Shown: positions 1 to 64,000 of the stretch, piece by piece
Layout: each line of letters begins with the position of its first letter
How positions within the stretch are numbered: the stretch's first letter is position 1
Assembly (NCBI GenBank): GCA_030684575.1
Contig: JAUXVD010000022.1
Span: forward strand, 7,501-71,500
Direction of reading: 5' to 3'
Origin: Nitrospirota bacterium
Lineage (GTDB): Bacteria; Nitrospirota; Nitrospiria; Nitrospirales; Nitrospiraceae
DNA length: 64,000 nucleotides
Position numbers and translations under genes: made by a program
Notes under the pieces: model-generated
Told to the model about the DNA's origin: nothing
The model's input: the letters and a program-made list of their open reading frames with translations, nothing else
Databases searched by the model: none

Positions 1-56
1 ATCTGATTGGTGACCAAGATCACTTTCTGGCCTTTGGCGTAGCAGGTCTCTGTCAT
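1..56 (-). CDS. N-terminal fragment of an unidentified CDS (cut by window edge)
   Basis: An ATG at 56-54 opens a frame that stays open to the window edge (18 codons, starting MTETCYAKGQKV). The composition is protein-like and the gene lies in the same direction as the next one (145-489). The Shine-Dalgarno is weak (GGATG about 12 bases upstream). Too little is visible to name a family. Confidence 0.35.
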   Translation of the reverse strand, partial: MTETCYAKGQKVILVTNQ

Positions 57-144
57 GGTCGATTATACATCCGGGTTTCTGCGGTAGTCATTTCACGGCG
101 ATGGCACGCGCAGTATGAGCGCCACCGCACTCGCTCAAAGCCTG

Positions 145-489
145 TTAGGCTGGTTTAATGAAGCGATCCGCTGCCAGCACACTGTGGAGCGATTGTGTGA
201 CGGCGCGGCGATACGGTGCCTTCTGCCGCAACATAATGACGAGATCTTCATCGTCGATCAGGATAGACAAATCGTCTTCTGTTACGAGTTGGCGATCCGG
301 TGCCCCGATGTTCATGCGATATTGCGTTTTTCCATCCGGGTTCCGGTTGGGGCCGGTGACAATCTCGGTAAGCCCATCGATAAATCCAATGTGTCCTTCA
401 TGACGATGTTTGACCTTTGTGCCATCGGGAATACGGACCCAGGCCTTGGCTGTTCGTGGCTGCGCAGGTTTTACGGTATTCATAGTCAT
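145..489 (-). CDS. Hypothetical protein, 114 aa
   Basis: Start chosen at the ATG at 489 because GGGAGAG lies just upstream; a longer reading from 570 has no comparable site and adds unlikely residues. The protein begins MTMNTVKPAQ and has a basic N-terminus, then a compact middle with the segment HRHEGHIGFIDGLTEIV that resembles a small beta-barrel (SH3- or KOW-like) nucleic-acid or partner binding fold. That resemblance is only by eye. It ends in an Arg/His-rich tail. No signal peptide or membrane segment. Function unknown. Confidence 0.7.
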   Translation of the reverse strand: MTMNTVKPAQPRTAKAWVRIPDGTKVKHRHEGHIGFIDGLTEIVTGPNRNPDGKTQYRMNIGAPDRQLVTEDDLSILIDDEDLVIMLRQKAPYRRAVTQSLHSVLAADRFIKPA

Positions 490-952
490 GGTCTCTCCCT
501 GTAATCCGATATGGAGTGAAGAAAAACTGCCGGTCTTTTCATCGTGCATCCCACGGTATGGAAATGTCATCGATGCGCGTTGTTCCGGCGAACGGTCTCG
601 AATTAAGCACGAAATGAGTCAGCACGGCGTTGACGGAGAGACGGCGGAGATAGTTCACACGACCGTTCACGGGCGTCGTCAACAGGGAAGGAATAAGAAT
701 ATTCTTCGTTCAACATAGGCACTGTTACTGTACCATAGGCGGCTCTGGCATAGCTAATAATGGAGGGAATATCTTCGGTCTTACATGGGACATGTGTGCC
801 GTCGTTCTGTGTTCATTCTTGTTCATACCGCCAGGGACAGGCCCATCTGTACCTGCGATTCTCCCCATCCGTTTTTGATCAGTTGGGGTGATATGATGGC
901 GTTCGTTGATCGAAGGCGTGCTCATCCATCTTCTTACGAAGGGATATTAGCG
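490..952. other. Intergenic stretch, no gene supported
   Basis: No open frame here has both a ribosome-binding site and convincing composition. A 66-codon minus frame at 725-925 was considered and left out. The stretch holds the 5' leaders of the divergent genes at 145-489 (minus) and 953-1357 (plus). Confidence 0.5.
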
Positions 953-1357
953 ATGACGTTGACTCGTTGCACGATCGGAATTGTGTTGGGTGTCGTGTTG
1001 TCTGCCGGGTTCGGCTACGCGGCAGACCCGGCCGAGGTGGAATCGTTTGTGAAAGCCAGGATTGAGATCGGCGAGATGATGACGAGTTATTTTCAAGGCG
1101 GGGAGCGATTCAAGGAGGGACAGCGTCCGTCGCCAGAGCAGATGAAGGAAATGGGCGCGGACATCAATGCAAAGCTCAGCACGCTCTTGGCGAAGCATCA
1201 CCTGTCGATTGAAGAGTATCGGAAGCGCAGCCCGGATGTTTTTGCGGATGAGGCGTCCGTCAAAGCCTACCTTAACGAGCATCAGGACTTAAAGGCTCGT
1301 TATGACGCGCTCCCGCTGGATCGAATGGGCCGCGGCAGCAGTGGGCGTGGGTATTAG
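953..1357 (+). CDS. Small exported protein, 134 aa
   Basis: The ATG at 953 is preceded by GAAGGGA at good spacing; the longer reading from 785 would bury the signal peptide. The N-terminus (MTLTRCTIGIVLGVVLSAG, then FGYAADPAEV) is a typical Sec signal with a likely cleavage after Ala near residue 24. The mature part is mostly helical and charged (FVKARIEIGEMMTSYF), ending in a Gly/Arg-rich tail. It probably acts in the periplasm. No catalytic motif was recognised. The repeated amphipathic helices suggest a binding or chaperone-like role, which is inference. Confidence 0.75.
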   Translation: MTLTRCTIGIVLGVVLSAGFGYAADPAEVESFVKARIEIGEMMTSYFQGGERFKEGQRPSPEQMKEMGADINAKLSTLLAKHHLSIEEYRKRSPDVFADEASVKAYLNEHQDLKARYDALPLDRMGRGSSGRGY

Positions 1358-1524
1358 TGAGACGCAGCAGGGGGACGTAGGTGGTTCTTGCTGCACGGGC
1401 TTCCGCTTTTTAATCGAGAATCATGATGCAGTGCTTGTCTCTGTGACCTCTCACGGTCGACGTTGCCCTGTTCTATCTGCGAGCGATGAGGGGTGAGTTT
1501 TCTGTTGCTACATTGGAACCTGGG

Positions 1525-2296
1525 ATGATCGTCAACGAGACCGACTCGGCTGATATTCCCACTCCCACTGGGCCTATGCGTACGTAGCTCTTTCGGCCAG
1601 CGGCTGAGGGGCGGTATCCTGGCCTTGTGCTGTATTCAGAGACCTTCCAAGTGACGGGGCCCATCCGGTGAACAGCCGTGATGTTGGCGAGCCATGGATT
1701 TGTGGTGGCGGTTCCCGAGATCTACCACGAACTGGAGCCGGCCAGCACGGTGCTGGCCTACGATGAGGCGGGCGCCGAGCGCGAGAATCGGCACAAGATG
1801 ACCAAGATATTGTCGAGCTACGATGGCGATGCGCGTGCAGTGCTGGACTATCTGAAATCCTCCTCGCATTGCACGGGCAAGCTGGGGGTTATGGGACTGT
1901 GCATTGGAGGACATTTAGCGTTTCGCGCGGCCATGCAGGCTGACGTGCTAGCGACCACCTGTTGCTACGCAACGGACATTCACAAGCGCAGTTTGGGCAA
2001 GGGCATGTACGACAACAGCCTGGGCCGGATCGGCGAGGTCACAGGTGAGTTGCTGATGATATGGGGCAGGCAGGACCCTCACATTCCTCGGGAGGGTCCT
2101 GCGCTGCTTTACAACGTGTTGAGTGAGCCGGTATGCGTTTCCAGGGCATGAGTTCAATGCCGCGCATGCCTTTCTTCGCGACGAAGGTCCTCGCTACGAT
2201 CCGGCTGCAGCCAAAATCTGTTACGACATGGTTCTGGAGCTCTTCACTCGCAAACTGGGAGAAGGCGATCGGAGCACGTCTAGAGCTTCGTTCTAA
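1525..2296 (+). pseudogene. Dienelactone hydrolase family pseudogene
   Basis: Conceptual translation matches the dienelactone hydrolase (alpha/beta-hydrolase) family from its N-terminus (MIVNETDSADIPTPTGPM) to its C-terminus. The frame is broken by an in-frame TAG at 1585, an in-frame TGA at 1669, and a frameshift near 2130-2140, after which coding continues in another frame to TAA at 2294. All three family triad positions are still recognisable: Cys in GLCIGG, Asp in GRQDPHIP, His in NAAHAF. The loss therefore looks recent. Sequencing error is unlikely to explain three separate lesions. Confidence 0.8.
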
Positions 2297-2500
2297 ATAA
2301 CCCCGTATCGGGCTAGGGTTGGGCTCCTTTGAGGGTTTGGTTCCTCGTCTCGCGTATGCCTATGTATCTTTATCTGCTCCTGCTGACCGCATCAGCCATC
2401 CATCAGAAATGCGTGCTCCTAGAACTTCCACCGTCGAAGTCAGACTGCTTCCTGTGGTAGTCTCGTGGCAGATGAGACTACATCACGAGGGGATGTTGTT

Positions 2501-2650
2501 GTGAAGCAGGGTTATCGCTTGATTATTGTCGATAAAGACGGTGTGTTGGTCTCTGAGTTCCAACTCACGGAGCGCGCGCTGGCCCAGCCAGAGGCTTTTG
2601 TTGAGGGGATTAAAGACTCCATTGATGGTATCGAAGAAGAGGAGTCATAA
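2501..2650 (+). CDS. Small acidic protein, 49 aa
   Basis: The GTG at 2501 has GAGGGGA seven bases upstream, so it is preferred to the GTG at 2465, which has no site. The product begins (M)KQGYRLIIVDKDGVLVSEFQL and ends in an acidic run (IDGIEEEES). The first half reads as two short beta strands followed by a helix. It lies about 80 bases before the response regulator at 2734 and may share its transcript. Function unknown. Confidence 0.55.
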   Translation: MKQGYRLIIVDKDGVLVSEFQLTERALAQPEAFVEGIKDSIDGIEEEES

Positions 2651-2733
2651 GGGGACGGCGCTGCGTACGTGATTCATGTGCATGGTGCTCAGGAATGTCC
2701 TTCTCATCGAGAGCCACGGGAGTGTTTCGTATC

Positions 2734-3096
2734 ATGGCAACGATTCTGATCATCGATGATGAAGAGTCCATCCGTATTCTTCTCCGTTCCGCTCTGGAAG
2801 CGGCAGGGCATGAGGTTACGGAGGCTGCCAACGGCCGCCAGGGGCTTGAGTTGTACCGTCGGAAACCAACGGACTTGGTCATCACAGACATCCTCATGCC
2901 CGAGTTGAACGGGCTGGACATGCTTCTGGAGCTGACACGTGAATTCCTCAACGCCAAGGTGGTCGCCATCTCAGGTGCGGGAGGGGAAAAGAACGTGTTA
3001 GATGTCGCTAAGCTTCTCGGGGCACGACAGACGTTTCGGAAACCGTTTAGCATGCCTCAGCTGCTCGGTGCCGTGCGATACGAATTAGATCATTAG
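2734..3096 (+). CDS. Single-domain response regulator (CheY-like), 120 aa
   Basis: A stand-alone receiver domain with no output domain. The acidic pair is in ILIIDDEES, the phospho-acceptor Asp is in DLVITDILMPELNGL, the Thr/Ser position is in VVAISGAGG, and the conserved Lys is in TFRKPF. The ATG at 2734 is preceded by GGGAG and starts exactly at the first strand; an earlier ATG at 2695 only adds a poor leader. No kinase gene is adjacent, so it is an orphan that presumably works through protein-protein contacts. Confidence 0.88.
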   Translation: MATILIIDDEESIRILLRSALEAAGHEVTEAANGRQGLELYRRKPTDLVITDILMPELNGLDMLLELTREFLNAKVVAISGAGGEKNVLDVAKLLGARQTFRKPFSMPQLLGAVRYELDH

Positions 3097-3434
3097 CATA
3101 GTTGAAACCGTCTCGCTTCTCTCGCGTCAGGGGCCATGATCTGTGGCGCTGGTGGAACGCCCTGACATCCTGTTAATAGCGCTTGACCAGGCTCTCTATG
3201 GCGTCTAGCATAGGGCTGTGCTGGGTTGAGCCTCGCTGACTGTTCTATCCCTCGCGCTAGTTCTGTCCTTCCCGCGCGTCCGATCCCCCAGTCTCCGCCG
3301 CTCCTGGTTCAACATATTTGTAGTGTGCTGTGGCTATCGTGTGTGCACCAGGACCGAAGCAGATCGGTTTGTTGGGGACACATGATGACATAGAGGAGCA
3401 GCAGGCCTCGAATAATATTTAAAGGAGAGACATC
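3097..3434. other. Intergenic stretch, no gene supported
   Basis: No frame with a start and ribosome-binding site. The last part (3405-3434) is AT-rich (AATAATATTTAAA), then GGAGAG for the next gene, and may hold its promoter. Nothing else was recognised. Confidence 0.4.
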
Positions 3435-3629
3435 ATGACACCGGAAGAACAGATTGTGAAAATGAAGAAGGCGATCACGCAGGCCGTGAAGGTGATGGGT
3501 GATCGGTTTGGATCGACTGAAGAAGATGTTACGAGGGCGATTGATGAGCTGAAGGCGTCCATGCAGACGGCGCCGGCCGCAGTAGTTCCGCCACTTCAGA
3601 GTGCGGCTGCCGTGTCCGCCGGAGTGTAG
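3435..3629 (+). CDS. Small helical protein, 64 aa
   Basis: A strong AAAGGAGAG lies a few bases before the ATG. The sequence starts MTPEEQIVKMKKAITQAVKV and is predicted by eye as two or three amphipathic helices, ending in an Ala/Pro/Val-rich tail (TAPAAVVPPLQSAAAVSAGV). No cysteine, signal peptide or known motif. The good ribosome site and codon use argue for a real gene. Function unknown. Confidence 0.65.
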   Translation: MTPEEQIVKMKKAITQAVKVMGDRFGSTEEDVTRAIDELKASMQTAPAAVVPPLQSAAAVSAGV

Positions 3630-3807
3630 TGCGCGCATTTTTAGATTGTGCGGCATAATCGAAATGCCTCCTGTGACTGCGTCGCCACGTAATCAGCCTG
3701 CCGGTCATGGGAGGGTTCTCTTCCCGTAGTCGCACTGGATCATATGTTATCGCCGTAGATGCCTGCTTGATTGCAGCACCTATTCACCAAGAAAGAGTAC
3801 AGCCATC

Positions 3808-4005
3808 ATGTCGGACGATGCCAAAGATAAGAAGGTTCCTGTCCCAGCCAAGCCGTCCAGCACTCCCATACGAAAAGTTATCGATGGCGATCTTACCTGC
3901 ACTGAGTCCCAGATTGAGGACCTACTCTCTGAAGGCGAGTCCAGTAAACCGCTGAGCAAGAGCGACAAGGGCCTCCATGTGAAACGCCAGCCAAAATCCT
4001 CGTAG
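3808..4005 (+). CDS. Small charged protein, 65 aa
   Basis: Starts MSDDAKDKKVPVPAKPSSTP and ends in a basic tail (HVKRQPKSS). The middle (RKVIDGDLTCTESQIEDLLSEGE) reads as a short acidic helix. The ribosome-binding site is only fair (AAGAAAGAG). The protein looks largely disordered, and a start-to-stop frame this short could arise by chance, so the call is tentative. Confidence 0.4.
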   Translation: MSDDAKDKKVPVPAKPSSTPIRKVIDGDLTCTESQIEDLLSEGESSKPLSKSDKGLHVKRQPKSS

Positions 4006-4233
4006 GTTTCCCGTTGGTCTCAGGGGTGAGGTGCGGCGCCTATTCTCCTGAACCTGCCGAATCCAGGGTAACGTCTCTTTTTTCACGGCCCTCCAGAGTA
4101 ATCCTGCGAAGTGTTTCTGCTGAAAAGCTTGGCTGCGCTGGGCGGTCGCGGTTGACACTTCGTGAAACGGATGGTGGTTCAGGTCGGGGCATCTTGGGCA
4201 TCTGGGCCGACATTACGAGAGGGGAAGAGCTCC

Positions 4234-5034
4234 ATGAGTGAACGTACAGCTGATGTGAGTGCCCGGTGGCCTCTCCCTCCCGACGACTATTGGTCCACTC
4301 CCTTTGCTGAGTCGTTATTGCAGCATGTAGATCTTCGTCCAGGGCTGTCCATTCTCGACATTGCTTCCGGGCATGGGATCCCTGCGTTCTATTTGGCCGA
4401 GCAGGTGGGGCTCACCGGGAACGTCTTGGCTGTCGATCTCAGTGGACGCCAAGTGGAGAGCGCGCGAGTCATCCAAGGCAAACATCTTCCGTGGCTACGG
4501 TTTGAGTGTCAGGACATGCGTGCCTTGCCTTCGCACTTGCCCTGTTTCGATCGCATTACGGGCAACCTGTCCGTCATGTTTTTCCGCCCGAACCGTTTCG
4601 ATGTCCTCCAGGGATTACTGGAGCATCTCAAGCCTGGAGGTCAGCTGGTGCTGACGTTTCCTTCGCTAGGCACGTTTGATTCACTCTGGCGTCGGATCGA
4701 CCAAGAGATGGCTGTTGGTGGACTCTTGGCTGAGCGTCGTCGGCTTGAGGCCTATCTTGCTGAACGTCCGTCGGCCGAAGACGTTCGTGGTTGGCTGGAG
4801 CGGCTGCATCTGACGCGCATGACGGTGGCTGAGTATCCTTTGGAAGTGGCAACTGGAGCGGGCCAGTCGTTTCTTCAACATCCGCTACTTCGTGGTGGAT
4901 TTCTTGATGATGCGTACGAATGTTTTGATGATCAGAAATTGGCGAATGAAGTCATGACAAGGGTGTCTGAAGATGTGGAAAGCTTCACGCCACTCATTGC
5001 GCAGCGATGTGTGTTGTCCGGCTGGAAGTCTTAG
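4234..5034 (+). CDS. Class I SAM-dependent methyltransferase, 266 aa
   Basis: The Rossmann-like methyltransferase fold is clear: motif I is ILDIASGHGIPAFYLAE, the acidic residue after strand 2 is in VLAVDLSGRQVESAR, and motif IV is in DRITGNLSVMFF, followed by LKPGGQLVLTFPSL (post I / motif V-VI). The ATG at 4234 follows GAGGGGAAG; the longer frame from 4162 lacks a site. The C-terminal third (residues about 160-266) is a variable domain that would select the substrate. Order of strands resembles UbiE/Coq5-like enzymes, but the substrate cannot be stated. Confidence 0.82.
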   Translation: MSERTADVSARWPLPPDDYWSTPFAESLLQHVDLRPGLSILDIASGHGIPAFYLAEQVGLTGNVLAVDLSGRQVESARVIQGKHLPWLRFECQDMRALPSHLPCFDRITGNLSVMFFRPNRFDVLQGLLEHLKPGGQLVLTFPSLGTFDSLWRRIDQEMAVGGLLAERRRLEAYLAERPSAEDVRGWLERLHLTRMTVAEYPLEVATGAGQSFLQHPLLRGGFLDDAYECFDDQKLANEVMTRVSEDVESFTPLIAQRCVLSGWKS

Positions 5035-5175
5035 CAGGATGGCTCTTTGAGCATTACGCAGGAATATGCTGCACGTATGCCACTGGTGTGGGACACCGGA
5101 ACTCTGCTGTGCCGTAATGGTATCTCGTAACCTGAAAGGTTGGTAGTGCGTGGTTATTTGTCTGAGGCGTTTTGG

Positions 5176-5466
5176 CTAAAACTGATATCCAAGCTCTATG
5201 ATATATATGTCTACGCCAAGGCTGGAGGAGCCGTATAGGCCGGCATCGGAGAAGTGTTGGACCCGAAAGCCGGCACAGTTCTGAGTGAATGGATTGATTT
5301 GCCCTCCCGCCTTCACCGCAAGTGTAATCTGGGTGATTGCATAGAATGGCCGGCATCAAAGAGAGCACGTTCTTACTCCCGCATAGATGTGACAGTGTGC
5401 AGGCAAGACAGCTGCCGCATTCAAGAGGCCCGCGCATATAATCGATCTGAAGCTGCGACCTGTCAT
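5176..5466 (-). pseudogene. PagL-like outer membrane beta-barrel remnant
   Basis: Reading the minus strand from the TAG at 5176-5178 back to 5346 gives 56 codons ending in a typical outer-membrane barrel C-terminus (VDIYIIELGYQF, terminal Phe). Upstream of that is FRVQHFSDAGLYGSSS, which resembles the His-Ser active-site strand of PagL lipid A 3-O-deacylases. In a different frame, an ATG at 5466 gives a signal-peptide-like start (MTGRSFRSIICAGLL, then NAAAVLPAH) that ends in a stop. The central barrel is missing, so this looks like a frameshifted, internally deleted gene. Family assignment is by eye. Confidence 0.45.
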
Positions 5467-5552
5467 GGCCACTATAGGCCAAGTATTGTTTGCGGCGACG
5501 AGCTGAATGTGTTGTTGGAGGAACAGGGTGTGAGTGAATGGGCAATAACATG

Positions 5553-5580
5553 AAGGGGCGCTTCATGAGAAGCGCCCCTT
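5553..5580 (-). terminator. Perfect 12-bp hairpin after the RRM gene
   Basis: Arms AAGGGGCGCTTC and GAAGCGCCCCTT enclose a 4-base loop. It lies about 28 bases past the stop of the RRM gene at 5608-5946. There is only a short T-rich run after it on the minus strand, so it may act as a terminator or as a 3' stabilising hairpin. Confidence 0.65.
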
Positions 5581-5607
5581 CTATAGTAGCTGCTGGTAAG
5601 CGCTTCG

Positions 5608-5946
5608 TTAGAAGCGGCTGCGACCGCCGCGATCGCCACCGCCGCCACCGCCGCCAAAACGACCACCGCCACCACCGCTACCGCCGCCGGTACGTGGTTC
5701 TTGTGGCTTGGCTTCATTGACAGTCAGGGGACGTCCGTCCATCTGTGAGCCGTTCAACGCCGCAATCGCGGCCTTGGCTTCTTCTTGTGTGGCCATCTCG
5801 ACGAAGCCGAAGCCTCGTGATTGCCCGGTGAACTTGTCCGTGATCACGCGCGCAGACTCGACGGTGCCATGCGCGGCAAAGAGGGTGGTGAGCTGTGATT
5901 CAGTTGCCGCATACGGCAACCCGCCGACATAAAGTTTTGAACCCAT
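5608..5946 (-). CDS. RRM-domain RNA-binding protein with Gly/Arg-rich tail, 112 aa
   Basis: One RNA recognition motif: RNP2 is KLYVGGLPY at residues 4-12, and RNP1 is SRGFGFVEM at about residues 43-51. After the domain comes a Gly-rich tail (GGGSGGGGGRFGGGGGGGD) ending GGRSRF. This is the layout of the small cyanobacterial Rbp proteins and bacterial single-RRM proteins, some of which are cold-induced. A good GGAGG-like site (AGGAGGAACCCCC) precedes the ATG. A second RRM gene lies at 6587-6850. It likely binds single-stranded RNA in the cytoplasm. Confidence 0.9.
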   Translation of the reverse strand: MGSKLYVGGLPYAATESQLTTLFAAHGTVESARVITDKFTGQSRGFGFVEMATQEEAKAAIAALNGSQMDGRPLTVNEAKPQEPRTGGGSGGGGGRFGGGGGGGDRGGRSRF

Positions 5947-6103
5947 GGGGGTTCCTCCTTCTGAAATTGATATTGTCTGCGACTCGAGAACGAATACACG
6001 AGGGGAAGGAACGGGCCGAAGACGCGAACGATGGAGCGGCTTGGGTCGAACTTCCGATCAGATTCTCGGCAACAACAATATCGGTGATGGGCCGTTCTAT
6101 TTG

Positions 6104-6135
6104 CTGTTTCATGCGAGGCCCGCCGCATGAAACAG
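6104..6135 (-). promoter_or_regulatory. Perfect 12-bp inverted repeat in the leader of the RRM gene
   Basis: Arms CTGTTTCATGCG and CGCATGAAACAG flank an 8-base loop. It lies about 160-190 bases upstream of the RRM start at 5946 and about 120 bases past the stop of the gene at 6254-6556. Neither side has a strong T run. It could be a terminator of the upstream gene or a structured element in the RRM leader. Confidence 0.5.
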
Positions 6136-6253
6136 GAGCACCTTAACAGAGACGCACGTGAAAAGCTATAGCCGCTATTTCTTCAGCGCGGTGGGGACCT
6201 GTGCAGTGGGGAGTGGCGAGCGAGGGCCGGGTCGAGCGATTCAGTTGGCGGTG

Positions 6254-6556
6254 CTATACATCTGCGTTTCCGGTTGGGCCGGGGCCGGGCCAAATGAGGT
6301 AGGGCGGCTTTTTCATCGTCTCAGCCGAGCGCGGGTAGAGGCGCTGGGCATGGTTGTAGGCGTCTTCTTGCGCCACGAGGCAGGTGGCTGCGGCGAGATG
6401 GTTGGAGACGACGCGGAAGGCTCCTCGATCATCGGCTTCGATGGTCGCCATGTAGAGGGCACAGGAGAAATTGCCCTCTTTTGAACAGGCTGTGCTGATC
6501 AAGAGGTGTGACCCATCGGGAAAGGTCATGATCGGGTCTAAGTTCGTACGGCCCAT
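6254..6556 (-). CDS. Hypothetical protein, 100 aa
   Basis: Starts MGRTNLDPIMTFPDGSHLL with GGAGAAGGA just upstream. The segment LLISTACSKEGNFSCALYMATIEA reads as beta strands and contains two cysteines; a third is in AAATCLVAQEDAYNHAQRLYP. It ends Pro-rich (KKPPYLIWPGPGPTG). No signal peptide. It sits between two RRM genes on the same strand, about 30 bases after the second one, and so is probably co-transcribed with it. Function unknown. Confidence 0.65.
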   Translation of the reverse strand: MGRTNLDPIMTFPDGSHLLISTACSKEGNFSCALYMATIEADDRGAFRVVSNHLAAATCLVAQEDAYNHAQRLYPRSAETMKKPPYLIWPGPGPTGNADV

Positions 6557-6586
6557 GGTGATTCCTTCTCCAAGATATGTGCGAGG

Positions 6587-6850
6587 TTAAGCTGGTTGGT
6601 TTGCATAGGGAGTCACGTATAGCCTGAGGAGGTGTCCCTCCCATTCGGTGCCTTCAAGGGCCACCACGGCGCTCAATGCCTGTTCACCGGACCCCATTTC
6701 GACGAATCCGTATCCGGCGGACTTTCCTGTATGTTTGAACCGGACCACATAGGCTCTGGCAACCAGTCCATAGGAAGCGAACAGCCCGCGTAGCTCGCAG
6801 TCTGAGACCTTGTCCGGGAGTCCTCCCACGTATAGGACTCGTTTCCCCAT
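6587..6850 (-). CDS. RRM-domain RNA-binding protein, 87 aa
   Basis: A single RNA recognition motif fills the protein: RNP2 is RVLYVGGLPD near residues 4-13 and RNP1 is SAGYGFVEM near residues 44-52. Unlike its neighbour at 5608-5946 it has no Gly-rich tail. The aromatic positions in RNP1 (Tyr and Phe) and RNP2 (Tyr) are kept, so it should bind RNA. AAGGAA precedes the ATG. It lies 21 bases after the stop of the desaturase gene, so desaturase, this gene and the 100-aa gene probably form one transcript. Confidence 0.88.
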   Translation of the reverse strand: MGKRVLYVGGLPDKVSDCELRGLFASYGLVARAYVVRFKHTGKSAGYGFVEMGSGEQALSAVVALEGTEWEGHLLRLYVTPYANQPA

Positions 6851-6871
6851 CGAGATTTCCTTCGTGACGTA

Positions 6872-7801
6872 TTAGGTTGTCCGAGTGAGCGAGTCTTCGA
6901 CGTACGAGCCTGTCCGCAGCGATGTCGCAAGTCCTAGTGAGTAGAGTCCGAGGATGAGCCATTTCGAGGGATCAAAGTGGTACCAGCGATGGCCGTTTCG
7001 GTAGTCGGTCGGATACATATGATGGTAGTTATGGTACCCCTCGCCAAACGTCACAAGAGACACGAGCCAGCTGTCTCGGCTGGAGTCAGACGTGCCGTGT
7101 GGCTGCCGTCCCCACAGATGGCAGACGGAATTAATGCAAAACGTGGAGTTGAGCACGGCAAACGTTCGTCCCACACCGGCGAGGAGAAAACAGCCGATGC
7201 CGCCCATGATGCCGTTGTGGAGGAAACCGATGAGAAATGTGCCGGCCAAACCCGTAAGGACCAGAAGCGGGTAATGTTGGTGTTGCCAGATCGCAACGGG
7301 ATCGTTCGCGACGCGCGTCGCATATTTTGGGTCGGCATATTGATCAGGGGTAAAGAGCCATCCGCAGTGGCTATGCCAGAATCCCAGTTGTGCGTTGTAC
7401 GGATCTTTGACCTCGTCGCAATGTGCGTGATGTCGCAGATGATCGGATGCCCATTTGATAGCGGAGTTTTGCAATGCCCAAGCACCCGCGATTAACAGTG
7501 TGCCCTTAACCCAGTTCGGGCAGTCGAAGCTTCGGTGGGCCATCAGCCGATGGTAGCCGACCGTGATGCCCAGCCCACTGGCAACATAGAGGAGTCCAAA
7601 GAGCGACCAGTCCAGCCAGCTATAGTGATAAACGTATCCATAGAGCGGAACTCCGATCATGGCACCTATGGCAATGGCGCAAAACAATATGATCGTCCAG
7701 ACCTTGTTGTAGCGTCGGCTGATCGCAATCGGAAGTCCTGTCGATGTCATAGCGATCGTGGGTGGACGTGGAGTCGCGCGTTGAGGGGCTGTCTGGCTCA
7801 T
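6872..7801 (-). CDS. Acyl-CoA/acyl-lipid fatty acid desaturase, 309 aa
   Basis: A membrane-bound di-iron desaturase of the stearoyl-CoA/delta-9 type, which introduces a double bond into acyl chains. The three histidine boxes are present: HRLMAH at residues 84-89, HLRHH at 121-125, and HNYHH at 257-261 within GEGYHNYHHMYP. Hydrophobic segments near residues 35-55 and 60-80 and again near 180-215 give the usual four-helix layout. It would act in the inner membrane to raise fluidity. Downstream on the same strand are two RRM genes, a set that in cyanobacteria is cold-responsive. Confidence 0.9.
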   Translation of the reverse strand: MSQTAPQRATPRPPTIAMTSTGLPIAISRRYNKVWTIILFCAIAIGAMIGVPLYGYVYHYSWLDWSLFGLLYVASGLGITVGYHRLMAHRSFDCPNWVKGTLLIAGAWALQNSAIKWASDHLRHHAHCDEVKDPYNAQLGFWHSHCGWLFTPDQYADPKYATRVANDPVAIWQHQHYPLLVLTGLAGTFLIGFLHNGIMGGIGCFLLAGVGRTFAVLNSTFCINSVCHLWGRQPHGTSDSSRDSWLVSLVTFGEGYHNYHHMYPTDYRNGHRWYHFDPSKWLILGLYSLGLATSLRTGSYVEDSLTRTT

Positions 7802-8400
7802 AAGGTCTCTTCGTTTCGGGGGATGCGTACTGCGGCCTCAGGCCGATAGTATACGCGGCATTTTTACTCATTCAAGGGCCGTGCGGTCCTGTGGTCGTCT
7901 GCCGATCGTACGGCTCGAACAGAGATGAGTACGGCACGGACTGGTCCAGTTGTTCGATCTCTTTGATGAGATCTGTATGCAGGGCAGGGCGGAAACTAGA
8001 GCATCGATCGCGCAGGATCTAGGGGGAGGGAGTCATGGCGCGAGGGATAGAGTAGTGACCGAGCTTGAACCTGTTTCAAGATAACACAGTTCATTGAGGA
8101 TAGCGACCGATCTGTTCTATTGTGCCATGATTCGTATCTCTCAGCATTGGAAGTCCCGGCTAAATTCATGAGAGACTTTGCCGAGCCCTTTGATCTTTCG
8201 AGAGAGTTGACGCTGGAATGGGCTTGCTGTACGATGAATGTACATCGTAGTCGCAGTGTCCGGCGGTACGACTGTATACACCATAACGGACTTCGCGATC
8301 GCATCGCGACCAGGTCCTGTCGGAGTTGATCCCTTTCTGGTTTCTCTCCCCTCGGCTCTCTGATCCCGTCTTAATGCGATCACACTGAAAGGATAGTGCA
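7802..8400. other. Divergent intergenic region, 600 bases, no gene supported
   Basis: It separates the minus-strand desaturase from the plus-strand helicase and must hold both promoters. A short minus frame (7872 to about 7995, ending SSLFEPYDRQ then TTTGPHGP) looks protein-like but has no start and may be a gene remnant. The helicase leader may be long, as seen for cold-shock genes, but no box could be identified. Confidence 0.4.
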
Positions 8401-9654
8401 GTGGATACCTCTGTTCACACGAGTTTTCACACCCTTGGTTTGTCCGAGCCGCTTCTGCGTGATTTAACGGCAGCCGGGTTGTTGGTTCCTACTCCCATTC
8501 AAGCCCAGGCCATTCCCCCAGCTCTTGAGGGCCGTGACGTGATCGGGTGCGCACAAACCGGTACGGGGAAGACGGCGGCATTTGTGGTGCCAATGATCGA
8601 GCGCCTCGCAGTCCTGCCAAAAGGTCATCCCCAGGCATTGATTCTCGCGCCAACGAGAGAGTTGGCGCTGCAGATTTTTGGCTCAATCGAGAAGCTCGGT
8701 CGTAGCCACAATATCTCTGCCACGGTTATCGTCGGTGGGAGCGACATGCAGGCGCAGATTCGAGGGCTGCGTCAGCGGCCCGATATCCTGGTTGCCACGC
8801 CGGGCCGTTTGCTGGATCATATGTGGAACGGGACGGTCAATATGGCCCCCATTAAGATCCTGGTGCTTGATGAGGCCGATCGAATGCTTGATATGGGCTT
8901 TGCTCCACAGATCAATCAGATCCTTGACGCGCTCCCGTTGGAGCGGCAGACGTTACTTTTCTCCGCCACGCTTCCGACGGACGTGACTCGCTTGGTTCAG
9001 GCGAGCTTGAAGGATGCCGTTCGTGTGATGGTGACGCCGCATTCGACGACGGCAGAGGGTGTGACCCAGGCGGTGCATTATACATCGCCCCAGGAGAAGA
9101 CCAATCTGTTGGTGTCGTTGTTAGGGGTGGAACGAGGGACCGTTCTCGTATTTGCCAGGACAAAGAGTCGGGTCGATCGACTCGGGCAAACGCTTGAACA
9201 GGCGGGTCACCGCGTTGCGGTAATCCATGGAGACCGAACGCTGCCTCAGCGCCTTCGTGCTCTCGATGGATTTAAGCGAGGACAGGTCAGAATCCTTGTC
9301 GCGACGGATGTGGCAGCCCGTGGGATTGATGTGGCGAATATCGGTCACGTGGTGAATTACGATTTGCCCAACTCGCCGGAGGACTACATTCATCGTATCG
9401 GGCGGACAGCCAGGATGAAGATGACCGGGCGAGCGACTAGTTTTGTGACCGCCGATGATCGCGATCAATTGCGCGCGATTGAAACGTTGTTAGGTCATGC
9501 GGTACCGCTTGCAGGGGGAAGTCCTGGCCCTAGTGATCGTGCGCATTCGAGAGTGGGAGCTGATCGTTCAAGAGGTGATCGTCAGCGTTGGGCTCGTCCA
9601 GGTGAGGACCGACGTCAGCAGCAGGCTGGTCCTGTCGTGCCAGAGGGAAGCTAG
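8401..9654 (+). CDS. DEAD-box ATP-dependent RNA helicase (RhlE-like), 417 aa
   Basis: GTG start after AAAGGA. All DEAD-box motifs are present: Q motif (PTPIQAQAIP), I (AQTGTGKT, residues 51-58), Ia (PTRELALQ), GG in VGGSD, Ib (TPGRLL), II (DEAD), III (SAT), IV (VLVFARTK), V (ATDVAARGIDV) and VI (HRIGRTAR). After the second RecA domain it has a short basic tail rich in Arg, Gly and Gln (residues about 380-417), as in RhlE/CsdA-type proteins used in ribosome assembly and RNA decay. It unwinds RNA in the cytoplasm. Its closeness to a desaturase and RRM genes suggests a cold role. Confidence 0.93.
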   Translation: MDTSVHTSFHTLGLSEPLLRDLTAAGLLVPTPIQAQAIPPALEGRDVIGCAQTGTGKTAAFVVPMIERLAVLPKGHPQALILAPTRELALQIFGSIEKLGRSHNISATVIVGGSDMQAQIRGLRQRPDILVATPGRLLDHMWNGTVNMAPIKILVLDEADRMLDMGFAPQINQILDALPLERQTLLFSATLPTDVTRLVQASLKDAVRVMVTPHSTTAEGVTQAVHYTSPQEKTNLLVSLLGVERGTVLVFARTKSRVDRLGQTLEQAGHRVAVIHGDRTLPQRLRALDGFKRGQVRILVATDVAARGIDVANIGHVVNYDLPNSPEDYIHRIGRTARMKMTGRATSFVTADDRDQLRAIETLLGHAVPLAGGSPGPSDRAHSRVGADRSRGDRQRWARPGEDRRQQQAGPVVPEGS

Positions 9655-9953
9655 GTTTCGCAGGGCAGCGTCGAGCAAGAGGGATTATGGCAGCGCCGGT
9701 ATTCCTTGATTGATATTATAGAGTGTAGTGGACATGAGGAGTGCCGTCGATGGGATGCCGAAATTGCTCGTCGGCTCTGACCTACGCTGGAGATCGTGAT
9801 CGGACAGTAGCGATTAGGACGATGCGCAGATCCTGATAGATGAGAGTGACGTGGTACGAATGGTAAGGCCGAGGGGTGAGCATCGCTAGATAGTCACTGC
9901 AGGCGAGGGTAATATTTCCCGCTGATTGTTGTGTGCAGGCGGTGTAGGGCTGG

Positions 9954-9989
9954 AGTGATGTGATGCGCGAGGTGCGCAGTCACATCACT
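9954..9989 (-). terminator. Long hairpin after the 63-aa gene
   Basis: Arms AGTGATGTGA-TGCGC and GCGCA-G-TCACATCACT pair over 15 bp with one bulged G. It begins three bases past the stop codon of the small minus-strand gene ending at 9992, so it fits a terminator or 3' stabiliser. No T run follows on the minus strand. The remaining bases between 9655 and 9953 hold no supported gene. Confidence 0.6.
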
Positions 9990-9991
9990 TC

Positions 9992-10183
9992 CTAATATAG
10001 CGGCTCTTGCGGCCCCCACTGGAGACCGGCCAAATCCGGATCTTCTCCTCCCTCTTCGGTAGAGGGGCGATCTGGCTTTTCAGTCTTGCGTTGCTCTCGT
10101 CTGGCGTCTTTATCGCGCCGCTGGACCTGTTTCGCTTTCTCGCGGTCTCGTTTTGCGATGGTCGTTTTTCCTGCTCGTCCGAT
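9992..10183 (-). CDS. Small basic protein, 63 aa, no standard start codon
   Basis: The frame reads (I)GRAGKTTIAKRDREKAK, continues as a Lys/Arg/Gln-rich helix, and ends GGEDPDLAGLQWGPQEPLY. From general knowledge, small bacterial proteins of this layout, with a basic helix followed by a DPDLAG..GPQ tail, occur widely with unknown function. A perfect AAGGAGG lies five bases before an ATC codon (10183-10181), and no ATG, GTG or TTG is available in frame before the upstream stop at 10220. Either translation starts at AUC, or the original start codon was lost by a point change. A hairpin follows the stop. Confidence 0.6.
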   Translation of the reverse strand: MGRAGKTTIAKRDREKAKQVQRRDKDARREQRKTEKPDRPSTEEGGEDPDLAGLQWGPQEPLY

Positions 10184-10250
10184 GATGCCCTCCTTTGCGT
10201 GACGACTCGTCGTGATTCGTCAATCGCTTGCCGTTATGGTCTGGCCCCGT

Positions 10251-10538
10251 CTACGATGGCGACGGTTCCGTCGCTCCTCGGCGTCTCTTGCTGGTTGAGT
10301 CAGGAGCATGATTGGTAGTTTTTGCTTCGCGCTCAGCCGTACGCGAGCGAGTGCCCTGGCCGAATCCACGGCTAGCCATGTTTGATACTTGTTGGCGGAT
10401 ATCCTCCATGGAGGTCGTCAGGCTTGGATCGAGAGGACTTGGAAGGCCGAGTACCTCCCACCTAATTTTTGGTTTCCTTGTTGCCCTTGCGCGGTTCTTT
10501 CTCGTTTTGTCGGCTCGCCACCCAGTGGATAGCTTCAT
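10251..10538 (-). CDS. Possible small basic protein, 95 aa
   Basis: AAGGAG lies six bases before the ATG at 10538. The product starts MKLSTGWRADKTRKNRARAT and is rich in Arg, Lys and Ser throughout. It ends about 70 bases before the 63-aa gene on the same strand. A second frame starting beside it (YEAIHWVASRQNEKEPRKGN) is equally plausible for 25 codons before a stop, so a frameshifted gene is an alternative. Function unknown. Confidence 0.35.
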   Translation of the reverse strand: MKLSTGWRADKTRKNRARATRKPKIRWEVLGLPSPLDPSLTTSMEDIRQQVSNMASRGFGQGTRSRTAEREAKTTNHAPDSTSKRRRGATEPSPS

Positions 10539-10926
10539 AGATGCTCCTTTATAGAACCTGGCATCTCCGGTTTGGACCGATGCTCGATGGAGATGAGGGG
10601 GTCGGATAGAAATGCTTCAATCACTTCGCCCATCGGTCTGCTCGGTATTTGCGCAGACCTTCAATGGAACGTAAGAGCAGCTCGTCCGAACTGAATCAAG
10701 CGCGCTGGGACGATCGAGTGAGATGGGGCCGCGCGAGACAAAAAACTGGCTCGTACGAACAGGCAGAATACCATGGGGTCTGGTGAGAGTCAAACCTGGT
10801 ATTTGCTGAAGGCGTGGTCATGGTGGAGTGGTTCGTTCCGTGTTATGAGGCAACGAGTGGAATTCTTGAAATGATTTTCTGCGTAGAGTGCTCTGGAGTA
10901 CAGTAGCGACAGGGTAGGGATGCTCC
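10539..10926. other. Intergenic stretch, no gene supported
   Basis: No frame with a ribosome-binding site. It carries the promoter of the PilZ pair on the plus strand and the promoter of the small minus-strand gene ending at 10538. No repeat was recognised. Confidence 0.4.
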
Positions 10927-11307
10927 ATGGAACAACTCCCATATCGATCCTCTGGCTCGAATAAGTTTCGCCGACATTCTCGAGTGCGCATCTCTGCTCC
11001 GTTCGCCTGTGCTTTGTCTCGCCGTCAGGCCAGGCATTGGTTACGTCGGCCTCCTATCGACCTGGGTGTGGTCTACGATCTTTCAATATGCGGGGCGCGA
11101 GTCAGTACAGAGGCTGAGATCAAGCCTGGAGATGAAATCACATTGAGCCTGCGTCTTCCCAAACAAATCAAACCTGCCGAAATTGCCGTGGCTACGGTGC
11201 AGTGGACAAAGGATCAATTTTTCGGCCTGGCTTTTACGGAGTTGTCTCCAGCTGCACAGAGCCGTCTGGAAAAGTATGTGGCGGTCATGTCAGCGAGCGT
11301 CGCATAA
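10927..11307 (+). CDS. PilZ domain protein, 126 aa
   Basis: A stand-alone PilZ domain, which binds cyclic di-GMP. The two ligand motifs are visible: RRHSRVR (RxxxR type) at residues 15-21, and DLSICGARV (D/NxSxxG type) near residues 56-64. The rest forms the beta barrel (DEITLSLRLP, VATVQWTKDQFFGLAF). A second PilZ gene follows after 47 bases, and a PilB-type ATPase gene lies on the other strand beyond, so control of pilus or adhesion motors is likely by inference. Confidence 0.88.
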   Translation: MEQLPYRSSGSNKFRRHSRVRISAPFACALSRRQARHWLRRPPIDLGVVYDLSICGARVSTEAEIKPGDEITLSLRLPKQIKPAEIAVATVQWTKDQFFGLAFTELSPAAQSRLEKYVAVMSASVA

Positions 11308-11354
11308 TTTCCCCTTGTCCAGGATGCGTGGAAGGTTGTGGATGAGAGGTTGGA

Positions 11355-11705
11355 ATGGGGACTGAGTCAAGACGATACCCGCGTCATCGTATTCCGGCAC
11401 CATTCGCCTGTTCGTTCGCGCGCATTGGATTACAACGATGGGCAGCGGCTGAACGTGCAGGATTGGGCGTCGTGCTTGATGTGTCGTTGAACGGTGCGAA
11501 AGTCATGAGCCCCGCCTCCATGAATCAGGGGGATCAACTCGCAGTCAGTCTTCGCCTGCCGGATCAGGCTGCAACGATGAATGTTGATGCGACGGTGCGA
11601 TGGGGTAATCGTCATACATTTGGAGTGGAATTTATTGCGCTCTCTCCACGTGTTGAAACTCGCCTGCGGAAATTTCTCTCCCGTGTTTCCTCGCCACAGT
11701 CATAA
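11355..11705 (+). CDS. PilZ domain protein, 116 aa
   Basis: Second of a tandem PilZ pair. RRYPRHR (residues 6-12) gives the RxxxR motif, and DVSLNGAKV near residues 47-55 gives the D/NxSxxG motif. The barrel strands (LAVSLRLPD, VDATVRWGNRHTFGVEFIAL) align by eye with the gene before it, so the pair probably arose by duplication. GAGAGG precedes the ATG. Both intact ligand motifs suggest both bind cyclic di-GMP, perhaps with different affinity. Confidence 0.88.
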   Translation: MGTESRRYPRHRIPAPFACSFARIGLQRWAAAERAGLGVVLDVSLNGAKVMSPASMNQGDQLAVSLRLPDQAATMNVDATVRWGNRHTFGVEFIALSPRVETRLRKFLSRVSSPQS

Positions 11706-11906
11706 GATCATTTGCTTCAAGGCTTTTCTTAATTAAGGGGCGGCTGATGCCGCTGTCTACCTGAAATATCTGCGGATATACGATCGGCATTCGATCATGC
11801 TGAGTTGGTAGGCCTGCATAGTCGTGATGCAGTGAGGGAGGACCCGAGAGGGCTGAGGTTGCTAGGGGAGACAGCGGGCGTTGTGAGGGCAGCTCTTCAG
11901 CTGTGC

Positions 11907-14228
11907 CTACTTGATCGCCACGGCCTTCACTTCTTTGAATGTGGTGTGGCCAAGGAGGGTTTTCTGGACCCCGTCCTGCATGAGGGTCGTCATGCCGTCT
12001 TCGATGGCTGCCTTCACCATCTCTTCAGTTTTGGCTTTCGACTGAATCATGCGTTTGATGCGGTCCGATCCTAGGAGCAGTTCGTGCAGGGCCACGCGTC
12101 CCTTAAAGCCTGTGCGATTGCAGGTCTCGCATCCCTTTCCGCGTGCCAGGCGGAAAGTATTGTCCTGCGGGATGCCCAGCTTGTCCCAATTTTCAGGTCC
12201 GTACCCCTGGCGAATCTCCTCATACTCAACTGCAGTTCCGACGTATTGTTCCTTGCAGTCCTTGCAGATCCGGCGAGTGAGGCGCTGGGCAAGGACTCCT
12301 AACATCGCATCGGCAAAACTAAAGGAGTCGCAACCCATATCCAGAAGCCTGGTGACCGTCTCCACCGCGCTGTTGGTGTGGAGTGTGCTCATGACGAGGT
12401 GTCCGGTCAATGAGGCTTCAATGCCGATTTCAGCCGTTTCTTTATCTCGCATTTCTCCAACCATAATCACGTCTGGGTCTGCTCGAAGAAATGCGCGCAT
12501 GGCTTTGGCAAAGGTGAAATCGATCTTGGGTTGAACCTGCACTTGCCGAAGTCCGTATTGCGTGATTTCGACGGGGTCTTCTGCCGTCCAGATCTTGATA
12601 TCCGGTGTATTGATGAAGCCGAGCACGGAATGGAGGGTCGTGGTTTTTCCGGATCCAGTAGGTCCGACGCAGAGAATGATGCCATAGGGTTTTGCCGCGA
12701 TCTCTTTGATCGCCGCGAGATTCCGGTCTGAAAATCCCATCTTGTCGAGAGGCAAGGGCTCACTGGCTGCGAGTAGACGCATGACCACGTCTTCGTTATA
12801 TCCAGCAGTCGGAATCGTTGCGACGCGCAACTCGATTTCCTTGTTTTCCGATAGTTTAAACTTGATCTTGCCGTCCTGAGGTTTGCGCCGTTCTGCAATG
12901 TCGAGGCTGGCCATAATCTTCAGGCGCGACACGATGGCCCGGCGATAACTCTGAGGGATCTTCATGTATTCGAAACAATCGCCGTCGACCCGGAAACGAA
13001 CAAGGGTCTCACGTTTTTCGCCATAGGGTTCGACGTGAATGTCTGAGGCGCCCTGGCGATAGGCATCGGCAATGATTTGATTCGCCAGCCGGACGATGGC
13101 GTTGTCGTTTTCGTCGAGCCCGCCTCCGGCGTCTTCCGCTGCGGCTTCTTGGGCTTCGTTGACGAGTTCGCCGAGAATGTCGGAGACGTTTTCGTCCAGC
13201 TTTCTGGTGCTGCCGGTATCGCCCTGTCCCTGTCCTGTGGCGGAGCTGAGGAATTGCGCAATATCACGGCGGAGGCTGACGGCAAACCGAATGTTGAGGC
13301 CTGGAAACGTGCGCTTGATATCTGCAACACGGTCGAGATCGCCGGGGTCGTCCGTCAAAATCTCGATGGCGGTTCTATCCCGCTTGAGGGGCATCCAATG
13401 GTTTTTTCTGAGGTAGTCGACGTTGAGATTTTTGAGGAGTTCGACATCGACAATCGTTCGATCGCTGTACTCGATGTAGGGGCATTTGTGAAACTGCGCG
13501 AACGATTTGCCGATCTCAAGCTTGGGCACCTTGTATTTTTCGATCAAGATGCTCTCGAAGTCTGACACGCCTTTCTTGGATTCGGCGAGGGCATTGTCCA
13601 GTTCGTTTTGAGTGATACGGCTATTCGTCACCAGAAGATCGAACTTGGTCGGGTTCTTTTTTGAAACCTTGCGAAGATTGAAGAAGGCAATGCCGAGGGC
13701 TTTTGCTATTTCGGCGACAGACTCTTCATCTTTTCTGGTAAAGCGGGCGCCACTTTTCTTGTTGAGCAGTTGGAGCACACCCATTAAATACTTATTTTCT
13801 GCCACGATCGGATAGGTCAAGACCTGCTTGGTTTTGAATCCGGTTCGCTTGTCGTAGGAGTTGTCGTGCAGGAGTGCAGGGTGAACGCCCTGCAGCTCCG
13901 CAATGTTGTATGCGTCGGCGATATTTACAGGGCGGAGATATTTCGCGCAGAACCCGGGCAGGCTTTGTTCCGTGATGGGGATGCGGATTTCCTCGACGCT
14001 ATCGATGTGAGGGACTTTCGAGAAAATTTCTTTCTTGTCCGAATCAAACGCATAGATAGTGAGATCTTCGGCGTCAAAGAGACTGAGGATGTCTGTATGC
14101 AAGTCGAGGAGAATATGGTCGAGATTGCTGGCGGCATTGATTTGGTCAGCGATACGTTTGATGTTTTCGGTAGAGGCAACTTTTTGCTGCAGCTCCTGGA
14201 GGTTTTGCGGGATGGGATTGGCTTGCAT
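11907..14228 (-). CDS. PilB/GspE-family secretion or pilus assembly ATPase with N-terminal GAF domain, 773 aa
   Basis: Three parts: a GAF domain (about residues 20-185), the MshEN/GspE N-terminal region (about 215-320), and the hexameric ATPase. Walker A is GPTGSGKTT near residue 512, the Asp box is IWTAEDPVE, Walker B is DPDVIMVGEMRD, and the His box is STLHTNSA. A tetra-Cys zinc site is split as CKDC and CETC near the C-terminus. The MshEN region is a known cyclic di-GMP binder in PilB/MshE relatives. GAF fusion is unusual for PilB and suggests a second ligand input. It drives type IV pilus extension or type II secretion at the inner membrane. Confidence 0.9.
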   Translation of the reverse strand: MQANPIPQNLQELQQKVASTENIKRIADQINAASNLDHILLDLHTDILSLFDAEDLTIYAFDSDKKEIFSKVPHIDSVEEIRIPITEQSLPGFCAKYLRPVNIADAYNIAELQGVHPALLHDNSYDKRTGFKTKQVLTYPIVAENKYLMGVLQLLNKKSGARFTRKDEESVAEIAKALGIAFFNLRKVSKKNPTKFDLLVTNSRITQNELDNALAESKKGVSDFESILIEKYKVPKLEIGKSFAQFHKCPYIEYSDRTIVDVELLKNLNVDYLRKNHWMPLKRDRTAIEILTDDPGDLDRVADIKRTFPGLNIRFAVSLRRDIAQFLSSATGQGQGDTGSTRKLDENVSDILGELVNEAQEAAAEDAGGGLDENDNAIVRLANQIIADAYRQGASDIHVEPYGEKRETLVRFRVDGDCFEYMKIPQSYRRAIVSRLKIMASLDIAERRKPQDGKIKFKLSENKEIELRVATIPTAGYNEDVVMRLLAASEPLPLDKMGFSDRNLAAIKEIAAKPYGIILCVGPTGSGKTTTLHSVLGFINTPDIKIWTAEDPVEITQYGLRQVQVQPKIDFTFAKAMRAFLRADPDVIMVGEMRDKETAEIGIEASLTGHLVMSTLHTNSAVETVTRLLDMGCDSFSFADAMLGVLAQRLTRRICKDCKEQYVGTAVEYEEIRQGYGPENWDKLGIPQDNTFRLARGKGCETCNRTGFKGRVALHELLLGSDRIKRMIQSKAKTEEMVKAAIEDGMTTLMQDGVQKTLLGHTTFKEVKAVAIK

Positions 14229-14435
14229 TAGGCAAATTCCTGCATGTCACGCATGGTGGTTATCGCCGGATTGAAGCGCATATGCGGGCCTGGCGTTTGC
14301 GAGCACAATTGCTCTGAAGTGGAGGTCGAATGTGAGTCTAGCTGATCGCGAGTGGAAGGCAAGGAAAAGGCGGTTTCAGTCTGGCGAGCTTCCGAGCCCC
14401 ACAAGATGAGTGCCGCTACGGGGAACGATGAGGTG

Positions 14436-16136
14436 CTAACTTGTTTGGGTGCGAGTCAGATGAGCGGCAACTTGAGCGGGAGGCATTTTGAGTTTGACTC
14501 CGTCCTTCCGAGTCTTGACCTCCACGACTCCTTCGGCGAGGCCTTTGTCGCCAATGACGACTTGGAACGGGGCTCCCATGAGGTCTGCATCGTTGAACTT
14601 CACACCTGCTCGTTCATCCCGGTCATCCCATAGGACTTCAAGTCCAGCGGCCTGCAGTTCGTCGTAGAGCTGCGCGGTGACGTGAGCCGTTTGGTCAGAC
14701 TTGGTGAGCGGGAGGAGATGCACATGGAATGGAGCAATGGGGAAGGGCCAAATAATGCCTTTGTCGTCATGGTTCTGTTCGATCGCCGATGCGGCAGTCC
14801 GTCCCACTCCGATGCCGTAACAGCCCATCACCGCGAGGCATTCTTTGCCTTGCGCATCCAGGAAGGAGGCCTTCATGAGCTCACTGTATTTGGTGCCGAG
14901 CATAAAGACGTGCCCGACTTCAATGCCCCGCGTCGCTTTCAACGTCCCGTCTTTTCTCGGTGACGGGTCTCCTGCGCAGGCGCTGCGGAGGTCGGCAAAC
15001 TGCTCGACCTGAAAGTCACGCTCCCGATTCGCATCGACATAGTGCGTATCAAGTTGATTGCCGCCGACGACCATGTTGCGCAAGGCTTTGACCGCATGGT
15101 CGGCGATAATCCGAACATCTTTCAACCCGATAGGTCCGGCAAATCCGACCGGCGCGCCCGTGACTTGCTCGACAGCGGCGGGTGTCGCGAGCTCAAGATC
15201 CGTCACGTGAAGAAGCCGTTGAATCTTAATTTCATTGGCCTCATGGTCGCCTCGGATCAGCACGGCCACGGTCTCTTTCCCCGTCGAGTAGAGAAGCGTT
15301 TTGACGAGGTGAGCAGGGGAGACGTTCAGGAATTTTGTGACTTCTTCGACGGTTCGGCAACGGGGCGTCTGGACGGCACGCAGGGGACGGGGTGCTTCGG
15401 TGTCCATCTCCGTAGGAGGAAGCACTTCGGCCTGTTCGACGTTAGCGGCGTAGGTGCCGGTATCGCTATACACGATGGTGTTCTCGCCCGTATCGGCGAG
15501 CACCATGAACTCGTGAGATGAGCTCCCGCCAATCAGTCCGGTGTCGGCTTCTACGGCACGAAAGGTCAGGCCGCAGCGTGTGAAAATACGCTGATAGGCG
15601 TCGTACATCTTCTGATAGCTGACCCTGGCGCTCGCTTCATCCTGGTCGAAGCTGTAGGCGTCCTTCATGATGAACTCACGTCCCCGCATGAGCCCGAAGC
15701 GGGGGCGGATTTCGTCGCGAAACTTTGTTTGGATCTGATAGAAGTTCAGCGGCATCTGCCGATAGGAGCGGACTTCGCGCCTGAATAAATCGGTGATCAC
15801 TTCCTCATGGGTCGGTCCCAAACAAAACTCGCGCTCATGGCGATCTTTAAAACGGATCAATTCCTTGCCGTAGAAATTCCATCGGCCTGTTTCCTGCCAC
15901 AGCTCTGCAGGAGAGGCAATGGGCATGAGAAGTTCTTGTGCCCCAGCCCGATTCATTTCCTCGCGAATGATCTGTTCGACTTTTCGGATGACCCTGAGTC
16001 CGAGCGGAAGATAGGTATAGATGCCGGCTGCCACTTTGCGAATCAGCCCCGCTCTGAGCATGAGCCTATGGCTGACGGTTTCCGCTTCGACCGGTTCTTC
16101 GCGCAATGTCGGGATTAAGACTTGAGAGGTACGCAT
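14436..16136 (-). CDS. proS: Prolyl-tRNA synthetase, bacterial type, 566 aa
   Basis: A class II aminoacyl-tRNA synthetase that charges tRNA-Pro. Motif 1 region is [20 protein letters not shown], motif 2 is in [20 protein letters not shown], and motif 3 is [20 protein letters not shown]. The long insert between motifs 2 and 3 (about residues 225-400) is the editing domain of bacterial-type ProRS that removes Ala-tRNA-Pro. The C-terminal anticodon-binding domain follows ([11 protein letters not shown] onward). Length is normal for the family. It is the last gene downstream of uppS-cdsA-dxr-rseP, a common bacterial order. Confidence 0.96.
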
Positions 16137-16262
16137 AATTCTGTGAGAAGGATCAATAAATAAGGGATCACGCCTGCAGGTCGTTGTGCTCGAAATGTCA
16201 GTGATCGAGGAGTTGTTTCACTGAGATGAAGAGGTTCAACGTTGAGAGCTTCGCCTCAGGTC

Positions 16263-17654
16263 TTATCGTAAAAAGATCCGCTCAAGGTCATTCCAGAACG
16301 CAAAAATCATCACGCCCACTAATAACACGAGGCCTGCCTGTTGTGCTACTTCTCTTTGGCGTTCACCGAGTGGCTTCCTGAGGATAGCCTCAATCAGGAA
16401 AAATAACAGATGGCCGCCGTCGAGAATGGGGATAGGGAGCAAGTTGAGGACGCCTAGATTGATGCTCAGAATGGCGATGAGAAAGACTACACTTGAGGCC
16501 CCTTGCGCAGCGGCTTCTCCTGAAATATTCGCGATCGTCAGCGGTCCGCCGATATTTTTACTGGAGATGTCCCCCACGATCATCTTGTAGAGACCGATGG
16601 CCGTCAACTCGGTCCAGCCCCACGTGGCCCCCAAGCCGTCATAGAGAGACAGCAGCGGGGTGCTCGAGCGCATGATCGAACGGCCTGGTCCTGAAATGCC
16701 GATTTTGCCGACCTCGACTGATTGGCCATTGACCATGGTCTTCTCGGCAGAGGGCGTCACGGTCAGTGGAATCCGCTGTCCTTCCCGCAAGACCTCGATT
16801 TTGAGTGGGCGGCTAGGGCTTTCTTTCACCATACCGGTCATTTGCGACCAGGTATGGATTGTGTGGCCCTCGATGTTGACGACATGGTCGCCTGCCTGTA
16901 GTCCGGCTTTGGCTGCCGGAGAGCCTTGCATGACGGACGTCACGAGGGGCGGTGTTTCCTCGACGCCCAAATAATAGGCGGGCTCTTGGGTTGAGGCCTG
17001 TGGTCCAGGGGTAGTGGTGGGCGTCACCGATAGTGTTTTGACCTGGCCGTCTCGTTTGATCTCAAGCGTCAGCGCCTGGCCTTTGCTTTTCGCGACAGCG
17101 TCGAATAGTTCCGTCCTGGTCGAGATCTCCTGTCCGTTGACTCGGCTGATATGATCGCCGATCTGGATGCCGGCGGTGTCAGCAGGAGAGCCGGGGACCA
17201 TGGCTTCGACATCGGGATTCAAGTCCTGGAAGGTGGGGACGAATAGGGGCGCTCCGGTTGCGAGCCATCCCGCAAAAATAAAATAGGCCAGAATGAAATT
17301 AAATCCAGGTCCTGCGGCGACGATCAGGACTTTCCCCCATAGGCCTTGGTGCGCAAAGGACCGGGTCCGATCCTCTGGCGTGGTGGCCTCGGTTTCATCT
17401 TCGCCGAACAGCTTGACGTAGCCACCCAGTGGAATGGCTGAGAGCAGATATTCGGTTTCGCCCATTTGGCGGCCGAAAATCTTCGGTCCGAATCCCAGGG
17501 AAAATTTAAGGACCTTGACGCCGACCCAGCGAGCGGCCAGGTAATGCCCGAGTTCATGGAACGCGACGAGCACGCCGAGGACGACCAGGAACCACCAGGC
17601 CTTCTGCAAGAGCAACCAGAGGGTATCGGGGGACCAGGTGAATGCCATGAACAC
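16263..17654 (-). CDS. rseP: Site-2 intramembrane zinc metalloprotease RseP, 463 aa
   Basis: The active-site HELGH is at residues 33-37 in the first membrane helix, and the second metal ligand is in the C-terminal LLPIPILDGGH. Two periplasmic PDZ domains sit between (about residues 125-205 and 220-300), each with a GD-type carboxylate-binding loop (IQIGDHIS, LQAGDHVV). It cleaves anti-sigma factors or signal-peptide remnants in the inner membrane. The GTG at 17654 has AAGGAG eight bases upstream and is preferred to the ATG two codons later. It is co-transcribed with dxr, 23 bases upstream. Confidence 0.94.
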   Translation of the reverse strand: MFMAFTWSPDTLWLLLQKAWWFLVVLGVLVAFHELGHYLAARWVGVKVLKFSLGFGPKIFGRQMGETEYLLSAIPLGGYVKLFGEDETEATTPEDRTRSFAHQGLWGKVLIVAAGPGFNFILAYFIFAGWLATGAPLFVPTFQDLNPDVEAMVPGSPADTAGIQIGDHISRVNGQEISTRTELFDAVAKSKGQALTLEIKRDGQVKTLSVTPTTTPGPQASTQEPAYYLGVEETPPLVTSVMQGSPAAKAGLQAGDHVVNIEGHTIHTWSQMTGMVKESPSRPLKIEVLREGQRIPLTVTPSAEKTMVNGQSVEVGKIGISGPGRSIMRSSTPLLSLYDGLGATWGWTELTAIGLYKMIVGDISSKNIGGPLTIANISGEAAAQGASSVVFLIAILSINLGVLNLLPIPILDGGHLLFFLIEAILRKPLGERQREVAQQAGLVLLVGVMIFAFWNDLERIFLR

Positions 17655-17677
17655 GGTGTATGCTCCTTCGTGTAAAA

Positions 17678-18838
17678 CTAGCGTGCCAATGCGACGACCA
17701 ACGACTCTGCCTTCTCTCGGGCCCAGCGATCCGCTTCCAGGGCCTCTTCCAGCGTATCTACTTCTTTGGGATTATGGGCGCTCATCGTGCTGCGAATAAT
17801 GTCCACAATATCGGTAAACCTGACGCCCCCATTCAGGAACGCCTCAACCGCCACTTCGTTGGCGGCATTCATCGTGGCCGGCATCGTTCCGCCGATCTGC
17901 AGCGATTCAAATCCAAGGCCTAAACAGGGAAACCGGTCGTGATCCGGTTTGCAGAACGTCAATTTGCCAATCTCCGTCAGATCCAGCGACGGGAGGTCCA
18001 GTGGCAGGCGCCCCGGGTAGCGCATGGCATAGGAAATAGGCGTTCGCATATCCGGTAATCCCAACTGCGCAATCATCGAACGATCTTCATACTCTACCAG
18101 AGAATGGATGATGCTTTCTCGATGGATCATCACTTCGATCTGGGACTCCGGGATGTCGAAGAGCCAGCGGGCCTCTACGACTTCAAGTCCCTTATTCATG
18201 AGGGTGGCAGAATCGATGGTGATTTTGGCGCCCATTTTCCAATTGGGATGTTGGAGCGCCCGTTCGGGGGTCACCTCGCGTAGTTCGTCCTTCGTCAAAG
18301 TCCAGAGGGCTCCGCCGGACGCCGTTAAGATAAGGCGGCGGACATCTTCTTTGCGATGGCCTTCTAACGACTGAAAAATGGCGCTATGTTCGCTATCGAC
18401 CGGGAAAATACGGACGCCATGTCGCCGCGCCTCGTCCTGCATCAGTTTTCCCGCCATGACCATCGGCTCTTTATTGGCCAAGGCAATTTGTTTTCCGCTC
18501 CGGATCGCAGCCAGGGTGGGGACAAGCCCGGCGCCACCGACGATGGCTGAGATGACGAGCTCCGCTTCGGGCGCGGAGGCGACGTGACTCAACCCTTCTT
18601 GACCGTCCAGGATTTCAACGGGCAGTCCTGCGCAGCGCTGCCGGAGCCTGGCGGCCGCGGCGGCATTCGAGAGGGCCACGATGCGGGGCTTGTAACGGCG
18701 GATCTGTTCTTCGAGTTTGTCATCATTGCTTCCCGCCGTCAGCCCTGCCACACGGAACTCTTCCGGGAACCGGTCCACGATATCTAAGGTGCTGGTGCCG
18801 ATCGATCCAGTCGATCCAAGAATGACGATTGTTTTCAT
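17678..18838 (-). CDS. dxr: 1-deoxy-D-xylulose 5-phosphate reductoisomerase, 386 aa
   Basis: Second step of the MEP isoprenoid pathway: NADPH-dependent conversion of DXP to 2-C-methyl-D-erythritol 4-phosphate. The N-terminal dinucleotide fold has GSTGSIGTSTLD at residues 8-19. The metal and substrate site has FPVDSEHSA and the ASGGALW loop, and the conserved KMGAKITIDSATLMNKGLE is complete. Length is normal. The gene lies 10 bases after cdsA and supplies isopentenyl units that UppS, two genes upstream, polymerises. Confidence 0.96.
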   Translation of the reverse strand: MKTIVILGSTGSIGTSTLDIVDRFPEEFRVAGLTAGSNDDKLEEQIRRYKPRIVALSNAAAAARLRQRCAGLPVEILDGQEGLSHVASAPEAELVISAIVGGAGLVPTLAAIRSGKQIALANKEPMVMAGKLMQDEARRHGVRIFPVDSEHSAIFQSLEGHRKEDVRRLILTASGGALWTLTKDELREVTPERALQHPNWKMGAKITIDSATLMNKGLEVVEARWLFDIPESQIEVMIHRESIIHSLVEYEDRSMIAQLGLPDMRTPISYAMRYPGRLPLDLPSLDLTEIGKLTFCKPDHDRFPCLGLGFESLQIGGTMPATMNAANEVAVEAFLNGGVRFTDIVDIIRSTMSAHNPKEVDTLEEALEADRWAREKAESLVVALAR

Positions 18839-18848
18839 AGCTGATCCC

Positions 18849-19745
18849 TCACTCGATAACTCGTAGGCGGCTTACCATCGTTATATAGTAGTAGAAGGCA
18901 GGGGCGGTGAACAAGAGACTATCCAGCCGGTCGAGCATGCCGCCATGTCCTGGCAGAATTCCTCCGGAGTCTTTGATGCCGACGCTTCGTTTCATGGCCG
19001 ATTCGGTCAGGTCGCCCCAGAGACCTGTGATGGTGAGCAGGGTGCCTAAGATCAGACAGTCGAGGCCAGACAACTCCGGAAGAAACCACCAACGAACCGC
19101 ATATGCGGCGAGTATCGCACCAATCAAGCCGCCGACCAAGCCCTCGTAGGTTTTTTTCGGACTGATCGTGGGCGCCAAGCGATGTCGTCCGTAGAGGGTG
19201 CCGACGTAGTAGGCGCCGGTATCGGATGCCCAGGTCACCAACAGAAGAAAGAAGATCAGCCATTCGCCGAGAGGCAGCAGTCTCGTCATCGAGAGTGGGC
19301 CAAGCGTGAGGCCCAGGTAGAGTACGCCGAACAAGGTCATGGCGCTGTTCTTCAGGCTCTGGTCGAGGGGCATGCGGCTGAATAGCGGAACGGAAATAAT
19401 GCCGATCAATGTCGCGAGAAGGCTCGGGACGATGATGCTCGGCTGGTGTGCACCGAGAATCACCGCAGCGAATCCTGTCAGGCCGATGCCTATCAGCCAG
19501 GAGTCACTGTGGTCGCTGAAACATAATCGATAGAATTCGAACAGCGCGAGCGCGCCGGCCAGTACCACGACGCCTGAAAATGCGAGAGGCGGGAGGTAGC
19601 GAATGACGGCATACAAGAGTGGTGCGAGGACCAGGACGGTATAAATCCGACGGGGGTCGAACCGGGGCGCTGCAGACGGTGTTGGGCCTGCCGGCTGTTG
19701 CCCGGCGGTGTCGGCTTGCTGCATGTGGGACTGTAGATCGACCAC
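18849..19745 (-). CDS. cdsA: Phosphatidate cytidylyltransferase, 298 aa
   Basis: Makes CDP-diacylglycerol from CTP and phosphatidic acid, the entry to phospholipid head-group synthesis. About eight membrane helices are visible. The family signature near the C-terminus is kept: GDLTESAMKRSVGIKDSGG followed by LPGHGGMLDRLDSLLF. The first 30 residues are a soluble Pro/Gln-rich leader (MVDLQSHMQQADTAGQQPAG). The GTG start shares its first base with the last base of the uppS stop (TAGTG), which points to translational coupling. Confidence 0.95.
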   Translation of the reverse strand: MVDLQSHMQQADTAGQQPAGPTPSAAPRFDPRRIYTVLVLAPLLYAVIRYLPPLAFSGVVVLAGALALFEFYRLCFSDHSDSWLIGIGLTGFAAVILGAHQPSIIVPSLLATLIGIISVPLFSRMPLDQSLKNSAMTLFGVLYLGLTLGPLSMTRLLPLGEWLIFFLLLVTWASDTGAYYVGTLYGRHRLAPTISPKKTYEGLVGGLIGAILAAYAVRWWFLPELSGLDCLILGTLLTITGLWGDLTESAMKRSVGIKDSGGILPGHGGMLDRLDSLLFTAPAFYYYITMVSRLRVIE

Positions 19746-20530
19746 TATGAAGAAATGGTGCTGAGTACGCGACCGAATCGCCGCTCGCGGCGCTGGTATT
19801 CCAGCAAGGCCAGCAAGAGTTCGCGGCGACGGAAGTCGGGCCAGAGGGTTGGCGTGAAGTAGAGCTCGGTGTAGGCCAGCTGCCAGAGCAGAAAATTGCT
19901 GATTCGCGTTTCGCCGCTGGTGCGAATCAACAGGTCTGGGTCGGGCAGGTCATGGGTGTAGAGGTATTGTTGGATTCTGGACTCATCAACCTCGTTCGGC
20001 TGCAGCTTTCCGTCTTGTGCCTCACGCAGAAGCTCCCGCACCGCGTCGACAATCTCAGTCCGTCCGCCATAACTGAGGGCGACGGTCAGATGCAGTTTGT
20101 CGAGATGGGCGGTTTCTTGTTCGGCGGCCCGGACCCATTGGAGAGCGGAGGCCGGGAGGGCGTCGAGTCGACCGATCGTTCGAAACCGGACGCCCTGTTC
20201 AATGAGTTTCGTGCGTTCCGTCGACAGGTAGTATTCGAGCAGGCCCATGAGCGAGGAGATTTCCTGCGCAGGGCGGTTCCAATTTTCCTGTGAAAACGCG
20301 TAGATGGTCAGGGCGTGGATGCCAAGTTCCAGGCAGACGGTGATCATTTCCCGAACGGACTGAATGCCTTCCCGATGACCGGCGATGCGGGGAAGGGTGC
20401 GGAGTTCTGCCCAGCGGCCGTTGCCATCCATGATAATGGCGACGTGTTTGGGCAAGAGGTCTGAATCGAGTTTTGTGGCCAGTTCTCCGATGGATAACTG
20501 GTCCATGGCCGATGATTCGTTCGTGCTCAT
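19745..20530 (-). CDS. uppS: Isoprenyl transferase (undecaprenyl diphosphate synthase), 261 aa
   Basis: Condenses isopentenyl units in cis to make the lipid carrier for peptidoglycan and LPS. The catalytic Asp is in HVAIIMDGNGRWA (Asp35 from the chosen start), and other family blocks are GHREGIQSVREMI, TIYAFSQENWNRP, SYGGRTEIVDAV, and DPDLLIRTSGETRISNFLLW. The ATG at 20530 is preferred over an upstream reading from 20587, whose leader is not family-like; the ribosome site is weak either way. First gene of the uppS-cdsA-dxr-rseP-proS run. Confidence 0.94.
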   Translation of the reverse strand: MSTNESSAMDQLSIGELATKLDSDLLPKHVAIIMDGNGRWAELRTLPRIAGHREGIQSVREMITVCLELGIHALTIYAFSQENWNRPAQEISSLMGLLEYYLSTERTKLIEQGVRFRTIGRLDALPASALQWVRAAEQETAHLDKLHLTVALSYGGRTEIVDAVRELLREAQDGKLQPNEVDESRIQQYLYTHDLPDPDLLIRTSGETRISNFLLWQLAYTELYFTPTLWPDFRRRELLLALLEYQRRERRFGRVLSTISS

Positions 20531-20740
20531 GCGATGTAGCTCGTTACGATCCTTACTCTTGGGTGAAATCTTATGGCAGGCGAACAAAGTCTACTGGCGA
20601 GGGGGAGCAAAGTCAAACGAATTTTCGTAAAAGTCCTGTAAAAGCGATGAGTTGGACGATCTTGCATTGCGCCTGCAGAAATGAATCAGCTATACTCCAG
20701 CGTCCATTCGCATGCCAATCGTCATGAGGATTCTCACACC

Positions 20741-22171
20741 ATGGGTGAACTTGTTCAATTAGCCTCCTTTGGTCTGACCGAAAGTGAAGTATTCTCGGCG
20801 CTCGGACGGGTCAAAGTCCGTGATGTCGACTATGCCGACCTGTATTTTGAGTCGTGTGTCTCCGAGTCCGTCTCGATGGAAGAGTCCCTCGTCAAACGTG
20901 CGACGAAGAATGTGTCGCAGGGTGTGGGGGTGCGAGCGACGGCAGGGGAGAAAACGGGTTTTGCCTATTCCGATGAACTGACGAAGAAGGATCTCGAGTT
21001 GGCAGCCGATACGGCGCGCTACATTGCCAATTCGCCAAGCGAGGATCTGGCGATTTCAGTGCCTGTCCGCCAACGTCCAACACGAGACCTTTACCCGGTT
21101 GAACGGGCCCGGGCTGAAGTGGCGACGGCGGATCGCGTGTCCCTCTTGAATGCCATCGATGCCGAGGCGCGCCGCTATGACCCGCGGATCAAGAATGTGA
21201 TGGCCGCGTTTAACACGGAATATAAGGTGGTCGTGGTTGCCACCTCCGATGGCACGTTGATCGGAGATGTCCAGCCGCTGTCACGGTTGCAAGTTACCTG
21301 TATCGCCGAAGAGAACGGGCAACGCCAAGCCGGTTCGTTCGGCGGAGGGGGGCGTGTCGGATTCGAGTTCTACCACGAGGGTGATCGGCATCTGCGGTTT
21401 GCGCGTGAAGCGGCTCGTGCAGCGATTCTCAACCTGTCTGCGATTGAGGCGCCGGCCGGTGTCATGCCGGTCGTGTTGGGGGGAGGTTGGCCGGGGATTC
21501 TGTTACACGAAGCCATCGGCCATGGGCTGGAGGCGGACTTCAATCGCAAGAAGACATCAGCATTTTCGAATCTCCTGGGCAAACGAGTGGCCTCCGATAT
21601 CTGCACGATTGTCGATGATGGAACCCTGCCGGACCGCCGGGGCTCGCTCAACATGGACGATGAAGGGACTCCGACCGGTCGCACGGTACTCATTGAGAAC
21701 GGGATCTTGCGCGGCTATATCACCGATAAACTCAATGCGCGGTTGATGGGCATCCCTCTGACCGGCAACGGACGGCGCGAGAGTTATCAAAGCGTGGTCT
21801 TGCCGCGAATGACCAATACGTTCATGTTAGCCGGGACGTCGGCTCCTGAGGACATCATTCGCTCGGTCGATCGCGGCCTCTATGCCGTGTCGTTCGGTGG
21901 CGGGCAGGTGGACATCACCAACGGTAAGTTCGTGTTTTCAGCCAGCGAAGCCTACTTGATCGAAGGTGGGAAGATTACGCGACCGGTTAAAGGCGCGACA
22001 TTGATCGGCAGCGGACCGGATATTCTCACCAAGGTCTCGATGGTCGGGCACGATCTCACGCTCGACGAGGGCATCGGCACATGTGGCAAGGAAGGGCAGT
22101 CCGTTCCGGTAGGTGTCGGTCTGCCGACCATTCGAATCGATGAAATTACTGTGGGCGGGACGCAGCGATGA
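20741..22171 (+). CDS. tldD: Metalloprotease TldD, 476 aa
   Basis: TldD/PmbA family subunit with the zinc motif HEAIGH at residues 256-261. Conserved blocks include GVGVRATAGEKTGFAY and SFGGGQVDITNGKFVFSA near the C-terminus. The E. coli TldD-TldE heterodimer cleaves unfolded peptides, matures microcin B17 and helps degrade the CcdA antitoxin. AGGA lies before the ATG at 20741; the earlier ATG at 20681 lacks a site and adds a His-rich leader. Its stop overlaps the start of the partner gene (ATGA), which fits equal synthesis. Confidence 0.94.
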   Translation: MGELVQLASFGLTESEVFSALGRVKVRDVDYADLYFESCVSESVSMEESLVKRATKNVSQGVGVRATAGEKTGFAYSDELTKKDLELAADTARYIANSPSEDLAISVPVRQRPTRDLYPVERARAEVATADRVSLLNAIDAEARRYDPRIKNVMAAFNTEYKVVVVATSDGTLIGDVQPLSRLQVTCIAEENGQRQAGSFGGGGRVGFEFYHEGDRHLRFAREAARAAILNLSAIEAPAGVMPVVLGGGWPGILLHEAIGHGLEADFNRKKTSAFSNLLGKRVASDICTIVDDGTLPDRRGSLNMDDEGTPTGRTVLIENGILRGYITDKLNARLMGIPLTGNGRRESYQSVVLPRMTNTFMLAGTSAPEDIIRSVDRGLYAVSFGGGQVDITNGKFVFSASEAYLIEGGKITRPVKGATLIGSGPDILTKVSMVGHDLTLDEGIGTCGKEGQSVPVGVGLPTIRIDEITVGGTQR

Positions 22172-23535
22172 ACCAGCCAATGCAGCAACGCGAAGGGTAT
22201 CGCCAACTCGCCATGGATCTGTTGGCGAAGGCAAAGGCGAGTGGCGCGACGGAAGCGGACATCATTATTGCCGACGGTGAAACATTTTCCGTGCAAGTCC
22301 GGCTGGGCGCCGTCGATCGTCTCACGAAAGCAAGGGAGAAGCATCTCGGGCTACGTGTCTTTGTCGGGAATCGTTCTGCCAGTACCTCGACGTCGGATTT
22401 TTCAGCGGACTCTTTGAATCAACTCGTGGCCGAAACCTGTGTTTTAGCAAAGGCCGTCGTGGAAGATCCGGTATCCGGGTTGCCGGCTGCGGATCAGATG
22501 GCAGGGGAGCGGCCGGATTTAGATCTGTACGATTCAACCAGGCTCAACACGGAGCAGCAGATCGATTTAGCGAAGCGGGTAGAGGCTGCCGCCATGTCTT
22601 CGGACGAGCGCGTGACGAACTCTGAAGGGGGCGACTTCGATTCCTCCTCCGGGCGCGTGGTCTTGGGCAACAGTCATGGCTTCCTGGGCGAGTATCAGAG
22701 TTCCAGTTTTTCAATAGCGGCATCGCCTGTCGCGACCGATCCGGAGACCGGGGCCATGCAGCGAGACTCCTGGCATGCCGTGCAGCGGAAGTTTGCCAAT
22801 CTGGATTCCCCGGAAGCGGTGGGATTGGAAGCAGCGCGGCGGACGGTCAGAAAACTCGGGGCGAGGAAGGTGGCGACCCAGCGGGCGCCTGTCATTTTCG
22901 ATGCGGAGATGGCCGGAAGTCTCTTGGGAAATCTCTGCAGCGCGGTGTCCGGATACTCGCTCTATAAAGGGGCGTCGTTTCTGGCAGGGCAACTGGACAA
23001 ACCGCTGGCCCCTGAGTATGTGACGGTCTATGACGACGGGCGCGTGGTCGGAGGACTGGGCTCTCGGCCGTTCGACGGCGAAGGCCTCCCGACCAGAAAG
23101 ACGATTGTGGTGGAGCGAGGGGTCTTGAAGAGCTACTTGCTCGATACCTATTCCGGACGGAAGCTTGGTATGGCGTCGACCGGCAACGCCTCCCGCAGCG
23201 TCGGTGAAAGTCCGTCGGTCGGTCCGACGAACTTTTATCTCGCGCCCGGGACGAAGTCGGCGCAAGACATTATCAAGACGGTGAAGCAGGGGCTCTATGT
23301 CACGGATCTCATCGGGTTTGGTATCAATATGGTGACCGGCGATTATTCACGGGGTGCGGCCGGGTTTTGGATCGAGGGAGGCGAGTTGGCGTACCCTGTC
23401 GAAGAGATTACGATTGCGGGTAAATTGCAAGAGATGTTCGCAGGCATCGAGATGATCGGTAACGATCTCGTGTTCCGTGGACGTATTGCCAGTCCGACGA
23501 TCAAGATCGGTGACATGACGATCGCCGGCAGTTGA
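22168..23535 (+). CDS. pmbA: TldE/PmbA, metalloprotease partner subunit, 455 aa
   Basis: Second subunit of the TldD-TldE protease. It has the family fold but lacks the zinc motif HExxxH, as expected for TldE; the corresponding region reads GSLLGNLCSAVSGYSLYKG. Conserved C-terminal blocks are GINMVTGDYSRGAAGFWIEG and IASPTIKIGDMTIAG. The start overlaps the tldD stop by four bases. The pair acts in the cytoplasm on unfolded or modified peptides. No peptide-maturation substrate gene is visible next to it. Confidence 0.94.
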   Translation: MNQPMQQREGYRQLAMDLLAKAKASGATEADIIIADGETFSVQVRLGAVDRLTKAREKHLGLRVFVGNRSASTSTSDFSADSLNQLVAETCVLAKAVVEDPVSGLPAADQMAGERPDLDLYDSTRLNTEQQIDLAKRVEAAAMSSDERVTNSEGGDFDSSSGRVVLGNSHGFLGEYQSSSFSIAASPVATDPETGAMQRDSWHAVQRKFANLDSPEAVGLEAARRTVRKLGARKVATQRAPVIFDAEMAGSLLGNLCSAVSGYSLYKGASFLAGQLDKPLAPEYVTVYDDGRVVGGLGSRPFDGEGLPTRKTIVVERGVLKSYLLDTYSGRKLGMASTGNASRSVGESPSVGPTNFYLAPGTKSAQDIIKTVKQGLYVTDLIGFGINMVTGDYSRGAAGFWIEGGELAYPVEEITIAGKLQEMFAGIEMIGNDLVFRGRIASPTIKIGDMTIAGS

Positions 23536-23553
23536 GGGCAAGGAGGCCGGAGT

Positions 23554-24105
23554 ATGATGAACCACATATGGGCCTTGATGGTGCTGCTGATGTTTCCGGC
23601 GTCAACCTTCGCCGCAGACTTTCGCGTGATGAGCCCCACAATCAAAGAGCAGGGCAATATCGGCAACGAACATGTCTTTAACGGCTTCGGTTGCACCGGC
23701 CGTAATGTGTCGCCGGAACTGAAGTGGGAGCAGGCGCCGAAGGATACCAAGAGTTTTGCCCTGACGGTCTATGATCCTGACGCTCCGACGGGAAGCGGTT
23801 GGTGGCATTGGGTGGTCTTCAACATTCCTCCCGGCATCACCTCCCTCCCGGCTGGTGCAGGCCAATTGGACGGCAGCAACGCGCCACAGGGCGCGGTTCA
23901 GAGTATCACCGATTTCGGTCAGCCTGGGTACGGCGGTCCCTGCCCACCGCAAGGTGATAAGCCCCATCGATATATTGTTACGGTCTATGCGTTGAAAGTG
24001 GATCAGCTCCCGCTCAAGAAAGAGGCGTCCGGCGCGATGGTGGGGTACTATCTGAATCAGAATGCGTTAGGCAAAGCTTCCCTCACCGCCACCTATGGAC
24101 GATGA
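23554..24105 (+). CDS. Exported YbhB/YbcL-family (PEBP, Raf kinase inhibitor-like) protein, 183 aa
   Basis: An N-terminal signal peptide (MMNHIWALMVLLMFPAS, then TFAADF) directs it to the periplasm. The mature domain is a phosphatidylethanolamine-binding-protein fold: FTLTVYDPDAPT-like ALTVYDPDAPTGSGWWHWVV is the central ligand-site motif, and GYGGPCPPQGDKPHRYIVTV is the second. In bacteria the role is unclear; small phosphorylated ligands or protease inhibition have been proposed for relatives. It begins 19 bases after pmbA with GGAGG upstream, so it may be in the same transcript. Confidence 0.9.
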   Translation: MMNHIWALMVLLMFPASTFAADFRVMSPTIKEQGNIGNEHVFNGFGCTGRNVSPELKWEQAPKDTKSFALTVYDPDAPTGSGWWHWVVFNIPPGITSLPAGAGQLDGSNAPQGAVQSITDFGQPGYGGPCPPQGDKPHRYIVTVYALKVDQLPLKKEASGAMVGYYLNQNALGKASLTATYGR

Positions 24106-24155
24106 ATTGTCATACAACCGGTCGCCTGAAAGAGTGACTAAAGGAACCACGCACC

Positions 24156-24611
24156 ATGCCGCTTGATGCCGAACTTGGAAAGACGATGCTCCAGTTGATT
24201 ACGTCGCGCTATGACGATCGACATTGGCGTAAGAAGATCGAGAAGACCTTGGGGCTGCCGCAATCCGGTGTCGGAGATCCCGTACAACATCAGATCTTCA
24301 TGTATCTCAAGATCGAGCTCAAGGCCTACAAGTCGCGCCGCGCCGATCCGGACTCCTGGATCATCGGAGGATATGCGACGAAAGAGATTATCGACCGAGC
24401 GAAGTTTCAGCCTCAGCTGGTTGGTCCAGAGGTCACGAAGGATGAAGTTTCGTTTCTTGGCACCGATCCAGGGAAAGAGATCGATGAAGCCTGGTGGGAC
24501 GAGATGGTCGTGTCCTGGTTCGATGTGCCGGAAGAAGAACAACCGGTCGAAGAAGAAGGTGGCGAAGCCGCCGATTCAGAGTCCTCAGCTGAGATGAAAG
24601 CAAAAGCCTAG
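24156..24611 (+). CDS. Hypothetical acidic protein, 151 aa
   Basis: AAAGGAA precedes the ATG. The protein starts MPLDAELGKTMLQLITSRYD and has a folded part (residues 1-115) rich in aromatic residues and charged helices, with the segments DDRHWRKKIEKTLGLPQSG and DEAWWDEMVVSWFDV. The tail (about 120-151) is strongly acidic (PEEEQPVEEEGGEAADSESS) and probably disordered. No signal peptide or known motif. It is the last gene before the repeat-rich accessory patch. Function unknown. Confidence 0.75.
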   Translation: MPLDAELGKTMLQLITSRYDDRHWRKKIEKTLGLPQSGVGDPVQHQIFMYLKIELKAYKSRRADPDSWIIGGYATKEIIDRAKFQPQLVGPEVTKDEVSFLGTDPGKEIDEAWWDEMVVSWFDVPEEEQPVEEEGGEAADSESSAEMKAKA

Positions 24612-24722
24612 GATTGCCGATCGGGAGGATGCGTGCCGCCGCAAGACCTCCTGAATCACCCAACTACGCCTTGCTCGCTCGAAGCCTGTAAACTCGCCGA
24701 GCCTCGAACAGTACAGGATGGG

Positions 24723-24870
24723 CCGCCCGCTGCTGCTTCCGCTCTTGCCAGCGCCCTGCTGGCTCGCCTTCACGCTCAGTCACGCTTGGCACAGAAACTA
24801 GCTTCGTTACGACCAATGGTCGAACGGAGCGTCGAACAGTCTGTGCCACCCGCTGGAAGCGTGCCGCGCG
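24723..24870. repeat. 148-bp direct repeat, copy A
   Basis: Matches copy B at 25085-25232 with a constant offset of 362 bases, small differences only. Both contain an extended dyad: TGGCACAGA pairs with TCTGTGCCA, inside which GCTTCGTT...AACGGAGC pairs (GCTCCGTT in copy B). The folded structure is about 60 bases. No gene is supported from 24612 to 25391. Short open frames that run through it are products of the repeat. Confidence 0.8.
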
Positions 24871-25084
24871 ACTGCGCTATGGCGAGACTCAGCAGTGGCG
24901 CTGATGCACGCGTCAGCAGCAACGGGCGGCGTTGGGGAGAAGGGGGCATCATGCTCGGCAAGTTGGGTCCCGATTCATCCGGTCAGCGGCGGCCACGATC
25001 CTCCCAATCGACTTTGAAAAATAAATTGAGCCCAAGGGGACTGGCTCAGCCGTCTTCGGCGGTGCCTGTCCCGCTCCCAGACCG

Positions 25085-25232
25085 CCGCCCGCTGCCGCTT
25101 CCGCTCTTGCCAGCACCCCGCTGGCTCGCCTTCACGCTCAGTCATGCTTGGCACAGAAACTAGCTCCGTTCCGACCATTGGTCGAACGGAGCGTCGAACA
25201 GTCTGTGCCACCCGCTGGGAGCGGGCTGCGCG
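25085..25232. repeat. 148-bp direct repeat, copy B
   Basis: Second copy of the element at 24723-24870. The inner dyad is near perfect: GCTCCGTT-C-CGACC-ATT-GGTCG-AACGGAGC at 25163-25192 (read with one unpaired C), framed by TGGCACAGA (25149-25157) and TCTGTGCCA (25202-25210). Just after it lies an attC-like tail at 25231-25258. Confidence 0.8.
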
Positions 25233-25258
25233 TCCCCTGCAACGCTTTGTTATGCGGC
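25231..25258 (-). other. Integron attC-like half site / ALQGTR repeat tail
   Basis: On the minus strand the bases read GCCGCATAACAAAGCGTTGC followed by AGGGGACG. The GCATAAC heptamer and the following GCGTTGCAGGGGACG resemble the R and L boxes at one end of many environmental integron attC sites; the encoded peptide (PHNKALQGTRSPLPAGG) is the typical read-through product of such repeats. No matching second end and no integrase were found in the window, so only the resemblance is claimed. Confidence 0.35.
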
Positions 25259-25391
25259 ATTTGATTGCGCACTGTATTGGCTGGTTGCGACCAAAAGTAG
25301 ACATACGCTACTTTTGACTTGAGGGTCTGCTGGCACTCTAAAGCCGGTGCTCTCCTCACGAATTACGATGCCTGCATATATGAAATCCGAA

Positions 25392-25508
25392 TTAACTCAC
25401 CACTCCCAGAGCAAGTGTCCGATTGCGCAATGTGCGGCGGTAAGTTCCAACCGGGATGGCGAGCGTGACGACGATCAGAATCGCCGCGACTGCGAACGTG
25501 ACTCGCAT
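25392..25508 (-). pseudogene. C-terminal remnant of a membrane transporter
   Basis: Reading from the ATG at 25508 to TAA at 25392 gives MRVTFAVAAILIVVTLAIPV, then GTYRRTLRNRTLALGVVS. This is one membrane helix with a basic cytoplasmic tail, as at the end of MFS transporters. The frame is open further upstream into the end of the MFS gene at 25514-27010 (reading EDQSDVAALTG), in a different frame. It is most simply the tail of a second transporter joined to the MFS gene by a deletion, or the true tail of the MFS gene after a frameshift. Confidence 0.5.
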
Positions 25509-25513
25509 ACCGG

Positions 25514-27010
25514 TTAGCGCGGCGACATCGGACTGATCTTCAGCATGCTCACGAGGCCTGCCACAAACGTCAACACCGCTCCTATCCCAAGACCAATCTG
25601 AGGCGCTGCATCGGTGGATGTTAGGGTGAAGAGCAGGGTCATGATCACCGCACCAGCGGTTTGCCCAAACAACCGGGCGGTGCCCTGCATACCTCCCGCG
25701 GCGCCACTCCGCTCGTTTGGTGCCGAGAGGAACATGGTGCGGTTGTTGGCCACATTAAAGAGGCCGAAACCGAGGCCACACAGCATGGTAAGCGGCACGA
25801 GCAGCAGCGGGTCGCCCTTCAGCGGCCACAGTGCGGTGGCCCCGAGCCCAGTCGCGAGACACAAACCGCCCACGGCACTAAGCCAGGCTGTCGACACGCG
25901 GTCCGCGAGACGGCTGGCGAACGGGGCGGCGATAGCCACGGTCAACGGCCAGGCCGTCATATAAAGCCCGGCTATCAACATGTCCTGCCCAAGCTCGTGC
26001 TGCAGGTAAAAAGGTAGCGCAACCATGCCCGCGGTCTGCCCAGCAAAACAACAAGCCGAGGCGATCACCGAAAAGCGGAATGAATCGGCGCGGAGCAAGT
26101 CGAGCGGGATCAGTGGTGCCTCCTTCGGCATTTCACGCTGAGCCAGCGCCACCATCTCAAGGGCTGCTGCGGCGAACAGGACGGCAGCCAGCGCCGGTCT
26201 GGTTGGAAGCAGTTCCGCGCCAATGACCAATGACGCAAAGGCTCCGGCATTCAACGCGACACTGAACAGGTCAAGCCGACGTGCCGTCCCGTCGACAGCC
26301 GGTAGCGCGCGGGTGGCGAGTAGCACCAACACACCCAAGGGTAGGTTGACGACGAAGAGCCAGGGCCAGTTTGCGGCTGATAGGACTGCCGCGCCGATCG
26401 CCGGACCGGCGGCAGACGACAGCGCCACGGCAAGGGCGTTCCAGCCGATAGCGGTGCCGAGCCGCCGATGTGGAACCACGACGCGCAGCAGCGCGACGCC
26501 GAGCGCCATGACGGCGGCGCCCCCGAGCCCCTGGAGGAAGCGGGCCGCGACGAGCCAAGGCAGGGACGGTGACAATGCGCACAACACGGACGCTCCAGTG
26601 AACAGCGCGACCCCCACAGTGAAAACCCGGCGATAGCCCAAGCTTTCCCCGAGCGCAGCGCAGGGCAGCAGGGCCATCAAGAGGGCGGTCTGGTAGGCGG
26701 TGATGACCCAGACCGACATGGCTGGCGTCACATGCAGCGATCGCGCAATCGTCGGCAGAGCGACGTTTGCAATGGCCGCGTCCAGCACCACGAGCACCAT
26801 GGCAGCCAGCACGGAGGCGATCGCAACCTTGCGTCTTGGCTCGCCCAGCCCCGACATTGCATCATCGGTATGCCCCGTGGATCGCATTTCCTTGTGGTCA
26901 TCAGCGCGAGCGGGCGATGTCGATCCGCGGGTCATGGAGGAAGGCACATGCAAAGCGCTGAATATCGGCGCCACACGGCGTCCTATGGCTTGGCTTAAGG
27001 CCATGGTCAT
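25514..27010 (-). CDS. MFS efflux transporter, DHA2 (EmrB/QacA-like, 14 TMS), 498 aa
   Basis: After a hydrophilic leader of about 60 residues come the multiple membrane helices typical of drug:H+ antiporter family 2. Motif C-like and motif D1-like patterns are seen: LDAAIANVALPTIA (motif D1, helix 1), GESLGYRRVF (motif A, loop 2-3) and ARFLQGLGGAAVMAL (motif B). It probably exports a small organic compound through the inner membrane. The ATG at 27010 overlaps the stop of the cupin gene (ATGA). The C-terminus may be altered, because coding-like sequence continues in another frame past its stop. Confidence 0.85.
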   Translation of the reverse strand: MTMALSQAIGRRVAPIFSALHVPSSMTRGSTSPARADDHKEMRSTGHTDDAMSGLGEPRRKVAIASVLAAMVLVVLDAAIANVALPTIARSLHVTPAMSVWVITAYQTALLMALLPCAALGESLGYRRVFTVGVALFTGASVLCALSPSLPWLVAARFLQGLGGAAVMALGVALLRVVVPHRRLGTAIGWNALAVALSSAAGPAIGAAVLSAANWPWLFVVNLPLGVLVLLATRALPAVDGTARRLDLFSVALNAGAFASLVIGAELLPTRPALAAVLFAAAALEMVALAQREMPKEAPLIPLDLLRADSFRFSVIASACCFAGQTAGMVALPFYLQHELGQDMLIAGLYMTAWPLTVAIAAPFASRLADRVSTAWLSAVGGLCLATGLGATALWPLKGDPLLLVPLTMLCGLGFGLFNVANNRTMFLSAPNERSGAAGGMQGTARLFGQTAGAVIMTLLFTLTSTDAAPQIGLGIGAVLTFVAGLVSMLKISPMSPR

Positions 27011-27552
27011 GGCGCCCCTAAGGTCCAGATGCCGTCCCGCTCAACATACCTCGTCACTCTGTGTTCTTCTTTGTCCTCCTTCTGCAAATCTCTCTCTGTA
27101 AAGCCGAATAACAGTGCGGCCCCGGAAATGCACCGTGTGTCGTGAGTATCTCCGGGTAGATACACCTGAACCTGTCCGGGTCGTACCAACGTAGAATCCC
27201 TTTTCACGAGTTTGACGCTACCGTTCGGGGCCTCGATTCGAGCATAGGTTCCCATCTCGATTTCGCCTTGCTGAATCGCATAGATGACCCACCCTCTGCC
27301 GTGATCATGGGGTGGCCTGTAGAGCCCTGTATGTTCCGTGTGGGCCAACAGCACGAACCCGTGTGCCGGATCCCGATACAGTTCGTTGTAGGCCGGAGCG
27401 TCCCGGTGCAGTGCCGCCAACCATTCCTCCGTGGAGGGCGCTTGGACGAGCTCCTCCAACTGCTGGCGGCAACCTGCGACCACTTCGGAGGTAAGAGGTC
27501 CCCAAATCTGCCTAACCCTCTCAATGAACTTTTCCAGCGAATTCTTAGCCAT
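27007..27552 (-). CDS. Cupin-superfamily protein, 181 aa
   Basis: AAAGGAAAAAC directly precedes the ATG at 27552. The core is a cupin barrel: motif 1 is RPPHDHGRGWVIYAIQQGE with metal-ligand histidines in PHDHG, and motif 2 is VYLPGDTHDTRCIS. The layout resembles cysteine dioxygenase-like thiol dioxygenases or small-molecule cupins, with an N-terminal helical part (residues 1-75). It is translationally coupled to the efflux transporter and divergent from a LysR gene, so it may modify or sense the compound that the pump exports. That role is inference. Confidence 0.75.
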   Translation of the reverse strand: MAKNSLEKFIERVRQIWGPLTSEVVAGCRQQLEELVQAPSTEEWLAALHRDAPAYNELYRDPAHGFVLLAHTEHTGLYRPPHDHGRGWVIYAIQQGEIEMGTYARIEAPNGSVKLVKRDSTLVRPGQVQVYLPGDTHDTRCISGAALLFGFTERDLQKEDKEEHRVTRYVERDGIWTLGAP

Positions 27553-27622
27553 GTTTTTCCTTTCAGCTCGTCGTGGATGGACCCTGTTCAATCGATAGGC
27601 GAAGTATAAGTAACGTACACAC

Positions 27623-27670
27623 ATGGCGGAAGACGCACTGATTGCATAGTGTCATTGCGTTTGACGCCAT
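27623..27670. promoter_or_regulatory. Operator-like dyad between LysR gene and cupin-MFS operon
   Basis: The sequence ATGGCG-N4-ACGC at 27623-27636 is mirrored by GCGT-N4-CGCCAT at 27657-27670, an interrupted dyad centred in the divergent intergenic region. A shorter dyad, CACTGATTGCATAGTG, lies inside. LysR regulators usually bind such interrupted dyads near their own promoter. It ends 20 bases before the LysR start at 27690 and 70 bases before the cupin start, and so supports the 27690 start over an earlier one at 27642. Confidence 0.6.
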
Positions 27671-27689
27671 ATCTCGACATAATGGATCC

Positions 27690-28586
27690 ATGGCGCGACC
27701 CGACTTCAATTTACTTGTCACCCTTGATGTGTTGCTCGCGGAAGGCAACGTGACGCGTGCGGCCCAACGATTGCGGCTCAGCTCGTCGGCAATGAGCCGG
27801 GCGCTGGCGCGATTACGCGAGACGACGGGCGATCCTTTACTGGTCAGGGCCGGACGGGGTCTCGTTCCCACGCCACGCGCGCTCGAACTCCGTGAGCGAG
27901 TCAGTCAGCTCGTGCAGGACGGAGAAGCGGTCCTGCGACCTGTCGAGAAGCTCAATCTCAAGCAGATAGTTCGAATGTTCACGCTGCGAACCAGCGAAGG
28001 CTTTGTGGAGAACTTCGGACCGGACCTCATTGCGCGCGTCGGCAAGGAGGCTCCCGGCGTGCGGCTGCGCTTCGTGCAGAAGCCAAACAAAGACAGCGCG
28101 CCGCTTCGCGACGGGACCGTCGATCTGGAAACAGGGGTTGTGGAGAAGACGACGGCTCCGGAGCTGCGTGTACAGGCATTGTTCCGAGACCGTTACATTG
28201 GCGTCGTGCGAAAAGGGCACCCGCTGAGCAAGGGAAAGATCACGCCCTCCCGTTATGCGTCAGGCCGACACATCTGCGTCTCGCGGGAGGGGCTCGCCTG
28301 GGAACCGATTGATGAAGCATTGAAGGCGTTAGGGCTGGAGCGGGACATCGTCACGATCGTCGGTGGCTTTTCCACCTCGCTGGGCCTGGCTCGCGCCTCA
28401 GACCTGATCGCCAGTGTGGCCGAACGCCACACCGGAAATTTGCGCGCCGGAATGCATAGCTTCCCCCTTCCGGTCTCCATGCCAGAATTCACGGTTTCAT
28501 TGCTCTGGCACCCGCGGCTGGATGCCGATCACGCGCATCGCTGGTTGCGCGGCCACGTTCGGAATATCTGTGCGGCGATCCGCTGA
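27690..28586 (+). CDS. LysR-family transcriptional regulator, 298 aa
   Basis: N-terminal winged helix-turn-helix (residues about 1-60: DFNLLVTLDVLLAEGNVTRA, recognition helix in SSSAMSRALARLRETTG), then the effector-binding domain (about 90-298; TLRTSEGFVENFGPDLIARV begins it). The opening DFNLL resembles the NodD/PcpR-like subgroup. It is divergent from the cupin-MFS operon and shares a dyad with it, so it most likely controls those genes in response to a small ligand. The unit looks like a self-contained transferable resistance or catabolic cassette, beside repeats and a gene remnant. Confidence 0.9.
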   Translation: MARPDFNLLVTLDVLLAEGNVTRAAQRLRLSSSAMSRALARLRETTGDPLLVRAGRGLVPTPRALELRERVSQLVQDGEAVLRPVEKLNLKQIVRMFTLRTSEGFVENFGPDLIARVGKEAPGVRLRFVQKPNKDSAPLRDGTVDLETGVVEKTTAPELRVQALFRDRYIGVVRKGHPLSKGKITPSRYASGRHICVSREGLAWEPIDEALKALGLERDIVTIVGGFSTSLGLARASDLIASVAERHTGNLRAGMHSFPLPVSMPEFTVSLLWHPRLDADHAHRWLRGHVRNICAAIR

Positions 28587-28823
28587 AGGACTGAGTCGCC
28601 CCAAATTTTCCAGCAGAACTCAGCCCTAAAGGTGGGTGTTTGACCGCTTGGAGCATCTGAACAGACTTTGTGCCCCTGAAGACAACAATGTCTGCTTTGG
28701 CAGAGGGGTGGTCAATCGCAGCGAGTTTTTGAATGGCCGCACTTGGCCGATAGCGGTCATTGCGTCAGGAAGGCTGCCCAGCGCAGTGCTACGGAACTAA
28801 TAAGTCTTTCGCAGGCGGCCCAA

Positions 28824-29477
28824 CTATCCGAACAGATCCATCTGGGTCTGTTGAGGCGGTTCGATGTCCAGCGTGGGTGCAGCAATGGGTGTCGCTGTAG
28901 TGGGTTCGGCTGGTTTGGTATTCCGGTCCAGAAACTCTCTGAGTTTTTTGAAGTCTTCACGAAGCGGTTCGAGCATGCTGCCTTGGTGTAAGGCCGCGGC
29001 TGGATGCAGCAGGGGGAAGAGCACAAAGTCTTTCATGTAGAACGCCTGCCCGCGAACCTTGGTAATCCCTACCTTCCGTTCCAGCAAGGTTTGTGTCGCC
29101 CAATTTCCCAACGTGCAGACGAGTGTAGGATGGATCATGGCAATCTGTTGCAGCAGAAACGGTTTGCACGTCTCGACTTCATCCGGCTCCGGGTCGCGGT
29201 TGTTCGGGGGGCGGCACTTGATCACGTTCGCGATGTAGATGTCGCTCCGTGACAAGCCTGCTGATTGCAGCAAGTCGTTTAAGAGTTTTCCTGCCGCTCC
29301 GACAAATGGTTCCCCCTGCCGGTCTTCGTTAAAGCCAGGCGCTTCTCCCACAAACATGACGCTCGCATGCGGATTTCCCACACCAAACACGACCTGGCTC
29401 CGGCCGAGTGTCGCCAGTTTGCACAGCTGGCAATTATGGAGAGATTTCGTAAGATCCTGAAGGGGTGTCGTGCTCAT
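28824..29477 (-). CDS. Uracil-DNA glycosylase, family 4 (Fe-S), 217 aa
   Basis: Removes uracil from DNA. Four cysteines for the [4Fe-4S] cluster are at residues 16, 19, 88 and 104 (CQLC, IKC, ETC). Motif 1 is GEAPGFNED, followed by GEPFVGAAGKLL; motif 3 is in LLHPAAAL. After the catalytic domain (about residue 185) there is a Pro/Thr-rich linker ending in QMDLFG at residues 212-217, which resembles a sliding-clamp binding motif (QxxLF type). That would tether the enzyme to replication; this is inference from the motif. Confidence 0.93.
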   Translation of the reverse strand: MSTTPLQDLTKSLHNCQLCKLATLGRSQVVFGVGNPHASVMFVGEAPGFNEDRQGEPFVGAAGKLLNDLLQSAGLSRSDIYIANVIKCRPPNNRDPEPDEVETCKPFLLQQIAMIHPTLVCTLGNWATQTLLERKVGITKVRGQAFYMKDFVLFPLLHPAAALHQGSMLEPLREDFKKLREFLDRNTKPAEPTTATPIAAPTLDIEPPQQTQMDLFG

Positions 29478-29631
29478 GGTTGAATAGAACCATCAAGAAG
29501 GTGGGCAATATCTTAGGAAGCTGAGCCAATGATGTCAATGTAAGCCAGAAGCGGCAGCATGAATGGTGCCACGTGCCATCAGAACAGTGTGAGTACTATG
29601 TGAAGAGCGATGAAGTTGGAACGTTTTGTGA

Positions 29632-29818
29632 GGATGGTCAAAAAGGTCTTCCGGCGAGGCCGCAGCGAGTGAAGGCCCGAGGCCGTACCCTCTGGGGCGC
29701 ACGGTGCGACGAATAAGGAGTACCACGTTTGTGCGCGCCGCCGAGTGGTGAGGCGGCCGGGTCCCCGTTGAGGGTCTGAACGGTGCGAGAACGAAGCCGG
29801 AGGCCTTTTTCACCATCC
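29632..29818 (-). repeat. Near-palindromic dispersed element, 187 bp (family copy 1)
   Basis: Minus-strand ends are GGATGGTGAAAAAGGCCTCC and, inverted, GGATGGTCAAAAAGGTCTTC. The inside includes GGCTTCGTTCTCGC near one end and CTGCGGCCTCGCCGG near the other, shared with the element at 44559-44684. It begins two bases past the stop of the lipoprotein gene, so it probably folds into a strong 3' hairpin. The short open frames across it are not genes. Confidence 0.75.
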
Positions 29819-29820
29819 GT

Positions 29821-30135
29821 CTACTCGACTCGGTAGCCTTTGGCAGCCAGGCAGGTATCGCGCATGGCATTGATGGTCGAGATCCCGTGCAGGGCGCGGG
29901 CATGGTCGGCGGGGCTTTGGGGGCCTGAGCCGAAGGGAAAGGGGGTGCGTTGGTTGTAGAACTGGTTTTCGTTCGCCAGTCTCGCCTTGTACTCGCACTC
30001 CATATAATCCCGTTCCAGATCTCGCTGACTTAGCCCTTGGGGATTGTCTCCACGCTCAAAGGAACCTGGCGCACATCCGGTACAGATCAGCGCAATGGCT
30101 ACTAGCAAGGCGGGTTTCATCAACAGTTGTCCCAT
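29821..30135 (-). CDS. Small lipoprotein, 104 aa
   Basis: The N-terminus MGQLLMKPALLVAIALICTG is followed by Cys, a clear lipobox (LICTGC), so the mature protein is lipid-anchored through that Cys. The start could also be five codons on (MKPALL). The mature part is hydrophilic with the segment SQRDLERDYMECEYKARLAN and a second pair of cysteines (ECE and DTCLAAKGY) that could form a disulfide. It lies 43 bases after hpnE on the same strand. Function unknown. Confidence 0.75.
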   Translation of the reverse strand: MGQLLMKPALLVAIALICTGCAPGSFERGDNPQGLSQRDLERDYMECEYKARLANENQFYNQRTPFPFGSGPQSPADHARALHGISTINAMRDTCLAAKGYRVE

Positions 30136-30177
30136 ACTCAAAGACCTACCATTGGATAGTGCCATCGTCAAGCGGAC

Positions 30178-31503
30178 CTATTGGCCAGCGATGGCATCGG
30201 CGCAATGGTTGCCACTGACAATCGCGCTTTCCAGGTTGGGCGGCCATCCTGTATCGGTCCAGGCCCCAGCCACGAGCAAGTTGGCGATCGGACTCCGTTG
30301 AATGGGCCGATGCAATTTCGTGCCGGGCCTGAGTGAGAGGGTGGCGTTGGGTATCGTGCGGCGGCGGATCGGCCCGAGCCTGCATCCGGGTCGGAGAAGT
30401 CCCAACGATCTGAGCATGTCAGGGATGAGGCTTTCTAGGTTGGAGTCCGGTCGAGTCTGCGCAAGTTGATGGTCGGTTGAGATCAGGGAGAAGTCTGTGC
30501 GGTCAGGCGTTGCCGCTGTGATGAGTAGCGAGTGAAACGGGGTATCGCCTAAGAGGATGAGGCGAGGGGTGGCGCAGGGTTGCTCGGCTTGCAGATGCAA
30601 GAGTGTGCCGTCTTGCGAACCCAGTTCCCCAAGCTGCTGGAAGTAGGCATAGAGGGTCAGCCATCGCTCCGGAAGTAACGGTGTGAGTTGCTGCGGGGGC
30701 AGGGCGGCGATATACCAATCGGCCTGCAGCAGTGACCCATTTTTCAAGAGGACGCCTGTGATGCGATCTCGCTCATACCTGAACTGTGCCGAGTCGGTCT
30801 TGCGTAAGATGGTCGCCCCGCCCGTCGTCAGTCCCTCAGTGATGGGTTGGATCAGGCAGGTCTGCAGCGAGTCCTGGACAATCGAGATGCGGTTATCGTG
30901 ACGAGTGCTCATGAACAGAGGCCGCAGCGATGTGATGAAGGCATCCGCGGACAATGCAGTGAGTGCATTGCCCGTCAGCCAGCGCGCGAGAGGATTCCAG
31001 ACGATACGGCAAGTCTGTGCGCTTTGTCCGATTGACGCCAGCCATTCCTCGGCGGTGCGCTGTTCCAGGTCGGCAGGCAGGCGCTCATTGTCCTCCCACA
31101 GCCGTTCCAATCGGGATACTAATCGCCATCGTTCCTTCCAGGGGAGGCCTGTAAACCTTAGTAGGCTAACCCAGGTATGAAGGGGGGCGGGGAGCCAGGC
31201 ACGCGGATAACGGGCAATGGTGCTCTCGTTGAGGCGAAATTCTAGAGGGATATGGAGCCCTATCGGCTGCTGGAGATTGGCATGGAGGGAGCGTAGTAAG
31301 GCCTGTGTTGCGTGATGGCACCCGAGGACTGTGAGCGGTTCAGAACCGTCGTACAGAGGCGTATCAGCGGGGGCATCCGCCACGAGTGGTAGAGGGTCGA
31401 CGATCGTGACTCGATATCCATGTTGAATGAGCCGGTAGGCGGCGGTGAGCCCGGCTGGACCTCCACCAAGAATTACGACGGACTGAGCATGCGTGGGCGT
31501 CAC
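30178..31503 (-). CDS. hpnE: Hydroxysqualene dehydroxylase (HpnE-like), 441 aa
   Basis: FAD-dependent amine-oxidase/phytoene-desaturase fold: the nucleotide-binding motif is VVILGGGPAGLTAAYRL at about residues 9-25, and the C-terminal FAD motif is in LLVAGAWTDTGWPPNLESAI. HpnE reduces hydroxysqualene to squalene, the last step of the HpnC/D/E route. The GTG start overlaps the hpnD stop by four bases (GTGA), which fixes the assignment to this pathway. The product would feed hopanoid or other triterpenoid synthesis; no squalene-hopene cyclase lies in the window. Confidence 0.85.
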   Translation of the reverse strand: MTPTHAQSVVILGGGPAGLTAAYRLIQHGYRVTIVDPLPLVADAPADTPLYDGSEPLTVLGCHHATQALLRSLHANLQQPIGLHIPLEFRLNESTIARYPRAWLPAPLHTWVSLLRFTGLPWKERWRLVSRLERLWEDNERLPADLEQRTAEEWLASIGQSAQTCRIVWNPLARWLTGNALTALSADAFITSLRPLFMSTRHDNRISIVQDSLQTCLIQPITEGLTTGGATILRKTDSAQFRYERDRITGVLLKNGSLLQADWYIAALPPQQLTPLLPERWLTLYAYFQQLGELGSQDGTLLHLQAEQPCATPRLILLGDTPFHSLLITAATPDRTDFSLISTDHQLAQTRPDSNLESLIPDMLRSLGLLRPGCRLGPIRRRTIPNATLSLRPGTKLHRPIQRSPIANLLVAGAWTDTGWPPNLESAIVSGNHCADAIAGQ

Positions 31504-32369
31504 GAGAATTTTGCGCGGAGCCAGACTCCGGCGGCAAGGGCCAGCCGATGATTGGTTGAGAGGCGGACGCGAGGGCCGAAAATCTGATGGCCCGGTTCCT
31601 CGATTTTTTTCAGGATGCGGAAATAGACCGCACGCATGATTTCCGAGACGGTCAGCGCGCTCCGGTCATGCGCTGGCAGGGATTCGAACGCGGCTTGTGC
31701 CTTGGCGTAGTACTCATGGGCCCGTGCGGCCTCGAAGGAGAGCAACGCGTGGAGCGCGGGATTCTCCTTCCGTTGTAGAATCATCTGCTCGGTGCATCCG
31801 AATTTTATCAGGTCTTCCTGTGGCAGGTAGATGCGGCCCTGGGCTGCATCGGTTTCGATGTCCCGCAGGATGTTCGTCAGTTGGAACGCCATGCCGAGAG
31901 CGACGGCGTAGTCTTGGGCCCTGGCTGAGGTCGGCCCGAAAATATGCAGGCAGATGAGTCCGACCACCGATGCGACGCGATAGCAGTAGAGCGAGAGATC
32001 TTGAAACGACGCGTATCGTGCCGCCGAGAGGTCCATGCCCACGCCCTTAATCAGCTCCTCGAAATAGGCCTGTGGGATCGATAGCTGTCTGACATGGGTG
32101 GCCAGGCTGATGGTGACCGGGAAGGTCGGTGTGCCTTGATAGGCCGCCTCCAGCTCGTTCCACCACCGTTGGAGCTCGGCCTCGGGTTTGCTGTCTGCCG
32201 GAGGCTCATCGACCGCGTTATCGACTTCCTTGCAGAAGGCATAGACCGTGTACATCGCCGCGCGCCTGGCTCGTGGGAGGAAGAGGAATGAATAGTAGAA
32301 ATTACTCCCGCTCTTCTTGGTGAGCGTGGTGCAGTAGGCTTGCGCGTCGGTCGAGGAGAGTATGGTCAT
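31500..32369 (-). CDS. hpnD: Presqualene diphosphate synthase (HpnD-like), 289 aa
   Basis: Squalene/phytoene synthase family. The first Asp-rich motif is in AFCKEVDNAVDE near residue 55, with the preceding SNFYYSFLFLPRARRAAMY block, and the second Asp-rich motif is in QLTNILRDIETDAAQGRIYL. It joins two farnesyl diphosphates. The ATG at 32369 is preferred because upstream sequence belongs to the BtuF-like gene ending five bases before. HpnD is chosen over HpnC because of the FYYSFLFLP pattern and the coupling to hpnE; phytoene synthase is the alternative. Confidence 0.83.
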   Translation of the reverse strand: MTILSSTDAQAYCTTLTKKSGSNFYYSFLFLPRARRAAMYTVYAFCKEVDNAVDEPPADSKPEAELQRWWNELEAAYQGTPTFPVTISLATHVRQLSIPQAYFEELIKGVGMDLSAARYASFQDLSLYCYRVASVVGLICLHIFGPTSARAQDYAVALGMAFQLTNILRDIETDAAQGRIYLPQEDLIKFGCTEQMILQRKENPALHALLSFEAARAHEYYAKAQAAFESLPAHDRSALTVSEIMRAVYFRILKKIEEPGHQIFGPRVRLSTNHRLALAAGVWLRAKFS

Positions 32370-32373
32370 GGCA

Positions 32374-33300
32374 TTAGTGCTGAGGTTGTGGCTCCAGGCG
32401 ACTGGCCATGGAATCGTGCATGGGGTATTGGTCTGATGGATGGAGGATGGCGGCCAACAGTTCAATCCCGTCAATCAGGCGCGGGCCAGGCCGGCTAAAA
32501 TACGAGGAGGCATCAACCAGGAATGTATGCTCTCTCAGTTTTGAGGGGATGGGCCATTGACCAGGTTGCTGCATGAGCTGGGATAGTTCCGTACGTGTCC
32601 GTTCAATTGAGAAGCCGCAGGGCATGACGATGAGTACGTCCGGGGACGCGGCGACGATATCGTCCCACGTCACCACGCGCGAAGGGGTGCCAGGCTGCGC
32701 TAGGACATCCTGTCCGCCTGCAAGTTGAACCATCTCAGGAACCCAATGACCTGCGACGTACAAGGGAGAGAGCCATTCGATACAGACCACGCGCGGGCGA
32801 TGCGAGAGGCCTTGGACGCGAGTGCGAACGGCTTCGAGTCGCTCGCGTAACTGCGCGGCGAGACGATGGCCCTCTGCCGAGCGGCCTGCCGCGTCGCCGA
32901 TCCGCACGACATCATCGATGACATCGTGGACCGTACCGGGGTTCAATGTCAGGACGGTCGGTTGGTGAGGCATGGCTCGCAGGGCCTCCTGCAGTTGATC
33001 CGGCGTGACGGCACAGACATGACAGAGGTCTTGGGAGAGGATCAGATCGGGGCGCGAGTCGCACAAGCGGTCATGGTTGAGCCGATAGAGCCGCTGGCCG
33101 GAGGCCACGAGCTGCGCGACTTGTCGATCGATCTCAGCGCTGGTCAGCCCATGAGGAGGGATTATCGGCTCAACCATGATGGGCACGTTCCCGACCGATG
33201 GCGGGTAGTCGCACTCATGACTGATTCCAACTAACTCCTCGCTCAGGCCGAGCGCGGCGATCACTTCGGTAGCACTGGGCAGCAGCGAACAGATTCTCAT
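32374..33300 (-). CDS. Cobalamin-binding/BtuF-like periplasmic-binding-fold protein, 308 aa, no signal peptide
   Basis: The sequence MRICSLLPSATEVIAALGL and PSRPDLILSQD-type blocks match the class III substrate-binding fold of BtuF/FhuD proteins. There is no signal peptide, so it is probably cytoplasmic, as in a subgroup of uncharacterised BtuF-like proteins in bacteria and plants. Motifs include ISHECDYPP, with a Cys near a His, and CHVCAV, with paired cysteines, which could bind a metal or corrinoid. No btuC/D genes are adjacent. It lies inside the squalene operon. A cobalamin link also fits the nearby class II ribonucleotide reductase. Confidence 0.75.
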   Translation of the reverse strand: MRICSLLPSATEVIAALGLSEELVGISHECDYPPSVGNVPIMVEPIIPPHGLTSAEIDRQVAQLVASGQRLYRLNHDRLCDSRPDLILSQDLCHVCAVTPDQLQEALRAMPHQPTVLTLNPGTVHDVIDDVVRIGDAAGRSAEGHRLAAQLRERLEAVRTRVQGLSHRPRVVCIEWLSPLYVAGHWVPEMVQLAGGQDVLAQPGTPSRVVTWDDIVAASPDVLIVMPCGFSIERTRTELSQLMQQPGQWPIPSKLREHTFLVDASSYFSRPGPRLIDGIELLAAILHPSDQYPMHDSMASRLEPQPQH

Positions 33301-33312
33301 ATCACTCGGTTC

Positions 33313-34008
33313 TTATGGGACGGGCCATAACCGCTCACGGAGTTCGCTGAGTCGAATCTGTGTGAGACTCGGGGTTATGGCATGGGCTTCATGCAGATCT
33401 TGGATCGTGTGCGTGTTCGCCACGGCGAGGACCTTCATCCCGGCTGTTTTCGCGCCGCGCAGGCCGGGGATGGAATCCTCGATGACCAAACAAGATTCCG
33501 GGGCGATGGTCTGCTTCGGGCGTTGTCGATTCAAGGCGTCGAGGGCATGGAGAAACGGCTCGGGATCGGGTTTCCCCTTGGTGACGTCTTCGGCGCCGGT
33601 GATGTGGAGAAACTCTTTGCGCAGCCCGGCCTGTTCGAGGATGAATTCGATCTCATGGCGGAGGGCGCCGGATGCAATGGCTAAGGGATACGTCGCTGCG
33701 GCTTCCTGCACCAATTCACGTACTCCCGGGAAAATGACCAGATGTCCCTTCACCGATTCCAGATAGGCCTGGGCTTTCCGTTGCATCAATGCCGTGATGG
33801 TCGCGAGATCGGTGGGGCGTTGATGTGCGGTGAGTGCCGCGAGAAAGCAGCCTCGATCGTCGTAGCCCAGGTAGTTGGCGTAGTAGTCGGACTCGGTCAG
33901 GCCGATGCCGATTTCAGCGAGCGTCTGGCGGAAACCGGCGAAATGGAGGGGTTCGGTGTCTGCGATGACTCCATCAAAATCAAAGATGATAGCGGAGAGT
34001 GTGTTCAT
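33313..34008 (-). CDS. HAD-superfamily hydrolase (beta-phosphoglucomutase/phosphatase type), 231 aa
   Basis: Motif I is IIFDFDGVIADTEPLH with catalytic Asp10 and Asp12; motif II is in PLAIASGA; motif III Lys is in EDVTKGKPDPEPF; motif IV is VIEDSIPGLRGAKTAG. A cap of about 65 residues follows motif I, as in subfamily IA phosphatases and phosphomutases. The exact phosphorylated substrate is unknown. Its stop lies 12 bases before the BtuF-like gene, so it is probably the first gene of the hpnD-hpnE operon. Confidence 0.88.
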   Translation of the reverse strand: MNTLSAIIFDFDGVIADTEPLHFAGFRQTLAEIGIGLTESDYYANYLGYDDRGCFLAALTAHQRPTDLATITALMQRKAQAYLESVKGHLVIFPGVRELVQEAAATYPLAIASGALRHEIEFILEQAGLRKEFLHITGAEDVTKGKPDPEPFLHALDALNRQRPKQTIAPESCLVIEDSIPGLRGAKTAGMKVLAVANTHTIQDLHEAHAITPSLTQIRLSELRERLWPVP

Positions 34009-34047
34009 GAGGGTTGTTCGAAAATATTGGCATGCCCACGAGATTGA

Positions 34048-34123
34048 GCAGGCTGTGGAAAAACTCGGTGAAAAATAAAAATACCGCGAAAACGCCGCTG
34101 GCGGTTTTTTTCAGCATCCTGCT
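34048..34123. repeat. Near-palindromic dispersed element, short form, 76 bp (family copy 2)
   Basis: Minus-strand ends AGCAGGATGCTGAAAAA and, inverted, AGCAGGCTGTGGAAAAA. Inside, CCGCCAGCGGCG with flanking A/T runs (34089-34110) can form a terminator hairpin. The GGATGCTGAAAAA end is the same as in the copy at 44559-44684. It lies between the HAD gene start and the stop of the SH3 gene, and may terminate the latter. Confidence 0.65.
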
Positions 34124-34214
34124 AAAACTGGCGAATTATAGCACAGGAAGACCAACTGAACAGTCGAGAATGTGCCAGGCTTGGCAGCCAGTTTGGACCG
34201 GAGGAATAGAAGGA

Positions 34215-34955
34215 TTAGAACTTCAGGCGGAGGCGCTTCTCCGATACCCAACCCTTCGCCCCTTCATCTGTGCGCACCTGGTACATCCAGCCGCTGGGTT
34301 GTAGATCGCCGTCGAGGACCGTCAGGGTCGCGCCAAAACGAACGACCGGCCCTGGCTTGCTGCCTGATGCGTCGGCGAACAGCGGACTGCTTCCCCCGGG
34401 AGCCGTTTCGTCCATCGTGGTCGTGACTTTCTGGCCCTCGCTGAACAGCGGAGCGGATACAGTCATGGCTGGTGCAGTTGGTTTCACGGCGGCTTGAGGC
34501 GGCGTCATGGCCGGGACCGCCGGGGGGGCAACAGCAGTGGGGATCGAGGCTGATGGGGCTGGCGCAGGCACCGGCGTCACATCGCTTGGATTGGGAGTCG
34601 CTTGTGGTGCTGGTACCGATGGTGTCATGGGTGCTGGCTTTGGGTTCATGGCCACCGGGGGTGGCGTGCTTTCCCCCAGGTACGGGCTCAGCCATTCGGT
34701 CATGAGCTCAGGTTCCATGGTGGCGATATAGGCACCGCCGCCGATGAGAGCCAGGAGCAGTAGCCAGAGGATCGGGCGACCGCCGCCTGATTTTTTGTGA
34801 GGGTTCAGCGGGCCGGTTGCTCTCGTGGTGGTGGTTTGATCGAGTTCTTCTTCCGTGAATTCCAAGTCCGGTTCCGGTTGGCGGGCGAAGAGGAGCGACC
34901 AATTCACATCAAAATAATTCCCGACTGATGTCAGGGTTCCAACGAGCGCAGCCAT
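34215..34955 (-). CDS. Membrane-anchored SH3-type protein with Pro/Ala-rich linker, 246 aa
   Basis: GGGAGG precedes the ATG at 34955. Order: a cytoplasmic N-terminal part (residues 1-65, with a Phe-rich stretch NYFDVNWSLLFARQ), one membrane helix (RPILWLLLLALIGGGAYIAT, about residues 74-93), a long Pro/Ala/Thr linker (about 105-195), and a C-terminal bacterial SH3 domain (about 200-246, GWMYQVRTDEGAKGWVSEKRL). The SH3 domain would face the periplasm and could bind peptidoglycan. No enzyme domain is seen. The role may be as a cell-wall anchor or sensor. Confidence 0.75.
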   Translation of the reverse strand: MAALVGTLTSVGNYFDVNWSLLFARQPEPDLEFTEEELDQTTTTRATGPLNPHKKSGGGRPILWLLLLALIGGGAYIATMEPELMTEWLSPYLGESTPPPVAMNPKPAPMTPSVPAPQATPNPSDVTPVPAPAPSASIPTAVAPPAVPAMTPPQAAVKPTAPAMTVSAPLFSEGQKVTTTMDETAPGGSSPLFADASGSKPGPVVRFGATLTVLDGDLQPSGWMYQVRTDEGAKGWVSEKRLRLKF

Positions 34956-35072
34956 CGAGTACCTCCCTGCTGAACGATTCGGTTCGATATAGAATACGTC
35001 TGTGAATATACGTATCACCATCGTCTGGTACTGTCAATTTTGTTGGGGAATTTGGCCGATGTCTGGCCCTTC

Positions 35073-36845
35073 TCAACAGGGATTCGCAGGGTGACAGGAC
35101 AGGACTTGTTGTTCCCGGCTACCTGTTCGAAAGACGGTGAGGCCTTTGCACTTGAGTCGATAGGCGAGCAGAAATGCCGCGGCGACTTCGGATTTGGTCG
35201 CGGTGCCCGGTAAATTAATGGTTTTCGAGACGCCGCTGTCGCTGGAGCGCTGAAACACCGCCTGCATACGCACATGCTGCTCGGCCGAGACATCATGGGC
35301 CGTGACGAAGAGGCGTCGCAGCTCTTCTGGAATGTCTGTCATATGTTGGATCGAAGGATGCGCCGAGAGGTTGGCTTGAAGTGCGTCGAGATCGAGGCCG
35401 AGGGCCTCTGCGCGGTGGACGAAGGCCGGATGACAGGAGGTGAGCACAACGCCGTCCATGATGCGGCGGACTTCCTGCACCCCGTAGAGCGGTTCAATGC
35501 CTGGTGAGCAGTTGGCGATGAGGCTGATGCTGCCAGTCGGTGCAATGGTGGTGACCGTGGCGTTTCGATGCCGCTGACCGAGCGTCTGGAGCCGACTGCC
35601 TCGATAGGCAGGAAAGACGCCGCGTTCGGTGGCGAGATCAGCGGATGCGCGATGGGCGTGAGATTGAAAAAACTCCATCAGGATGCCGGCTGTGTGGATG
35701 GCCGCCTCGGAGCTGTAGGGGATATTGAGGGCGATCAGCAAGTCGGCAAAACCCATGATGCCCAGGCCGATCTTCCTTGTGCGCTTCGTCATGCGGTCGA
35801 TGTGGGGAAGGGGGAAACGGTTGCGATCGATCACATTGTCGAGGAAGCGCACGGCGAGAGGAATGATGCCGGCTAATCGAACGAAGTCGATGGTGGGTCC
35901 TGCGTTCGAGGGCATGACGAAGTTGGCGACATTGATGGAGCCGAGGGTGCAGGACTCAAAGGGCAGGAGCGGCTGTTCGCCACAGGGGTTCGTCGACTCG
36001 ATGGTGCCGAGGCGGGGAGTGGGATTTGCCCGATTGATCGTGTCCAGAAAAACCACCCCCGGCTCGCCGCTGGTCCATGCGGCTTCGACGAGCCGATCGA
36101 AGACCAGCTGTGCCGGAAGCCGTTTCGTCGGTTTATTGGTGCGGGGATTGATCAGGGCGTAGGTCCGGCGGCGCGTGAGTGCCTGCATGAACGAATCGGT
36201 GATGCCGACGGAGAGATTGAAATTCGTCATTTCGGTCGGGGTTTGTTTGAGCGCAATGAAGTCTAGAATGTCCGGGTGGTCGATACGGAGGATGCCCATA
36301 TTCGCGCCACGTCTGGTCCCGCCTTGCTTGATAATATCCGTCGAGAGGTTGAAGAGGCGCATGAAGGAAATGGGGCCGGAGGCTACACCGCTCGACGACG
36401 AGACCAGGTCGTTGTGCGGACGGAGGTGACTAAACGAAAATCCGGTGCCGCCGCCCGATTGGTGGATGAGGGCCTGATGCTTCAGACTGTCATAAATGGA
36501 GTTGAGGGAATCTTCGACGGGGAGGACAAAACAGGCGGAGAGTTGTTGCAGCCGACGTCCGGCGTTCATCAGCGTGGGAGAATTGGGAAGAAAGTCGAGA
36601 CGGGCCATGCAGTCGTACCATCGTTGAGCGGCGTGGGGTAGCCGGCTGGCGCTGGGGTAGAGTCGTTCTGCTTGTGCGATGTCCGTGGCCACGCGCCAGA
36701 ACATGTGCGCCGGGGTCTCGACGATCGTTCCCGTCGTATTCTTGCCCAGATAGCGTCCGCGGAGGACGACCATGGCATGGTCTGAAAGGCGCAGCCGTGG
36801 GACCTTCGGCGGGTTTGAGGGAGTGCGCGTCTTCTTGACGGACAT
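35073..36845 (-). CDS. nrdJ: Adenosylcobalamin-dependent (class II) ribonucleotide reductase, 590 aa
   Basis: Makes deoxyribonucleotides using a radical from adenosylcobalamin. Active-site blocks: LSACFVLPVEDSL (redox Cys), NPCGEQPLLPFESCTLGSIN (radical Cys and second redox Cys) and APTGSISLIANCSPGIEPL (radical-transfer glycine-rich loop). The C-terminal pair Cys-x5-Cys (CHPANPC) would carry electrons from thioredoxin. It is shorter than many family members and has no ATP-cone domain at the N-terminus. TATACT lies about 14 bases before the ATG and no ribosome site is seen, so the message may be leaderless. Confidence 0.92.
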   Translation of the reverse strand: MSVKKTRTPSNPPKVPRLRLSDHAMVVLRGRYLGKNTTGTIVETPAHMFWRVATDIAQAERLYPSASRLPHAAQRWYDCMARLDFLPNSPTLMNAGRRLQQLSACFVLPVEDSLNSIYDSLKHQALIHQSGGGTGFSFSHLRPHNDLVSSSSGVASGPISFMRLFNLSTDIIKQGGTRRGANMGILRIDHPDILDFIALKQTPTEMTNFNLSVGITDSFMQALTRRRTYALINPRTNKPTKRLPAQLVFDRLVEAAWTSGEPGVVFLDTINRANPTPRLGTIESTNPCGEQPLLPFESCTLGSINVANFVMPSNAGPTIDFVRLAGIIPLAVRFLDNVIDRNRFPLPHIDRMTKRTRKIGLGIMGFADLLIALNIPYSSEAAIHTAGILMEFFQSHAHRASADLATERGVFPAYRGSRLQTLGQRHRNATVTTIAPTGSISLIANCSPGIEPLYGVQEVRRIMDGVVLTSCHPAFVHRAEALGLDLDALQANLSAHPSIQHMTDIPEELRRLFVTAHDVSAEQHVRMQAVFQRSSDSGVSKTINLPGTATKSEVAAAFLLAYRLKCKGLTVFRTGSREQQVLSCHPANPC

Positions 36846-36955
36846 GTTTCTAGTATATACCGCCGCATCTGATTGATCGATGATGTTTGCCGTTTTGTCC
36901 TGCTTGCATCTTGACGGTCCGGTTCGGCAGAATGAACCTCCACTGACCGACGACC

Positions 36956-37369
36956 ATGAAATCCTATCGCGAAGAGCTCTGGTTCGAAACGAAGACGCGG
37001 CGCGCCTATCTCAATATCACGCAACAGGTCGAGGCGGCGGTCAAGAAGAGCGGGGTCCAAGAGGGGCTCGTCCTGGTCAACGCCATGCATATCACGGCGA
37101 GCGTCTACATTAACGACGATGAACCGGGCTTACTCAAGGACTATGACCGTTTCTTGGACATACTGGTTCCTCAGGCCGCGACCTATCGGCACAACGAGAC
37201 CGGCGAAGATAACGGCGACGCGCACATTAAGCGTCAGCTGATGGGCCGAGAAGTTGTCGTCGCGATTACCGAAGGCCGGTTGGACTTCGGTCCCTGGGAA
37301 CAGATCTTCTACGGAGAGTTCGATGGCATGCGGCGAAAACGTGTACTGGTAAAGGTGATTGGCGCGTGA
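36956..37369 (+). CDS. yjbQ: YjbQ/UPF0047 family protein, 137 aa
   Basis: The family signature is complete: [20 protein letters not shown] and [20 protein letters not shown], then [20 protein letters not shown] near the C-terminus. YjbQ proteins form trimers and have thiamine-phosphate-synthase-like side activity, though the true role is unsettled. Conserved His and Asp/Glu residues in the two blocks form the proposed active site. It is divergent from nrdJ and followed by a hypothetical gene. Confidence 0.9.
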
Positions 37370-37495
37370 GCCCGATGTCGTCTCATCAAGGGGCAGGATC
37401 CTGTGGGAATAAACCACTGGAGCGCTTGCTACCACAGGGAAAGTTTGGCAACATGGGGCCAATGATGCACGGTTGTGCGGTAGGAGTCTGTTGAT

Positions 37496-38509
37496 ATGTT
37501 GAGTTGGTCTCGCCCCGACCCCCTCACCCGAGATCTCGTGCACTTGATCAATGCCCGGCGCCATGACCATGGCGATACCGATGCGGCGATCGATACATTG
37601 CAGGCCTTCTTGGAGCAGGGACGGGAATACGATCTTCTTACGGTGCTGGCGGCGCTGGATGAGGACATGGCAGAGTGGCTCTTCGATCTCCTCGCAGAGG
37701 CCTCCTGCTCTGTGCTCATAGATGGGCCGGCCGATGACAAACTGTCCTATGCCATCATGGCGGCCTTGGAGCTTCCTCTCCAGGCGAATCTGACCCATCC
37801 TCTCAAGCTCAAGATCGACCCGGTCGCCACGGCAGACTTGCTGCATCGGCATCTCCGCCTCTCAGCCGGGACCGTGGTGCGAGTCGAATCGCGCCTCCTG
37901 ACCGATTCGACGCTAGAGCCGCTCAGTCTCCAGGGCTTGAACGACCATTTGAGCTCAGTTGCGGATTCGCAACGGACCACATCGATTGCGGCTCGGCTCT
38001 ATCCGCCCGTCGAGAGTACGGCCTTTCTCTTCTTCGAGTTGATCGGGGTGCCGGACTCTGGACTGCCCGATGCGCTGGAAGACCGGCATCGACGGGCGCT
38101 CCTTGAAGGTCTTGTGGAGCAATGTCCCGAGTTGGCGCTCGCCCCCGATATGCTTGAGGCGCCGGTCTACGCCGCCTACGCCATGTTCGATGCGCAAAAT
38201 GCCGTGCGGCTCCATCGCTTGGCGGATGAGACCGCAGCGGTCTGGCGCGATCTGGATCCCCTCGTGCGTGCCCGCACGATCGTGCACCTCCATACGCAAT
38301 GTGGGAACGGTGTTTACATGCCGGTCTGGACCGATCTGTTTGACCCGGAGCTGCCAGAAGACCATGGTCCCGTATGGACCTCTCCCGATGTCTGGGTCTT
38401 CACCGCCGATTTGCCGATCGAATGGCCTGGAGAGATGCTCACTAATCGTCTCCTCGCCGAGGGCTGCACCAGGTTCGAGAATCACATCGTCGAGACACCC
38501 GAGAACTGA
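37496..38509 (+). CDS. Hypothetical protein, 337 aa
   Basis: TAGGAG precedes the ATG. No recognised motif. The N-terminal quarter is helical (LTRDLVHLINARRHDHGDTD, AIDTLQAFLEQGREYDLL), with the rest mixed alpha/beta: two Cys only (ASCSVLIDG, EQCPELALA and TQCGNG), a repeated pattern of acidic and aromatic residues, and a C-terminal EWPGEMLTNRLLAEGCTRFE. No signal peptide or membrane helix, so it is probably cytoplasmic. Frames on the opposite strand (37130-37852, 37955-38485) are shadows. Function unknown. Confidence 0.7.
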   Translation: MLSWSRPDPLTRDLVHLINARRHDHGDTDAAIDTLQAFLEQGREYDLLTVLAALDEDMAEWLFDLLAEASCSVLIDGPADDKLSYAIMAALELPLQANLTHPLKLKIDPVATADLLHRHLRLSAGTVVRVESRLLTDSTLEPLSLQGLNDHLSSVADSQRTTSIAARLYPPVESTAFLFFELIGVPDSGLPDALEDRHRRALLEGLVEQCPELALAPDMLEAPVYAAYAMFDAQNAVRLHRLADETAAVWRDLDPLVRARTIVHLHTQCGNGVYMPVWTDLFDPELPEDHGPVWTSPDVWVFTADLPIEWPGEMLTNRLLAEGCTRFENHIVETPEN

Positions 38510-38650
38510 CCGTCGCTCCCTCCGTTTTTTCTCCCAGTTATTCTGTCCAGCGCGATCTCTCTCGAAAATCCTCGTCCGTAAAAACCGGACATTTCATCGA
38601 TTTTTCTCACGGCTTATCCTATGCTGAGATCGGTCAGATAGGGGGCAATC

Positions 38651-39283
38651 ATGGCTCAGCAGCAGTCTTCAATCGGGATCATGGCCGGAGCCGTGACTCT
38701 TCTTGGTCTCGGGCTCGTCTGGGGGACGGTGGCGGCTAATTTCCCGTCACAAGAAGAGCTGTCTGCGTCTGCCGTATCGGCTGAGACCCGTCCAGTGGCA
38801 CATCCTTCGTCTCCTGTGTCTGCGCCGCCTGAGTTGGACCTCAGCATCCCCGGTGCGCCTCCGATGACCTCAACGGTTGTCAGGCCGAGGCGAGAGGAGG
38901 AACGGTTGTCCGGTGCACGCGTTGATGTTCCCGCAGTGACGCGGTTCAACCCCCAAGCCGCACAGGTCGCGAAATTGAGATGCGAATCCGAGATCGAAGA
39001 ATTGTGTCCGGATTCTCAGGACGGTGCTGCACGCACGCATTGTCTTGAGCAGCGGGCCAGAAAATTGTCTCCGCTTTGCCAAAGCCAGGTGCGCGAGCGA
39101 TTTGTGAAATGGAAAGAAGATCGAGGCCGGATGATGGCCGCCTGCGATGAGGATGTGAAACGGTTTTGCCCCGACGTCGTACCCGGGGGCGGGCAGATTC
39201 TCCAATGTCTCCAATCGCATGCTCCGGACGTATCAGACCGATGCTATGAGACTCTTCCGAAGGGCGCGCTCTACGTTCAATAG
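38651..39283 (+). CDS. Cys-rich envelope protein with two GLG1-type repeats, 210 aa
   Basis: One N-terminal membrane helix or uncleaved signal (IMAGAVTLLGLGLVWGTVAA) is followed by a Ser/Pro/Val-rich linker (about 35-100), then eight cysteines at 111, 119, 131, 143 and 165, 173, 186, 198. This gives two repeats with the pattern C-x7-C-x11/12-C-x11-C (CESEIEELCP, CDEDVKRFCP), as in the cysteine-rich GLG1 repeat, known mostly from eukaryotic Golgi proteins and some bacteria. The cysteines would form disulfides in the periplasm. GGGGG precedes the ATG. Confidence 0.8.
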   Translation: MAQQQSSIGIMAGAVTLLGLGLVWGTVAANFPSQEELSASAVSAETRPVAHPSSPVSAPPELDLSIPGAPPMTSTVVRPRREEERLSGARVDVPAVTRFNPQAAQVAKLRCESEIEELCPDSQDGAARTHCLEQRARKLSPLCQSQVRERFVKWKEDRGRMMAACDEDVKRFCPDVVPGGGQILQCLQSHAPDVSDRCYETLPKGALYVQ

Positions 39284-39294
39284 TCGTATGCGTC

Positions 39295-40011
39295 TTAGCG
39301 AGCGGCCTGTTTGGATCCGGAAAGCAGATAGAACGTGAGTCGTACGCCTGCCACTTCGATCTGGTCACCATCTTTCAGAATCTGTTGTCCCACAACATCT
39401 GTGCCGTTGACGAGTAGCGACTTCGTGCCTTGAGAGGGGCTAATGGCGTAGTTCTGGCCTCGTTGGGCGATGCGTGCTGCGGATTTTGGAGCAAACCAGC
39501 CGGTCAACCGAATGGCCGCTCCGTCTTGTGATCCGATGAGAGAGACGTGTTTACCGAGGGAGTACTCCAACCGATCGGTCTTCCCGGCTACAACCAGGAT
39601 CTTGGCGCTGAGCGACGGTTCCTCGGCGGTACGGTTCGATCCTGTGAGCGCGATGGTTCGATCTACATCGACTGATGGGGGAGTCGCCATCGTACCGGCT
39701 GTCGCCTGCTCTTGGAAGACGATCCGGTGTTGGCCGATGGTAATCACATCCGTGTCTTGGAGTTGGTGGCGCGTGATCGGTTGTCCATTGATGGCCGTGC
39801 CGTTGGTGCTCTTCAAGTCTTCGAGAAAAAAGACAGCCTGAATCTTGACGATCCGTGCATGGTGCCCCGAGACGGCTGGGTCATCGATGGCGAGGGTATT
39901 GTCGGCCTTTCGACCGATCGTCACGGTCTTATGGGTCAACTCGATCTGCTGTGAGCTCTTCCCGTGAAGTTTGATCAGTAATGTGGCTGGCTGTGTCAGC
40001 GCTTCTGGCAT
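39295..40011 (-). CDS. Protein with one canonical and one divergent FHA domain, 238 aa
   Basis: GGGAGG precedes the ATG at 40011. FHA domains bind phosphothreonine. The first (about residues 10-105) is canonical: VTIGRKADNTLAIDDPAVSG, HHARI, and LKSTNGTAING. The second (about 140-235) has lost most of the binding residues (LIGSQDGAAIRLTGWFAPKS, then ILKDGDQIEVAGV) and may be structural. It is the last gene of the kinase-phosphatase-FHA operon and is likely a reader of the kinase's products, an inference from context. Confidence 0.88.
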   Translation of the reverse strand: MPEALTQPATLLIKLHGKSSQQIELTHKTVTIGRKADNTLAIDDPAVSGHHARIVKIQAVFFLEDLKSTNGTAINGQPITRHQLQDTDVITIGQHRIVFQEQATAGTMATPPSVDVDRTIALTGSNRTAEEPSLSAKILVVAGKTDRLEYSLGKHVSLIGSQDGAAIRLTGWFAPKSAARIAQRGQNYAISPSQGTKSLLVNGTDVVGQQILKDGDQIEVAGVRLTFYLLSGSKQAAR

Positions 40012-40045
40012 GATGTGGCCTCCCGTACAAGATTCCTCTGATGGG

Positions 40046-40846
40046 TCATGCGACAAACCGTTGTTTGAGCCGCTCCCATAGTCCGGTATGGAGTGTTTTC
40101 TGGAGGGCCACGATGATCACGGTGGTGTTATCGTCGCCGCCGGCCTCATTCGCCATGGCGATGAGGCGATCGGACAGCGCAGGGATGTCGTCTGAACCGC
40201 TCAGGACTTGCAGTATGTCGCTCGGGCGGACCCCTCGGGTGAGTCCGTCAGAACAGAGCAATAACAGGTCCCCACTCTTGACCGGAACCTCCGTCAGTTC
40301 AACGTCGACGCGGCTATCGACACCGAGGGCTCTCGTCACGATATTTCTTCGGGGAGATCGTTCCGCCTCTTCTTCTGTCATGACCCCCTTGAGCATTTGT
40401 TCGGCGACCCAGGAATGGTCTGTGGTGAGGGCATGGATGGCTGCGTTTCGGATGAGATAGAGACGGCTATCACCGACATGGGCGATGGCGAGCATTTCTT
40501 CTGAGAGTCGTGCGGCGACTACGGTGGTGCCCATGCCTTCATAGTCAGGCCTGCTCCACGACTCGCGAAGGATGACCTCGTTCGCCGCCCGGATCGCACT
40601 GGCGAGACGATTGGCCGCCGCAGACATCGCAGGGTCGCAGGGGCCGATCAGTGGAAGGGTTGGGTTGGTGGCGGCGTCGGTGAGATGTGTGTGAATCGCT
40701 TCGACGGCGAATGCGCTGGCAACCTCGCCGGCATTACTGCCGCCCATGCCGTCGCAGACGACATAGAGTCCGAGCGCAGGGTCGACCACAAAACAGTCTT
40801 CGTTGTGGGGGCGCTTGAGGCCGGTATCGGACTTGGCGCTATGCAC
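40046..40846 (-). CDS. PP2C-family Ser/Thr phosphatase, 266 aa
   Basis: All metal-site motifs are present: SDTGLKRPHNEDCF (motif 1), VVCDGMGGSNAGEVAS (motif 2), AIAHVGDSRLYLI (motif 5), LLLLCSDGLT (motif 8) and EAGGDDNTTVIIV (motif 11). It removes phosphates placed by the kinase gene 27 bases upstream. The start is uncertain: the GTG at 40846 is 23 bases from GGGAGG, whereas an in-frame CTG at 40861 is six bases from it and adds LSFER. Both fit the family length. Confidence 0.9.
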   Translation of the reverse strand: MHSAKSDTGLKRPHNEDCFVVDPALGLYVVCDGMGGSNAGEVASAFAVEAIHTHLTDAATNPTLPLIGPCDPAMSAAANRLASAIRAANEVILRESWSRPDYEGMGTTVVAARLSEEMLAIAHVGDSRLYLIRNAAIHALTTDHSWVAEQMLKGVMTEEEAERSPRRNIVTRALGVDSRVDVELTEVPVKSGDLLLLCSDGLTRGVRPSDILQVLSGSDDIPALSDRLIAMANEAGGDDNTTVIIVALQKTLHTGLWERLKQRFVA

Positions 40847-40873
40847 TCGTTCGAAGGACAGACGACACCTCCC

Positions 40874-42280
40874 TTAGGCCGCGAGACTCTGTAAGCAGGC
40901 ACGGAGCTCGCGCGCGAATTCGTCCGCACGCCGATACCGGTGAGGCAATTCTTTCTGTAATGCCCGATCGACGATCTCCTGCACCATCGGGGGAAGATCC
41001 GGCCGCAAGGTGTGAATGGCAGGATGCGGGTGATGGGCGATGCTGAACAGCAGAGCCGACAAATTATCGGCGGTGAACGGCGGTTGCCCCGTGAGGAGTT
41101 CGAACAACACGACGCCGAGCGAGAAAATATCCGATCGACCGTCCACTTTTTTTCCGGAGATTTGTTCCGGGGACATGTACGTCGGTGTGCCCATCACCAT
41201 ATTCGTCTGTGTCTTGCTGCTCGAAGCGATTTTTGCAATGCCGAAATCCATGACTTTCACGATGCGATCTTTTGTTAGCATGATGTTCGCCGGCTTGATG
41301 TCGCGATGGACCACTCCTTGTTGATGGGCATAGTCCAGCGCGTCCGCGGCGGTGGCCACAATCAGAAGGACCTCGTGGAGCGGCATCAAGTTGGGTTGCC
41401 GGGCCCATTGTTTCAGCGGTGTTCCTTCGATGAGCTCCATCGCGATATACCCCAGGTCGTTTTCTTCTCCTGCGTCATAGATCGTCACGATATTGGGATG
41501 GGAAAGACGCCCGGTGGATTCTGCTTCGCGAAAAAACCGCGCCTTGATGTCTTGTAGCTTGTCGTTGTTGTCGATCTGGTCGAGCCGCATGGTTTTGATG
41601 GCCACGAACCGTTGGATCGTGGGATCTTTCCCCAGGTAGACCAGTCCCATCGCCCCACGCCCCAGTTCTTTCAAGACCCTATAACGCCCGAGCATGCCAG
41701 GGGTGGAGGGGGTAGAGGTGATGATCGTCGACGTAGCGGAGTGATTCTTCGGTTCCGACGAAGCCTCTGTTGTCTCTTGCTCTTCTTCCTCCTCTTCGGC
41801 CAACGCCTGCACCCCTTGGCGCCTGGTCTGGAGGGGGGGGTCGAAGGCATTGCAGAGCGAACGATGGTTCATGAGCCACGCCGTCGTGAGCCAGAGCCCG
41901 GAGCCGACAAGTCCGATGGCATAGCCCGAGGCGAATCGAGCAGAGCCGATCTGCTCAACGAGTGGCAGTCCGACCTTTCTCAAGGCTTTATTGGCGAAGA
42001 GGATGACGATCAGGGTCGTGAGTGGAAGGACGAGGCTGCGGAGAAAGCTTGAGCCCCGTCCATTGTCCGGGATCTGCTGTGACGCGGCAAGGGCAAGAAG
42101 CCAGAGGAAGGTCAGCGCAAGCAGGTCTGCGCCCAATCGAATGACGTGAGGCCCACTGAGCGCCAGGTACGGAACCGTGGCGGATTGGGCTACGGCCATA
42201 TTGCTCAGCAAAGGGCCAGCCAGGAGCACGGCCAAGATGGCAAAGGTATAGGGAGCGATCCAAGTCCAGGATTTCGACAT
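40874..42280 (-). CDS. Transmembrane Ser/Thr protein kinase (PknB-like), 468 aa
   Basis: The N-terminal part has four membrane helices (about residues 8-30, 46-65, 80-98 and 118-137), then an acidic linker (ALAEEEEEEQETTE) and the kinase domain (about 195-460). Gly loop ELGRGAMGLVYLG, Lys in FVAIKTMRL, catalytic VVHRDIKPANIML, DFG in VMDFGIAKI, and activation segment end GTPTYMSPEQISG. It phosphorylates Ser/Thr on itself and partners at the inner membrane. Having the kinase after four helices rather than before one extracellular domain differs from PknB and suggests membrane-sensing. A PP2C and an FHA gene follow. Confidence 0.92.
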   Translation of the reverse strand: MSKSWTWIAPYTFAILAVLLAGPLLSNMAVAQSATVPYLALSGPHVIRLGADLLALTFLWLLALAASQQIPDNGRGSSFLRSLVLPLTTLIVILFANKALRKVGLPLVEQIGSARFASGYAIGLVGSGLWLTTAWLMNHRSLCNAFDPPLQTRRQGVQALAEEEEEEQETTEASSEPKNHSATSTIITSTPSTPGMLGRYRVLKELGRGAMGLVYLGKDPTIQRFVAIKTMRLDQIDNNDKLQDIKARFFREAESTGRLSHPNIVTIYDAGEENDLGYIAMELIEGTPLKQWARQPNLMPLHEVLLIVATAADALDYAHQQGVVHRDIKPANIMLTKDRIVKVMDFGIAKIASSSKTQTNMVMGTPTYMSPEQISGKKVDGRSDIFSLGVVLFELLTGQPPFTADNLSALLFSIAHHPHPAIHTLRPDLPPMVQEIVDRALQKELPHRYRRADEFARELRACLQSLAA

Positions 42281-42404
42281 AAGAATTTATGAGACTGTTC
42301 GTGAACGTCTCAAAGTGTAGCGGATGGGATGGGAGAGTCAACGAATTGTGGTAAATGCGCGCCGGCGTTGGCAAGCACGAGAGGAGGGGAGAACGGTCTA
42401 TTTG

Positions 42405-43253
42405 TCAGGCCTGTGCGGCAGCCTTTTTCAGTGGATCGAGCAATTTCTCGGATACTTTCAAGCCGCCCTTTCCGGTGCCGACCTCGATATCCGGTTTGGT
42501 GATGCCGTGGAAATCGCTTCCACCGGTGATCAGCAAGTCCAGCCGCTTGGCCAGGTCGTGGTATTCCCTGGTCTGTCGCTTCGTGTGGCTACTATAGTGG
42601 ACTTCGATGCCACCGAGGCCCTCGGCTTTCAAGGCGATCAGGAGTGCGTTCAGGCTTTCTCCCGACACCTTGGCCCAGGTGGGGTGGGCCAGCACGGCGA
42701 CGCCGCCGGCCGCTCTAATCCAGGCGATGGCATCTGCCGGCGAAGGTAGCTCACGCGCTACATAGGCCGGGCGCCCTTCTGCCAGATAGCGGTCGAAGGC
42801 GTCTTTTGCCGACGTGACATAGTGTTTGTCCATCAAGACCCGCGCGATATGGGGGCGGCCGACCGCATCCGTGCCGGCCAGGGCTCGCACCTCTTCATAG
42901 GTCACATCCATTCCCAAGGCACGCAGCCGTTCGATGATCTGGGGGTTGCGGCTATGCCGGCTCTCGCGCAAGGAGGCTAAGCGGCGATTCAGTTCGGGGT
43001 CTTGCCACTGGAGGCAGTAGCCCAGGATATGCAGCTCACTGTTGCCCACACGGGAACTAATTTCTACGCCGGGGATGATTTCAATGCCCAGCTCAGCCCC
43101 GGCAGCGATGGCCTCGGGAATGCCGGTCACAATGTCGTGGTCTGTAATGGCCAGCGCGGTCACTCCAGCCTTGTGGGCGAACCGGAGCACGTCAGCCGGC
43201 GAGAAGCTGCCATCGGAGTGGGTCGTATGGAGGTGGAGATCGATGCGGCTCAT
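42405..43253 (-). CDS. PHP-domain phosphoesterase (TrpH/RNase AM-like), 282 aa
   Basis: The metal-binding motifs are IDLHLHTTHSDG (residues 4-15), TDHDIVTG, IPGVEIS, ILGYCLQ, VLAHPTW and TGGSDFHG, the full set of the PHP trinuclear site. The YciV/TrpH (RNase AM) group hydrolyses 5' ends of short RNA or 3',5'-bisphosphonucleotides. The start overlaps the stop of the FolB-methyltransferase fusion gene by four bases (ATGA), so the three genes here are coupled. The true substrate in this organism is unknown. Confidence 0.9.
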   Translation of the reverse strand: MSRIDLHLHTTHSDGSFSPADVLRFAHKAGVTALAITDHDIVTGIPEAIAAGAELGIEIIPGVEISSRVGNSELHILGYCLQWQDPELNRRLASLRESRHSRNPQIIERLRALGMDVTYEEVRALAGTDAVGRPHIARVLMDKHYVTSAKDAFDRYLAEGRPAYVARELPSPADAIAWIRAAGGVAVLAHPTWAKVSGESLNALLIALKAEGLGGIEVHYSSHTKRQTREYHDLAKRLDLLITGGSDFHGITKPDIEVGTGKGGLKVSEKLLDPLKKAAAQA

Positions 43254-44206
43254 GCCGGCTCGTGCGGCAGGCTACTTGGGCCTGCTTGTTGGGCGACGAG
43301 TTGCGCGGTATAGACCGCATCCGGTCCATGGCCGCCGTCATGCTCGCCTTCGTCGTACGACAAGAGGCGGAGGTTGGATGTGAGGCGGAGCAATTCATTA
43401 TGGGCCAGGCAAAACTCCCAGCGGCGCGGATGACGATGGCGCAAATAGTTGTCGATGGTAAAGGTTTCGTAGATCAAGACCCCGTTGGGTTTCAGTGATT
43501 CGAGGAGTGCGGGAAACAATGCGCGATGGAGATAGAAGAAGACGAGGATGACGTCGTAGGTCTGTGCCGGAAACTCGGGCCGTTCATCCGTCGTTCGCTC
43601 AAGGTCCACCGTGCGGACCGTGAGGTTCTGGAGGTTCCGCTGCTTGGCCGTGGCTGCGAGTTGGGCCATAGTCTGCTCATCGCGGTCCATGGCATCGACC
43701 TGAAAACCCTGTGAGGCCAGAAAGAGCGAGTTGCGTCCGGACCCGGCCGCCACGTCGAGCGCCTTGCCCTTCGGTAAGCGGTGGAGTTGCTGCGTCAGAA
43801 ACCGGGCCGGGGGCGGCCCCATGTCCTGAATTCGGTGAGTCAAGCGGGACCGTTCGAGCTGCACGCCGACCGAGCCGGTGACATGCTCCAGCGGAGGGGC
43901 CAGTTTTCTCACCCAGATCTTCGCCCGTTCGACGGGAAACTCGGCAAAGAGCATGGTAAGGAGCCGTTCGGAAAACGTTTCCAACAGGGCGCAGTCCTGC
44001 GTTGCGGCGATTTCAACGATCCGACCGGCCACCTCTGCATAATCGACCGCCTGGCGGATGTCATCCGAAGCCGCCGCCGGGTCAGTCTGGCATTCCAGCT
44101 CCAAGTCCACCGCCAAGGGCTGAGGCCGTCGGCGCTCCTCCGGCGTCACGCCGCAGCGCCCCTGAAACTCTAACCGTTCGATAATGATTTTTCCTGCCAT
44201 GGTCAC
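43250..44206 (-). CDS. Fusion of dihydroneopterin aldolase (FolB) and SAM methyltransferase (TehB-like), 318 aa
   Basis: Residues 1-120 are FolB: Glu24 in GVTPEE, Tyr56 in AVDYAEV, Glu76 in LLETFSERL and Lys101 in WVRKLAPP match the family's catalytic positions. FolB makes 6-hydroxymethyl-7,8-dihydropterin for folate. Residues about 125-318 are a methyltransferase with motif I ALDVAAGSGRNSLFLASQGF, post I VDAMDRD, motif IV in DVILVFFYL and GVLIYETFT. It resembles TehB/UbiG-like small methyltransferases. The fused protein could modify a pterin or simply be two enzymes joined. Coupled to its neighbours by ATGA overlaps on both sides. Confidence 0.88.
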   Translation of the reverse strand: MTMAGKIIIERLEFQGRCGVTPEERRRPQPLAVDLELECQTDPAAASDDIRQAVDYAEVAGRIVEIAATQDCALLETFSERLLTMLFAEFPVERAKIWVRKLAPPLEHVTGSVGVQLERSRLTHRIQDMGPPPARFLTQQLHRLPKGKALDVAAGSGRNSLFLASQGFQVDAMDRDEQTMAQLAATAKQRNLQNLTVRTVDLERTTDERPEFPAQTYDVILVFFYLHRALFPALLESLKPNGVLIYETFTIDNYLRHRHPRRWEFCLAHNELLRLTSNLRLLSYDEGEHDGGHGPDAVYTAQLVAQQAGPSSLPHEPA

Positions 44207-44508
44207 ACGACGGTAATCGTGCCTTCAATGCTGAACCCTGTCTTCGAGATCGTCACCGGTGAGGCGCCAGCCTCCTTCAGTTTATCTCCCAGGCCGGATG
44301 AGGCGAGCGACTGCTGCAGGCCTTCAGCCGTCTGCCCGAGGAGAAAGTCGAGCCCGAGGACCGCGTAGTGGAGCGGGTGCCCATTCGGCCCATCGATCCG
44401 GAAGACATGGGCGCGACTGGTGCCTTCCTCGAAATCGGTAATGTGATGCTTCGGAAACTGCTCGCGCAGGTAGAGGCGGATCACATCGAATTTAGCGACA
44501 TTGCTCAC
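44203..44508 (-). CDS. Hypothetical protein, 101 aa
   Basis: The stop overlaps the FolB-fusion start by four bases. The protein starts MSNVAKFDVIRLYLREQFPK. It is a small alpha/beta protein with the segment GTSRAHVFRIDGPNGHPLHY and a helical middle (LDFLLGQTAEGLQQSLASSG). It has no Cys, signal peptide or membrane helix. The region around VIRLYLREQFPKHHITDFE resembles a small nucleic-acid or partner-binding fold, by eye only. Function unknown, but the tight coupling suggests a part in the folate/PHP operon. Confidence 0.75.
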   Translation of the reverse strand: MSNVAKFDVIRLYLREQFPKHHITDFEEGTSRAHVFRIDGPNGHPLHYAVLGLDFLLGQTAEGLQQSLASSGLGDKLKEAGASPVTISKTGFSIEGTITVV

Positions 44509-44558
44509 GAGAGTTCCTTTTGCCGTTCACGGCACATCTTGAGCACTCCGCCATTCGC

Positions 44559-44684
44559 AGGATGCTGAAAAAGGCCGCCAGCTTCGTTCTCGCCTTGAAA
44601 GCATCCTCAACGTACCCCTGAGGGTACGCCTCCGGTACTTTCGTCGGCTGCGGCCTTGCTGGACGGCCTTTTTGAGCATCCTTC
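44559..44684. repeat. Near-palindromic dispersed element, 126 bp (family copy 3)
   Basis: Ends AGGATGCTGAAAAAGGCCGC and, inverted, AGGATGCTCAAAAAGGCCGT. A central GTACCC-CTGA-GGGTAC hairpin at 44613-44628 is included. The internal GCTTCGTTCTCGC and GCTGCGGCCTTGCTGG match the copy at 29632-29818. The rest of the 44509-44956 gap holds no supported gene. It lies in the gap between the convergent ends of the unknown gene's upstream side and the OLD-like gene's 3' end. Confidence 0.8.
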
Positions 44685-44956
44685 CAGCGCGAGTTTTCTA
44701 TCCAACACCTAGGATGAGGCTCAGGCCGAGCATTATACGCTCGGGATCTCCCCAAAGTCAGGAGGGTAAACGAGCTCCTGGAGCCCTTAAAAGACCGTCG
44801 TTCGTGGAGCGTGAAGCGTACTTCGTTTCAGATCAGACTCACCGAAGGGACGAACGACGAGAGGGGGAGCCGCGCCGTGAAGTGTTGGATTGCTAGGCCC
44901 GACCCCGTATATTCGTACCTTTTCCCCTTGGCCCCGAATCTTGTTCTTTGTGCAGA

Positions 44957-46837
44957 CTAAGTGAATTCGATCTTGAAGTCGCCCATGCCAGCATTAGTTT
45001 GATGGCTTACGTGCACGTGCCGTTGTTTCTGGCCAAGCATTTCAGCGATTGCGATAACTGCGTTGAACTCTTTATGGGATACTCGAATTAGTTCTTGAAC
45101 AGAAAAGACCTTGATTGTGGCTCGTTGAATCGTATCCAGGTGCGCTCGGACTTGATGTAGCTGCCAGGTCGGATTATTCACGACCGTAATTTGTAGGTTG
45201 TGAATGTAATCACTCAAATAATCACGAAGAACTCGCTCTACATCGACGCTCGCTTTGGACGGTAATGCGCACACTGCTTCAAATAGTTCCCCGTATCTCT
45301 CTTCTAATTCCGCAGTGGTCATGGCTTTCGCCATTTCCTCAATCTCCGCTCCAACGGCATGTCGCTTGGCGTCGTCTGTTAGCGCGTAGTGGTCTCCCGT
45401 GTACTTCGGCAGGTATCTTTCCAGCGTTCCGCCGGGCAAGAGAATGACATTTTTTCGTTTTAATGCAGCCACAATCTGCTTTAATCGTCCCTCAATGTCT
45501 TCGACATCTGCCTGAGACGTTGCAGCGATTAGAGGTGATCGATTACGACTAATTGCTGTCATTACCGATACACGGGCTTTTGCCCATTGTTTCCCATTCC
45601 ATTGTGCTCTCGGCCCCAACCCTTTGAGGAACTCCACCAATCGCGCCAGTGGTTGCGAAATATGATTGACCGCGAGAAGTTGATCAACCACGCCCGTTAA
45701 TTTGCTATCCAACTCCCCGCAGTACTTTGAAAAGTCGTTCCCTACACCCGCAGCTACTAAAAAGCTCTGCACCGAACCGTCTCTCTTCACACAGGCTCGA
45801 AGATTGCCTCCGAACAGGCTATCGAGGTCGTACAAGAAATGGGCACTCTTGCCAAAGGCTATGCATAAATCTAAGTAGCGATTCACTTCCTCGCAACCAC
45901 CAGCGTCGATAATGCAGCTTCCTGCCCCAGCAACTGATACGCCGCGCGCTTCCTGCATAGTTCCAACGAGCTGAGCGTCTAGAGTTCCCTCGACGAAAAT
46001 TGGGTTATCGGAGAAGAAGAGCTGTTTATGGTGCACGTTTAATCGTGGTACCAATGAGGAGAGTTTCGCTGTCGCATCGGGACCAAGATTGAGAATATGG
46101 TTTGGGGTTGAGTGGTTTAGGGTGAACGAAATAACAGACTTCACATCCTCGACAGATCGAAAGTCGAGGATAAAGGGGGAATGCGTGACCAGAAAAACAA
46201 TCTTCTTTTTCTTGTCCGTGCTCGGGTCACCTGCAACCTTGCGTACTTCTTGCATGAAGAACGCTTGATATTGAGGGTGTAGGTTGAGCTCCGGTTCGTC
46301 GATAATCAAATATGGATGTTCGCTGTTATATAAATGCGTCAGGAGGACAAGCAGTTCCTTGATTCCATGACATTCATCGCGGTCAAGCCTGTAGGAGCTG
46401 CCGGTTTCTCCTAGTACAGCCCGTGCAAGAAGACTCCCTGAGTCCCATTCGAGATAGATTTTTCGATTAAACAGATGGCTGAGTGTCGCCTCGATCTGAA
46501 TGCGGAGATCCATCCGTTCTTCTAGAAGTATGATTGTATCGATTCCTGACCCCTGGAGACCTGCTTGCTTCAATATGCTGAAATGGTTCTTGGCAAGCCC
46601 GGCAGAGAAATGGTCGCCAAAAGAATTTCTCAGCGCACTGATCTGCTCCATGCCACTGAGCCGATCCGTTCCGAGCATACGCACATTGGGCAGATGGGAT
46701 TGCAGCGTTCCTGCGAATTTTGATTTCCCGCTGCCGTTGGGGCCGACCAGGAAATTGATGGCTCCGATTTGCGAGGTTTCAAACTTTTTCTGTAGCCATG
46801 GTAATGGAAGGTCGAATGACAATTCTTTGCTTATCAT
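44957..46837 (-). CDS. OLD-like ABC-ATPase/TOPRIM protein, 626 aa
   Basis: The N-terminal ABC ATPase has Walker A GPNGSGKS at residues 32-39, Walker B and D-loop in LIIDEPELNLHPQY, and the switch His in FLVTHSPF. A TOPRIM-like segment follows (about 290-360): FVEGTLDAQLV gives the acidic Glu/Asp and YDLDSLFGG the Asp-x-Asp. OLD-family nucleases use this pairing, as in GajA or retron-linked OLD proteins. The last 200 residues are unrecognised and end in HVHVSHQTNAGMGDF. No helicase or reverse transcriptase gene is adjacent. Codon use is more AT-rich than its neighbours, which suggests transfer. Anti-phage function is inference. Confidence 0.8.
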   Translation of the reverse strand: MISKELSFDLPLPWLQKKFETSQIGAINFLVGPNGSGKSKFAGTLQSHLPNVRMLGTDRLSGMEQISALRNSFGDHFSAGLAKNHFSILKQAGLQGSGIDTIILLEERMDLRIQIEATLSHLFNRKIYLEWDSGSLLARAVLGETGSSYRLDRDECHGIKELLVLLTHLYNSEHPYLIIDEPELNLHPQYQAFFMQEVRKVAGDPSTDKKKKIVFLVTHSPFILDFRSVEDVKSVISFTLNHSTPNHILNLGPDATAKLSSLVPRLNVHHKQLFFSDNPIFVEGTLDAQLVGTMQEARGVSVAGAGSCIIDAGGCEEVNRYLDLCIAFGKSAHFLYDLDSLFGGNLRACVKRDGSVQSFLVAAGVGNDFSKYCGELDSKLTGVVDQLLAVNHISQPLARLVEFLKGLGPRAQWNGKQWAKARVSVMTAISRNRSPLIAATSQADVEDIEGRLKQIVAALKRKNVILLPGGTLERYLPKYTGDHYALTDDAKRHAVGAEIEEMAKAMTTAELEERYGELFEAVCALPSKASVDVERVLRDYLSDYIHNLQITVVNNPTWQLHQVRAHLDTIQRATIKVFSVQELIRVSHKEFNAVIAIAEMLGQKQRHVHVSHQTNAGMGDFKIEFT

Positions 46838-47232
46838 GCGTATTGCATCCCTATATAATTTATGCTCGTGAGTCGATCATTTTCGCGAAGCCCCGGTTGC
46901 GAGCGCTTCCCATAATAATTAAGGTAGCCGGATTCCACGTAGCAAGGCAGTCTCAGCAATCCGTTGTAGGCAAGTTTACTGCAGATCCAAGTGCGTATCT
47001 ACTGTACGCCGGCAGGGTGTTTCCCCAATATCGTGCGTTCTTTCTCTTGTGTGAGGGGAGGCAGCTTGGTAGGTCCCACACCGCGCGCATTGAACGAGCA
47101 CTGTTTCATCGTGCGCGTTCAGCGAGCGAAAGGGACCATCCAGGCCACCCTGCCCCTCTATTGACTGCCCTTTACCCCGGCTCCTATAATCCCCACCAGG
47201 ATTGAGTCGTAACGCGCTGATTTAGCTAAAAA
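46838..47232. other. Intergenic region, about 395 bases, no gene supported
   Basis: It separates the minus-strand OLD-like gene from the plus-strand molybdopterin genes and holds both promoters. A 135-codon plus frame runs through it but begins inside the OLD-like gene and has no ribosome site. No repeat or riboswitch was recognised. Confidence 0.4.
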
Positions 47233-47727
47233 ATGGCAGAATTTACGCATTTCAACGAGTCAGGCCGGGCGCGGATGGTCGACGTCAGCGCCAAACATTC
47301 GACCGAGCGGGTCGCTACGGCTCAGGCTACGGTTTTTCTCCTTCCAGAAACCCTTGAAAAGATTCAGCAGGGCAAGATCGCCAAGGGCGATGTCCTGTCC
47401 GTGGCGCAGGTTGCCGGCGTGATGGGGGCCAAGCGGACCCCGGACCTCATCCCCATGTGCCATCCACTGCTGATCACCAGCGTCGATATCTCCTTCAAAG
47501 AAGAATCCCAGCCAAACCACGCAGGCTTCTGTGCCATCAGCATCTTCGCCACGGTGAAAACCACGGGGCAAACCGGGGTCGAGATGGAAGCGATGACGGC
47601 GGCTACCGTGGCGGCATTGACCATCTACGATATGTGCAAAGCAGTCGATCGAGGGATGAGTTTCAGTGATGTATGTTTGCTCTCAAAGTCAGGCGGCAAG
47701 TCTGGAACGTACACGAGGCCAGGCTGA
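47233..47727 (+). CDS. moaC: Cyclic pyranopterin monophosphate synthase MoaC, 164 aa
   Basis: Converts 3',8-cyclo-7,8-dihydro-GTP to cyclic pyranopterin monophosphate in molybdenum cofactor synthesis. Conserved blocks: [60 protein letters not shown] and [10 protein letters not shown], including the active-site lysine loop. Length is normal. The moaD-moaE fusion follows after six bases and moaA after another 51, so it forms a compact Moco operon. Confidence 0.95.
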
Positions 47728-47733
47728 GCTATT

Positions 47734-48429
47734 ATGGTCACGATTAAGCTATTCGGTATGACGAAGATGTTGGCAGGGAATCAAGGCTCTCTCTCGCTGG
47801 CATTGACGAATGGGCGACGAGTGAAAGATTTGGTTGAGCTTCTTGATGACGGATATCCGCAGATCGGGGAGTTGATTCATACCAAGAAGGTCCTGGTGTC
47901 GGTCAATCAGGAGATTGCCCACGAGGACATGGAAATTCGGGACGGCGATGAGATCGCATTATTGCCTCCCTTTGCAGGTGGATCTGGGATGGAACCAATA
48001 GATGAGAGCCAGCTCGTTCGGGTGCAGCGGGAGAACTTTTCCATCGATCGAGAGCTCGACCGGGTCAAGAGCCGATCGAAGCGGATCGGGGGGATCGCGA
48101 CGTTTCTCGGAATTGCCCGGGATCGTTCGAAAGGGCGGGATGTCGACAGCATTACCTTCGAGCATTACGAAGGGATGGCGGAGAAGAAGCTCCGCGAGAT
48201 TCGCGAGCGGGGGCTGAAAGATTTCGACATTCTGGAGCTTCTGATCATCCATCGGTATGGCGAGATCACGATCGGTGAGAACATCGTGTTGATCATTGCC
48301 GGTGCCGAGCATCGGGCTGAGGCGTTTCGTGCCTGCGAATGGGCGATCAGTGAATTGAAGCAGATCACGCCGATCTGGAAACTCGAACATACGCCGGAAG
48401 GTGAAGTCTGGGTTGAGGAGCATCCCTAG
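47734..48429 (+). CDS. Fused molybdopterin synthase subunits MoaD-MoaE, 231 aa
   Basis: Residues 1-83 are MoaD (ubiquitin-like sulfur carrier) ending in the family's Gly-Gly at 82-83 (PFAGG). Residues about 90-231 are MoaE: ATFLGIARDRSKGRDV, FEHYEGMAEKKL, HRYGEITIGE and CEWAISELKQITPIWKLE. MoaD normally needs a free C-terminal glycine for thiocarboxylation, so the fusion must be cleaved, as in mycobacterial MoaX, or the MoaE part is made separately: an ATG at 47989 (residue 86) has AGGTGGA six bases before it. Follows moaC by six bases. Confidence 0.93.
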   Translation: MVTIKLFGMTKMLAGNQGSLSLALTNGRRVKDLVELLDDGYPQIGELIHTKKVLVSVNQEIAHEDMEIRDGDEIALLPPFAGGSGMEPIDESQLVRVQRENFSIDRELDRVKSRSKRIGGIATFLGIARDRSKGRDVDSITFEHYEGMAEKKLREIRERGLKDFDILELLIIHRYGEITIGENIVLIIAGAEHRAEAFRACEWAISELKQITPIWKLEHTPEGEVWVEEHP

Positions 48430-48480
48430 AGGCGTGACGAGGGCAGTCGTGAATCCTATGCTGAGGGGAAGGGGACGCCT

Positions 48481-49545
48481 GTGAATCCAGTAGGAGCCAG
48501 CGATTCGGTGGTGCCTGTCGGCGATACGTTCGGCCGACCGCTTCGCAGCTTGCGTCTGTCCGTGACAGATCGCTGCAACCTCCGTTGCAAGTATTGCATG
48601 CCGGAAGAGGACTATGTCTGGCTGCCGCGCGAGGATGTGCTGACCCATGAGGAAATGGCGAGCCTGACGGGCTATTTCACCGACCTCGGCGTGGATCGGG
48701 TGCGGCTGACCGGTGGAGAGCCTTTGCTCCGGCGTGATTTGCCCCGGTTGATCCGCATGCTGCTCCAAAACAGGCGGATCACGGACATCGCCCTGACCAC
48801 GAACGGTATTCTGTTGGCTGATCAGGTTGAAGCGCTGTATGAGGCAGGCCTCCACCGCGTCACAGTCAGCCTCGACACCATGAGGCCGGAACGATTTCGA
48901 CAACTGACTCGTCGTGATGAGTATGCGCGTGTGATGGAAGGAATTGCGTCGGTGGGTCGCGCGGGATTCACTGGCTTGAAGCTCGATACGGTGGCGATCA
49001 AGGGGTTCAATGACGATGAGCTGGTTGCGCTGATCGAGTTCGGGAAACGTGTGCAGGCGGAAGTGCGGTTTATCGAATATATGGACGTCGGCGGGGCGAA
49101 CGAATGGTCGCAACAGAAAGTATTGTCCCGAGCCGAGATGCTGGCGCTGCTGAGCGGGCATTACGGGACGATCGAGCCGATGCCGGAGCGGGGCACTGCG
49201 CCGGCTCAGCGGTTTCTGTTGCCGGACGGGACGACCTTTGGGATCATCCCGTCAACGACCACGCCGTTTTGTGCAACCTGCGATCGTAGCCGGGTCACGG
49301 CCGACGGTATGTGGTACCGCTGTTTGTACGCGACGGCGGGAACGGATCTGCGCAAGCCACTCCGCGCCGGCGCCTCGGATGACGAGATGCGCGCGGTGAT
49401 TCGGGCCGGCTGGGAAGGCCGCCGCGACCGGGGCGCAGAGGACCGCAAGGCGCTCGAGCGGGATGGGTTGCGTGTCGGGGGGCTCATCGGTATTGAGAAG
49501 CTCCGCGAAGATCCCCATCTCGAAATGCATGCCCGCGGCGGTTGA
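48481..49545 (+). CDS. moaA: GTP 3',8-cyclase MoaA, 354 aa
   Basis: Radical-SAM enzyme of the first Moco step. The N-terminal cluster motif is CNLRCKYCM at about residues 33-41 (Cx3CxxC), and the C-terminal second [4Fe-4S] cluster uses the cysteines in FCATCDRSRVTADGMWYRC. The SAM site includes RLTGGEPLLR. The C-terminus ends HARGG, with the usual terminal GG. GTG start after GGGGAAGGGG. The product feeds MoaC, the first gene here. Molybdenum cofactor is needed by nitrite oxidoreductase and nitrate reductases in Nitrospira-like bacteria. Confidence 0.95.
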   Translation: MNPVGASDSVVPVGDTFGRPLRSLRLSVTDRCNLRCKYCMPEEDYVWLPREDVLTHEEMASLTGYFTDLGVDRVRLTGGEPLLRRDLPRLIRMLLQNRRITDIALTTNGILLADQVEALYEAGLHRVTVSLDTMRPERFRQLTRRDEYARVMEGIASVGRAGFTGLKLDTVAIKGFNDDELVALIEFGKRVQAEVRFIEYMDVGGANEWSQQKVLSRAEMLALLSGHYGTIEPMPERGTAPAQRFLLPDGTTFGIIPSTTTPFCATCDRSRVTADGMWYRCLYATAGTDLRKPLRAGASDDEMRAVIRAGWEGRRDRGAEDRKALERDGLRVGGLIGIEKLREDPHLEMHARGG

Positions 49546-49598
49546 CGTCCCACCTGGCTGCCGACCTCTGCCACGGGGCCAAATCTTGTCGATGGCTC

Positions 49599-50306
49599 AT
49601 GCTGGATACTGAATTCCTCACAATCGTAGGACTCGGGTTTGTGCTGGGGCTTCGCCATGCCTTGGACTCAGACCATTTAGCGGCCGTTTCCACGGTGCTG
49701 GCGCAGCGGCCCTCGTTGCCTGCGTCCGGCATGATTGGATTCAGCTGGGGGCTGGGCCATACGGTGGTCTTGTTACTGGTCGGGGCGGTGGTCTTGGTGT
49801 TTCGTGTGCCGATTCCTGAATCTGTGGCGTTGGCGGCTGAGTTCGGCGTCGGTGCGATGCTCGTGTTGCTCGGTGGCATGCTCGGGGTGCGATTGCTCCG
49901 GGAGCGCTGGCATGTGCATACACATGCCCATGACGGTGCGCCGCATGTGCATTTACATAGTCATGCGTTGGTAGAAGATCACGGACATGGACATTGGTGG
50001 CGCGACTCCGTTCGGCCATTCTGTATCGGTATGGCCCATGGTCTGGCCGGGTCGGCCGCGCTGTTGATGATCGTGTTGTCCTCCGCGCGGTCGGTGTCGG
50101 AAGGGCTCATCTATATTGCGGTATTCGGTGTTGGTTCGATCCTGGGTATGATGTTGGTCGGGATCGTCGTGAGTCTTCCCATGTTGTGGTCGTTGAACTT
50201 CAGCCGTCCCCTGTTTCTCGCGGTCCAGGGGTTGGCAAGTCTTGGGAGTGTGGCCGTTGGACTCGCCCTGATGTTCCAGATCGCCTTCGGCGGTCAACCC
50301 TTTTGA
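49599..50306 (+). CDS. Nickel/cobalt-type permease (UreH/NiCoT-like), 235 aa
   Basis: About six membrane helices. The metal-transport signature is in helix 1: LGLRHALDSDHLAAVST (HA-x-D-x-DH). A cytoplasmic loop between about residues 105 and 135 is His-rich (HVHTHAHDGAPHVHLHSH, then EDHGHGHWW) and would bind metal. The ATG at 49599 is chosen because helix 1 begins there; a TTG at 49542 overlapping the moaA stop is possible but lacks a site. Its place after moaA suggests metal supply to the same metabolism, but molybdate is not a likely substrate. Confidence 0.8.
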   Translation: MLDTEFLTIVGLGFVLGLRHALDSDHLAAVSTVLAQRPSLPASGMIGFSWGLGHTVVLLLVGAVVLVFRVPIPESVALAAEFGVGAMLVLLGGMLGVRLLRERWHVHTHAHDGAPHVHLHSHALVEDHGHGHWWRDSVRPFCIGMAHGLAGSAALLMIVLSSARSVSEGLIYIAVFGVGSILGMMLVGIVVSLPMLWSLNFSRPLFLAVQGLASLGSVAVGLALMFQIAFGGQPF

Positions 50307-50527
50307 CTCCCGTATCGTGACGGTCATCGATGGGAAATCTACGTGCGTCATATGGGCGGCTATGGTATTCTGCCGTTCTCTTCGTGTGTCGTTCGTATTG
50401 GTGAGTGAGACGGGCGAGACTGGCGGGAAACGCGCGACTCGCAAAGATGACACTTCCGACCTGTCCCGCTTTTCGCGACAGTCTCGCGCGAATAACGAGT
50501 CCCGCTTGCGACTAAGAGGAGCGCGTT

Positions 50528-51364
50528 ATGGCTTGGTTTAAAAAACAAAAAACGACTGAGGCGGAGGCCCCGAAACGATCCAAGCTTTCGGAGGGCATGT
50601 GGCTCAAGTGCAATCATTGCCGGGAGATCGTCTATCGTAAAGAGGTTGAACGGAACAATAAGGTCTGCCCGAAGTGCGATTACCATTTTCCCATCTCCGT
50701 CTTGGAGCGCATTGCGCTCTTGGTCGACTTCGGCTCATTCAAAGAATGGGATGCGGAGCTCGGCCCCTTGGACCCCCTGAGTTTTCAAGACACGAAGTCG
50801 TACAAGGATCGGGTCAAAGCGCATCAGGAGAAGACCGGCCGCAAAGACGCCATGGTGATCGGCGAGGGGATGATGAACGGTCGCCGGGTGGTGCTGTGTG
50901 TCTTCGACTTCAGTTTTATGGGCGGCAGCATGGGATCGGTGGTCGGCGAAAAAATTTGCCGGGCGATTGATCGCGCGCTGGAAACCCGCTTGCCGGTGAT
51001 CCTGGTTACCACCTCCGGAGGCGCCAGGATGCAGGAGGGGATTCTTTCCCTGATGCAGATGGCCAAGACCTCTGCCGCGGTTGCCAAGCTGGGCGAGGCG
51101 AAATTGCCGTTTATTTGTTTGTTAGCCGATCCCACGTTCGGAGGCGTCACCGCGAGCGTCGCCATGTTGGGCGATGTGATTCTTGCCGAACCGAAAGCGC
51201 TGATCGGCTTCGCCGGGCCCCGCGTCATTGAGCAGACCATCAAGCAGCAGTTGCCGGATCAGTTTCAGCGCGCAGAGTTTCTGCTCGAGCATGGCATGAT
51301 CGATATGATCGTGGAGCGCAAGCAACTGAAGGAAACCTTAAGCACACTCGTGGCCCACTTTTAA
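50528..51364 (+). CDS. accD: Acetyl-CoA carboxylase carboxyltransferase beta subunit, 278 aa
   Basis: Transfers carboxyl from biotin carrier to acetyl-CoA, the first step of fatty acid synthesis. The N-terminal zinc ribbon has cysteines 28, 31, 47 and 50 (CNHC and CPKC). The crotonase-like carboxyltransferase core has [40 protein letters not shown] and [14 protein letters not shown]. The length is normal. A strong site (AGAGGAGCGCGTT) precedes the ATG. folC follows after 55 bases, the usual accD-folC order. Confidence 0.96.
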
Positions 51365-51419
51365 GCCTGGTTCCCCTATGACCTATCCGGGCTAACCTTC
51401 CATCCTGCCTGATCACACC

Positions 51420-52715
51420 ATGACCTATTTGTCTGCCGTGAGCTTTCTCTTTCGCCTGCAAAAGCATGGCATTAAATTGGGTCTTGAGACGATGACGTCC
51501 CTGATGGGGCGACTCGGGATGCCGCAGAGCAAGTACCGCACGCTGCATATCGCCGGGACGAACGGAAAGGGCTCCACTGCGGCCATGACTGCCGCGATAT
51601 TGCAGGCAGCAGGGTATCGAGTGGGGCTCTATACCTCGCCTCACCTCGTGGAGTTTCGAGAGCGGATTCGCGTGAACGGCGAGATGATTGCGGAGTCGCA
51701 GGTGACACAATTGACCGAACGCATTCAGACCTTCTGTCAACCGGACCTGTCGCCGACCTTCTTTGAATATACGACGGCGATGGCGTTTCAGCACTTTGCC
51801 GACTCAGGGGTGGATGTGGCCGTGCTGGAAGTCGGGTTGGGTGGGCGCTTCGATGCGACGAATGTCGTGACTCCCTTGGCCTGTGCGGTGACGACGATTG
51901 GCCTCGATCATCAGGAATATCTGGGGACCACACTCGCCTCGATCGCGTTCGAGAAGGCCGGCATTATCAAACAGGGGGTGCCGGTGGTGCTGGGGCGGCT
52001 GGATGATGAGGCACGGCGCACGATCGAGCAGGTGGCTAAGGAGCGGCAAGCTCCGGTGTTTCGCCTGCAAGAAGACTTTCACACAGAGGGGACGGGGCCT
52101 GAGGACTTTTCCTATCGCGGCATGGGTGTTCACTATGACGAATTGGCCTGTGCCTTAGAGGGGCGACATCAACTGGATAACGCGGCCTGTGCGTTGGCGC
52201 TTTTGGGTGCGGCATCCCCTCAAGGGATTGCGGTCACGGCTGAAGCGGTACGGGCGGGCTTGCTGGCGGTCGACTGGGCCGGGCGATTGGAGGTGGTCGA
52301 TCACGATCCGACGATCCTGCTGGATGGCGCACATAATCCCGCTGCCGCCAGGGTTTTGGCTCACTACCTCACCGAGTATGCCGGATCTCATCCGTCCCGC
52401 CCTGTCGTCCTGGTCCTTGGCATGATGCGCGATAAGGACCATCGAGGGTTTGTCGAGCCGCTGAAGGGCCTGGTGGATGAAGTCGTGTTGACACAGGCGG
52501 ATCTTCCCCGTTCATTCACCGCGCAGGAACTTCGAGCTGCGCTCGATAGTGTGTTGCCGCATTCACATGTCATGTCCTCGCTCGGTGCGGCGATGGCCTT
52601 GGCCAGACAGCTGGCCACACCGGATGGGCTGATCTGCGTTACGGGCTCGCTCATGCTGGTGGGTGAGTGTAAGGCCTGGATCCGTGGCTGTGGACTGTCG
52701 CCGCTTCGGGGCTGA
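51420..52715 (+). CDS. folC: Bifunctional folylpolyglutamate synthase/dihydrofolate synthase, 431 aa
   Basis: Adds glutamate to dihydropteroate and folates. The P-loop is IAGTNGKGSTAAM (residues 46-53), followed by YTSPHLVEFRERIRVNG and VLEVGLGGRFDATNV, then TTIGLDHQEYLG with the Mg and Glu-binding residues. The C-terminal Mur-ligase domain has EVVDHDPTILLDGAHNPAAA. The second folate-pathway enzyme in the window, with FolB at 43-44 kb. Its stop is one base before the lptD start. Confidence 0.95.
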   Translation: MTYLSAVSFLFRLQKHGIKLGLETMTSLMGRLGMPQSKYRTLHIAGTNGKGSTAAMTAAILQAAGYRVGLYTSPHLVEFRERIRVNGEMIAESQVTQLTERIQTFCQPDLSPTFFEYTTAMAFQHFADSGVDVAVLEVGLGGRFDATNVVTPLACAVTTIGLDHQEYLGTTLASIAFEKAGIIKQGVPVVLGRLDDEARRTIEQVAKERQAPVFRLQEDFHTEGTGPEDFSYRGMGVHYDELACALEGRHQLDNAACALALLGAASPQGIAVTAEAVRAGLLAVDWAGRLEVVDHDPTILLDGAHNPAAARVLAHYLTEYAGSHPSRPVVLVLGMMRDKDHRGFVEPLKGLVDEVVLTQADLPRSFTAQELRAALDSVLPHSHVMSSLGAAMALARQLATPDGLICVTGSLMLVGECKAWIRGCGLSPLRG

Positions 52716-52716
52716 T

Positions 52717-55182
52717 ATGACAGGCATGGTGAGGCGGTTATCCAGGTGTCTGGCCGGTTGGTTGCTGGTGGGGCTGCTGTTCCCGGTCCTTGGGCATGCC
52801 GTGGGGAATCAGGCTAAGTCCGTTCCAGTGGCGACATCCTCAGGTGGGCTCCCGCTCGATATCACTGCAGAACGAATCGATTATCTCCAAGAGCAAGAGA
52901 CCTACGAAGCCAATGGCTCGGTGGTGGTGAATCAGGGCACCATGCGTCTCACGGCCGATCACATGACGATTCATGCCTTGCCCGGCGTCGTGATCGCCAC
53001 GGGCCATGTCAGGCTCATCGATCCCAAAGCCGACCTCGCGGCCGAACGGTTGGAACTCAATGTGAATACCGAAGCGGGGGTGGTCACCCATGGGCGGGTC
53101 TATCTCAAAGCCTCGAATACCTCAGTCGAGGGTCGCCTCATGCAGCGGTTTTCAGAAGACCATTATCGGGTGAAAGAGGGCCGGTTTACGAACTGCGATG
53201 CGCAGGAGGGTGAGACGCCGGCCTGGCGGTTTGAGTTTAAAGATCTTGATCTGAATGCGGGCGATCACGTGGGCTTTACCGGCGGATGGCTCTGTGTGAA
53301 CGATGTTCCGGTGGTTCCGATTCCCACGATGACCTATCCGCTCTCCAGTCGACGGAGTGGGTTTCTCATTCCGAATATCGGGTACGACAATCGATTCGGG
53401 ACGCACCTCCAGGAAAGTTTTTATTGGGCCATCAATCCCAGCCAGGATCTGACGATCTCTCCTTCGTATTACAGCAGTCTCGGCTATGGAAGCGATTTCG
53501 AGTATCGCTATGTCCTGGACCAGAAATCGAGAGGGCAATGGTTTATCAGTTATCTGCAGCAGACGAAATTGCCGAATGTGTCAGGCGTCACCGATAACGG
53601 GGGCAGCGCGTCACAATCCCGCGCCCTCATCGCCGGGACCCATACCCAGCAGTTCACGCCGGATTTGTTGCTGCGCGCTCAGATAAGTTTTGTGACCGAT
53701 CCAAACTACCTGCAGCAACTCAGCAACTCAGGTGCTCAACGGGCGCTCCCGAGCAGTGAGAATAATATCTTAGCCACGCAGCGGCTGCCCTATGGGAACC
53801 TCTATTTTCTCGGTCAATACCTGCAGCCTCTCCAGGCGGGAGGTAAGGATACGTTCCAGCGGTTGCCGGAAACCGGCTATAGCCTTCCCAACCTGTCGCT
53901 CTTCAACTCGCCGCTGCTCCTTGGGTTGGACAGTAATTATGTGAACTTCTATCGTGAGCAGGGCTTTACGCTCAACCGGGTGGATGTGATGCCCGGTCTC
54001 ACCACCGATGTCATCGACTTGGGGCACATCATCGGGCTGACACCGCAAGTGAAGGTCCGGGAGGTCTATTACACTCGCGGCGTTGAGTCGAGTAATAGTC
54101 AGCATCGAGAGACGTTGTGGGCCGGCCTTGACGCAACCTCGAAACTCAGTCGACGATTCGGAGTGAAAGACGGTGGCTCGTTCCTGCATACGCTCGAACC
54201 GAGCGTCGTCTACGAGTATGTGCCGCCTACGGATCAGTCGAAGATTACGCAGATCGATCAGGTGGACGATCTGCCGAAGAAGAATTTGCTGACCTATGCC
54301 CTCCGCAGCCGGTTGCTGGAACAAGCGGGCAGCAGCAGTTTTAATTGGCTGGATTTCACGATGGCGCAGAGTTATCACGTGGGTGCGACGCAAACGAGAG
54401 CGCGTGATTTTACTCCGGGGGCCTCTCCGCAGCTCGGATCGATTACGCAACCGCTGCAGCCGGCGACGGTGGCCATTGACGGCAAGAAACTGTCCGACCT
54501 CTGGATGCGGGCCGTGATCGGTAATACGACGCCGCAGTTCACGCCGGCTCAGTTAGCAGGAGCCGCATTCGGTCGTGGCGCCGGGGTTGTCCCCGGTCAG
54601 CAGCCGGCCCTCAATCAGTATCTGACCATCGATACGTTTATCGATCCCTACCGATCCACGGTGAGTCAATTCAATACCGACCTTCGGGTGCAGCAGTCGA
54701 ACTACTGGTATATGGAGGTCGGACAGCGATTTTCTCGCGACGGAAACCGTGTCCGACGTGGGGACATCTGGAATCCCATTTCGTTCAATGAGGTCTATGC
54801 CCCGACGACAGAGATCCAGTTTGTCACGGCAGGCGGTGGGTTTCGAACGCCCTGGGGTTGGACGATCGGCGCCAAGGGTTACTACGATGTGAAGAACGGC
54901 AAGAGCCCTGAATACGATGTGGTTGCGCTCTACCAGAATCCCTGCAAATGTTGGTCTCTGGGGCTCTACTATCTACAGTTCCCAGACCGTGCGCAGTACA
55001 ACTTCATGTTGAGCCTGACGGGCATTGGTTGGACGGAAAACTTCGGTACAGCGGTGCTCCGAAGTATTCTCAGCCCGCTGCTTGTAGGGGAGAAAGGTCT
55101 GCCCTGGGCCGCGCCAGGTGGGCCATATGGAAGGGCACAGTCGCTTCTGCCCCAGACTGGAATGGGAGGGGTGGCCCGGTGA
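52717..55182 (+). CDS. lptD: LPS assembly outer membrane protein LptD, 821 aa
   Basis: Inserts lipopolysaccharide into the outer leaflet of the outer membrane. A signal peptide (LAGWLLVGLLFPVLGHA) is followed by an OstA/LptA-like jelly-roll domain (about residues 35-170: LPLDITAERIDYLQEQETYE, ANGSVVVNQGTMRLTADHM) and then a large beta-barrel (about 190-821) with alternating aromatic strands. The Cys pairs of E. coli LptD are not obvious. The start (ATG 52717) lies one base past the folC stop. It confirms a Gram-negative envelope with LPS. Confidence 0.92.
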   Translation: MTGMVRRLSRCLAGWLLVGLLFPVLGHAVGNQAKSVPVATSSGGLPLDITAERIDYLQEQETYEANGSVVVNQGTMRLTADHMTIHALPGVVIATGHVRLIDPKADLAAERLELNVNTEAGVVTHGRVYLKASNTSVEGRLMQRFSEDHYRVKEGRFTNCDAQEGETPAWRFEFKDLDLNAGDHVGFTGGWLCVNDVPVVPIPTMTYPLSSRRSGFLIPNIGYDNRFGTHLQESFYWAINPSQDLTISPSYYSSLGYGSDFEYRYVLDQKSRGQWFISYLQQTKLPNVSGVTDNGGSASQSRALIAGTHTQQFTPDLLLRAQISFVTDPNYLQQLSNSGAQRALPSSENNILATQRLPYGNLYFLGQYLQPLQAGGKDTFQRLPETGYSLPNLSLFNSPLLLGLDSNYVNFYREQGFTLNRVDVMPGLTTDVIDLGHIIGLTPQVKVREVYYTRGVESSNSQHRETLWAGLDATSKLSRRFGVKDGGSFLHTLEPSVVYEYVPPTDQSKITQIDQVDDLPKKNLLTYALRSRLLEQAGSSSFNWLDFTMAQSYHVGATQTRARDFTPGASPQLGSITQPLQPATVAIDGKKLSDLWMRAVIGNTTPQFTPAQLAGAAFGRGAGVVPGQQPALNQYLTIDTFIDPYRSTVSQFNTDLRVQQSNYWYMEVGQRFSRDGNRVRRGDIWNPISFNEVYAPTTEIQFVTAGGGFRTPWGWTIGAKGYYDVKNGKSPEYDVVALYQNPCKCWSLGLYYLQFPDRAQYNFMLSLTGIGWTENFGTAVLRSILSPLLVGEKGLPWAAPGGPYGRAQSLLPQTGMGGVAR

Positions 55183-55316
55183 GTCGATGGTGCCGTGGAG
55201 CCGCGCGCGGCGCGTCGCGCATCGGCTCGATGGATTTGACTCCCCGAAGAGGGCTGGTATACGATGCCCTATCGATTTGAAATTTATTCCCGTACTCAGC
55301 GAAGGAGGAATACGAC

Positions 55317-55664
55317 GTGGCTGGTGATGCACTGAAAGTTGAAGATGGAACGTGGGATGCCGATGTCATGAAGTCCACTGAACTGGTGATGGTCGACTTC
55401 TGGGCGGTTTGGTGTGGCCCCTGCCAAATGGTCGCTCCGATTATCGAGGAATTGGCTAAAGAATATGCCGGGAAAATGAAGGTGCGGAAGCTCAATACCG
55501 ATGAGAATCCGGAAGTGGCAGGCCGCTATCAGGTCATGAGTATCCCGACGATTCTGTTTTTCAAGAACGGCCAGGTCGTGGAAAAACTCGTTGGCGCACG
55601 ACCCAAGCGGCAGTTCAAAGAAATGATCGATTCCCTGCTGGCGCAACCAGCCGGCTCAGCCTAG
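55317..55664 (+). CDS. trxA: Thioredoxin, 115 aa
   Basis: Classical thioredoxin with the redox motif WCGPC at residues 32-36 ([20 protein letters not shown]), the cis-Pro in [13 protein letters not shown], and the closing [16 protein letters not shown]. The GTG start has GAAGGAGG upstream. It is cytoplasmic and would reduce ribonucleotide reductase (the class II enzyme at 35-37 kb has a C-terminal Cys pair) and other partners. recN follows after 20 bases. Confidence 0.94.
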
Positions 55665-55684
55665 GAATGTAGTCACCTGCCGCA

Positions 55685-57376
55685 ATGCTCTCCGAGTTGC
55701 GCATCGTCAATTTCGCGCTCATTGAGCAGCTCAGTCTCCAATTCCAGTCAGGGTTTATCGTCCTGACCGGGGAGACCGGGGCTGGCAAATCTCTCCTCAT
55801 CGATGCGATTGCGTTGCTGGTCGGTGGACGGGCCTCCACCGACCAGATTCGTACTGGTGAAGATGAGGCTCAGCTCGAAGCATCGTTCCACCTCCCGGAC
55901 ACCCATCCACTCCTCCAACGATTGCGGTCGCTAGACCTCATCGGTCAGCACGAGTCCGAACTGATTCTTCGGCGTGTCCTCTCCCGATCCGGTCGCCATC
56001 GCGTGTACCTCAACGGCAACCTCTGTCCCCTTCGTGTATTCGAAGAACTCGGGGGCACCCTCGTCGATATCCATGGTCAGCATGAGCAGCAATCGTTGTT
56101 GGTCACGGCCAAACAACTCGATGCCCTCGATGCGTTCGGACGCCTCCATGAGTTGCGTGGACGGTACGAGCAGACCTATCAGGGATGGAAAGATCTCCAC
56201 GCGCAGTTGGATGCCTTGCAGCATGAAGGTGTCGATCGTGCACGACTTGAAGATATGTTGCGGTTTCAGTCGCAGGAGATCGAGCAAGCCGGCTTGCTGC
56301 CCGATGAAGAAGAACGGGTTCGTCATGAGCGGCAGCGACTGGTCCATGCGAACCGGCTGAGGGAGTTGGCCCATGAGGCCTATGTGGAATTGCAGGCGGA
56401 TGAGCAGGCGGTCCTCACCAGGCTTGGGCGGATCGAACGGACCCTTGCAGAGCTGGCTCAGACCGACCCAGCAATGGGTGATTGTGAGCAGGTTGCTAAG
56501 GACTCCGCGATCCAGCTCAAAGAGCTTGCCGGACGGCTGCGCGATTATGCCGAACAGCTAGAGTTCGATCCGGACCGGTTGGCTGTTGTGGAGGACCGAC
56601 TCGATCTCATCCAGCAACTGAAGAAAAAGTATGGAGGGTCTGTCGAGGCAGTACTTGCGACGGGGAGACGGGTGCAGGAGGAGCTGCAGCTCTTGGAAAA
56701 TCGTGAGGAGCGTACCGCTGAGTTGACCGTACGGTTGGACGAAGCGGTTGGACGCCTTCGCACGCTCGCGCAGCAGCTGTCGAAGAAACGGATGGATGCA
56801 GCCAAGCGAATGACGGTGCTCGTGGGTGCGGAGCTGGTCGCATTGAAAATGGAGCAGGCTATTTTTCAGGTCACGGTTTCGAGTGATGAGTCGGATGAAG
56901 AGCTTGGACCGTCTGGGCGTGACCGAGCAGAGTTCCTGCTCTCAAGTAATCCTGGTGAGCCAGCGAGGCCGTTGGGACGAGTGGCCTCCGGCGGGGAACT
57001 ATCGAGGATTATGTTGGCGCTCAAAACTGTATTGGCCGAGATGGACCAGGTGCCGGTTGTGGTGTTCGATGAAATCGATACGGGTGTGGGCGGGGCGGTT
57101 GCTGCCGCTATGGGAACGAGGTTGCGCAAGCTCGGGTCGTTCCATCAAGTGTTCTGTATCACCCACCTTCCTCAGGTTGCTGCTCAAGCGGAGCATCATC
57201 TGCTGGTAGAAAAGGGACTGGAGAGTCAGCGCACATCTACGTCGGTTCGAGCGCTTAAAGGGATAGGACGAGAAGAGGAAATCGCCAGAATGTTGGGCGG
57301 ACTGACCATTACGAAAAAAGTACGTGAAACGGCAGCGGAACTCATTGCGGGGGCGAAGGGGAAACGGTCTGAGTGA
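55685..57376 (+). CDS. recN: DNA repair protein RecN, 563 aa
   Basis: SMC-like protein for double-strand break repair. Walker A is GETGAGKS at residues 29-36 at the N-terminus. The centre is a long coiled coil (about 150-350) broken by a hinge. The C-terminal half has the ABC signature in RVASGGELSRIMLALK and Walker B in VPVVVFDEIDTGVGG, followed by QVFCITHLPQVAAQAEHH (switch His). Length is normal. The gene starts 20 bases after trxA. Confidence 0.95.
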   Translation: MLSELRIVNFALIEQLSLQFQSGFIVLTGETGAGKSLLIDAIALLVGGRASTDQIRTGEDEAQLEASFHLPDTHPLLQRLRSLDLIGQHESELILRRVLSRSGRHRVYLNGNLCPLRVFEELGGTLVDIHGQHEQQSLLVTAKQLDALDAFGRLHELRGRYEQTYQGWKDLHAQLDALQHEGVDRARLEDMLRFQSQEIEQAGLLPDEEERVRHERQRLVHANRLRELAHEAYVELQADEQAVLTRLGRIERTLAELAQTDPAMGDCEQVAKDSAIQLKELAGRLRDYAEQLEFDPDRLAVVEDRLDLIQQLKKKYGGSVEAVLATGRRVQEELQLLENREERTAELTVRLDEAVGRLRTLAQQLSKKRMDAAKRMTVLVGAELVALKMEQAIFQVTVSSDESDEELGPSGRDRAEFLLSSNPGEPARPLGRVASGGELSRIMLALKTVLAEMDQVPVVVFDEIDTGVGGAVAAAMGTRLRKLGSFHQVFCITHLPQVAAQAEHHLLVEKGLESQRTSTSVRALKGIGREEEIARMLGGLTITKKVRETAAELIAGAKGKRSE

Positions 57377-57393
57377 GTGGGCGAGCTGTCAGG

Positions 57394-58536
57394 CTAGTCG
57401 GTAGGGGCTGTTGCTGTCGCCATTGCCGGAAGGCATGCTTTGCATTCCTGGATCACATGCGTAAAGAGTTCGGTCAACTTCGGTTCGAAGTGTGTGCCGG
57501 CATGCGCACGCATCTGTTGGCAGGCGTCATCAATTGAGAGGGGCGTTCGGCCGGGAAGCTCCGCGGTCAGATGGTCGAATGCTTGTGCCAGACATACAAT
57601 ACGGGCCAGTTGAGGAATGCCTTCTTCCTGCAGTCCATAGGGATAACCTGAGCCATCCCAGCGTTCATGGTGATAGGCAATGATCTGCCCCACCTCAGCC
57701 GGCAGCCCTAATGGCAACACGAGTTTCCCGCCCATTTCCGGGTGGAGACGATTGCCGACGGATTCCCCATCCATCGCGATTTCATCTTCGGCGAAGTGAT
57801 AGGTTTCAGGTCCGACCTTGCCGATGTCGTGGAGGAATGCGCCCAATGCCAGAGACTTTTGCTCAGCGGGCGTTAAGTTGATGCGGTTGGCTAAGAGGGT
57901 CGCGTAGAAGCTGACTCGGCTGCAGTGGTTGAGCAGCTGCCGATCTTTGGCCTCGAGCAGGTCTGAGAGCAGAGGGAGGAGCTGGCTTGGCATGGATTCA
58001 CAGCCGGATGCCGGCTCTGGCGTCGGCTTTCCGATCGCCTGGTATCCCACGAATAATTTCTTCCACGCCTGCGCGCCCTCGGCTTCTGTTCCCCAGAGTC
58101 CGGTCGATGTTCTGAGGAAATGTCTGAGGAAGTCGAGCCGTTGTTTCTTCTCGAGAGTTTGGTTGACGAGAGAAAGCAGTTCCGTGACATTGAAGGGCTT
58201 GAGCAGATAGCCTGCCGCGCCTTGGCGAATCCCTTCCATGGCGGATTTCAGGCTCCCGTATCCGGTGACCATGATGACTTCAACGTCGGCATGGTCATGT
58301 TTGATGTCTTGAAGGAGATCTAATCCTTGGCGGTCTGGAAGTTTCTGATCGAGTGTAATGAGGTCTATCGGCTCGGAGTTGAGCACGTCAAGAGCGGCAT
58401 TCGCTGATTCTGCGGCGTGGATTTTGAAGAAAGGTCTGAGAATAGCTGAAAGGGCGTCACGAGGTCCTGCTTCATCATCGATCACGAGCAAGGTCGGCAC
58501 ATTCTTCGCCGACTCAGGATTCACAGGTAAGGTCAT
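57394..58536 (-). CDS. Response regulator with HD-GYP output (c-di-GMP phosphodiesterase), 380 aa
   Basis: Receiver domain (residues 14-130) with phospho-acceptor Asp63 (LITLDQKLPDRQG), acidic pair in VIDDEAG and Lys in LLKPFN. The HD-GYP domain (about 185-360) has LHDIGK (HD at residues 236-237) and HHERWDGSGYP (289-299), the full catalytic and GYP motifs, so it should degrade cyclic di-GMP when phosphorylated. It lies beside an NtrC-type regulator and a kinase, and the PilZ proteins in the window would respond to the same messenger. Confidence 0.93.
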   Translation of the reverse strand: MTLPVNPESAKNVPTLLVIDDEAGPRDALSAILRPFFKIHAAESANAALDVLNSEPIDLITLDQKLPDRQGLDLLQDIKHDHADVEVIMVTGYGSLKSAMEGIRQGAAGYLLKPFNVTELLSLVNQTLEKKQRLDFLRHFLRTSTGLWGTEAEGAQAWKKLFVGYQAIGKPTPEPASGCESMPSQLLPLLSDLLEAKDRQLLNHCSRVSFYATLLANRINLTPAEQKSLALGAFLHDIGKVGPETYHFAEDEIAMDGESVGNRLHPEMGGKLVLPLGLPAEVGQIIAYHHERWDGSGYPYGLQEEGIPQLARIVCLAQAFDHLTAELPGRTPLSIDDACQQMRAHAGTHFEPKLTELFTHVIQECKACLPAMATATAPTD

Positions 58537-58754
58537 AGATGTCCTCTCCCGCTAACCGCGCACCGTCAAAGCCATTGGCGGTATTTAAAGCAAATTCCGT
58601 TCCATTTCAGTATGTTAGCTACTGGCATCAACCCGATGTGGCTTGCGATGCACGGTAGCCCATATGTAGATCCATTGAGCAAAAGACTACGTATATAGCG
58701 TAAAAAGCGTCAGCCAAATCGTGCAAAAATGACGCAGTAGGCTGAAGAACTGTG

Positions 58755-60182
58755 CTATTCCTGCACTATGGCCTGAGGTTCGGCGTTGACTTCCTGGTCT
58801 GGCCGGCCGATTCCCAACGTGTCCATGCGGTATTTCAGCATCCGGCGGCTGATTCCGAGCAGGTTGGCGGCATGAGTTTGGACATATCCTGTTCGTTTCA
58901 GGGCATCCAAGATAATTTCGCGCTCGAATTCCATGACGGCTTTTTCGAGCGATAGTCGCCCTGCGAGGGTGTCATCGCGCAGTGAGGTGGAGCGAGTATC
59001 GTTCTTTAGGATGGTCGGGAGATGTTCGGGGGTGATGGTGTCAGACCCCTTGGACCAAATGAATGCCTGCTCGATGATGTTCTCCATTTCCCGCACATTG
59101 CCAGGCCAGGGATAGCGGGAGAGAAGGTCGACGGCATCTTTGGAAAATTCTTGAGGCGGACGGTTTTCTTCCTCGATGCGCTTTGCCAGAAAATGTTTGG
59201 CGAGGAGGGGGACATCTTCACCCCGTTCACGGAGCGGAGGCAAATACAGCGCAATGACGTTGATACGGTAGTAGAGGTCTTCGCGGAATTGTCCTTTGCG
59301 AACGAGTTCTTCAAGATTCTTGTTTGTCGCGGTGACGATGCGCACATCCACCTTGATGGATTGCACCCCGCCGACTCTGGTGAATTCTCGTTCTTGCAAG
59401 ACGCGCAGCAGCTTGGCTTGTGTCATGGCGCTGAGGTCGCCGATCTCGTCGAGGAAGAGCGTGCCGGTATTCGCGAGTTCAAATTGTCCGACTCGGCGGG
59501 CTGTGGCATCCGTGAACGAGCCTTTCTCATGGCCGAAGAGCTCACTCTCGATGAGCGTTTCGGGAAGGGCGGCACAATTGAGCGCGATGAAGGGCCGTTC
59601 GCGCCTGCCGCTATTGTAATGGAGCGCCTTCGCGACCAGCTCCTTTCCCGTTCCGCTCTCTCCGGAAATAAACACGGTGGTGCGGCTGTCGGCGACTTGT
59701 TCGATTTTGGTGTAGATGTCTTGCATCGACGGGCTCTTGCCGATCAGATTGTGAAAGGCATACCGTCGAACGACTTGCGCGCGGAGCTGTTTCACCTCCC
59801 GCTGGAGTTCGTGATCCTTGAGTGCGCGATCGACAATGATGCGGAGCTCTTCTACGTCGAAGGGTTTCGAGAGGTAGTCAGCGGCGCCGAACTTCATGGC
59901 GTCGACGGCAGTTTTTACCGACTTGGTGCCAGTCAGCATGATGACCGGCGCCGGCCGGTCTTCGGCGCGTATGGTTTGGAGTAACGCCAGCCCGTCGGTG
60001 CCAGGCAGGATGACGTCGAGGAGGACCAGATGGGGCGCTTCCTTGCGGAAGAGCTCGAGTCCCTCTTGGGCGTCTGCGGCTTGGATCGTTTCGTAGGCTG
60101 GCTCGAGTACCGCTTTCAATGAGGCCCGAACCCGGGCCTCATCATCGATCAACAGGATTCGCTTTTTCATGCTGGTGTCCAT
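58755..60182 (-). CDS. Sigma-54-dependent NtrC-family response regulator, 475 aa
   Basis: Receiver domain with Asp56 (LVLLDVILPGTDGL), acidic pair in LLIDDEARV and Lys in YLSKPF. The AAA+ core has Walker A GESGTGKE, the sigma-54-contact loop reads FGHEKGSFTDATARR (GSFTDA, a variant of GAFTGA), Walker B is in GTLFLDEIGDLS, and RYPWPGNVREMENI is the sensor II region. A Fis-type helix-turn-helix ends it (AANLLGISRRMLKYRMDTLG). It activates sigma-54 promoters when phosphorylated, probably by the histidine kinase whose gene lies 13 bases upstream. Confidence 0.93.
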   Translation of the reverse strand: MDTSMKKRILLIDDEARVRASLKAVLEPAYETIQAADAQEGLELFRKEAPHLVLLDVILPGTDGLALLQTIRAEDRPAPVIMLTGTKSVKTAVDAMKFGAADYLSKPFDVEELRIIVDRALKDHELQREVKQLRAQVVRRYAFHNLIGKSPSMQDIYTKIEQVADSRTTVFISGESGTGKELVAKALHYNSGRRERPFIALNCAALPETLIESELFGHEKGSFTDATARRVGQFELANTGTLFLDEIGDLSAMTQAKLLRVLQEREFTRVGGVQSIKVDVRIVTATNKNLEELVRKGQFREDLYYRINVIALYLPPLRERGEDVPLLAKHFLAKRIEEENRPPQEFSKDAVDLLSRYPWPGNVREMENIIEQAFIWSKGSDTITPEHLPTILKNDTRSTSLRDDTLAGRLSLEKAVMEFEREIILDALKRTGYVQTHAANLLGISRRMLKYRMDTLGIGRPDQEVNAEPQAIVQE

Positions 60183-60195
60183 TGGGTGTTGGCGA

Positions 60196-61473
60196 TTATG
60201 CGGGCAAGGCCGGTAGGCTCACGAAAAACGTCGTACCGATACCGACTGCACTCTTTACCCGGATCTCGCCGTGATGTTCTTGAATAATTTGATGGACAAT
60301 CGTCAAGCCGAGTCCCGTTCCTTCGTGTTCTCCGCTTTCGTGTTTGGTCGTGAAAAATGGGTCAAAAATATGTTCGAGATTGATCTCTTGGATTCCCTCA
60401 CCGGTATCCTCGATCTCGATGTGGGCCCAGACGTTCCCTCCCGGCTTCACCACTGTTCTGGTTTGAACACGTAACCGCCCACCCGCCCCTGCCATCGAGT
60501 CTATGGCATTGAGGAGGAGATTGAGCAGGACCTGCTTGATCTGTTGTCGATCCAGCATGACACGAGGCAGGTCAGACGCCAACTCTTTTTCAATCTTGAT
60601 CCCACGGCTGTCCGCCTTCACGTCGATGAAATAGAGACAGGAGGCGACAAGATCGTTGAAGTCTTCGTCCGTCAGTTTGGGTTCCATGTACCGGGCGTAG
60701 TCGAGAATTTCCTGGATCAATCGCTCGATTCGATACACATCGTCGAGCACGACTTTGCTGAATTCCTGAATAAATTGCGGGTCATCTTTTCGTTCAGGGG
60801 CCAACTGGATAAAGGTTTTAATCGAGGTGAGGGGGTTTCTGATTTCATGAGCGAAGCCGCCGGCGATCGTCTCAAGGGATTTCAGCCGATCCGTCCGCTT
60901 CATCAGTGTGTGTGAGCGATGCAGGTCTTCGTACAGCACAATGGTGTCGAGTGCATTAGTCGCAGTTTGTGCCAGTGCGGCGAGCAGGGTCTTATTCAGC
61001 GGCTGTCCTGTCGTGAGAGGGACTGCTGCGCCGAGGACGCTGAAGGCAATGAGACGGCCTTTGTTGAGATGCGGCACGATGCGGGAGGCCTGCATCGATT
61101 CCAGCGCCCTGCATGCGTCGGCTCCGAAGTCGGGGTCTTGGAGGTCGATCGCCGAGTCGACCTGTGCCATGATCCGGTTGGTGGCGAGCAGGTGGTGAGG
61201 CAAGGGATGGCTCACGGCCATCGTTGGAGGAATACAGGCGAGGGTATCCGACCCAACCATGTTGGCGCAGCGATAACATTCGTGTTCGCGGTCCAGGACG
61301 AATAACACACCATGGGTCGTCATCCCTACTCGACAGAGTTCTTGGATAATGCGATTGCCGATGGTGGGCAGGTCTGTCATCGTGCCCAGGTCTGACGCAA
61401 ACTGTGTGACGATAGTTAAGAGCTCACTGGAAGACAATGCTGAAAAGTCGGTATTCGATGGGGGTGGCGTCAT
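60196..61473 (-). CDS. Sensor histidine kinase with N-terminal GAF domain, 425 aa
   Basis: GAF domain (about residues 15-185), with no membrane helix, so it senses a cytoplasmic signal. H-box is GGFAHEIRNPLTSIKTFI (His209), N-box in LLNLLLNAIDSMAG, G1 in DTGEGIQ, F-box in HIFDPFFTTK, and G2 in GTGLGLTIVHQIIQEHHG. It is 13 bases upstream of the NtrC-type regulator and most likely its partner. The layout resembles the NtrB/AtoS group of kinases for sigma-54 regulators. Confidence 0.93.
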   Translation of the reverse strand: MTPPPSNTDFSALSSSELLTIVTQFASDLGTMTDLPTIGNRIIQELCRVGMTTHGVLFVLDREHECYRCANMVGSDTLACIPPTMAVSHPLPHHLLATNRIMAQVDSAIDLQDPDFGADACRALESMQASRIVPHLNKGRLIAFSVLGAAVPLTTGQPLNKTLLAALAQTATNALDTIVLYEDLHRSHTLMKRTDRLKSLETIAGGFAHEIRNPLTSIKTFIQLAPERKDDPQFIQEFSKVVLDDVYRIERLIQEILDYARYMEPKLTDEDFNDLVASCLYFIDVKADSRGIKIEKELASDLPRVMLDRQQIKQVLLNLLLNAIDSMAGAGGRLRVQTRTVVKPGGNVWAHIEIEDTGEGIQEINLEHIFDPFFTTKHESGEHEGTGLGLTIVHQIIQEHHGEIRVKSAVGIGTTFFVSLPALPA

Positions 61474-61588
61474 AACGAAGAGGGAGCACGGTGGTGCCTG
61501 GTGAGAGCCATCGAGATGTGCATATTGCGCATGAATGGTCTACGTGTTCAAAGATGTACAGGCGGGAGTATACACGGCACGGGCACGT

Positions 61589-64000
61589 TCAGCTAGCGGA
61601 TTTACCTTTTTCGATGACGGCGAAGAGGCCCTGCCCATCGAAGGCAGGAAGGATGCGGGGCGTGAGGATACCGGCTTGGTGGAGAAATGAGGTGAGCGAT
61701 GAGCGGTCGAAGGTGTGCAGCAATCCATGCCGGATGGCCTCGCGGAGTCGCCCAAGGTAATGCAGCAGGATCTGGGCTTGCGGACTAAATTCATCCTGAT
61801 TCGCGCTGTGCAGGTGTCGGCGATAGAGCGCCGAGAGGTCGGTCTCAGGCTGGAAGACCGTGAGGACGAGGCGTCCCTTGGGGTGAAGCACGCGGTACAG
61901 CTCACGAATGGTGACCAGCGGAGAGGGAACGAACAACAGTGACAGGTTGCAGACGATGCGATGGAGCGAGTCATTTTTGAAGGGTAGGCCCTGGCTCCAA
62001 TCCGTATGCACCCATTCAGCCGTCAGAGGCGGGTGGATGGTGAGTGTGCCTGCAAAGTCACTGTCGAGTTCCCGATGCAACGCACGAAGACTCTGTCGTG
62101 CCAGTGTCAGCGATTCGTGAGAATGCCCCAAGCCGATGACATGGACGGGACGTTCAGGACTCCATCCGCGCTGGCGCGAGCGGTAGGCTTGATTCACCAT
62201 TGTGGCTCGGACCAAATCGCCATGGCCGACCCCCACGTCCATGAGTATGGAGCCCGGTTCGAGCGGGCTGAGCAGCCGGTAGAGATCGTCTAAGAGTTTC
62301 CAGTATTCGTGCAGATTCCCGAGCTGGGTAAGCTGCTGCAGGTGCGCGACCCTCAGGGCTTCGCGCGTTATCTGTGAGAGGTTATGTCGAAGGCGGGTGC
62401 GCTCCAATTCGATGCGCTGTTGACGGGCCAGCATATCGCGGGCCTGTATGCTGAATTCAGCCGGAGCGGCTGGCAGTGAGATGGCGATTGCGATCTGCTC
62501 CAGGATCTGTCGGAAGGCCAGCGGGTGGTGCTCATTGAATGGGAGCTCCTGGCCGGCCAGCGGAGTGGGAACCGTTGCGAGGCGGGTATGGGCTCCCAAC
62601 GCCGTGAGGAATGCCTGCGGGAGATCCGCCGGAGGCAGCGGACCGAAGGGTGGGCCTGGAATTGTGAGAATGGCCGATGGTGAACGAAGGAGGCGCAGAT
62701 CCGCAAGTGTGGAGGCAAGGTCTGTAAAGTGGCCTACCACGATATCGCCGACAAAACGATCGATGTTGACGTTGAGCCCAAGCAGATTGGCGATGCCACG
62801 CCGGAGTCCGTACCGGTGGTCGGCCACGAGGTCATGACCATGGACCGTCATCAGCATGGCCTGAATATCGACGACCGGATTGATCAGGAGCAGGAGATCG
62901 AGGGGACGGGATTGTATCGCCGTCTTCAGTGCGACCCGTGCGGATAGATCGCTGGCCATCACGATCAGAGGCGCGGTGGGCCAGGTATGTTGCACAAATT
63001 CCACGACCTTCAGGAGGTCGGCTTGCATGCTCCGTAACGTCGTCTGCTGGAGCTCTCCGTCGCTGAGTCCGACATGGTTGGTGTGGTCGTACCGTAAGAC
63101 ACGGAGCCGGTGGTGTGCGAGGTAGTAGGACAACGTGCTGGCATCCAACGCGGTCTGGCCGTAGCCGGGAGCGATGATGACGACCGGTGTGTTCGGTGCG
63201 AGCGACGGGCGTAGATGGTCGTCGGTGATCATGATCGCTTGGCCGCGTGGATTCCGGCATTCTCGCGGAATACTGATGATCGACGGTTGTTGCGAGGGGG
63301 CCTCCGGCCCGCCAGGAGACGATAGATGTTGCCGGACGACACGGTTGACTTCCCGCTCTGCATAGGGAGTGAGCCCGTGAAAACGAAGCCCGATCAGAAG
63401 GGTGGGGTTGGCGTCCTGGGTCGGAAACTCTTTTGGCGCAGTGGGATCGTGAGCGGCCCAGATGATTTTTGCGGGCAGTGCGGAATCCGGAGCTCCCGGT
63501 TCATGGGAGCCAGGGTGATGCGGGGTCTGTACCGAGGCGAAGTGCAGGGTGGCGAGGCCCTGTAAGAGCTCAGGTGCCGCATTGAGATGGAGACAGACCC
63601 CGTCGCGGCTGAGATTTGTCGTGAGCGCTCCTAGGCGGTGCGTCTTGCCGGCCTGATCTGTGACATCCAGCCTGACAGGGAGCTGCAAGGCGACCCGGAC
63701 GGCTTCACGGGGGTTGTAGTCTCCCTGTTCGGTTGCGATCGGCTGATTTGCGAGATCTGGCGTGGCCGATGGTTCTGCCGCAAGCAGCACTTCAAGGGAG
63801 AAGGACAACGCCTGCTCCTGAGCCGCTTGGATCAGTGAGCCCAAGACAGCAGCCTCTTCTCGTTTGAGTGCATCGAATTCGATGACAAGATGGGAGACCG
63901 GGGTTCCAGAAGAGAGCGTGATGGGCCGCTCTTCCGCCATCCCTTGCAGTTCGAGGATTCCCACCGAAGTTTTCAGTACGACATAGGCATCTTGTGGCGC
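61589..64000 (-). CDS. Multidomain protein: PilZ, LuxD-like alpha/beta-hydrolase and SAM methyltransferase (5' end beyond window)
   Basis: The frame stays open to the window edge; a GTG at 63964 is a possible start but coding-like residues precede it. Numbered from that GTG (791 aa): PilZ at about 85-215, with R86-x3-R90 (PREAVR) and NLSRDG at 117-122; then a domain at about 245-500 that resembles the bacterial luciferase acyl-transferase LuxD (VVIIAPGYGQ, RYDHTNHVGLSDGE, ASDLSARVA); then a methyltransferase at about 555-791 (ILMDVGVGHGDLV, VHVIGLGHSH, IVCNLSLLFVP). At the nucleophile elbow, LuxD has Ser, but here Asp339 occupies the site. The function is unknown; possible cyclic di-GMP control of an acyl- or methyl-modifying step. 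Confidence 0.8.
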   Translation of the reverse strand, partial: APQDAYVVLKTSVGILELQGMAEERPITLSSGTPVSHLVIEFDALKREEAAVLGSLIQAAQEQALSFSLEVLLAAEPSATPDLANQPIATEQGDYNPREAVRVALQLPVRLDVTDQAGKTHRLGALTTNLSRDGVCLHLNAAPELLQGLATLHFASVQTPHHPGSHEPGAPDSALPAKIIWAAHDPTAPKEFPTQDANPTLLIGLRFHGLTPYAEREVNRVVRQHLSSPGGPEAPSQQPSIISIPRECRNPRGQAIMITDDHLRPSLAPNTPVVIIAPGYGQTALDASTLSYYLAHHRLRVLRYDHTNHVGLSDGELQQTTLRSMQADLLKVVEFVQHTWPTAPLIVMASDLSARVALKTAIQSRPLDLLLLINPVVDIQAMLMTVHGHDLVADHRYGLRRGIANLLGLNVNIDRFVGDIVVGHFTDLASTLADLRLLRSPSAILTIPGPPFGPLPPADLPQAFLTALGAHTRLATVPTPLAGQELPFNEHHPLAFRQILEQIAIAISLPAAPAEFSIQARDMLARQQRIELERTRLRHNLSQITREALRVAHLQQLTQLGNLHEYWKLLDDLYRLLSPLEPGSILMDVGVGHGDLVRATMVNQAYRSRQRGWSPERPVHVIGLGHSHESLTLARQSLRALHRELDSDFAGTLTIHPPLTAEWVHTDWSQGLPFKNDSLHRIVCNLSLLFVPSPLVTIRELYRVLHPKGRLVLTVFQPETDLSALYRRHLHSANQDEFSPQAQILLHYLGRLREAIRHGLLHTFDRSSLTSFLHQAGILTPRILPAFDGQGLFAVIEKGKSAS

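Follow-up and report, generated by a model that had tools for sequence, protein, structure and literature searches.

The window analyzed here is a 64,000-nucleotide stretch (G000:C22:7501-71500) of a 3.79 Mb genome, on a contig that runs on past the window. Its far end contains most of a multidomain gene, with three two-component genes downstream on the same strand. The features of this region are as follows.

61589 to 64000, minus strand: C-terminal ~803 codons of the REC-PAS-degenerate histidine kinase-PilZ-PilZ-LuxD-methyltransferase (MT) gene, an open frame running off the window
63737 to 64000, minus strand: end of the first PilZ domain (Pfam), with its RRHSAR and NLSLGG motifs just beyond the window edge
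63332 to 63721, minus strand: second PilZ domain (Pfam), with NPREAVR at 63695-63715 and TNLSRDG at 63599-63619
62477 to 63289, minus strand: LuxD-like alpha/beta-hydrolase domain (PF02273 match)
62948 to 62950, minus strand: Asp943, aligned with Ser114, the nucleophile of LuxD
62642 to 62665, minus strand: TIPGPPFG, the segment expected to hold LuxD Asp211, with no Asp
62543 to 62563, minus strand: PLAGQEL, the segment expected to hold LuxD His241, with no His
61589 to 62359, minus strand: class I methyltransferase-like domain (Methyltransf_11)
62216 to 62242, minus strand: MT motif I, MDVGVGHGD
62114 to 62140, minus strand: MT segment VIGLGHSHE, with the acidic residue missing
60196 to 61473, minus strand: soluble histidine kinase of 425 aa, the next gene downstream (Pfam HisKA and HATPase_c; no hydrophobic segment)
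58755 to 60182, minus strand: NtrC-type sigma-54 response regulator
57394 to 58536, minus strand: REC-HD-GYP response regulator, a predicted c-di-GMP phosphodiesterase (PF13487 HD_5 plus REC)

The LuxD-MT gene continues beyond the window for about 1.8 kb. Read on the contig, the full frame (L002:3090-7277) comprises 1395 codons, and its relatives suggest that translation probably starts at the ATG in codon 2. The earlier note, written from the window alone, had described PilZ, LuxD-like and methyltransferase domains joined in one protein and had anticipated a further N-terminal part. Both observations hold. On a single open frame, Pfam matches Acyl_transf_2/LuxD (PF02273) at 53.2 bits against a cut-off of 20.3, PilZ at 44.1 bits over two stretches, and Methyltransf_11 at 29.7 bits, above its cut-off of 21.2. 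The sequence past the window adds a REC domain (just under the Pfam cut-off), a matched PAS domain, a degenerate histidine kinase region, and another PilZ domain. A merger of separate genes through assembly or sequencing error, an assembly error being one of the findings that the note had named as undoing its reading, is refuted: the gene is present in 115 of the 175 genomes of the family, mostly as a single open frame of ~1400 codons, and the frame recurs in more than 100 genomes of many genera.

PilZ domains usually partner with motility, cellulose, kinase, or transcription domains. The window protein differs in its fusion to LuxD-like and methyltransferase domains; literature searches for PilZ with LuxD, PilZ with methyltransferase, and PilZ with a lipid enzyme and a kinase, which covered few subscription papers, returned no paper describing such a protein. 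When 84,980 species genomes were scanned, all named relatives were labelled Nitrospirota, Nitrospirae, or Nitrospira, except for one metagenome-assembled genome labelled Nitrospinota, and the host is accordingly most likely one of the Nitrospiraceae.

The LuxD resemblance pointed out in the note is borne out by both sequence and structure. The best match in the PDB by phmmer is 1THT, the myristoyl-ACP thioesterase of V. harveyi (E 7e-9). An AlphaFold model of the LuxD and MT part is confident (pLDDT 86, pTM 0.88), and its top Foldseek match is again 1THT (E 5e-15, TM 0.75 by target), with methyltransferase structures such as Coq5 also among the matches. The shared features include the RYD...HVGLSxG and LSARVA blocks, represented here by RYDHTNHVGLSDG at 63056-63094 and ASDLSAR around 62948. 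The NCBIfam LuxD equivalog scores only 51 bits for the window protein, far short of its cut-off of 420. In addition, there is no luxCDABE operon at the locus.

The catalytic residues are a different matter. At the positions of Ser114, Asp211, and His241, the window protein has Asp, Pro, and Gly. This loss extends to the long forms in general: of 63 long frames, 57 carry Asp where the nucleophile should be, with Ser in three and Gly in three, and the remaining two sites of the triad drift freely. When a profile of the long forms is aligned to 1THT, Asp falls on S114 and the His region is left outside the alignment. A profile of the triad-intact relatives described below, by comparison, matches 1THT with an E value of 4.5e-33, and S114, D211, and H241 coincide exactly with its Ser, Asp, and His. 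The LuxD domain of the window protein hence appears catalytically dead. The profile alignment to 1THT led us to reject active acyl release by this protein, and the c-di-GMP-controlled acyl release put forward in the note is not supported because the triad residues are lost. One might suppose instead that the domain is still an enzyme which uses Asp943 as its nucleophile in the manner of haloalkane dehalogenases and epoxide hydrolases. Asp nucleophiles are known within the alpha/beta-hydrolase superfamily, and Asp is fixed at this position in nearly all long forms. However, such enzymes need a catalytic His and none is conserved in the long forms, which makes this explanation very unlikely.

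The methyltransferase domain shows a parallel loss. It retains the GxGxG motif, but the acidic SAM-binding residue after strand beta2 is replaced by Gly, and the lipid or acyl methylation also suggested for this protein finds no support. Across the window genus and g15, this acidic residue is lost, the position being occupied by Gly, Glu, or Arg, and some members have lost the motif I glycines as well. In the long forms of g14, both MT motifs are mostly retained.

It could be proposed that the LuxD and MT domains are decaying leftovers, given that catalytic residues are gone from both, and that the role of the protein lies entirely in its PilZ and other N-terminal domains. Within the window genus, mean dN/dS is lowest in precisely these two domains (LuxD 0.14, MT 0.17), compared with 0.21 for PAS, 0.28 and 0.22 for the first and second PilZ domains, and 0.29 for the dead kinase region. 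These values were obtained by the Nei-Gojobori method and are approximate, since mean dS is about 0.8-1.0. Simple decay was rejected on this basis, and the confidently folded model likewise makes it a highly unlikely account. We read the LuxD and MT domains of the window protein as a conserved pseudoenzyme pair, probably kept for binding and not for catalysis; the strong constraint on both domains and the retention of both PilZ motifs argue for selection of this kind.

Both PilZ domains are well preserved. As in known c-di-GMP receptors, the RxxxR and [D/N]xSxxG signatures are present in each, and the two ligand motifs reported in the note, PREAVR and NLSRDG, are intact. Among the 63 long frames, the RxxxR arginines are essentially invariant in both domains, and the final Gly of the second motif is invariant in both. 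Foldseek analysis of an N-terminal structure model indicates a histidine-kinase-like fold at residues ~262-520, between the PAS domain and the first PilZ domain, with PAS/LOV-histidine kinases as the best matches (~400 columns aligned). The local confidence of this model is fair (pLDDT 75), and with a pTM of 0.31 its domain arrangement is not reliable. The phosphoacceptor His of the degenerate kinase is Gln in the window protein; in the long forms it is mostly Gln, Arg, or Lys, with His in five of 63.

The genes around the window protein form a conserved unit. The order LuxD-MT gene, histidine kinase, NtrC-type regulator, and HD-GYP protein is maintained across the family, followed by recN on the opposite strand. 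The REC-HD-GYP protein also matches a model for NosR-type response regulator phosphodiesterases, below the cut-off of that model. Upstream of the LuxD gene, a PP2C-like protein and two conserved, uncharacterized proteins are encoded (named by eye); in most members of the family, the latter two (L002:7621-9677) immediately precede the long LuxD gene.

Other Nitrospirota carry relatives of the window protein that keep the Ser-Asp-His triad and the MT motifs. These proteins are shorter, most being about 670-1280 codons, and are spread across the phylum, including Candidatus Nitrospira defluvii (L105:6807-9692); Ser, Asp, and His are present in L048, L041, and L131 (7362-9752) among others. Most also have PilZ domains, with L172 consisting of LuxD-MT alone. 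In g14, a genus related to that of the window, single genomes carry both triad-intact and triad-lost versions. Two frames are extended further: one (L052:4808-9805, plus strand) appears fused to its own 7TM kinase and another (L036:4719-9860, minus strand) runs on into an NtrC-like regulator, each being either a true fusion or a sequencing error. In L173 and L174, the PilZ-hydrolase-MT protein is more remotely related but still has Ser, Asp, and His, and it lies beside a hybrid kinase.

The state of the triad goes together with the type of neighboring kinase. In a de-duplicated set, a kinase is visible at 50 triad-intact loci, and at every one of them it is a membrane histidine kinase encoded directly downstream, of the HisKA_7TM type except at L173 and L174, where it is another membrane sensor. 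Among triad-lost loci, the kinase was classed at 41 and is soluble at 40; the lone exception, L118, has Asn as its nucleophile and a 7TM kinase. These counts include one genome entered twice (L126/L175), leave out L042, and score L047 by its true neighboring kinase. The tree shows just two changes in each trait and a single independent pair, and the association therefore has no statistical force as coevolution. It amounts to one or two past events that are observed across many genomes.

In genome-wide checks, a HisKA_7TM kinase adjoins the triad-intact LuxD-MT gene in G038, G032, G001, and G346, and in the first three it is the only such kinase found in the genome. In three genomes with the pseudo-form only (the window genome, G092, and G046), no HisKA_7TM kinase was found. 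Three further pseudo-form genomes (G134, G148, G054) do carry a 7TM kinase elsewhere, paired with an acyl-ACP reductase. Some of the kinases are large, and those of ~1000 aa (L105:9699-12734 and similar) contain two tandem HisKA_7TM domains each.

The triad-intact arrangement can be compared with a known signaling system. In the phcBSRQ operon of Ralstonia, an acyl-acting methyltransferase, a sensor kinase, and receiver proteins are encoded together, and the product, a fatty-acid methyl ester, is sensed by the kinase of the same operon (PMC8578825). Triad-intact relatives share the placement of a putatively acyl-acting methyltransferase gene beside a membrane sensor kinase. The analogy is one of working principle, is drawn from gene arrangement, and applies to these relatives only: the window locus has a soluble kinase and its enzyme looks dead. 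LuxD and PilZ domains are also absent from the description of phcBSRQ. The LuxD-MT proteins of triad-intact relatives probably make or modify a fatty-acyl-derived ligand read by the adjoining membrane kinase. The c-di-GMP-controlled acyl release first proposed for the window protein would fit these relatives much better.

The pairing of enzyme and kinase extends beyond LuxD. We surveyed about 40 HisKA_7TM kinases in all, including other kinases of the family picked irrespective of their neighbor, those of G314, and 20 sampled from outside the family. Within the family, most other HisKA_7TM kinases follow a lipid enzyme, often fused to PilZ. For example, a PilZ-KASIII (FabH-like) gene separates the LuxD gene from the kinase in L118 (4243-5838), and others lie before the kinase in L051 (3436-5019), where the LuxD domain is missing, before a 7TM kinase in L184 (7121-8701), and directly before hybrid 7TM kinases in L164 (7622-9175) and L165 (154-1749). 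No PF02273 match was found in the genomes of L164 and L165. A KASIII gene also precedes the L188 kinase, its frame being cut at the contig end so that the PilZ part is not seen whole. By eye, the PilZ-KASIII fusions seem to conserve the Cys, His, and Asn of KASIII.

Other enzymes occupy the same position. PilZ-HMG-CoA reductases lie directly before 7TM kinases in L180 (7825-9777, minus strand; 370 bits) and L198 (3684-5504, plus strand; 367 bits). UndA/TenA-like oxidases precede them in L187 (3982-5634, minus strand), which is fused to PilZ and matches UndA 6p5q (E 8e-32), and in L182 (4920-6278, plus strand), which has no Pfam PilZ match; relatives of UndA convert fatty acids to alkenes. Acyl-ACP-reductase-like proteins are found directly before 7TM kinases in L183, L190-L195, and L199, of which L191 matches 6jzu (E 5e-18). 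Several have a PilZ-like N-terminus, with a sub-threshold PilZ match in L192 only. L192 and L193 belong to the genus of the window itself. A YbgC-like thioesterase precedes the kinase in L197, and the neighbors of HisKA_7TM kinases also include a phytoene-desaturase-like protein and a FabF-like condensing enzyme. In L181, L185, L186, and L189, no lipid enzyme was found among the same-strand upstream genes. One genome, G314, has five HisKA_7TM kinases (L165, L197, L198, L199, L219), four of which have different upstream enzymes: KASIII, a YbgC-like thioesterase, HMG-CoA reductase, and acyl-ACP reductase.

The pattern is strong among the kinases of Nitrospiraceae but less marked among the 20 from other families. 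Outside the family, L208, L210, L211, L212, and L214 have a lipid-type or methyltransferase gene immediately upstream in the same orientation; such a gene is nearby in L204 and divergent in L215. The remainder have no such gene, and about half of the sample has no enzyme upstream. In L210 (4374-5465, plus strand) and L211 (4430-5521, minus strand), class I methyltransferases overlap the start of the 7TM kinase gene. We do not claim these as PhcB, as none of their family matches identified them as such.

The chief rival to signaling is membrane-lipid homeostasis, whereby the kinase-adjacent enzymes remodel membrane lipids, the kinase senses the state of the membrane without any diffusible signal, and the window protein is an adaptor left from such a module that responds to both c-di-GMP and the membrane. 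HMG-CoA reductase, the phytoene-desaturase-like protein, the FabH- and FabF-like enzymes, and acyl-ACP reductase would fit lipid supply as well. The two-component proteins are also distantly related to PrsK/PrsR of the exosortase A system (regulator TIGR02915 436 bits, kinases TIGR02916 102-150 bits, all below cut-off), and an exopolysaccharide or membrane-sensing role of the kinases is possible on account of this kinship. By eye, exosortase-like genes lie near two kinases of other classes (L217/L218); none was found in the family neighborhoods examined. However, for a LuxD-type thioesterase joined to a methyltransferase, and for an UndA-like oxidase, the products of known relatives are free or volatile and not membrane lipids. 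Furthermore, the provision of one enzyme per kinase resembles phcB-phcS (PMC8578825). We consider the homeostasis explanation a serious one but on the unlikely side.

Taken as a whole, the best explanation, to which we give about an even chance, is that the window protein is a sensor derived from a group of c-di-GMP-gated lipid enzymes and receptor kinases. It would be a cytoplasmic regulator whose ancestor was a c-di-GMP-regulated acyl-thioesterase/methyltransferase. In the window lineage, the triad and the key SAM-binding residue have been lost, with a dead kinase region present and the neighboring kinase soluble; the two fused folds and the two PilZ domains have stayed under strong selection. 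We infer that the pockets of the pseudo-LuxD and pseudo-methyltransferase bind a ligand, which may be an acyl compound, a methyl ester, or SAM, and that the PilZ domains bind c-di-GMP. As a sensor subunit, the protein would then tune the downstream soluble kinase, the NtrC-type regulator, and the HD-GYP phosphodiesterase, though the soluble kinase may respond to a quite different input. Plant receptors of the GID1 type offer an analogy in working principle only, being alpha/beta-hydrolase folds that lost catalysis and turned into ligand receptors; they are of a family unrelated to the window protein.

More tentatively, and with somewhat less confidence, we propose that Nitrospirota possess an undescribed class of signaling cassettes. 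Each would combine PilZ with one of several interchangeable lipid enzymes, putatively LuxD-methyltransferase, FabH-type KASIII, acyl-ACP reductase, UndA-like oxidase, or HMG-CoA reductase, beside a seven-helix kinase that reads its product; in the window protein, the enzyme would have turned receptor. If this is right, the biofilm messenger c-di-GMP would be tied to the making and sensing of lipid-derived signals in nitrite-oxidizing and related bacteria. The cassettes would provide a set of enzyme-kinase pairs open to experiment, and bacteria would offer, in the window protein, an example of a hydrolase that became a receptor.
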